A DNA stretch of 34,025 nt, from assembly GCA_022788345.1 (NCBI GenBank), contig JALFTM010000154.1, positions 1 to 34,025 on the forward strand. Direction: 5' to 3'. The notes beneath the pieces are model-generated. The model did not search any database, was not told the DNA's origin, and saw only the letters and a program-made list of their open reading frames with translations. Shown here piece after piece: positions 1 to 34,025 of this stretch. The position numbers and the translations under genes are program-made. The first letter of the stretch is position 1, and each line of letters starts with the position of its first letter. This DNA comes from Bacteroidales bacterium (GTDB taxonomy: Bacteria > Bacteroidota > Bacteroidia > Bacteroidales > Bacteroidaceae).

Positions 1-309
1 GGCACAGATTTGCGACAAATCTCACCAGAAGACATTGTTGCGAATGGCGACACCTTGCATCTGCGTCTGCCTAAAGTGCATCTCCTAAGTCCAAACTTCA
101 TTGACGAAGCGCAAACCAAGGTTTTCCACGAAACAGGCCAATGGGAGGCACAAGAGAAGAAAGCCCTTTACGAAAAAGCCCGACGCCAAATGATGGCCAC
201 ATCGCTCACTCCTGAAAACCTCACATTGGCACAAAAAAACGGAGAAACACAAATGCTTCGCTTCTTTGCTCCTTTCGGGTTTAAGGCAGTACGCATTGAG
301 TGGAAATAA
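1..309 (+). CDS. C-terminal fragment of a DUF4230-like protein, truncated by the window start
   Basis: Frame 1 is open from base 1 (GTDLRQISPEDIVANGDTLHLRLPKVHLLSPNFIDEAQTKVFHETGQWE...) to the stop at 307-309. The sequence resembles the DUF4230 C-terminal region; recognised by eye. Confidence 0.65.
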   Translation, partial: GTDLRQISPEDIVANGDTLHLRLPKVHLLSPNFIDEAQTKVFHETGQWEAQEKKALYEKARRQMMATSLTPENLTLAQKNGETQMLRFFAPFGFKAVRIEWK

Positions 310-347
310 CCTTAACCTCCACGCCACTTCCCTTATTTTCCCCATCT

Positions 348-3300
348 CTATATTCGCCCTTCAAGAAAGTCTTGAGGGGCGATTTCGTAAAAAGCCCCTT
401 GCTCACGGACAAACTGAATAAGTTTGGCGAAAATGGGGTCTTGCTCCAAAAGGGTGGCATCACCAATGAGTACCAAATGTTCTTTAGCGCGAGTCATGGC
501 CACATTCAGCTTTCGGTCGATGAAATAACCATTTTCCTCAAACGTATTGGCCGTAAGGAAATTCAACTGATAGGCTTTACCGATGGTGAAACCATATATA
601 ATAATGTCTCGTTGCGAGCCTTGAAAACGCTCCACAGTATCAATCGTAATGTTGCTCAACTCTGGCGCAATTTCCCTATGACTCAACGCTTTTCGAATCA
701 TAGCAATCTGATTACGATAAGGCACAATCACCCCCACACTACTGCTTGCATTGAATACTTTTCCCTCTTGTTGATACTTCTTCCAAACAGCCTCAACCAT
801 AGCAACAATCAGCTCGGCCTCCACAAGGTTCACCTTATCGTTGGGCGAACGCTGGTGTGTTTTTGGAGCAATGAATGCCAAACGATGGCGGTCAAAAACT
901 GCGGCAACACCCTGTGCTTCCCGTTTTGGCGAGAGCGTTTGCACTTGATGGGGCAAAGGTACAACGCCGAGCTTTCCCTCGTAGAACATCACATTAGGGA
1001 AAGCCGCAATCTGTTCGTGCATACGCCCTTGCTTGGTGAGCATATAGCAATGGCGTTCATCAGTGCCCCAGCGTGCGTAAAGTCGCTCGAAGAGCGAGCG
1101 CCGGCAATCGGTCAGGCCAATTTCTTGGAGCAAAGGGTCAGTAACGATAGAGCTTTGAACATCCTGCGCCACAACGGCAGGCAACTGCTTGTGGTCGCCA
1201 ATAAACACAAAACGGCGCACCGCTACATCATCGCCATTCATGGCCGTAAGAATGCCCATCACCTGCGGCTCTAAGAGTTGGGAAGCTTCATCAATGATGC
1301 CCAAGCTAAAACTTTTTGTGGCGAAGAACGCCATGTTACCATTTAGGGTAGCCGTGGTAGCACAGAAGATGCGAGTATTCGCCATCAAAGCTTTAGCTTC
1401 CTCAGGCGTAGCGCACATTTGCACACGATGCTCAAAAAGAAACTCCTTGGACACTTCCGTGGTGCTTGATTTACCGAGGCGTAGAAAGTCTATGCCCTCT
1501 TCTATCAATTTCTCACAGATTTCGTCCACTGCGCGGTTCGTATAAGCCATCAGCAAGATGGATGCGTCCGCTTCCAAAAGTTCTTCTTTCACCAAAGTGA
1601 GCAGACCATGAGAAGTCTTCCCCGTTCCCGGAGGTCCCAAGATAAGGAAGCAATCCCTCGCCTGCTTTGCCCGACGAACGAGATCAGTGAAAGCTCCATA
1701 ACTGCCTTGCACCTCCAAAGTTTCGTTCACCTGTGGCGCTCGCTGACAAAGCAACAAATTGCGCCGTTCGGCATCTGTTGTCAGCAAAGCATGCAGTCCT
1801 CGGAACAGTGCGCTAAAGGTCGATTCTAAAAAGTCGTGTTCCACCGCCCACGCAAAACCCTTTTCGGCATAGTAGGTAAAGATGCGTGATGAAGTCTGCG
1901 CATAAAGGAACTCCAGCGTCATCGCCTCACTCGTCATTTCTGTGATTATTGCGCGCAACACCATCTCGCCACAGGCATTCGGCACTTCCTCATAAGGATA
2001 GAGAATAACCATGTCGCCTCGCTGGAAATTAGATGCCGTCATCTCCTCTGACTCTGGCAAAGAGAAATGCACCTGTGAAACAATTGCGTTCTCCGCAGAG
2101 AATTGAAGTTGCAAGCCATAATAGATATTGCCAGCCTTTACCTTTTCGTCTAAGGAAGCTTGCCATGTAGTGGCAAAGCCTGCATCGCTCTTCACAGCAT
2201 TGCCCAGCTTTGCGTGCAAAAGCTCTTTTTGAACGAATTGTAGGTAGCGGAGACAATAAGCCCTTGCCAAAGGCGAGGCTTCTCGGACAGGTTGCAACAC
2301 TTGTAAGAGTTTTGGTTCGCACCATTCCTGCCAAAAACGATCACTCACGGCCTTACGGCGGAAATCTTCTGGGCTGAGCTGTTCCAAAAGACCAAATCCT
2401 TCGTTGGCATAAAGATAGTCGCACCAAACAATTTGATTGCGCATTTTAATGCTTTCAAAGAGTAATTCTGGTGCATGCCCTTTGTCCACAACGGGCTGAC
2501 CATACTTGGAGTAGAGAAAGAGCGTTCGGATATCTTTGTTCGGGCGGTTAAAGCCATAGTGCAACAGGGCGCGGTAGAGATTGAGCTGCACGAAATGAGG
2601 CTCTTGTGCCAATGGGCGCATAGGGTTACTACCATAAGCTCCTTTCCCCGATTTCTGCTCAACCACCACACTTTTATCGAGTTGCAGAAAGTCCATGCGC
2701 CCCATCAGTCCTAAGCGTTCAGAGAAAAAAGTTGGCTCAAGCACTACTTGTTCAAGGTCGCAAATGCCATTTTCTTTGAGGGCAGTCAAGCCTGTATGTA
2801 TGTTGTCCCACTGCTCTTCCCCTTCCCGCTCCAATTTGTCACTATCAAGCTCCATCGTTGAGAGTGAGAGCGCATTCGTGTGGAAGAAGTCTTGAAAGCT
2901 TTCCTGCGCAGAGCGATCCTCATGGCGCAGAGCTTCATCCAAGAGTTGGCCTGAGAAGTTACCCAAGACCGTTGCCATGGATCCATTGAAAGGCACTAAA
3001 CGCTGTATCAACTGCAAATAAGGCAGTGCCCCATAAGGTTCAAAACATTGTGCCACACTTGAGATATTGACAAGATAGTCGGGTTCGTAGATGATGAGTT
3101 CGGGATAGACAATGGCTTCCGCCTCTCCTTCGTGTAAACGTGGCCTTATCAAGTTTAACTGGCATCCTTCTGTGAGCAAATCCTTGATATATGAACCATC
3201 GCCCAAGGAGAAATCGTCCATTGCAACGTAGTCTATTTTCAAAACCTCCCCTGTATCTTGTGCTTTGGCATAAATATAATTGACATTCCAATGCTCTACT

Positions 3301-4340
3301 CTGACGCGTAAAACCTCTCCCAAACGGCGAGATCGCGTACGCGAGCGATGGTCTTTCGGCAAGCGCAGCATCAGGTCTTGGGGCACAGGCACATTGCCGT
3401 AAATCAACGCCACATAATTCACTACCGCCCGTAAATAGTAGGGGTAGGCATGGATCAACTCCGTATCGCTCAAACGTTCCAAACGTCGCAACTGTGAGCG
3501 AGCTTCATGCGCTTCTCGCACCAGTTCTTCAGGCGCATCATATTCGTGAAAGAGATGCTCCATCTTCGGGAAGAGACCAGAAAAAAGAATGGTCGTATGA
3601 CGTAATCGCTCTTCGGTAGCACGTTGCAAGGTATCGTAAAGCACTTGGCAGCGTGCTCTTACATCCATTTCCGTAGCAACCATATCGCTCAAGGCGTGGA
3701 AGAAGTCGCCTGCCGTGGCAAGATAAGAGGTATAGTTTTCGAGAAGAACAGGCGGGTTGAGATATTCGTCCAACAAAAAGTTGTCGAGTTGTAGCCGTTT
3801 CTCTATACGGCACACATCTTCATCCGTAAAAGCCACTGGCGTCCCTTTCCATTGCTTCAAGCGCTCGACCAATGTGTCCATCGTTTCCACATCAAGCCAA
3901 GTATGTGTCTCTTTAGATAGGGCTTCCGTACAGAGTTTTACCTGCTGACTGAACACCCATGCGACACGCGCCTTTTGCACAGGCACAGCACTGCCGTGTT
4001 GTTCTTCTATCCAAAGTTTCACCTTTCGATGTAAAGCGCGCAACTGTGCCACTGGTGCACGCCCAAGACGCCCTCCTTTCAAGCTGCGCCCATCTACCAG
4101 CCATTCGCCCCTTTCTGCTCCAACAATCGCGCCTGTTTCATTGCTCCATACCAGTGCCATGACGCCCTTTTGACAAAGCAACAAAGCCCCAACCACAACG
4201 CCTTGAATGCGGTAGTTTCCCACCAGTAACGCTTCCTCCGTAGGAGGCAAAACACTGCGAAGCACTTGGATGGTTTGAGCAAAGGCTTCTTTTTCAAAGC
4301 TGTGGGCATAATTGCCGATGCGATAGCAACGAAGAGACAT
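348..4340 (-). CDS. Large DNA2/Upf1-like SF1 helicase fused to a Cas4-like PD-(D/E)XK nuclease domain
   Basis: 1330-aa ORF. Walker A GPPGTGKTS, Walker B-like LGIIDEASQL, GDHKQLPAVV, VERFQGSQRDIIIYGFT and LNVAMTRAKEHLVLIGD are SF1 helicase motifs. Upstream, GLMGRMDFLQLDKSVVVEQKSGKG followed by QLNLYRALL resembles a Cas4/Dna2 nuclease core. Confidence 0.88.
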   Translation of the reverse strand: MSLRCYRIGNYAHSFEKEAFAQTIQVLRSVLPPTEEALLVGNYRIQGVVVGALLLCQKGVMALVWSNETGAIVGAERGEWLVDGRSLKGGRLGRAPVAQLRALHRKVKLWIEEQHGSAVPVQKARVAWVFSQQVKLCTEALSKETHTWLDVETMDTLVERLKQWKGTPVAFTDEDVCRIEKRLQLDNFLLDEYLNPPVLLENYTSYLATAGDFFHALSDMVATEMDVRARCQVLYDTLQRATEERLRHTTILFSGLFPKMEHLFHEYDAPEELVREAHEARSQLRRLERLSDTELIHAYPYYLRAVVNYVALIYGNVPVPQDLMLRLPKDHRSRTRSRRLGEVLRVRVEHWNVNYIYAKAQDTGEVLKIDYVAMDDFSLGDGSYIKDLLTEGCQLNLIRPRLHEGEAEAIVYPELIIYEPDYLVNISSVAQCFEPYGALPYLQLIQRLVPFNGSMATVLGNFSGQLLDEALRHEDRSAQESFQDFFHTNALSLSTMELDSDKLEREGEEQWDNIHTGLTALKENGICDLEQVVLEPTFFSERLGLMGRMDFLQLDKSVVVEQKSGKGAYGSNPMRPLAQEPHFVQLNLYRALLHYGFNRPNKDIRTLFLYSKYGQPVVDKGHAPELLFESIKMRNQIVWCDYLYANEGFGLLEQLSPEDFRRKAVSDRFWQEWCEPKLLQVLQPVREASPLARAYCLRYLQFVQKELLHAKLGNAVKSDAGFATTWQASLDEKVKAGNIYYGLQLQFSAENAIVSQVHFSLPESEEMTASNFQRGDMVILYPYEEVPNACGEMVLRAIITEMTSEAMTLEFLYAQTSSRIFTYYAEKGFAWAVEHDFLESTFSALFRGLHALLTTDAERRNLLLCQRAPQVNETLEVQGSYGAFTDLVRRAKQARDCFLILGPPGTGKTSHGLLTLVKEELLEADASILLMAYTNRAVDEICEKLIEEGIDFLRLGKSSTTEVSKEFLFEHRVQMCATPEEAKALMANTRIFCATTATLNGNMAFFATKSFSLGIIDEASQLLEPQVMGILTAMNGDDVAVRRFVFIGDHKQLPAVVAQDVQSSIVTDPLLQEIGLTDCRRSLFERLYARWGTDERHCYMLTKQGRMHEQIAAFPNVMFYEGKLGVVPLPHQVQTLSPKREAQGVAAVFDRHRLAFIAPKTHQRSPNDKVNLVEAELIVAMVEAVWKKYQQEGKVFNASSSVGVIVPYRNQIAMIRKALSHREIAPELSNITIDTVERFQGSQRDIIIYGFTIGKAYQLNFLTANTFEENGYFIDRKLNVAMTRAKEHLVLIGDATLLEQDPIFAKLIQFVREQGAFYEIAPQDFLEGRI

Positions 4341-4613
4341 TCTTAAAAGGAGAAAACAATTTGTTATTTTTACAAGGGGAAAACACGGACGAGTGGGGAA
4401 ATCAGTTACGCTCCCAATCTTTACGGATTTTCAACTATACAAAGTTACTATTCCTTATGCAGAAACCCCTATTTCTTGCACAAACATTTTCCGTCCTCTT
4501 CAAGGCAAAACATCCGTGGCAACGCACCAACTAAAGTTTGCCTTTGTTTTCGCCCCCTCTACCACTCTTTACCTTTGCAAAAGCAGCCCCTACACTATCG
4601 GAGACATGAAGCT

Positions 4614-4665
4614 TTTATTTCGAGAGGCGCATGCAGAAATTTCTGTATGCGCCTCTCGAAATAAA
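4614..4665. repeat. 52-bp near-perfect palindrome (26-bp arms, one mismatch, no loop)
   Basis: TTTATTTCGAGAGGCGCATGCAGAAA / TTTCTGTATGCGCCTCTCGAAATAAA. Central AGAAATTTCT; the inner 44 bp match the architecture of the palindrome at 30827-30870. Confidence 0.9.
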
Positions 4666-4773
4666 TCCAAGCCTTGGATTTTTTCCTTGCCCCGCCTCTT
4701 GTTCTCTACACAATGGCGCAAGGCTAATGTATAACTACAACTTGCATCCTATAATTGCGTGATTATCTCAATA

Positions 4774-5547
4774 TCAATTCTGCAATGTTTCGAGCAGTTG
4801 AGCTACTGCTTGCTGTGGATTTTGAGTGCTGTGTAGCAACTCCACGAACTTGCTCCCTACCACTACACCTGAGAGATGTGCATCGGCCACGGAACGTGTG
4901 GCTTTGTTGGAGATGCCAAATCCCACCAAACAAGGCGTAGAGAGCTGGAGCGATGCAATGCGTGAGAAATAAGCCGCTCGTTTGTCGTCAAACGCTTGTT
5001 GTGCCCCCGTCACTGCCGCTGATGAAACAACGTAGATAAAGGCATTGCTCGCTGCATCTATTTGCCGAATGCGCTTCTCGGATGTCTCTGGCGTGATGAG
5101 GTAGATCATTTCTATCCCATAGCGTTCGGCCATAGGGCGATACCAACGTTCAAACTCTTCCAAAGGCAAGTCAGGAATGATGCAGGCATCAATGCCACAT
5201 TGCTGACACTGCGCAAAGAAACGCTCCACGCCATAACGCAACACTGAATTAAAATAGCCCATAATGACCAAAGGGATGTGAATGCGCTGGCGCACATCTT
5301 TGAGTTCCTCAAAGAGACGCACCAAAGTTGTACCACTTTTCAACGCGCGGGATGCCGCTGCTTGTATCACTACCCCATCGGCCACTGGATCGCTGTAAGG
5401 AATGCCTATCTCCACCATGTCTATCCCTCGCTCCTGCAAGGCTTCAAGTGTGGGAATAGTCAAAGAGAGGCTGGGATCGCCAGCACAAAAGTAAACGGAA
5501 AGGATGTCTTTGGATTTCTCTTGGAAGAGTTGGGAAATGCGATTCAT
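4774..5547 (-). CDS. trpA: Tryptophan synthase alpha chain
   Basis: MNRISQLFQEKSKDILSVYFCAGDPSLSLTIPTLEALQERGIDMVEIGIPYSDPVADG is typical TrpA. Last gene of the trp operon; ATGA overlap with trpF. Confidence 0.97.
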   Translation of the reverse strand: MNRISQLFQEKSKDILSVYFCAGDPSLSLTIPTLEALQERGIDMVEIGIPYSDPVADGVVIQAAASRALKSGTTLVRLFEELKDVRQRIHIPLVIMGYFNSVLRYGVERFFAQCQQCGIDACIIPDLPLEEFERWYRPMAERYGIEMIYLITPETSEKRIRQIDAASNAFIYVVSSAAVTGAQQAFDDKRAAYFSRIASLQLSTPCLVGFGISNKATRSVADAHLSGVVVGSKFVELLHSTQNPQQAVAQLLETLQN

Positions 5548-6146
5548 ATCAAACGAAATTGGGAAATGAATTGAGACAAAAGGCGGGCATCCTTGAGACC
5601 TGCCGACAGTTCAAAGCCACTGTTGAGATCTACGCCCTGCCATGAGGGATGAGAGAAATGTTGCAAGTCTGGGAGTGAGTTCAGGGACAATCCTCCTGAA
5701 AGTAAAAAAGGGACGGAGTGTGTGTAGCTTTGGAGCTGTTGCCAGTTGTAAGTCAAACCTGTTCCGCCATACTGCGGGCTGGGAGTATCGAAAAGAAAAT
5801 AATCTACGGCTGTGAGAAAAGGTAGAGTGGCGGTGTCCAAATCACCCATAGCAGGAATGGCCCGTATCACCTTTAATCCTTTTTCTCGCAAAGTGCAACA
5901 GAGCTGTGGCGAGGCTTTATAAAGCTGTACGCCCGTAAGTTGAAAGCTCCTCTGCCGAGCTTGAATGTCTTCCAAGGTGGCATCGACAAACACCCCAATA
6001 CGTTCTCCCGATGGCAAATGGTCGGGAGGAGTTGCTACATAACGAGGCGATTGGGGATGAAAGATGAAACCATACCAATCGGGCTTGGTGGCCTCAACAG
6101 CACGGATATTATCGCTTTGTCGCAGACCACAAACTTTAATAATCAT
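5544..6146 (-). CDS. trpF: Phosphoribosylanthranilate isomerase
   Basis: MIIKVCGLRQSDNIRAVEATKPDWYGFIFHPQSPRYV and LLSGGLSLNSL; position in the trp operon. Confidence 0.95.
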   Translation of the reverse strand: MIIKVCGLRQSDNIRAVEATKPDWYGFIFHPQSPRYVATPPDHLPSGERIGVFVDATLEDIQARQRSFQLTGVQLYKASPQLCCTLREKGLKVIRAIPAMGDLDTATLPFLTAVDYFLFDTPSPQYGGTGLTYNWQQLQSYTHSVPFLLSGGLSLNSLPDLQHFSHPSWQGVDLNSGFELSAGLKDARLLSQFISQFRLI

Positions 6147-6934
6147 AGCGTGGCAGTCATTTTTGCAATATAACGTTGCAAGGCTTCTCCCGGATCTGAC
6201 TCACGCATAAAAGCCTCACCGATGAGAAAACCGCGAAAGCCCACTTGGCGGAGATGTTGTGCTACGCAGGGATTGAGCAGTCCGCTCTCGCTCACGGGAA
6301 GGGCTTCTTTGGGGAGAAGGTCGAAGAGACGCACCGAACGCTCTGCATCGGTTTGGAAAGAATGTAGGTCACGATTGTTGATGCCAACCATATCTACTTC
6401 AGAACAATAGGCCGAAAGTTCTTCCGCTGTGTGTACCTCAAGCAAAACCTCAAGCCCTAAGCCTTTCGCCTCTCGTGCCAAATGTTGTAAGCGTTCGTTG
6501 GACAAAGCAGCAGCAATGAGCAGAATTGCATCTGCTCCCGTGGCACGGGCTTCGAGGAGTTGGTATTCATCTATAATAAATTCTTTGCGGAGCAAAGGCA
6601 GTTCTGTGAGGCTACGGGCACGACGTAGGAAGTCCAATGAGCCACCAAAAAACGCTTCGTCTGTGAGTACACTCAAGGCCGAGGCACCGCCAGCATCATA
6701 AGTAGGCACAATGGTTTCAGGTGTTGCATCTTGGAAAATCCAACCTTTGGAGGGCGATTTACGCTTGAACTCGGCAATGATACCAGAAGCAGAGTTGGCC
6801 AAACTCTTACGCATACTGCGCGGTGCAGGGGCATCAAGGAGTTGACGTTCCAACTCTTTGAGAGGCACCTTTTGACGCTGAAGAGCAACTTCTTGGGCCT
6901 TATGGGTAAGAATACGAGAAAGGATTGTGGACAT
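6143..6934 (-). CDS. trpC: Indole-3-glycerol-phosphate synthase
   Basis: IIAEFKRKSPSKGWI, ALSVLTDEAFFGGSLDFL, LLRKEFIIDEYQL, GINNRDLHSF. Start placed at MSTILSRILTHKAQEV (ATG 6934-6932), 8 bp after the trpD stop, rather than the longer ORF start at 7024. Confidence 0.95.
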   Translation of the reverse strand: MSTILSRILTHKAQEVALQRQKVPLKELERQLLDAPAPRSMRKSLANSASGIIAEFKRKSPSKGWIFQDATPETIVPTYDAGGASALSVLTDEAFFGGSLDFLRRARSLTELPLLRKEFIIDEYQLLEARATGADAILLIAAALSNERLQHLAREAKGLGLEVLLEVHTAEELSAYCSEVDMVGINNRDLHSFQTDAERSVRLFDLLPKEALPVSESGLLNPCVAQHLRQVGFRGFLIGEAFMRESDPGEALQRYIAKMTATL

Positions 6935-6942
6935 AATTGAAA

Positions 6943-7938
6943 TCATTGATTGATAGCAACAAATCGCTGAAAAGCTTGCAAGGCGCGACCACTTTCCAAT
7001 GCGTGGCGAGCAAGATCGAAACAAGCCGAGAGTGAGAGCGCTGGGCGGGCTACTTGAAGACCGAGTGCAGCATTGACAAGCACCACATTGCGTTGTGCCT
7101 CTGTTGCTGTGCCTTGCAACACCGCACTGAAAATCATGGCCGCCTCTTCTTTCGTTGTCCCACCATAGAGTTCGCTCTGCTCATAGAGTGGCAACCCCAA
7201 ATCTACAGGGCGATAGATATGTTCACTATGATTGGACATAACCTTGAAATCGGAGGTAAGAGAGATTTCGTCATAACCATCAACACTTGTCACCGTAGCA
7301 AACTGCACTCCAAGCTTTTGTAGTGCTATCGTATAAAGGCGCATTTGTGCCAAATCGGCCACACCCAAAAGCTGGAACGCAGGACGGGCTGGATTGACCA
7401 AAGGACCAAGAAGATTAAAGATGGTGCGCACCCCTATGGAGCGACGCAAAGGGGCAACGGTGGCCAAGGCTGGATGAAAAAGAGGGGCATGAAGATAGGC
7501 AAAGCCACTCTCCGCAACGCTACGACGGAGCTGTTCAACATCTGTTGTGAAACGTACGCCATGCGATTCGAGTACCGTACTGGCACCGCTCACAGACGAT
7601 GCTGCATGGTTGCCATGCTTTATCACAGGTTGGCCAGCACCAGCAATCACAAAGGCTGCACATGTAGAGATGTTGAACGTGTCCTTGCCATCGCCACCCG
7701 TTCCTACAATATCCAAAGCTTCTATGCCCGGAAAGTCGACTTTCACAGCCTGCTCCAATAAGGCTTCACGGAAACCCAAGAGTTCGTCTGCGGTGATGTC
7801 ACGCATCCGAAAAACAGTGAGCAAAGAAGCTACTTGGACTTCACTGAATTGTCCTGCCGTAATGGCTTGTAGGAGTTCTTTGGCTTCTTCCCGTCCAAGA
7901 TGCTCTTGGCGATAAAGCCGTTCGAGAAAGATTTTCAT
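6943..7938 (-). CDS. trpD: Anthranilate phosphoribosyltransferase
   Basis: DIVGTGGDGKDTFNISTCAAFVIAGAGQPVIKHGNHAASSVSGASTVLE; position in the trp operon. Confidence 0.97.
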   Translation of the reverse strand: MKIFLERLYRQEHLGREEAKELLQAITAGQFSEVQVASLLTVFRMRDITADELLGFREALLEQAVKVDFPGIEALDIVGTGGDGKDTFNISTCAAFVIAGAGQPVIKHGNHAASSVSGASTVLESHGVRFTTDVEQLRRSVAESGFAYLHAPLFHPALATVAPLRRSIGVRTIFNLLGPLVNPARPAFQLLGVADLAQMRLYTIALQKLGVQFATVTSVDGYDEISLTSDFKVMSNHSEHIYRPVDLGLPLYEQSELYGGTTKEEAAMIFSAVLQGTATEAQRNVVLVNAALGLQVARPALSLSACFDLARHALESGRALQAFQRFVAINQ

Positions 7939-7946
7939 AAGATAAG

Positions 7947-8516
7947 TTATGAAGCAGACACAAAGTTATGAATGATGGTGCGTCCTTCAGGCGTCAGCAC
8001 CGACTCAGGATGAAACTGAATGCCATGCACATCCAAAGTGCAGTGGCGCAAACCCATTATGAGACCTTCATCGCTCACACAAGTGATTTCCAAGTCGGTT
8101 GGGAAATCGGCCTTATCTACTACCCAAGAGTGGTAACGCCCAATTAAGAACGTGGTATCGAGACCATTATAAATATAATCGTCAGCAACAATGTGTGCTG
8201 GTGTTTGAACTCCGTGAAACACCTCACTGAGGTTCGTGAGTTTCGCACCGAAAACTTCGCCGATAGCTTGTTCACCCAAACAAACGCCTAAGATGGGTTT
8301 AGAAGGTGCATAAGTGCGAATTACATCATTGAGCAAGCCTGCTTCGCTCGGAATGCCCGGCCCCGGAGAGAGAACCAGTTTATCGTATATCTCCAAATCG
8401 GGCAGAGCAAATTGGTCGTTGCGCAACACATCTACCTTTGCCCCCTCTTCTTCCAAGAGCTGGCGTAAATTGTAGGTAAAAGAATCGTAGTTATCTATTA
8501 AAGCAATCTTTGTCAT
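7947..8516 (-). CDS. trpG: Anthranilate synthase glutamine amidotransferase component
   Basis: MTKIALIDNYDSFTYNLRQLLEEEG, LSPGPGIPSEAG, ILGVCLGEQAIGEVFG, HGIQFHPESVLTPEG. Start placed at the internal ATG 8516-8514. Confidence 0.96.
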   Translation of the reverse strand: MTKIALIDNYDSFTYNLRQLLEEEGAKVDVLRNDQFALPDLEIYDKLVLSPGPGIPSEAGLLNDVIRTYAPSKPILGVCLGEQAIGEVFGAKLTNLSEVFHGVQTPAHIVADDYIYNGLDTTFLIGRYHSWVVDKADFPTDLEITCVSDEGLIMGLRHCTLDVHGIQFHPESVLTPEGRTIIHNFVSAS

Positions 8517-8523
8517 TTCCTTT

Positions 8524-9951
8524 TCATCGTGAAGTGTGAACACTGTGACCATATTGTGCTTCAGTGGCAATAATGGCACGGCGCAGTGCATCCAACTTGT
8601 TGTTAACTTCCTGCAACTCGCTTTCTACATCGCTCTTTGCCACGATACCTGCACCAGCTTGAAACCAAAGTTCGCCATTGCGACTCACAAAACTGCGAAT
8701 AGTGATGGCTTGATTGAGTTCGCCATTCAGCCCTATAAATCCAATACAACCGCCATAAGCCCCTCGGTTATGTGGCTCGTACTCACTGATAAGTTCTAAC
8801 GCACGCACCTTGGGTGCACCACTCAACGTGCCAGCAGGAAAAGTATCTCCCAATAGTTGTATGGGATTGACACCTCTCTGTACCTTCCCGCTCACCCGGC
8901 TGACGAGGTGAACGACATGGCTATAAAATTGAATGTCTTTGTAGAAGTCTACCTGAACAGCCTCACAATTGCGGCTCAAATCGTTGCGGGCCAAATCGAC
9001 AAGCATCGTGTGCTCCGCATTCTCTTTCGGGTCGTTGTGGAGTGCTTCTGCAATCTCCTTGTCCCGACTGCGTTCGGCATGTCGGCGCATCGTGCCTGCA
9101 ATCGGGTCGATGTAAGCGCGCCCTTCTTCTATGCGACAATGGGTTTCGGGCGAAGAACCAAAGATGCGAAAGCCTCCAAAATCGAAATAGAAGAGATAAG
9201 GCGAAGGATTGATGCGCCGCAGTGTGCGATAGAGTTGGAAATCGTCGCCTTCATAGCGTTGTATAAAACGACGAGACAAAACAATTTGAAAAACATCTCC
9301 CCGCAAACAGTGCTGAATGCCTTTGCGTACCAAATGGCGATAGTCCTCGTCCGTTTGAGTAGAAGTTACAGCTCCCACAGCGCGGAAAGGATAGGCCGCC
9401 ATATGGTTCGTAGAGATGGCACGTTCTATTTCGCCCAAACGAAGCGTTTCGCCTGAGGCTTGCAGGCCTATAAGCAACAAATCGTTGTGGTAATCGTTGA
9501 AGACCAAGATGTACTTATAGAAGATGTACATAATGTCTGGCGCGTCGTTCTTGGCCTCTGTGCTGTCTTTGATGGCAACTTTCTCGAAATACCGAATGCC
9601 ATTAAAACCCATATAGCCATAAAGTCCAGCATAGCTACTATGCTCCCCTTTTACCTCAAACTGAGTTGTGAAGTAGGCAAAAGCATCTGCCACGGTGAAA
9701 GCTTCCGTAATTGGGCGCAACTCGGTGTGCCCATCAGGATAGATAAAACGCACTTCGTTGTGCGAGATGCTGATGGAAGCCATAGGCTCAAGACCTATGA
9801 AAGACCGGTTGTTCTCTCCGCTATGATAATCGGAGCTTTCCATCAGCGCACTCTGCGGGAACAGATCACGAATTTTAAGATACGTTCCCACAGGCGTTAT
9901 CAAGTCGCTTGGAATAGTGCGCGAGAGAGCAGTATATTTATAGACGTTCAT
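8524..9951 (-). CDS. trpE: Anthranilate synthase component I
   Basis: RGDVFQIVLSRRF, PSPYLFYFDFGGFRIFGSSPET, DPIAGTMRRH, AGTLSGAPKVRALELI, QAGAGIVAKSDVESE. Start placed at MNVYKYTALSRTIPSD (ATG 9951-9949), just after trpB. Confidence 0.95.
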   Translation of the reverse strand: MNVYKYTALSRTIPSDLITPVGTYLKIRDLFPQSALMESSDYHSGENNRSFIGLEPMASISISHNEVRFIYPDGHTELRPITEAFTVADAFAYFTTQFEVKGEHSSYAGLYGYMGFNGIRYFEKVAIKDSTEAKNDAPDIMYIFYKYILVFNDYHNDLLLIGLQASGETLRLGEIERAISTNHMAAYPFRAVGAVTSTQTDEDYRHLVRKGIQHCLRGDVFQIVLSRRFIQRYEGDDFQLYRTLRRINPSPYLFYFDFGGFRIFGSSPETHCRIEEGRAYIDPIAGTMRRHAERSRDKEIAEALHNDPKENAEHTMLVDLARNDLSRNCEAVQVDFYKDIQFYSHVVHLVSRVSGKVQRGVNPIQLLGDTFPAGTLSGAPKVRALELISEYEPHNRGAYGGCIGFIGLNGELNQAITIRSFVSRNGELWFQAGAGIVAKSDVESELQEVNNKLDALRRAIIATEAQYGHSVHTSR

Positions 9952-9955
9952 CGCT

Positions 9956-11161
9956 TTACTCTGAAAGATAGCCGAAACGAACAGCATGTTTGAGATAAGT
10001 GTCGATATCCTTGTCGCCACGGCCAGAGAGAGTCGCTACAACGATGTCGGTGGGCTGAAACTTCACTTTGCGAAGAGAAGCCAACGTGTGCGCAGACTCG
10101 ATAGCAGGCAAGATGCCTTCTTTTCTGTTTAAGTCGTAAGCCGCTTCAAGGGCTTCGTCATCCGTTACCGTTATGACGCTGGCACGACCGCTTTGTGCCA
10201 ATTCTGCATGCAGAGGACCAACACCGGGATAGTCGAGGCCTGCGGAAATAGAATAAGGCTCTATCACCTGCCCGTCTTCATCTTGCATCACCAACGAGCG
10301 ACTGCCATGGAGTACGCCTTCTGTGCCAAGGGTCAATGTGGCAGCTGTCTCTGCTGTATCTACGCCATGGCCTGATGCTTCTGCTATCACCAGTTTAACT
10401 TTTTCCTCATCCAAGAAATGGAAGAACGAGCCAGCCGCATTGCTACCGCCACCTACACAAGCTATGGCATAGTTGGGCAACTCTGTGCCTTCTTTCTCCA
10501 AAAGCTGTTGACGCACTTCTTCACTAATGATGGACTGCAAACGGGCCACCAAATCAGGATAAGGATGTGGACCCACTGCAGAGCCCAACAAATAGAATGT
10601 CTCCTCAGGATGCGAACACCAGTCGCGCAATGCTTCATTTACAGCATCCTTCAATGTCTGATTACCCGAAGTGGCTGGGATGACCTTTGCACCAAGCAGG
10701 CGCATCTTTTCCACATTGGGACGCTGACGTTCGATGTCCACTGCTCCCATATAAATGGTACATTCCATGCCGAAAAGGGCACAAACCGTTGCTGTGGCCA
10801 CGCCATGTTGTCCTGCACCTGTCTCTGCAATAATTCTACGCTTTCCCATGTGGCGTGCCAAAAGAATTTGTCCTATGGCATTATTGATTTTGTGCGCTCC
10901 TGTGTGGTTCAAATCTTCACGCTTAAGGTAGATTTTGCAACCGCAAAGCTCACTCAAAGATGGTGAGAGATAAAGTGGCGAAGGGCGGCCCACATAATCG
11001 CGCAACAAACTGCGAAATTCCGTTTGAAACGCTTCGCTTTCAATCACTTTAACATAGCACGCTGTCAAAGCATCGATGTTTGGTTTCAAAATTTCAGGAA
11101 CGAATGCACCACCGAATGTACCATAAAATCCATCTTCTGTAACGTGAAAATTCTTAGCCAT
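9956..11161 (-). CDS. trpB: Tryptophan synthase beta chain
   Basis: GTFGGAFVPEIL, RPSPLYLSPSLSELCGCKIYLKREDLNHTGAHKINNAIGQ, RIIAETGAGQHGVATAT, CVGGGSNAAGSFFHF. First structural gene of the operon. Confidence 0.97.
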   Translation of the reverse strand: MAKNFHVTEDGFYGTFGGAFVPEILKPNIDALTACYVKVIESEAFQTEFRSLLRDYVGRPSPLYLSPSLSELCGCKIYLKREDLNHTGAHKINNAIGQILLARHMGKRRIIAETGAGQHGVATATVCALFGMECTIYMGAVDIERQRPNVEKMRLLGAKVIPATSGNQTLKDAVNEALRDWCSHPEETFYLLGSAVGPHPYPDLVARLQSIISEEVRQQLLEKEGTELPNYAIACVGGGSNAAGSFFHFLDEEKVKLVIAEASGHGVDTAETAATLTLGTEGVLHGSRSLVMQDEDGQVIEPYSISAGLDYPGVGPLHAELAQSGRASVITVTDDEALEAAYDLNRKEGILPAIESAHTLASLRKVKFQPTDIVVATLSGRGDKDIDTYLKHAVRFGYLSE

Positions 11162-11193
11162 AATGAGAGTATTTTGTTGTTTTGTATTGATGC

Positions 11194-11230
11194 AAAAAAA
11201 AGCCAGTCTGTCGTAAGATGACAGACTGGC
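11194..11230 (-). terminator. Intrinsic terminator/attenuator in the trpB leader
   Basis: On the minus strand GCCAGTCTGTC-ATCTTAC-GACAGACTGGC (11-bp perfect stem, 7-nt loop, 11230-11202) is followed directly by T8 (11201-11194), 33 nt before the trpB start codon. Confidence 0.9.
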
Positions 11231-11272
11231 GAAAATTATTTTATCCTTCAGAATAAGGTGCGCAGAAGCCTC

Positions 11273-11335
11273 TTACGATTTTTTCAAGTCGTAAGTGCGC
11301 CACCAACCAAAAGCGTTCTGAAGAGAAATTGCCAT
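11273..11335 (-). CDS. trpL: Putative trp operon leader peptide, 20 aa: MAISLQNAFGWWRTYDLKKS
   Basis: ATG 11335-11333 to TAA 11275-11273. Tandem TGG TGG codons at 11305-11300. Lies between a consensus promoter and the terminator, immediately upstream of trpB. Below the supplied ORF size cutoff. Confidence 0.87.
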   Translation of the reverse strand: MAISLQNAFGWWRTYDLKKS

Positions 11336-11369
11336 AACTTATATTTGTTGTATATTCAATCTTTGATTG

Positions 11370-11401
11370 CAAAAGTAAGGAAGAAAATTGAATTAACCAA
11401 A
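11370..11401 (-). promoter_or_regulatory. Bacteroidetes-type promoter of the trp operon
   Basis: On the minus strand TTTG (11401-11398)-N20-TACTTTTG (11377-11370), matching the TTTG-N19-21-TAnnTTTG consensus. It lies about 35 nt upstream of the leader ATG. Confidence 0.8.
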
Positions 11402-11452
11402 CGCTTTTCTAATTTTCTTGCCTTACAACTTGCATTTTACCTAAAAAAAGAC

Positions 11453-12352
11453 TTACACCAAATGGCGAATCAACTCCTCACGGTCGCCGGGGAGAAGATC
11501 CAATACTGGAATTTCGGGCATGGTATAACAACCAGGACGCTGCAACATTGAAGCACGAGCAACAGCAACCAAAACTTGTGCTGTGAGGGCAGGATTGTTA
11601 ATTTTCATATTGAACTCAAAAAGCTGATTTTGGGTTACACCAGAAACACCTTTGCGCACCAAGTTAACGCCATGTCCCATGTCCAAAAGCGCATCCACGG
11701 AAGGCACTTCTGTCACATGTGTCTCATCATGCACGAAATAAAGGTCGGCTTTGATGGCAGCAGCCACCTTGTCAGAATCATACCCCTCCTTTACTTCTAT
11801 ATATACCATGCGGCGGTGAATGCCCTCGCCTGTTGGGATGGTCATTGAAAGGGCTGCTTTCACACCATCAATGGCTTTCACGGCCACGGTGTGTCCCATG
11901 CTCATACCCGGACCGAAGTTGGTGAAGCTAATGCCCTTGGGCGCAAGGGCTTCTAAGAGGGTGCGCACCACAGAATCGCTTCCCGGATCCCAGCCCGCAG
12001 AGATAATAGCCACAGCCCCTGAAGCCTTTGCGGCTTCGCCCAATGAACGGCGCAAATCAACAATGCCTGTGTGGATGTCGTAGCTATCCACTGTGTTGAT
12101 GCCTAAAGCTAAAATATCTTTTGCAAAAGCTTCTACGCTACGCGTGGGTGTTGCCAAAATGGCAACATCCACGTCTTTCAGCTCACGGATGTCACTCACC
12201 ACTTCATAGGCAGCCAGTTCCACTGGCTTGTCTTGTGCACCATTGCGACGCACCACGCCTGCAATTTCAAAATCGGGGGCAGCCTCAAGGGCTTCGATAG
12301 AATACTTGCCGATATTGCCGTAACCTACCACGGCAGCTCTAATCTTTTTCAT
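11453..12352 (-). CDS. ddh: meso-diaminopimelate D-dehydrogenase
   Basis: MKKIRAAVVGYGNIGKYSIEALEAAPDFEIAGVVRR (Rossmann N-terminus), SAGWDPGSDSVVRTLLEALAPKGISFTNFGPGMSMGHTVAVKAI. Start placed at ATG 12352-12350. Confidence 0.92.
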   Translation of the reverse strand: MKKIRAAVVGYGNIGKYSIEALEAAPDFEIAGVVRRNGAQDKPVELAAYEVVSDIRELKDVDVAILATPTRSVEAFAKDILALGINTVDSYDIHTGIVDLRRSLGEAAKASGAVAIISAGWDPGSDSVVRTLLEALAPKGISFTNFGPGMSMGHTVAVKAIDGVKAALSMTIPTGEGIHRRMVYIEVKEGYDSDKVAAAIKADLYFVHDETHVTEVPSVDALLDMGHGVNLVRKGVSGVTQNQLFEFNMKINNPALTAQVLVAVARASMLQRPGCYTMPEIPVLDLLPGDREELIRHLV

Positions 12353-12477
12353 TTTATTTTTATTTACTTTTTGTCTTGCAAAGATAGTCATAAAGTAACA
12401 TTTCACTAACAGACTATCACTTTTGTATCCAATTCTTCCAAACGCTATTCAGTGCTTTAAGCAGATACACACTGCTC

Positions 12478-15018
12478 CTACTGCACGTAAACCCGCTTCA
12501 CACGTTCACTGATACCTGTCAACACTTCGTAGGGAATGGTGTCTAATTTTTCGCTCAGCACTGTCACGGGCAGGTTTTTACCAAAGATCTCGACCACATC
12601 GCCCTCTTGGCAGTTGATGTCCGTCACATCAATCATACAAATATCCATACAGATGTTGCCGACATAAGGGGCACGCTCGCCATTGACCAAACAATAGGCT
12701 TTGCCATTGCCGAGGTGGCGGTTCAATCCATCGGCATAGCCAATGGGAATGGCAGCGATGCGCGAGGGGCGTTGCAATTTGCCACGACGGCTATACCCCA
12801 CGGTTGTGGTGGCTTCTATGTTACGGATTTGCAAAATTGTAGTGCGCAAAGTGGCCACCGTATGTAGCGTGCGATTGTCAATCGGGTCGATACCATACAG
12901 ACCAAGACCGAGGCGCACCATATCGAGATGGCGTTCAGGAAAGCGTTCTATTCCTGCCGAATTGCAGATATGGCGCAATATCTTATGAGGAAAAGCTTTT
13001 TGTAAAGTTTGCGAAGCTTGGTCGAAACGGCGGAATTGTTCGGCCGAGAAATCGTCGAACACTTGTGAATCGCTCCCCGCAAAATGCGAGAACACGCTAC
13101 GAGGAATCAGTGCCTTTTGTGCATGAAGATAATTTATCAAAGCGGGCATGTCTGCTTCGGGATTAAAGCCAAGACGCGACATTCCTGTGTCCAGCTTAAT
13201 GTGTATCGGAAAATTGGTTATGCCTTCACGCTTCGCTGCTTGGTGCAATGCTTTCAAGAGGCCAAAGCTATAAACTTCTGGTTCTAAACGATACTGAAAC
13301 AACAGGTCAAACGATGACATTTCGGGATTCATGATGATAATGTTGCTCTTAACTCCCGCTTTGCGCAGTTCTGCGCCTTCATCCGCCACAGCTACAGCCA
13401 AATAATCAACTCCTCTGTCTTCCAATGTTTTGGCCACTTCCACTGCACCTGCACCATAGGCTGAAGCCTTGATCATGCACACCATCTTTGTCCCAGCTTG
13501 CAGGAATGAGCGGTAGAAATTCAGGTTCTCCCCCACTGCTTCAAGGTCTATCTCCAACGTAGTTTCATGCACCCGTTGCGACAATCGCTCCACAATGCGT
13601 TCAAAACCGAAGATGCGTGCCCCTTTCACCAAAACGATGGTGCGCTCCAAAGCACGCAACATGCTACTCCGCAAAAGATGTCCTGTACTTTCAAACTGCA
13701 AAAGTGTTATCTGACCTTTGAGATGTTCTTTGAAGTCCTCCCATTGTGTGCCAACGGTGACAAGTGTGTCCACTTGATGCTTTTCCAATAATTGAGCCAC
13801 AATGGCATTGATTTTGCCAATCGCCAAACCGCTTTGCAGAATGTCGGACAAAATCACCATACGCCTATATCCCATAGGCACAGGGCGTCGCTCCATGAAG
13901 TTAAGAGCTATTTCGAGGCTCGTGATGTCGCTATTATAGGCGTCATTGATGATGGTGCAGTTGTTACTCCCCTGCTTCACCTCCAAGCGCATCGCCACTG
14001 GCTCTAAGCGCAACAACCGCTCGGTCAATGTATCGGGCGTCAAACCAAAGAAAAGAAAACTGGCGAAGAATGCCGTTATGGCATTCTCAATGCTGGCGGC
14101 ATCGGTGAAAGGGATTTGAGCCGTGTATCCCTCCGCAGGCATGGCTGGAAAATGTAATGCTGTGTGAAGATTTTCTGTTATGTAATAACGTATCGTGGTA
14201 CAACCGCCCTCTGTTTTTGTTGCAGAGACATACAGCGGTGCGTTGGCATCTTTGCCCGACCATCCATACACCATGCCTGCATACCCCTCCGACTGCATCG
14301 CTTTCACACAGGTAGCGACAGTCTCATCGTCTTGCCCATAGATAAAGGCCTTCGTCGTGGCAAAAAGACGAAGCTTTTCCTGCACCTTCTGAGCCTTGGA
14401 GGCGAAGTTTTCTTGATGTGCATCGCCAATGTGCGTGAGCAAGCCAATGGTGGGCGCAATGATGGAGCGCAGCGTGTCCATCTCCCCCACTTGCGAAATG
14501 CCAGCCTCAAAGATGCCCACTTCTGTCTCTTCTGACAAAAGTGCCACTGAAAGCGGCACGCCCACTTGCGAATTGTACGACCGGGGCGAACGCACTACGT
14601 TGTAGTTGGGCGATATGAGCTGATAGATCCATTCTTTCACAATCGTTTTCCCGTTCGACCCAGTGATACCAAGCACTTCCTTACCAGTAAATTCCCGACG
14701 ACACATTCGAGCGATGGTTTGCAACGCTTCAAGTGTCGTGTGTGGAGGTTGTACTACGAGAAAAGTGGCTTCGGGACAATCCTTTTCCAAGCTCTCCGAA
14801 CAATGTTCAACCACAAAGGCACGCACACCACGGGCATAGAGTTTGGGAATGAATTGATGGGCATCTCGATAAGGCGAAGAGATGGAAAAGAAAAGAGTTG
14901 TTTCGGGAAAAGTCAGGGTGCGACTATCCGTTACCAACCAATCAATCATGGGTTGGGCTGTCCCTCTTTGTTCAACAAAGGGCAGGAAAGAAGCTATGTG
15001 AGAAAGAGAATAATTCAT
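12478..15018 (-). CDS. murF-alr: Bifunctional UDP-N-acetylmuramoyl-tripeptide:D-Ala-D-Ala ligase / alanine racemase (MurF-Alr fusion)
   Basis: N-terminal MurF: LGITGSNGKTIVKEWIYQL, AYNSDITSLEIALNF. C-terminal Alr: FYRSFLQAGTKMVCMIKASAYGAG, KLDTGMSRLGF, VRLGLGLYGI, PIGYADGLNR. Confidence 0.93.
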   Translation of the reverse strand: MNYSLSHIASFLPFVEQRGTAQPMIDWLVTDSRTLTFPETTLFFSISSPYRDAHQFIPKLYARGVRAFVVEHCSESLEKDCPEATFLVVQPPHTTLEALQTIARMCRREFTGKEVLGITGSNGKTIVKEWIYQLISPNYNVVRSPRSYNSQVGVPLSVALLSEETEVGIFEAGISQVGEMDTLRSIIAPTIGLLTHIGDAHQENFASKAQKVQEKLRLFATTKAFIYGQDDETVATCVKAMQSEGYAGMVYGWSGKDANAPLYVSATKTEGGCTTIRYYITENLHTALHFPAMPAEGYTAQIPFTDAASIENAITAFFASFLFFGLTPDTLTERLLRLEPVAMRLEVKQGSNNCTIINDAYNSDITSLEIALNFMERRPVPMGYRRMVILSDILQSGLAIGKINAIVAQLLEKHQVDTLVTVGTQWEDFKEHLKGQITLLQFESTGHLLRSSMLRALERTIVLVKGARIFGFERIVERLSQRVHETTLEIDLEAVGENLNFYRSFLQAGTKMVCMIKASAYGAGAVEVAKTLEDRGVDYLAVAVADEGAELRKAGVKSNIIIMNPEMSSFDLLFQYRLEPEVYSFGLLKALHQAAKREGITNFPIHIKLDTGMSRLGFNPEADMPALINYLHAQKALIPRSVFSHFAGSDSQVFDDFSAEQFRRFDQASQTLQKAFPHKILRHICNSAGIERFPERHLDMVRLGLGLYGIDPIDNRTLHTVATLRTTILQIRNIEATTTVGYSRRGKLQRPSRIAAIPIGYADGLNRHLGNGKAYCLVNGERAPYVGNICMDICMIDVTDINCQEGDVVEIFGKNLPVTVLSEKLDTIPYEVLTGISERVKRVYVQ

Positions 15019-15021
15019 TGT

Positions 15022-15942
15022 TTATACTATGCCTGTGGCATCCAACGCCACTAAGCGTTCTTTGGTTTGTTGTAGAAATTGTTGATAAGCATCATCCATC
15101 CGACGAGGCCGATGTTGCAAAGCTTTCATCAGAGCCATCCGCTCCTTGGCAAAGCGTTGCGTGGCTTCTGGAAAAGCCCATGTTTGCAGCCGCTCCCAAA
15201 TGTAGTCGGCCGTTTGCGCTGTAGGATGAAGCATATCGGAAGCGTAGAAACGATAATCGCGCAACTCATCCAGCACGATTTCATAAGCAGGAAAATAGTG
15301 GCACTGCGGATGGCGGTGGCAAAGCTCATTGATGGCTAAAAGCAAGCGAGCTTTGGAGAGCTGACTCTCATGAAAGCCATACTTAGCATATCGGTAAGGG
15401 CTAACGGTAAACACCACTTTCAAGTTCTCCGACAAAGTACTGAGCAACTCTGTCCACTCTTCGACCATTTCCTCCACGCTCAAATCTCGTTCGCAGAAAA
15501 GTCGTGAAGATGCTTTGTGGCAGTTGGCCACAATCTGCCCCGTAGCAGCGAGCGTATAGACACGAGCTGTACCAAAAGTCACAAAAAGAACTTCCGTTTG
15601 TGCCAAGTCGACCTGCTCCCATCGTTCATGGATGCGCGCCAAGCAAGCTTCCTGCGTTTCGTCCGACACCTCCGAAGCGTGTGCCCAGCTATGCCAAAGC
15701 CCATCGCCACCTTCAAAAAGGAGCGTCTTAGGTATCTCTTTTTTCTGGAGCAGTCGGAGCGCCAAGGCTATGGATGAGGGATTATAAAGCGTCCCCATAG
15801 GATTAACCACAACATGGGGCAATGCCTCTGCCATACGTTCGCCCACATTAGTAGCGAAGCACGAGCCGAGAAACAAAACTTTTGAGCTGGGACGTAGCGT
15901 TATGGCTGGCGGTGGAAGATCCACAAGGGTTTGAAAACGCAT
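15022..15942 (-). CDS. GSCFA domain-containing protein
   Basis: VLFLGSCFATNVGERMAEALPHVVVNPMGTLYNPSSIA carries the family-defining GSCFA motif. Confidence 0.9.
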   Translation of the reverse strand: MRFQTLVDLPPPAITLRPSSKVLFLGSCFATNVGERMAEALPHVVVNPMGTLYNPSSIALALRLLQKKEIPKTLLFEGGDGLWHSWAHASEVSDETQEACLARIHERWEQVDLAQTEVLFVTFGTARVYTLAATGQIVANCHKASSRLFCERDLSVEEMVEEWTELLSTLSENLKVVFTVSPYRYAKYGFHESQLSKARLLLAINELCHRHPQCHYFPAYEIVLDELRDYRFYASDMLHPTAQTADYIWERLQTWAFPEATQRFAKERMALMKALQHRPRRMDDAYQQFLQQTKERLVALDATGIV

Positions 15943-16242
15943 TGAACGAGACGATTATATATGTGTGCTTATAGACTTTGCAGTCTCTTCTCCCAAACAT
16001 CATTAAGGGGGAAGCATTCGCAAAATTAGAAAGAAACTATAGAGCCAACAAGTCACTACCCCATTTTGTTGTCCCCACAGACGAAAAAGTTTTATCATGC
16101 AACAACTAACTTGACAACTTGCGCTGGAGATGTTTATTGGCGCATCTGCGCATCATGGAGAGCAGAACAAACGGCTTTTGCTCCATGCCCATAACGAAAT
16201 AAATATGTTTACGCATTTTAGGCCTACACATGATATTAAAGC

Positions 16243-16276
16243 ATCCCTCATTTGCCAACAAAGACAAATGAGGGAT
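16243..16276. terminator. Hairpin downstream of the TonB-dependent receptor gene, likely terminator
   Basis: ATCCCTCATTTG-N10-CAAATGAGGGAT (12-bp perfect stem). Adjacent T-tract is weak. Confidence 0.6.
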
Positions 16277-16304
16277 ATATTCTGCAACGTGTTATACGCA
16301 CTGT

Positions 16305-18860
16305 TTAGAACTTGTATCGTAAGCCGAAGAGCACTTCTCGCCCACGCAAAGGCAAGGCGTAATAAGTAAAGTTCGCACCATTGTAGCGTACTTCTTCATA
16401 AGTCTTGCGATGAAGCAAATTAGAAGCTCTAAAGTCGACTGTCAGGCGACCATTAAGAGTATATTCCGCACCTAAATTAACAAAACAATTGGTGGCATAA
16501 TGTCCATGGGTCAATTCTTGAGTAGACTGTGAGAAAGTAAAATTGCATTGCATGCGCTCCAAAGGATAGGCACGGAGGATCAACTGATAATAGACGTTCT
16601 TTAGCACATTGTGCGTGCTGGAAAAAACATCTATATCCTTCCACGAGAGATTACCCTCGGCTGTCAAATCGGCTGTCAACCACTTAAGTTTCGCCCACTG
16701 CAACGTCCAACTCATATTCCAAGCGTTATAATGTATATCTCCCCTCAGATTATTTTGCGAAACAAATCGTTTGCTGCGTGCGAAGCTATTGCGCTGACTT
16801 AGTGTTAAGCCACTCTTTCGGTTCACTTTCTGAAACGAGAGTTGGAACGAAAGTGTGGTGCGTCTACTATCTTCCCAAACAGGCGTTGCATAAGTGGTGT
16901 TCGGAGAATAATAGGCAGAGAAATAGCTATCGCACTTCGTATGCGACCAGCTGGCATAGAAGTTCCAAGAAAACATATTGGCCAAGTTGATAAACGACCA
17001 ACGCATACTGCCCATCGTGGTTCGGCTCACAGAAAGACTGTCAAGACTCTGATAAAAGACACGATAAGTTTGGCGCAAAAGAGTGGGTATGAGTAGGTCG
17101 GAAGTATTGCCAGCTTTGTTGTGACTGAAAGTAAAGAGGGAATGAACATTGACATTCCAGTTTTTACTCCAAGAGAGTTCGGGCGACCATAGAAAGCAAC
17201 GATTGCTCTGCGGGCGGTAGTTATAATGATAAGACAAATAGGCAACGGGAACGGCTATGCTCATGGTGCCACCGCCAAGTGGCATATCTGCTGAGAAGTC
17301 AAGGCTTTGTTGCCAATAACGGCTTTTATAATTTACACCGCCCATTATCGGCATGAGATGCGTATTCTTGAATTTCAATCCATAAGCTGTATGCATTATC
17401 ATGCGCCCGATGCTCCAGTCCGTACCGATGGAATGTGCCATAAAGAAGTTGCGTTTACGCAGGTACTGCGCAAAGGTGCTGTTCAGATAGAGTTGTTCCG
17501 TTTCACTCACCCAACGCACATTGGACGAAACATCATAGGCCATATTGCCAACATTGAGAGTAGCGCGCAGAATGTTACTCAGCGTAAAAGGACTTGTCTG
17601 CATGCTTTCGTGAAGCCTTCCTTGGTGGGTATAAGATAAATTCTCATATCGTTCCCATTCTCCTGTTCCTGACATTACCTCTTGCAAATAGACCTTAGGA
17701 GAATTATTGACAAAGGCTATACTTCCTGCGAGGGAATGAACACGTTGCAAGGAGGCAGTGCGTTGAAAATAGCTAACTGTGTCTGCACCTATTGCATAAT
17801 GATAGTACGCACTGTCATCCTGAACGACACGCCCATGCTGATAGGTCATATTAGCACGCAAGCTTTTTTCATGGGAATAGCCACGTAAATAATTGAGCGA
17901 AGCAAGGTGCGAGTGATTGTTCCAATAATAGCTTGTTGCCAAGGGAGGACGCATCGGCGAGGAAACAGACAACATGCGTTGTGGAAGCGGTTCGCTTTCG
18001 GTGTCCAAAGCTGTACCTAAACCCTGCGAGAGGGTGCGCAGATTACGCCCCGTATTGTTCATCGCTCCCATCGCCAAAAGCTGATGTTTCTTTCCGAAGA
18101 AAAAAGTGGTCAAATTGTTGTCCCATAAAAAAGGACTTGCCCCTCCGTGCAAACCAATTTCGCCAAAAGGACGCAACCGGTAGTTCTCTTTGAGTTTGAT
18201 ATTGAGTGTGGCACGATCGCTCCTCTGCTTGCCTTCCAAAGCGCGAATGGGCTGATTACGTTCCATTACTTGAATTTGCGAAACAGCTTCGGCAGGCATC
18301 GTTTCTGTGGCTAAGTTGTAGCGACTACCCATCATGTTTTGCCCTTCAATGTTGACATGATTGATAGGGACACCTTGGTAATGGATTTCGCCCGAAGGTT
18401 TCACTTCTATGCCGGGCATACGCTTGAGCACATCGCTAATAGTGCGATCACTCTTTTCTCGAAAGGCATCAACACGATAATTAAGCGTATCGCTGTTCCG
18501 AGAGATGGGCGTGGCAGTAACAACCACTTCATGGATGTTCTTAGCGTTACGATGGAGCGTTATTTCATAGTGTGAAATGTTGGTTTGCAAATTGAATTTG
18601 TGCGTCTCATACCCCCAAAGCGCAATTTCTATACATTTCGCTCCGTCCTTTTGCACAAGCTCGTAGCGACCATCGCCCTTGGTTTGCGCAAAACTTAAAA
18701 GTGAGTCCTGCGCATTAAGCAAGCGACACATAGCACTCACAATGGGACGACCATCCACGGTGCGCACAACGCCCGTGATTTTGCGTTCTGGGTTCTGCGC
18801 ACTCAAAATGCACGTTGCTACTATGAACAGATATAATATGCCAACAATTCTCCTCACCAT
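16305..18860 (-). CDS. TonB-dependent receptor-like outer-membrane beta-barrel protein with N-terminal carboxypeptidase-regulatory-like domain
   Basis: Signal peptide MVRRIVGILYLFIVATCILSAQ; ITGVVRTVDGRPIVSAMCRLL; plug-like ISDVLKRMPGIEVKPSGEIHYQGVPINHVNIEGQNMMG; beta-barrel-like remainder ending RGREVLFGLRYKF. Confidence 0.88.
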   Translation of the reverse strand: MVRRIVGILYLFIVATCILSAQNPERKITGVVRTVDGRPIVSAMCRLLNAQDSLLSFAQTKGDGRYELVQKDGAKCIEIALWGYETHKFNLQTNISHYEITLHRNAKNIHEVVVTATPISRNSDTLNYRVDAFREKSDRTISDVLKRMPGIEVKPSGEIHYQGVPINHVNIEGQNMMGSRYNLATETMPAEAVSQIQVMERNQPIRALEGKQRSDRATLNIKLKENYRLRPFGEIGLHGGASPFLWDNNLTTFFFGKKHQLLAMGAMNNTGRNLRTLSQGLGTALDTESEPLPQRMLSVSSPMRPPLATSYYWNNHSHLASLNYLRGYSHEKSLRANMTYQHGRVVQDDSAYYHYAIGADTVSYFQRTASLQRVHSLAGSIAFVNNSPKVYLQEVMSGTGEWERYENLSYTHQGRLHESMQTSPFTLSNILRATLNVGNMAYDVSSNVRWVSETEQLYLNSTFAQYLRKRNFFMAHSIGTDWSIGRMIMHTAYGLKFKNTHLMPIMGGVNYKSRYWQQSLDFSADMPLGGGTMSIAVPVAYLSYHYNYRPQSNRCFLWSPELSWSKNWNVNVHSLFTFSHNKAGNTSDLLIPTLLRQTYRVFYQSLDSLSVSRTTMGSMRWSFINLANMFSWNFYASWSHTKCDSYFSAYYSPNTTYATPVWEDSRRTTLSFQLSFQKVNRKSGLTLSQRNSFARSKRFVSQNNLRGDIHYNAWNMSWTLQWAKLKWLTADLTAEGNLSWKDIDVFSSTHNVLKNVYYQLILRAYPLERMQCNFTFSQSTQELTHGHYATNCFVNLGAEYTLNGRLTVDFRASNLLHRKTYEEVRYNGANFTYYALPLRGREVLFGLRYKF

Positions 18861-19678
18861 TCTTGTTCCAAAAGATTACTGGGAACACTTTTCATCATCT
18901 CTGGCGTAGCACCGAACAGCAACCCTCTTCCCGTAGCCACCCGAACAGGATTTTCCCGCTCATTGCGGTAACTATCTAAAGCTTTTTTGCGATCCATTTT
19001 CTCACGATCTTTATCTGCATAAAGATACATCGTTGCCAAAGATGTGGCTGGCCCAATACCACTATTTGTAAAAATCCAGTTGCGCTTAGTATCGTATATA
19101 CACATAATCAAGCCCGGCAATCCACCGAAAATATAAGGACCATACGGCAACTGTATGCTTTCGGCATACCAGGCCACATAAGTGCGCCCCGAATAGCGTC
19201 CCATCGCCTTTTTGCATGCAACTCCATTCACCAGCGTATCTCCCGACATGAGTTGCCAAGCTATCTGAGGCGTAGGAGTTGTGTACTCCAACTTCACCCA
19301 GATCCCCATCTGAAACGTAGTTGCGCCTTTAAGCAAATTTGTCAATAAAGGCTCTCTGTACTCTATTCTTTTAATGGCTTTGCCGATTTGTTCACTTATC
19401 TCCTGTTCAAGTTCTTTATGTCTAACAGCATAATCATTGAGAGAGTCTATGAGCAAAGTATAGTAATCAGAAAAAGCAAGATAGTTCTCAGAAATTTGAA
19501 GTATGGTTCTGCCTTTCCGATAAATGTTTTTAGTAGAGTCTTTTCGATAGTCTAAGTCATAATATGCCATTGTATGAGCAGTGTCATACACAGTTATAGG
19601 TGCTAAAGTTCTTTGCTCTACTTGTGCAAAGCCAACTAAAACAAGGCAACTGAAAAGTACAAATATAATTTGGCGCAT
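18854..19678 (-). CDS. GLPGLI family protein
   Basis: IQLPYGPYIFGGLPGLIMCIYDTKRNW contains the family-naming GLPGLI motif. Signal peptide MRQIIFVLFSCLVLVGFAQ; start placed at ATG 19678-19676. Confidence 0.92.
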   Translation of the reverse strand: MRQIIFVLFSCLVLVGFAQVEQRTLAPITVYDTAHTMAYYDLDYRKDSTKNIYRKGRTILQISENYLAFSDYYTLLIDSLNDYAVRHKELEQEISEQIGKAIKRIEYREPLLTNLLKGATTFQMGIWVKLEYTTPTPQIAWQLMSGDTLVNGVACKKAMGRYSGRTYVAWYAESIQLPYGPYIFGGLPGLIMCIYDTKRNWIFTNSGIGPATSLATMYLYADKDREKMDRKKALDSYRNERENPVRVATGRGLLFGATPEMMKSVPSNLLEQEW

Positions 19679-19729
19679 AATACAACATGGCCGTATAGCC
19701 GATACCACAGCTTTACATAGAATTTAATT

Positions 19730-19990
19730 TTATCTAAGATCATCTGCACTCTCACAAGCGATAAAGCCTCCATTTGGGCGTTTCGTAAGATACGCATCTT
19801 CCATTCCTGGCATATCTCGGCACATCGCATCAAATGCCATACGAGCAAGGTCTTCATTATCTGCTCGCATCATTAAGACACTTCCATCTTTAAAATGGAT
19901 ATAATACTTGTAAGAAGCAAAACCTTTTAAGGGTGCTGTAAAAGCAAGTGCTACCGCCATAAGCATGGCAATTTTTCTAAATCTTTTCAT
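19730..19990 (-). CDS. Small exported protein of unknown function (86 aa)
   Basis: MKRFRKIAMLMAVALAFTAPLKGFASYKYYIHFKDGSVLMMRADNEDLARMAFDAMCRDMPGMEDAYLTKRPNGGFIACESADDLR. Clear signal peptide; start at ATG 19990-19988; same strand and just upstream of the GLPGLI gene. Confidence 0.75.
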   Translation of the reverse strand: MKRFRKIAMLMAVALAFTAPLKGFASYKYYIHFKDGSVLMMRADNEDLARMAFDAMCRDMPGMEDAYLTKRPNGGFIACESADDLR

Positions 19991-20316
19991 TGTGGTATTT
20001 ATTAAAGCATTCTTCTCCCTCTCATGAAGAACAATCAATTAACATAAGGCTTAAGAGAGAACCATCAGGTGAAGCCTTTTTGATTTGACACTAAATTTTA
20101 TTTCTGCTTGCAAATATATACATTTTCTTTCTAATAAGAAAACAAATTCTCATTTTTTTCGTCAAAAAAAAGATATTGATTTACCATCAGCACCCTTATT
20201 ATGTATCCTTTCACACTTACGTAATTCTTTATTGAGAACACACGACAGCATCTTAACTTTGTTCTCCCATATGCACGATAAAAAATGTCGTTCTTTTAGA
20301 TTTCGCAGGAAACGCA

Positions 20317-20348
20317 TTTGGAAAAGAACGTTTTTGTATATATCTTTG
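20317..20348 (+). promoter_or_regulatory. Bacteroidetes-type promoter with no downstream gene before a terminator
   Basis: TTTG (20317-20320)-N20-TATCTTTG (20341-20348), an exact TTTG-N20-TAnnTTTG match. Confidence 0.6.
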
Positions 20349-20361
20349 CCATAAAGCCACG

Positions 20362-20402
20362 GGGCGAGGGAGTGAAAATCGCTCCCTCACCCTTTGTTTT
20401 TT
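20362..20402 (+). terminator. Strong intrinsic terminator directly downstream of the orphan promoter
   Basis: GGGcGAGGGAGTG-AAAAT-CGCTCCCTCaCCC followed by TTTGTTTTTT. Confidence 0.75.
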
Positions 20403-20718
20403 GCCCTACCAACAGCCTTTTCAGCAAGCGCAAGAAGAAAATCTAAGTGGCGCAACTCAGAAAAACAAGTCCGCAACTGCTTTCCACAACCTACGCCTCT
20501 CTGTTTTTTATCGCACGGGCAAAAAACAAACTTTATTTAATAACACAAAAGATTGTTATCAGTATAGGCTATATAATTTAAGGCCGAGGATATCAACCCA
20601 CTTTATACCCAACCCTCCTGTACCCTCCCACTAAGGCATTCTTCCAAGTGGTTCTCACGAAGAGGAATGCTTTTTACCCCCTATTCTTCATTCCCCTTGC
20701 ATTAAAAATCCTCGAAAG

Positions 20719-20750
20719 TTTGCATATATCACGGGAAATGAGTAATTTTG
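20719..20750 (+). promoter_or_regulatory. Promoter of the rplM-rpsI-rpsB-tsf operon
   Basis: TTTG (20719-20722)-N20-TAATTTTG (20743-20750), an exact consensus match upstream of rplM. Confidence 0.78.
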
Positions 20751-20903
20751 TACGCCGATTATTATCTGGCAGTGGCTTTTGTCGCTGTCGAGCTGCGTGG
20801 AAATGCCTTGTCTTTTGGCCAAGGCAAGGCACAGAAAGGCAGGCGGGGTTACTCCCTGCATAACAAATAGTTTTTTAGTAGTTACATTTAATCAACAACA
20901 AAA

Positions 20904-21365
20904 GTGGACACTTTAAGTTACAAGACCATTTCTGCGAACAAAGAAACCGCACAGAAGGAATGGGTGATTGTGGACGCAACCGACCAAGTATTGGGTCGCC
21001 TTGGCTCAAAAGTAGCTAAGCTTCTCCGTGGTAAGTACAAGCCCAACTTCACTCCTCACGTAGATTGCGGTGACAACGTAATCATCATCAATGCCGATAA
21101 GGTACGCCTCACAGGTAAGAAGATGACCGATCGTGTTTATCTCACTTACACTGGCTATCCCGGTGGACAACGCGAGCACACTCCTGCAAGCATCCTCGCT
21201 AAGAAAGATGGTGCTGAGAAATTGCTCCGTCGTGTTGTGAAAGGTATGCTCCCCAAGAATCGTCTTGGTGCTAAGCTCCTTGGCAACATGTACGTTTACG
21301 AAGGCACTGAGCACAAGCACGAGGCTCAGTCACCTAAGGCTATCGACATTAACATCCTCAAATAA
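20904..21365 (+). CDS. rplM: 50S ribosomal protein L13 (GTG start)
   Basis: MDTLSYKTISANKETAQKEWVIVDATDQVLGRLGSKVAKLLRGKYKPNFTPHVDCGDNVIIINADKVRLTGKK. Confidence 0.97.
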   Translation: MDTLSYKTISANKETAQKEWVIVDATDQVLGRLGSKVAKLLRGKYKPNFTPHVDCGDNVIIINADKVRLTGKKMTDRVYLTYTGYPGGQREHTPASILAKKDGAEKLLRRVVKGMLPKNRLGAKLLGNMYVYEGTEHKHEAQSPKAIDINILK

Positions 21366-21373
21366 TTGCAGCA

Positions 21374-21760
21374 ATGGAAATGATCAACGCATTGGGCCGT
21401 CGCAAAAGCGCCGTAGCTCGTATCTACGTAACAGAAGGTACAGGTAAGATCACAATCAACAAGAGAGATCTTGAGAACTACTTCCCTTCAACCATTCTGC
21501 AATATGTAGTAAAACAGCCCCTCAACCTTCTTGAGGTAGCTGAAAAGTATGACATAAAGGTTAACGTATTCGGTGGTGGCTTCACGGGCCAATCACAGGC
21601 TATCCGCCTTGGCATCGCACGCGCATTGGTAAAAATCAATGCTGAAGACAAGAAGGCACTTCGTGCTGAAGGCTTCATGACGCGCGATCCACGTGCCGTT
21701 GAACGTAAGAAGCCAGGTCAGCCAAAGGCTCGCCGTCGCTTCCAGTTCAGCAAGCGTTAA
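21374..21760 (+). CDS. rpsI: 30S ribosomal protein S9
   Basis: MEMINALGRRKSAVARIYVTEGTGKITINKRDLENYFP ... RDPRAVERKKPGQPKARRRFQFSKR. Confidence 0.97.
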   Translation: MEMINALGRRKSAVARIYVTEGTGKITINKRDLENYFPSTILQYVVKQPLNLLEVAEKYDIKVNVFGGGFTGQSQAIRLGIARALVKINAEDKKALRAEGFMTRDPRAVERKKPGQPKARRRFQFSKR

Positions 21761-21935
21761 TACTTGGCAGCAGTTGCCTAAAAGCTCTTGTGGCCTAAGG
21801 CAATGCGCCTAATGTTTAGCATCTAAATAGGAGAGATTTCCGCTTAGAACTACTCCCCTATTGGTTGACTAACAAGCGATTGGGAATGTTCCCTCTCGTT
21901 ACAACTTATAAGAACGTAAACAAAACAACAAGACA

Positions 21936-22709
21936 ATGTCAAGAACAAATTTTGAAACCCTTCTTCAAGCTGGCTCACACTTCGGCCACTTGACGCGTAA
22001 GTGGAATCCCGCTATGGCTCCTTATATCTTCATGGAGCGTAACGGCATTCATATCATCGACCTCCACAAGACAGTGGCTAAGGTTGACGAGGCCGCAGAG
22101 GCCCTCAAGCAGATTGCCAAATCGGGTAAGCGCATTCTGTTTGTAGCTACTAAAAAACAAGCTAAGCAGGTTGTTGCCGACAAGGCAGCTTCTATCAATA
22201 TGCCTTATGTAACGGAGCGTTGGCCTGGCGGTATGCTGACCAACTTCCCTACCATCCGCAAAGCCGTGAAAAAGATGGCCAGCATTGACAAGCTCATGGC
22301 TGATGGTACATATAGCAACCTCTCTAAGCGTGAGGTACTCCAAATCTCTCGTCAGCGTGCTAAGTTGGAGAAGAACCTCGGCTCTATCTCAGACCTCAAT
22401 CGTCTGCCAGCCGCTCTCTTCATCGTAGACGTTTGCAAGGAGCACATCGCCGTTAAGGAAGCCAACCGTCTCGGTATCCCCGTGTTCGCTATGGTTGACA
22501 CCAACTCTGACCCTTCTAATGTCGACTACGTTATCCCAGCAAATGATGACGCCAACACCAGCGTAGAGGCTATCCTCGATGCCGTTTGCGGTGCTATCGC
22601 TGAAGGCGTAGAAGAGCGCAAAGCTGAACGTGTAGACAGCGAAGCAGCTGGCGAAAAGAAGAGCAGCAAAGCACGCGAGGAAGCCACCGAAGCTCCTGCA
22701 GAAGCTTAA
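21936..22709 (+). CDS. rpsB: 30S ribosomal protein S2
   Basis: MSRTNFETLLQAGSHFGHLTRKWNPAMAPYIFMERNGIHIIDLHKT ... RWPGGMLTNFPTIRKAVKKM. Confidence 0.97.
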   Translation: MSRTNFETLLQAGSHFGHLTRKWNPAMAPYIFMERNGIHIIDLHKTVAKVDEAAEALKQIAKSGKRILFVATKKQAKQVVADKAASINMPYVTERWPGGMLTNFPTIRKAVKKMASIDKLMADGTYSNLSKREVLQISRQRAKLEKNLGSISDLNRLPAALFIVDVCKEHIAVKEANRLGIPVFAMVDTNSDPSNVDYVIPANDDANTSVEAILDAVCGAIAEGVEERKAERVDSEAAGEKKSSKAREEATEAPAEA

Positions 22710-22792
22710 GAAATAACCTATTCAGAGCTTGGCCGGCCTTTACGGCTGGCCAGCTTTATTATTAGAACAAACAATCAAAACACTATACCAAA

Positions 22793-23617
22793 ATGGCTGT
22801 ATCTATTGAAGATATTAAGAAGCTCCGTGAGATGACCAAAGCTGGTTTGTCTGACTGTAAGAATGCTTTGAACGAGGCTGAAGGCGATATGGAGAAAGCT
22901 TACGAGCTTATCCGTCAGCGTGGCCTTGCAGTAGCTGCTAAGCGTTCAGACCGCGAAGCAGGTGAAGGTGCCGTTGTAGCTAAGGCTGCCAATGGCTTTG
23001 CTGCTATCGTTGCACTCAAGTGCGAAACTGACTTCGTTGCTCAAAATGCCGACTTCGTAAAATTGGCAAACGACATCCTCGACTTGGCCATTGCCAACAA
23101 GGTGAAGACTGCAGAAGAAGTGCTCGCTCTCCAATTGAACGGCATCTCTGTAGCAGACGCTATCCAAGGTCAAAGCGGTGTGACAGGTGAAAAGATGGAA
23201 CTCGGTGGCTACTTCTTCATTGAAGGCGACTTCGTTTCTGTTTACAACCACCAGAACAAGAACTCTCTCTGCACGCTCGTTTCGCTCAACAAGTCTGTAG
23301 CTCCCGAATACGGCCACAACGTTGCCATGCAAGTTGCAGCCATGAACCCTGTATCTATCGATGTAGCTGACGTTCCAGAAGCCGTACGTGCTGAAGAATT
23401 CAAAATTGCCATCGAGAAGACACGTGAAGAGGGCAAGCCCGAAAACATGGTTGAGCGCATCGCTGAAGGTCGCATGAACAAGTTCTACCAAGAGCAATGC
23501 CTCCTCCGCCAAGCTTTCATCATGGACAGCAACATCAATGTAGCCTCTTACTTGCAACAAGCAGACAAGGAGCTAACAGTGCTTGCATTCAAGCGCTTTA
23601 CACTCCGTGCTGAGTAA
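22793..23617 (+). CDS. tsf: Elongation factor Ts
   Basis: [59 protein letters not shown] ... [12 protein letters not shown]. Confidence 0.97.
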
Positions 23618-23642
23618 TTTTTTCAGCTGTCATAGCGACAAC

Positions 23643-23690
23643 TTTACAGAAATGGCCTCTTTCAGCGACGAAAGAGGCCATTTCTGTAAA
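23643..23690 (+). terminator. Long perfect hairpin downstream of tsf, probable operon terminator
   Basis: TTTACAGAAATGGCCTCTTTC-AGCGAC-GAAAGAGGCCATTTCTGTAAA, a 21-bp perfect stem with 6-nt loop, 25 bp after the tsf stop. No U-tract on the + strand. Confidence 0.75.
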
Positions 23691-23829
23691 CAATCTGCCA
23701 ACCTACGAGACATCCCTATCCTCGTATAAACGGGATAAATACGATTTTTGCACAACAAGAGCACGGCGTTTTGGACAAAATGTTTACCTTTGCTTTATAG
23801 ATGTTCTGAAACAGAAAAATAGCAATCAT

Positions 23830-25059
23830 ATGAATATAGTTGATCGTTTTATAAAGTACACGACTTTCGACACGCAGTCAGCCGAAGATGCTGGTAAAAC
23901 TCCCAGTACGGACAAGCAACTCGTTTTTGCCAAATATCTCAAGGAAGAACTTGAGGAAATTGGATTAAGCGAAGTAGAAATGGACGAACATGGCTACATC
24001 TACGCCACACTCCCTGCCAACACAAAAGAGGAAGTACCCACCATCGGATTTATCGCCCACTACGATACCAGCCCCGACTTTTCGGGCAAGAATGTGAAAG
24101 CACGCATCGTAGAGAACTACGACGGCGGAGACATCATCCTTGACGCCGAGGCAGGCATCATCACTTCCCCCACTCGCTTCCCCGAACTAAAGGCACACGT
24201 TGGCGAGGACATCATCGTCACGGATGGGCACACCTTGCTTGGCGCCGACGACAAGGCGGGCATTGCTGAGATTGTGCAAGCCATGGTTTATCTCCAAGAA
24301 CACCCTGAAATCAAGCATGGTAAAATTCGTGTCGCCTTTAATCCCGATGAAGAGATTGGCCTCGGAGCTCACCTTTTTGATGTCGAGAAGTTTGGTTGCG
24401 AATGGGCCTATACAATGGATGGAGGCGAGATTGGCGAAATCGAATACGAGTGCTTCAATGCTGCCGCCGCCAAAGTGGAGATCAAAGGGGCAAGTGTGCA
24501 TACAGGTTACGCCAAGGACAAAATGATCAATGCTGGGCGCATCGCCACAGAGTTCACCTCTCTCATTCCCTTCAACGAACTCCCCGAAACGACGGAGGGT
24601 TACGAAGGTTTCTACCACTTACTGGGTATAGAAGGAAGCTGTGAGAGCGCAAAGATGTCGTTCCTCATCCGCGACCACGACCGCAAGAAATTCGACGACC
24701 GCAAAGATTTTATCCTCGACATCGCCCAACAACTTAACGAAAAATATGGCGAGGGCGTCGTTTCGGTCACTATCAATGACCAATACTTCAACATGCGAGA
24801 GAAGGTAGAGCCCGTCATCCACGTCATCGACTTGGTCATCAATGCCATGGCCGACCTCGGTATTTCGCCCAAAGTGAAAGCCATCCGTGGCGGCACGGAC
24901 GGAGCACAGCTATCCTTTAAGGGCTTGCCTTGTCCCAACATCTTTGCAGGCGGTCTCAACTTCCATGGGCCACACGAGTTCTTGCCCATTCCCAACCTCC
25001 AAAAGGCCATGGAAACAGTGGTGAAGATTTCAGAACTCGTGGGACGCTTCAACGACTGA
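23830..25059 (+). CDS. pepT: Peptidase T (tripeptide aminopeptidase)
   Basis: [118 protein letters not shown]. Confidence 0.96.
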
Positions 25060-25104
25060 GCAAGCAAAGCCTTGGCGCAGTGATAGCTTTCGCAGTGACA
25101 GAAA

Positions 25105-25134
25105 GTAGGGACGCTCACACTTGAGCGTCCCTAC
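25105..25134. terminator. Hairpin between pepT and the antiporter, likely terminator or REP-like element
   Basis: GTAGGGACGCTCA-CACT-TGAGCGTCCCTAC, a 13-bp perfect stem. No strong U-tract. Confidence 0.65.
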
Positions 25135-25175
25135 AGCATTTCTCCATTATCCTTCTCTCTCTTCTCTCCTCCCTT

Positions 25176-27425
25176 ATGCACCCTTCCCTTATTACAGATC
25201 TCGCCCTCATTCTTGTTGTAGCAAGCGTGGCCACTCTCCTCTTCAAATGGCTTAAGCAACCCGTCGTGTTAGGTTACATCGTTGCAGGCTTTCTCGTAGG
25301 GCCACACATGAAACTTTTCCCGACAGTGGCAGAGACAGAAGCCATTAGCAGATGGGCCGAAATAGGCGTTATCTTTCTCATGTTTTCCCTTGGCTTGGAA
25401 TTTTCATTCAAGAAGATTTTCAAAATGGGTAGTGGCCCTATTCTTTCGTCAGTCATGATTATGGGTTGTATGATGGCCGTGGGGAGCGGTGTAGGTGCTC
25501 TATTCGACTGGGGAACCATGAATAGTTTATTCCTTGGAGGAATTCTTGCTATCTCTTCAACGACCATCATTTATAAAGCTCTCGATGAATTAGGAATGCG
25601 CCAACAAAAGTTCGTTAGCGGTGTGCTCAGTGTCCTTGTTCTTGAGGACATTCTCGGTATTCTTTTGATGGTCGCTCTCAGTGCGATTGCCGTTAGCCGC
25701 GACATTGAAGGAGGGACATTGGCCATGAGCCTTATCAAGCTTGGTTTTTTCCTTATTCTCTGGTTCTTAGTAGGGGTTTATCTCATCCCTCTGCTGTTGC
25801 GCCGTACCCGTCATTGGCTCAACCGAGAAACGCTCCTTATCGTTAGCATAGGCCTTTGCTTTCTTCTTGTGATGGGTGCGGAGAGTGCAGGTTACAGCGC
25901 AGCCTTTGGTGCGTTCATGATGGGTAGTATTCTTTCCGAAACCATTGAAGCAGAGAACATCGAGCATACTATTGCCCCGCTCAAAGACCTCTTTGGAGCC
26001 ATCTTCTTCGTGTCAGTAGGAATGATGGTAGACCCTGCCGTGCTGGCGACCTATTGGTTACCAATCACTACCATCTGCCTGAGTGTCATTTTTGGGCAAA
26101 TGCTCTTTGGAACAGGCTCTTTTTTGGTGTCAGGCAGTCCGCTCAAAACCGCCATGCGTAGCGGCTTTGCACTGGCACAAATAGGAGAATTTTCTTTTAT
26201 CATTGCCCAGCTCGGCGTTTCGCTCAAGGTCACGAGCGACTTCCTCTACCCCGTGACAGTGGCTGTGTCTATCATCACCACTTTCCTCACCCCTTATCTA
26301 ATAAAAGCAGCTGATCCAGCTTATCGCCTTGTTGCCCATGTGCTACCTCACAACTTGGTAGAAAAATTAGATATGCGTGGACAACATCACAAGGAACGTG
26401 TGCGCTCACTTTGGCGCACTTTCTTAACGGCCATTTTCAGCCAAGTGGCCGCTTACCTTACGCTTAGCGTAGCCACAATAGGCCTGTCTTTTGCACTCTT
26501 CCTCCCTCTCTGTCGTAGTCTCTTCACCCATTGGATCGGCAATGCAGTTTGCGGACTGGTTACTTTCTTCCTCATCGCTCCTTTTCTTCGTGCCATTGTC
26601 ATGCGCAAGCACCGCAATGCCGTGAAACAAGAGCTTTGGCAACGCAACCCCATCAACCGTGTTCTTTTGACAGCGGTCTTCATTATGCGCTACGCAATCG
26701 CCACCATTCCAATCTACTATGTCATCAACTTCCTCTCGCCTTTTGCATCTTGGCTCCATGCGCTCATTGCCATCATCATTGTGAGCCTTTTGATCTATTC
26801 TCGCGCTGTGAAATACCGCAGTATCCGCATCGAGCGTACTTTCATGCAAAATCTTGGCACAAGAGAACGCCTCTCCCGTGCCAAACGTCCCGCCTATGCT
26901 GGTGGCTTGCAAAGCCGAGATATGCATATTTCAAGCGTAGTTGTTCCTGCCGAGAGCTCATGGGGAGGTCGTCCTTTGAGGGATTTAAGTTTCAGTCGCG
27001 ACTTAGGTGTCATGGTTGCCGCTGTAGTACGTGGTAATCTGCGCATGAACATCCCCGACGGCAACACTTGTATTTTCCCCGGTGATACGCTTGAATTGAT
27101 TTCTGACGATAATGGCATTCAAACTTTCTGTTCCCGTCTCCAAAGCGAACTTATACCTATCTATGAGCAAGGTGCACAACGGCTTCTCCTTCGTCCGCTA
27201 ACGATAGCCATGGGTTCTCCTTTTTGCAAAAAGACGCTCAGCACAAGTGGCATCCGTAGCGACTATCAATGTATGGTTGTCGGCTTTGAAGACACTGACG
27301 GCTCTCTCAATATCGCCTCTGCCGATCGGTGCATCGCCCACGGCGACAAACTCTGGCTCGTAGGCGAAGAGGAGTCACTGAAACGCATAGAAAGGGATAA
27401 TCATCCAGTCGCTGTTGAGGAATAA
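25176..27425 (+). CDS. CPA2 family monovalent cation:proton antiporter with C-terminal TrkA-C-like domains
   Basis: LFKWLKQPVVLGYIVAGFLVGPHMKLFPTVAETEAISRWAEIGVIFLMFSLGLEFSFKKI; FGAIFFVSVGMMVDPAVL; C-terminal GDTLELISDDNGIQTF and GDKLWLVGEEESLKRIE resemble TrkA-C segments. Confidence 0.92.
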   Translation: MHPSLITDLALILVVASVATLLFKWLKQPVVLGYIVAGFLVGPHMKLFPTVAETEAISRWAEIGVIFLMFSLGLEFSFKKIFKMGSGPILSSVMIMGCMMAVGSGVGALFDWGTMNSLFLGGILAISSTTIIYKALDELGMRQQKFVSGVLSVLVLEDILGILLMVALSAIAVSRDIEGGTLAMSLIKLGFFLILWFLVGVYLIPLLLRRTRHWLNRETLLIVSIGLCFLLVMGAESAGYSAAFGAFMMGSILSETIEAENIEHTIAPLKDLFGAIFFVSVGMMVDPAVLATYWLPITTICLSVIFGQMLFGTGSFLVSGSPLKTAMRSGFALAQIGEFSFIIAQLGVSLKVTSDFLYPVTVAVSIITTFLTPYLIKAADPAYRLVAHVLPHNLVEKLDMRGQHHKERVRSLWRTFLTAIFSQVAAYLTLSVATIGLSFALFLPLCRSLFTHWIGNAVCGLVTFFLIAPFLRAIVMRKHRNAVKQELWQRNPINRVLLTAVFIMRYAIATIPIYYVINFLSPFASWLHALIAIIIVSLLIYSRAVKYRSIRIERTFMQNLGTRERLSRAKRPAYAGGLQSRDMHISSVVVPAESSWGGRPLRDLSFSRDLGVMVAAVVRGNLRMNIPDGNTCIFPGDTLELISDDNGIQTFCSRLQSELIPIYEQGAQRLLLRPLTIAMGSPFCKKTLSTSGIRSDYQCMVVGFEDTDGSLNIASADRCIAHGDKLWLVGEEESLKRIERDNHPVAVEE

Positions 27426-27448
27426 ACTAAGCATAGGCACAATAAAAC

Positions 27449-27493
27449 CCGAAAGCGTTTGCGCTATCACAGAGATGACGCAAACGCTTTCGG
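27449..27493. terminator. Long perfect hairpin between convergent genes, probable bidirectional terminator
   Basis: CCGAAAGCGTTTGCG-N15-CGCAAACGCTTTCGG, a 15-bp perfect stem, between the antiporter (+) and the DUF1648-like gene (-). Confidence 0.7.
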
Positions 27494-27519
27494 ACTATTA
27501 GCTTCAAAGATAAAGACAT

Positions 27520-27954
27520 TCAGTTTTTATTCTTCATTTCTCTATAAAAAACCCAACTTCCTAAAATAAAAACTCCTATTACTATCCACAATGTCAATAA
27601 AGGGTATAAAATTATTGTAACTTCAATTCCGACAAGCAATAAGATAGAAAACAATTTTAATATAAGAAGTAGCTTTCTTACTAAGTTTGCCCTATCTACC
27701 TTTTCGGGAAATGAAGGCAAGTTACAATACTCTGGATGAGATTGAAAAAAAGAAAGCAAAGCATACACAAAGATTGCTGTTGCAGGCATAATAAGAATAT
27801 TCCATTTAGAAGCAACCGCATCCACTTGCCCCATAACATCAATGTGCACTGGAATATCTTTTCTATCGCTCATAATAACAGCAAGAGCCCACACCACACT
27901 TATACATAATAACAATATAGATAAGACCTCCTTTTTATTACTACCTGATATCAT
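27520..27954 (-). CDS. DUF1648/SdpI-like small membrane protein
   Basis: SILLLCISVVWALAVIMSDRKDIPVHIDVMGQVDAVASKWNILIMPATAIFVYALLSF resembles DUF1648; about four hydrophobic segments. Confidence 0.75.
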   Translation of the reverse strand: MISGSNKKEVLSILLLCISVVWALAVIMSDRKDIPVHIDVMGQVDAVASKWNILIMPATAIFVYALLSFFQSHPEYCNLPSFPEKVDRANLVRKLLLILKLFSILLLVGIEVTIILYPLLTLWIVIGVFILGSWVFYREMKNKN

Positions 27955-28206
27955 AGCATTGCAAGTTCATAAGGATAAAGGCTCTAAGATCTCGTTCTGA
28001 GATAGTATCTAAACCAATTCTTTCATTTATTTACTTCTTCTATTGTAGACTCCACTATTCCCTCTGCAATTTTATTAGATATAACATAGGTGTCTGCATT
28101 GGAATTTGGTAGTTTCCATGCAGACAATAATAATGAACTTTGAAGTTTGTATTTATACCACTTAGATAACAATCTTCAACAACATTCATACAATTCTACC
28201 TTACAT

Positions 28207-28698
28207 TTACCCTTTCCCCTCTAAGGCTTCGCTATAGAACTGGAAGGGCAGGAGTTCGACACAGCTGTCGAGGATGTAAATGCCACTTGTGCCATAGAGC
28301 AATACACGGATGGGCGCTCCATAGCGGTGCTCCGTCTCAATCAGCACCTGCCGACAGCTACCACAGGGAGTAATGGGAGCAGTAAGAAACTCGCCATTGT
28401 CTAAACGGGCTGCAACGGCAATAGCTTTAACGCCCATATCGGGATGTTCCGAGTTGGCATAGAACATAGCACAACGCTCGGCACATGTGCCAGAAGGATA
28501 GGCGGCATTTTCCTGGTTACTGCCTGCTACGATTGCACCATCAGCCAACAGAACGGCAGCACCTACATGAAACTTTGAATAGGGCGCATAACTGCGATTG
28601 GTGGCTTCCTTGGCTGTAGCGATTAACGCCTGCTCTTCTGCGGACAATTCCGCCTCTTGAGCGATGCGGTAAGTCAGTTGCAAAGTCTGTATCTTCAT
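28207..28698 (-). CDS. cdd: Cytidine deaminase
   Basis: SYAPYSKFHVGAAVLLADGAIVAGSNQENAAYPSGTCAERCAMFYA and ITPCGSCRQVLIE (CAE and PCxxC zinc motifs). Start placed at MKIQTLQLTYR (ATG 28698-28696). Confidence 0.95.
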   Translation of the reverse strand: MKIQTLQLTYRIAQEAELSAEEQALIATAKEATNRSYAPYSKFHVGAAVLLADGAIVAGSNQENAAYPSGTCAERCAMFYANSEHPDMGVKAIAVAARLDNGEFLTAPITPCGSCRQVLIETEHRYGAPIRVLLYGTSGIYILDSCVELLPFQFYSEALEGKG

Positions 28699-28794
28699 TG
28701 CTTGTGTCTTTATTTTATATAAGGATGTTTGACAAAGATACAAAACAAATCAGAGATAACCACTTCCTTACTCCTTGAAAAGAGACAAATATCC

Positions 28795-29307
28795 TCAACG
28801 GCTACCGGGAAGGAAGTCTTCATAGGTGCCATCGTCATAGAACACACGTATTTCTTTTATCGAACGTTGGGCTTGGCTCACAAACTTAACCATCTCTACC
28901 GCAGGAATAGGAGGAGTAGGCGTTGCATCAAAGAGGGAGGGATGCGTTGCAGATGGTACAACATGGGCGGATGTCGTGGGCGCAGGAGATACTACCTTTG
29001 CAAAACTTTCTTTCTCTCCAGCTTCCTTCTTCTCGCCTTGCAATTGTCTCTGCTCTGCTTCTTCTTCAGCCAACATGGCTCTAAAAGCAGCTTCTTCAGA
29101 TGTAAACATTTCACCCTCTCCAAACAACAACCAATCGGTACTGATGTCGGGGAAAGCGGCATGAATGGCTTGGAATATCTTTGTAGAAGGCTGCGTTTTA
29201 CCTGTGAAAATTCCTGAAAGCGTAGACGCAGAAATACCTATATGTTTTGCGAAGTCTTGTTGCAACATTTTGTGTTGCTCCATAATTTGTTTAATCCTAT
29301 CTTTCAT
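28795..29307 (-). CDS. XRE-family helix-turn-helix transcriptional regulator
   Basis: MKDRIKQIMEQHKMLQQDFAKHIGISASTLSGIFTGKTQPSTKIFQAIHAAFPDISTDWLLFGEGEMF is a typical N-terminal HTH_3 domain. Start placed at ATG 29307-29305. Confidence 0.88.
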   Translation of the reverse strand: MKDRIKQIMEQHKMLQQDFAKHIGISASTLSGIFTGKTQPSTKIFQAIHAAFPDISTDWLLFGEGEMFTSEEAAFRAMLAEEEAEQRQLQGEKKEAGEKESFAKVVSPAPTTSAHVVPSATHPSLFDATPTPPIPAVEMVKFVSQAQRSIKEIRVFYDDGTYEDFLPGSR

Positions 29308-30826
29308 TGCCTCGAACAATTACCTTGTATCTATAACTACTATAAGTTTTCATTTTTATGCCATCCTGAAAAGTCGCTATCCACCTCCATGAAGAGAGAG
29401 GGAAGGCTTTTACTATTGCTCATTTATCTTAACGAGCAAAAGAAGATGCGACTTGATAATACTCGGAATAGTAACGCATGAATTTGACATCTACTCTCCA
29501 AGAGACTATCTACTATGCGAATCTTTCTTTCACCATTAAATGCGCTACAGCCTCTCTTACTCCTTTGCAAAATGAGCTTTCTCTTCTTTGCCTTATCCAT
29601 CCATTTACAACCGAATGGTCCCTATGTGCGTCGAGAAATAAGGACAGAGTTTTCTGTTTTTTGAAACAGCCACCTCATCTGCAACAGCACTTGCTTAGAC
29701 ATAAAGACCTCAAGATGGTTCTCTATGCAAAGATAATCATTAAATTCGAATTTATCAACCGAAATTCAATCTTACAAAATAATAAATTCACAAACTCAAA
29801 CCAACAAATTCAAATTCTCGAAAACACAATCCCTTAAGCTTCCCAAACTTAATACGACTTTCACTCTCTCCCACCTAAACCACCCTTACCTTTTTCTTGA
29901 AAAACGAGGTTTACAAACTGGTTTTAAGGAACTAACATATAGCATATACAACTGTTTTACACACCATCTCTTATACCCATCCTTATATTTATATCTCCCA
30001 GCCAGTTAACTTCAAACAAAAGTCATAAAATACAGATTTCCAACGCTATACACCAAAATAACAGAGAATATATTTTTTCAATTTCGTGTTTCGGATATTC
30101 GATTTTAAGAATACGAAACACCGATTTCTAATTACTAAATTGAGAACTTCGGCTACTTGAGTTTGATTTTCTCAATCTGGCAATTCTTCTTTTTGAAGTA
30201 TCGCACGGATTTCGAAACACGAATTTTCATAACAAAATATAATGCCACTTCTCACCCCCTCCTATCGCCTCAAAATGCCTCAATCAAGCCCCACTATTCA
30301 ACACGCAACTCTACACGAAAATCTCAAGCCTTAGTTTTCTCTCTAAATCGCTGATTTACACCTCCAAGAGCCCTAAAATAATAAAAGCCCCATTGAGGCT
30401 AAAAAAATCACAAAGCCATATAATCTACCACTTATGGACGTCTCTGTTACAGCTATCACTCCAAAAATGGTTCTACTTCTTAATCTTATCGCCCCAATTC
30501 AACTTAATAGAGATATTCGCCTATCGTCGCTTCGTCCCTACCCTCCCTTTCACTTCAGATTTTTGTCGAAATCGTCTTCCAACTTTTGAGCACACAGCAA
30601 ATAAGCAGTTCATTTTTTTAGATAGAGTTTTCTAAACAAAACGAGATATCTCATTCTCATTTCACTTAAGTAACACTAATGATATAATCTATGCTACCTC
30701 TCTACATCTCTACAACACTTCTTTCCTTTTAGGGAGAACCACATGGAAAGAGCCTTTACATTTATACTTTATTAAGACTTACCTATCAATAGAGCTATTC
30801 CCTGATCCAGCATGCGCTTCCAGAAA

Positions 30827-30870
30827 TTTCTTCCTGCGCTTCCAGAAATTTCTGGAAGCGCAGGAAGAAA
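30827..30870. repeat. 44-bp perfect palindrome preceded by a partial direct repeat (30813-30831)
   Basis: TTTCTTCCTGCGCTTCCAGAAA/TTTCTGGAAGCGCAGGAAGAAA, 22-bp arms with no mismatch. TGCGCTTCCAGAAATTTCT occurs at 30813-30831 and 30835-30853 (22-nt period). Confidence 0.92.
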
Positions 30871-31271
30871 AAACAAGTGACCGACTTTTTCTGTCGCTTA
30901 AATCACACAAAGAGTCGAAGCATCCCTTTGACGAAAACTAAACCTTGCGCTATACATAAAAACCAGCTCTCTACAATTGTATGCTCCCACAAGCCTATTC
31001 GCACAGCCCCCCCCCTAATCAATCGGTAGGACTATCACAAAGCGAATAAGTATTTAGAGGCAATAGTTGACGGAAACCCTGTGTTTGTCAACCAATCGCC
31101 AGTCACTTAGCTACAAAATCATCCCTAACAGACATCGAACATCCCTGTCTTTCAAAGATAAAAACGTCTATTTTATACATCCCATACACACACATTGTTC
31201 TGCAATTTCATCAAATAGTAATACTTCGCAAACAACTTTGCACCAGAAGTTATTACTATCTTTGCAAGTAT

Positions 31272-32114
31272 ATGAAACTACTACTCTCTGCTATTTCAAC
31301 TTTGACATTCGGCCTTTTCTGTCCATCTGTCAAAAGCCAAAACAGCATCTCTGCACAGCCACCGCAGGCATTTCAAACCCGAACAGTACAAAGCGACTCA
31401 TTAGGTTTCATTGCCATGCAAGAGGCATTGGAAGGCCAACTTATCGACGCTTCCCCATCAAAATCTCTCTACACCCGACAATTGATAGCTCCCACAACGC
31501 TTATCTCCGTAGGCGTGCTGGGCCTAACAAATGGGTGGATGAGAAAAATGAATCGCACCATCGCAGAGAAAGTCGGTAGCAGCTCGTCCTCACATATTCA
31601 TATCGACGACTTCACCCGATTTCTTCCTATCACAGCGGTTTATGCACTTCCCATTGTACAGCTACGCCCTCGCCATACCTTGCGAGAACGCTTGGCAGTA
31701 ACATTAACAGCTACAGCACTCACCTGTGCCACCGTCTGGAGTCTAAAAAACGCTGTCCATGCTGAACGCCCCAATTTATCGGATAATCATTCTTTCCCCT
31801 CTGGGCATACGGCATTTGCCTTCATGGGTGCAGAAATTCTCCGTTCAGAGTATTGGGATGCCTCTCCATGGATTGGCATTGCAGGCTACGCTGTGGCAAT
31901 TGGTACAGGCTACCTTCGGATGCACAACAATGCGCATTATTTGACAGATATTATGGCAGGAGCAGGCATCGGTATAGCCGCAGCCCGAATAGCATACTGG
32001 CTATTGCCTTGGGAGCGTCGCCTTTTAGGATGGGATAAACACAAAGCCACAACAATGATTGTGCCGTATGCCAGCCTTAAAAGCTTCGGCGTTAGTTATA
32101 GCATGAGCTTTTGA
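31272..32114 (+). CDS. PAP2 superfamily phosphatase with N-terminal signal peptide
   Basis: Signal-like MKLLLSAISTLTFGLFCPSVKS; KNAVHAERPN, SFPSGHTAFAFMGAE and LRMHNNAHYLTDIMAGAGIG fit the PAP2 three-motif phosphatase signature. Confidence 0.9.
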   Translation: MKLLLSAISTLTFGLFCPSVKSQNSISAQPPQAFQTRTVQSDSLGFIAMQEALEGQLIDASPSKSLYTRQLIAPTTLISVGVLGLTNGWMRKMNRTIAEKVGSSSSSHIHIDDFTRFLPITAVYALPIVQLRPRHTLRERLAVTLTATALTCATVWSLKNAVHAERPNLSDNHSFPSGHTAFAFMGAEILRSEYWDASPWIGIAGYAVAIGTGYLRMHNNAHYLTDIMAGAGIGIAAARIAYWLLPWERRLLGWDKHKATTMIVPYASLKSFGVSYSMSF

Positions 32115-32217
32115 CAAGCTTTTCATTCTGCCCAATGAGTCACCACTCCGATTTAAGCCATTCAGCAAGGAAAACACTTGCCGATAAATACAATTTGTTT
32201 TTATCAAATCAAACATT

Positions 32218-33348
32218 ATGTGGGAATATAAACAACCCGTTCGCATTCTCTTTGGCGAAGGACGCTTGAGAGAGCTCAATACAGAAATTGCTCTGCTCGG
32301 TAAAAAACGTGGGCTTCTTGTCACCTCTGAAGGCTTCATCAGAAGAGGAGTTGTAGAGAACATACGCAAGAACTGCAAAGGCCTTGTTGTCGCAGTTTTC
32401 ACAAGCGTCTCCCCCAACCCAGATGTGCAGGAATGCGACAAATGTGCTTCTTTAGCAAGAGAAGCTAATTGCGATTTTATCATTGCTTTAGGCGGAGGTA
32501 GCGTGCTTGATTGTGCCAAAGCCGTTGCCACTCTTTGCCTCACAGCAACACCCACAGCCGACTACCTCGGTACAGGGAAAGCACTTCCTCCTGCACATAT
32601 CCCCCTCATAGCCATTCCCACAACATCTGGCACAGGTAGCGAAGTGAGTAGCGTGTCCGTACTTTCAGACCACGAGCGGGGCATCAAAGCCGCATTCTCC
32701 TCTGAAAACTTCTATCCTAAAGTGGCCATTATAGACCCCGAACTGACCTATTCCGTTCCACCTTATCTCACCGCTTGTACAGGTTTCGATGTGATTTGCC
32801 ATGCCATTGAGGCGTATTGGAACAAACACCACCAACCCGCCTGCGATGCCTTGGCTGTACATGCCCTACGACTCGCCTTGGAAAATATCGAGACGGCATA
32901 CCATGAGCCACAGAATAAGTTAGCACGTCGCAATATGGCCGAGTCTTCTGTCCTTGCAGGCTTAGCTTTCACGCTTCCCAAAACTTCTGCACCACACGCC
33001 TGCTCTTATCCCCTAACTAACCGCCTCGGTATTCCACACGGTGAAGCATGCGCCCTGACAATGCCCCATTTTATTCGCTATAATGCCTCCCACGGCGATT
33101 CTCGCACGACTTCTTTGGCACACCTCGTTGGCTTCCCAGATGCCGAAGCCATGGCGCAACATTTCGTAGAGTTACAAGCACGCACCAACCTCCGTACCTC
33201 CCTCCATGATTTTCATCTTGACGACGCGACGCTGTCCCTGTTGGTTGCCGAAAGCCAGCATCCCAACATTCTCAACAACCCTGTTCTTGTTTCGACAAGC
33301 TTTTTACAAACGATGTACGAGGAGTTGCACCATCTCAGAGCTGTCTAA
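32218..33348 (+). CDS. Iron-containing alcohol dehydrogenase family protein (possibly phosphonoacetaldehyde reductase-like)
   Basis: YKQPVRILFGEGRLRELN, ALGGGSVLDCAKAVA, PTTSGTGSEVSSVSVLSD, GFDVICHAIEAYW, HACSYPLTNRLGIPHGEACALTMP are Fe-ADH motifs. Subfamily is a guess. Confidence 0.88.
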   Translation: MWEYKQPVRILFGEGRLRELNTEIALLGKKRGLLVTSEGFIRRGVVENIRKNCKGLVVAVFTSVSPNPDVQECDKCASLAREANCDFIIALGGGSVLDCAKAVATLCLTATPTADYLGTGKALPPAHIPLIAIPTTSGTGSEVSSVSVLSDHERGIKAAFSSENFYPKVAIIDPELTYSVPPYLTACTGFDVICHAIEAYWNKHHQPACDALAVHALRLALENIETAYHEPQNKLARRNMAESSVLAGLAFTLPKTSAPHACSYPLTNRLGIPHGEACALTMPHFIRYNASHGDSRTTSLAHLVGFPDAEAMAQHFVELQARTNLRTSLHDFHLDDATLSLLVAESQHPNILNNPVLVSTSFLQTMYEELHHLRAV

Positions 33349-33455
33349 TGTCTTCACGAACAAAACAACAAGTTTGAGGCTAAATCCGAAATAAGCGATC
33401 ATTCTAAGGGCAACTTTCTATTTACACAAAAGTGCTTTCCACAGAAAGCTTCTTC

Positions 33456-33581
33456 TTAAAAGTACTGCAAGAATAATCGCTCTTCGTACATGCAAGCACA
33501 GTCGATAAGCTGATTAAAACTATCAGAGTTACTTGTGGCTTTAAGGATAAAATCCGAAATTTGTTCACGTGTAAGTTCCAT
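33456..33581 (-). CDS. Possible small ORF (41 aa): MELTREQISDFILKATSNSDSFNQLIDCACMYEERLFLQYF
   Basis: ATG 33581-33579 to TAA 33458-33456. Amphipathic, protein-like composition; below the supplied ORF cutoff. Confidence 0.4.
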   Translation of the reverse strand: MELTREQISDFILKATSNSDSFNQLIDCACMYEERLFLQYF

Positions 33582-33686
33582 TATTCTGTCTGCTTTTTAG
33601 TTCGCACCTCTAAAATACGAATTTTGGAGCTTACACACTTTTTGTGACACTACCCACTACCTTATTCTCAACCACTAAGTATCTAC

Positions 33687-33725
33687 AAAAGAAGTGTTGA
33701 ACTCTTATAGTTCAACACTTCTTTT
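33687..33725. terminator. Intrinsic terminator, potentially bidirectional
   Basis: AAAAGAAGTGTTGAACT-CTTAT-AGTTCAACACTTCTTTT, a 17-bp perfect stem with A/T-rich ends. Confidence 0.75.
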
Positions 33726-33789
33726 ATAAATAGTGAGTAAAACACACGCATAATTCAAGCCCGTACATCCGAAACAAACTATCTAAAAG

Positions 33790-33822
33790 AAAAGGGACAC
33801 GAGCTTGGCTCGTGTCCCTTTT
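33790..33822 (-). terminator. Intrinsic terminator of the rpsA gene
   Basis: AAAAGGGACACGAGC-TTG-GCTCGTGTCCCTTTT, a 15-bp perfect stem just downstream of the minus-strand rpsA stop, with a U-tract on that strand. Confidence 0.85.
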
Positions 33823-33839
33823 TCATTTATTATTTAGGT

Positions 33840-34025
33840 TTAGTTACCCTTTTCGAGTTGTGCCTTCAAGCTTGCCAAAGCATCGAGATCACCGAGCGTT
33901 TGAGCAGCTGCTTGGTTTTGGATGGTTGCCGCAGCGGCCTCCTTACGAGGAGCTGGACGACGATCGCGCTTCTCTGCACGTGCAGTTTCACGAGCTGGAT
34001 CTTCGAACGTACGGCTGTGAGAGAG
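33840..34025 (-). CDS. rpsA: C-terminus of 30S ribosomal protein S1, truncated by the window end
   Basis: Minus-strand translation LSHSRTFEDPARETARAEKRDRRPAPRKEAAAATIQNQAAAQTLGDLDALASLKAQLEKGN* resembles the Bacteroidales S1 tail (..HSR.FED...TLGDLDALA.LK..LE). Confidence 0.75.
   Translation of the reverse strand, partial: LSHSRTFEDPARETARAEKRDRRPAPRKEAAAATIQNQAAAQTLGDLDALASLKAQLEKGN

Follow-up and report, generated by a model that had tools for sequence, protein, structure and literature searches.

One of the questions raised by this locus is how a complete tryptophan operon in a member of the Bacteroidales is switched, and whether the leader in front of it belongs to a kind of attenuator that is already described. 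We analyzed the whole stretch of 34,025 nucleotides, here called the window, in which a leader-peptide attenuator resembling that of Escherichia coli had been predicted upstream of trpB from the letters alone. Our reading is that the element is very probably a ribosome-mediated attenuator of trpBEGDCFA that senses charged tRNA-Trp, and that it belongs, as a divergent copy, to the Bacteroid-trp leader family. We infer the stalling, the kinetic switch and the tryptophan response from the sequence parts, their conservation, their covariation and their positions.

Parts of the element and its gene context

All parts lie on the minus strand in the order that the original prediction gave (promoter, leader ORF, terminator with its T8 tract, trpB), and its coordinates proved exact to the base for every element of the attenuator.

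11370..11401, minus strand, promoter of the Bacteroidetes type, TTTG-N20-TACTTTTG (TAnnTTTG), from sequence and conservation in related loci
11401-11398, minus strand, TTTG box of the promoter, followed by N20
11377-11370, minus strand, TACTTTTG box of the promoter, from sequence
11273..11335, minus strand, leader peptide ORF MAISLQNAFGWWRTYDLKKS of 20 codons, with ATG at 11335 and TAA at 11275-11273
11300..11305, minus strand, tandem Trp codons TGGTGG (codons 11-12 of the leader), presumed ribosome stall site
11289..11295, minus strand, segment 1, CTTACGA, partner of segment 2, from sequence and covariation
11271..11278, minus strand, segment 2, TCGTAAGA, over the leader stop codon, partner of segment 1 or segment 3
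11202..11230, minus strand, intrinsic terminator hairpin of 11 bp with a 7-nt loop, -19.8 kcal/mol, from folding
11230-11220, minus strand, terminator 5' arm
11219-11213, minus strand, terminator loop
11212-11202, minus strand, terminator 3' arm
11211..11218, minus strand, segment 3, TCTTACGA, the terminator loop and the first 2 nt of the 3' arm
11194..11201, minus strand, T8 tract of the terminator, from sequence

The operon behind the attenuator is a complete trpBEGDCFA, and the gene upstream of the attenuator is read from the same strand.

11453-12406, minus strand, diaminopimelate dehydrogenase gene, upstream of the attenuator
9956..11161, minus strand, trpB (TIGR00263), first gene of the operon, with ATG at 11161
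8524..10020, minus strand, trpE, an ORF taken from the first possible start; the true start is probably further in
7947..8591, minus strand, trpG
6943..7938, minus strand, trpD (TIGR01245)
6143..7024, minus strand, trpC
5544..6146, minus strand, trpF
4774..5547, minus strand, trpA (TIGR00262), last trp gene

Elsewhere in the window, at 16305-18860 on the minus strand, an 851-aa ORF without a Pfam match is the neighbour of a Porph_ging-like protein.

Dinucleotide shuffling of the 291-nt intergenic region, repeated 3000 times, produced a WW ORF 6 times and a terminator at least as stable as -18 kcal/mol twice, and the two never appeared together. The folding of the window leader stands at z = -4.9 relative to its shuffles, and its 8-bp duplex between segments 2 and 3 (2:3) had no equal among 200 shuffles.

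Conservation upstream of trpB

Loci for comparison were gathered by their trpB, blind to the leader, and came from 61 close genomes and 294 of the order, from the window's genus and from named genomes; a leader was called where a WW or WRW ORF preceded a terminator with a folding energy below -11 kcal/mol. Such a leader and terminator lie upstream of trpB in 63 loci, and in 0 of 23 trpB loci from other phyla. Bacteroides cellulosilyticus (MLINTYWWWRPLQLRQS) and Proteiniphilum acetatigenes (MNNSLLNGYWWRYLQLSKS) carry such leaders, and so does Alloprevotella sp. Lung230, whose leader peptide is identical in a genome of the window's genus (L059 and L164), which makes Alloprevotella the probable source of the window. 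A TAnnTTTG promoter is found less than 90 nt from the leader start in 54 of the 63 loci, against 4.6% in shuffled regions. In one locus (L004) about 300 nt separate the terminator from trpB, and the insertion between attenuator and trpB has inverted ends (GGGGTGTTCTA...TAGAACACCCC) and is apparently a small mobile element.

These loci bear directly on a simpler explanation, by which the hairpin is the mere terminator of the diaminopimelate dehydrogenase gene and the WW ORF is accidental. The gene does lie upstream on the strand of the attenuator, yet the other 62 loci keep leader and terminator and give no tblastn match to it; moreover, a promoter stands between this gene and the terminator, and the loop-borne segment 3 shows covariation with the leader. 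The element is conserved independently of the diaminopimelate dehydrogenase gene, and we reject this explanation as extremely unlikely.

The comparison of trpB upstream regions that the original prediction had called for shows that the tandem Trp codons and the pairing segments of the attenuator are kept across the Bacteroidales. In our alignment A2 (69 leaders, MAFFT) the Trp-codon columns 13-18 are nearly invariant, and the surroundings of WW vary freely (YWWR, FWWW, AWWR, FWWL and others). Leaders of the window's genus vary as well, with YWRW in L005 and a single Trp codon in L006 and L157/L158.

Segment 2 starts 25-28 nt (about 26) past the first Trp codon in most loci, in any reading frame. 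Its core, [CT]GTRAG, coincides with the stop-codon region in 33 of the 63 leaders; 15 leaders read it in one of the other two frames, 4 have it beyond the stop and 11 lack it. Because it is read as a stop, in other frames or past the stop, segment 2 is, judged by this comparison, conserved as RNA and not as peptide. The conserved quantity, on the same grounds, is its spacing from the Trp codons and not the stop-codon overlap, which had been named among the features whose conservation would lend support; the overlap is present in the window and common in relatives but is not general.

Alternative pairings and the proposed switch

Three mutually exclusive pairing segments had been proposed for the window. 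The pairings are present, and segment 2 covaries with segments 1 and 3; segment 3 was also rightly placed in the loop and the start of the 3' arm, where it is limited to the loop and 2 nt of the arm. In alignment A2 the 2:3 antiterminator is paired in 88.4% of cells and its covariation is 0.271, against 0.221 in shuffled and at most 0.10 in slid controls; when the window's genus is left out, the value is 0.297 against 0.234 shuffled. The hairpin of segments 1 and 2 (1:2) together with the terminator is 90.9% paired, with a covariation of 0.468 against 0.221 shuffled. At the strongest covarying site an A/G of segment 2 meets a T/C of segment 3 in 60 of 69 leaders (A-T in 22, G-C in 38), and segment 1 follows with T/C. 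Because the relatedness of the sequences inflates the shuffle tests, it is the slid controls and the wholesale replacement of segments that carry weight. Both 2:3 segments are swapped together in L005 (TTCGCTTG with CAAGCGAA), L054 (GACGTTGT with ACAACGTC) and, as read from the sequence, L006 (CGCTTG with CAAGCG) and L175 (GTTGTAA with TTACAAC).

Folding of the growing transcript gives the same alternatives. When the stretch that a stalled ribosome would cover is masked, the lowest-energy fold is the 8-bp 2:3 duplex throughout synthesis of the loop and beyond, until the terminator lacks only about 4 nt; no terminator appears before about 9 nt of its 3' arm have been transcribed. Without a mask, segment 2 is held in 1:2, and 2:3 is absent at every length; a ribosome placed at the stop codon hides segment 2, and the terminator then forms. 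The full-length terminator state with the ribosome stalled has -26.3 kcal/mol and the 2:3 state of a slightly shorter transcript -16.7, and since the full-length terminator is more stable even with a stalled ribosome, the switch would have to be kinetic.

Given the usual dimensions of the ribosome, segment 1 lies under a ribosome stalled at either Trp codon and segment 2 stays accessible; segment 2 in turn lies under a ribosome at the stop codon. When tryptophan suffices, the ribosome would reach the stop codon and cover segment 2, or would already have released and left the 1:2 hairpin; with segment 2 covered or held in this way, the terminator would form and transcription would end before trpB. 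Uncharged tRNA-Trp would make the ribosome stall at codons 11-12, over segment 1, and the freed segment 2 would pair with the newly transcribed segment 3, made up of the terminator loop and the 3' arm apex. The 2:3 pairing would then block the loop-closing pairs needed for zipping of the terminator, and RNA polymerase would continue into trpB. Since segment 3 consists of the loop and the first nucleotides of the 3' arm, a block of terminator nucleation is the likely effect, although a partial terminator could in principle form beside 2:3 in the window, where 2:3 takes just 2 nt of the 3' arm.

This short overlap is also the starting point for another possible option, namely that the Trp leader is real and the antiterminator is something other than 2:3, either another pairing (e.g., with the terminator 5' arm) or pausing of ribosome or RNA polymerase alone. 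It would suit the several relatives that lack a clear 2:3 duplex (e.g., L004, L011, L045, and L057). However, in most relatives 2:3 takes 3-5 nt of the 3' arm, its covariation exceeds both shuffled and slid controls, and four loci have its segments completely replaced, so that we consider this option rather improbable. The 2:3 pairing is, in our preferred reading, a testable antiterminator, and with it the region has three features of an attenuator: a small leader ORF, with its tandem Trp codons, in front of a trp operon, a conserved intrinsic terminator before the first structural gene and, by sequence and folding, an alternative antiterminator that a stalled ribosome would favour.

Relation to known leaders

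Rfam holds the family RF01692, Bacteroid-trp, described as 'Bacteroidete tryptophan peptide leader RNA' (Weinberg et al., 2010; PMC2864571). The original prediction had noted that leader-peptide attenuation is best characterised in Proteobacteria and that its use here deserved a check; this use is not a new finding, since RF01692 already describes tryptophan peptide leaders of Bacteroidetes. A direct scan with RF01692 leaves the window below the gathering cut-off (49 bits), with no match even at E 10, and membership was therefore assessed with our own covariance models. The cut-off is passed by the orthologous leaders L057, L040, L137, L041, L136, L061, L010, and L013, which sit at the same place before trpB, and the orthologous leaders that RF01692 matches include that of Bacteroides cellulosilyticus. 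Model R2, whose 43 leaders all come from other genera and include RF01692-positive loci, detects the window element with 40.4 bits (E 1.4e-6), and this match relates the element to others at the orthologous place that pass the Rfam cut-off. Because orthologues are RF01692-positive, because all 27 RF01692 matches in the 294 Bacteroidales genomes coincide with matches of our model R1, and because R2 finds the window, the element is, on sequence relationship, a divergent member of the known Bacteroid-trp family, and a tryptophan attenuator of this sort is not new in kind.

RF01692 and the window element share a leader ORF with Trp codons, a leader hairpin, a terminator and a position before the trp genes of Bacteroidetes; however, the Rfam model reaches only into the terminator 5' arm and includes neither the full terminator nor an antiterminator. 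A study of Flavobacterium psychrophilum discusses Bacteroid-trp as a tryptophan peptide leader (PMC6414381), and another reports strong indications that amino-acid operons of this species are attenuated through leader peptides (PMC9723704). This species resembles the window in phylum, in the class of operons and in having Bacteroid-trp upstream of trp, but it belongs to another order of the class, and no antiterminator or covariation is given for Bacteroid-trp in the passages of the two papers that were consulted. Among the open-access papers searched no experimental study of the element in Bacteroides was found, which is weak evidence given this scope.

The E. coli trp attenuator (RF00513) works alike in outline, by the 1:2 / 2:3 / terminator logic, and its segment 3 is the terminator 5' arm. 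The window shares the tandem Trp codons, this logic and the GWWRT core, and differs in its first operon gene (trpB, and trpE in E. coli) and in segment 3, which is the loop and the 3' arm apex; hence the two antiterminators differ somewhat in construction. The E. coli-type logic of the original prediction is supported by covariation and folding.

Shared ancestry with the enterobacterial trpL attenuator could be proposed from the identical GWWRT and from the RF00513 score of the window (20.7 bits, E 0.07, at 11194-11311). Yet this score is well under the 41-bit cut-off, the antiterminator uses another segment of the terminator and leaves out its 5' arm, and the residues flanking WW change freely among relatives, so that GWWRT, though indeed identical to the core of E. 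coli TrpL, is merely one variant among many. Common descent is on these grounds very unlikely, and membership in Bacteroid-trp is the reading that we retain.

Distribution, tandem copies and a possible regulon

R1 matches 106 of the 294 Bacteroidales genomes and RF01692 27 (about four times fewer); in the phylum R1 matches 44 of 297 genomes, mostly of one other family of the class. Not all R1 matches under about 41 bits are real, since four of them (L173, L177, L184, and L185; 35-41 bits) turned out to be terminators behind ordinary reading frames. The window's own genome has a single R1 match. A second R2 match at 33619-33729 (17.1 bits, E 0.05) has no Trp leader in its sequence and is put down to chance. 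Peptide-leader control of tryptophan synthesis would on these counts be common in Bacteroidales, far beyond the reach of the Rfam model. Attenuation requires a ribosome close behind RNA polymerase, and ribosome recruitment in Bacteroidota differs from that in Proteobacteria; the requirement makes the element a ready probe of transcription-translation coupling in Bacteroidota.

In some genomes two complete WW/WWW leader-terminator units lie about 140 nt apart before trpE or trpB; attenuators in series would steepen control. Others stand directly before trpB2 (TrpB-like) genes.

L167 3148-3406, L168 3422-3666, and L169 444-689, tandem attenuators before trpE
L170 2732-2977 and L171 351-595, tandem attenuators before trpB
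L174 1996-2113, L175 1632-1739, L176 350-448, L179 3504-3608, and L181 3338-3456, Trp attenuators directly before trpB2

The names trpB2 and cysK rest on resemblance judged by eye, except for the L175 gene, which has a 33% match to trpB. That attenuators of the same family directly precede trpB2 suggests a small tryptophan regulon. A wider reading can be drawn from here, to which we give somewhat less than even weight: that the Bacteroidia have a distinct geometry, in which segment 2 imitates the top of the 5' arm, captures the loop and the 3' arm apex and blocks nucleation, together with a regulon that extends beyond the trp operon to tandem attenuators, trpB2 copies and perhaps a cysteine-coded relative before cysK.

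Of 30 cysK loci fetched, about 15 could be parsed, and a cysteine attenuator was seen before cysK in 0 of these. In L174, at 3967-4080 on the minus strand, a leader with CCWCC (MKISAYISINCCWCCENTSKCKQFVNM) lies just before a cysK-like gene, and its segment 2 (TGTAAGCAA) matches the terminator loop (TTGTTTACA); this element is a possible cysteine-responsive relative.
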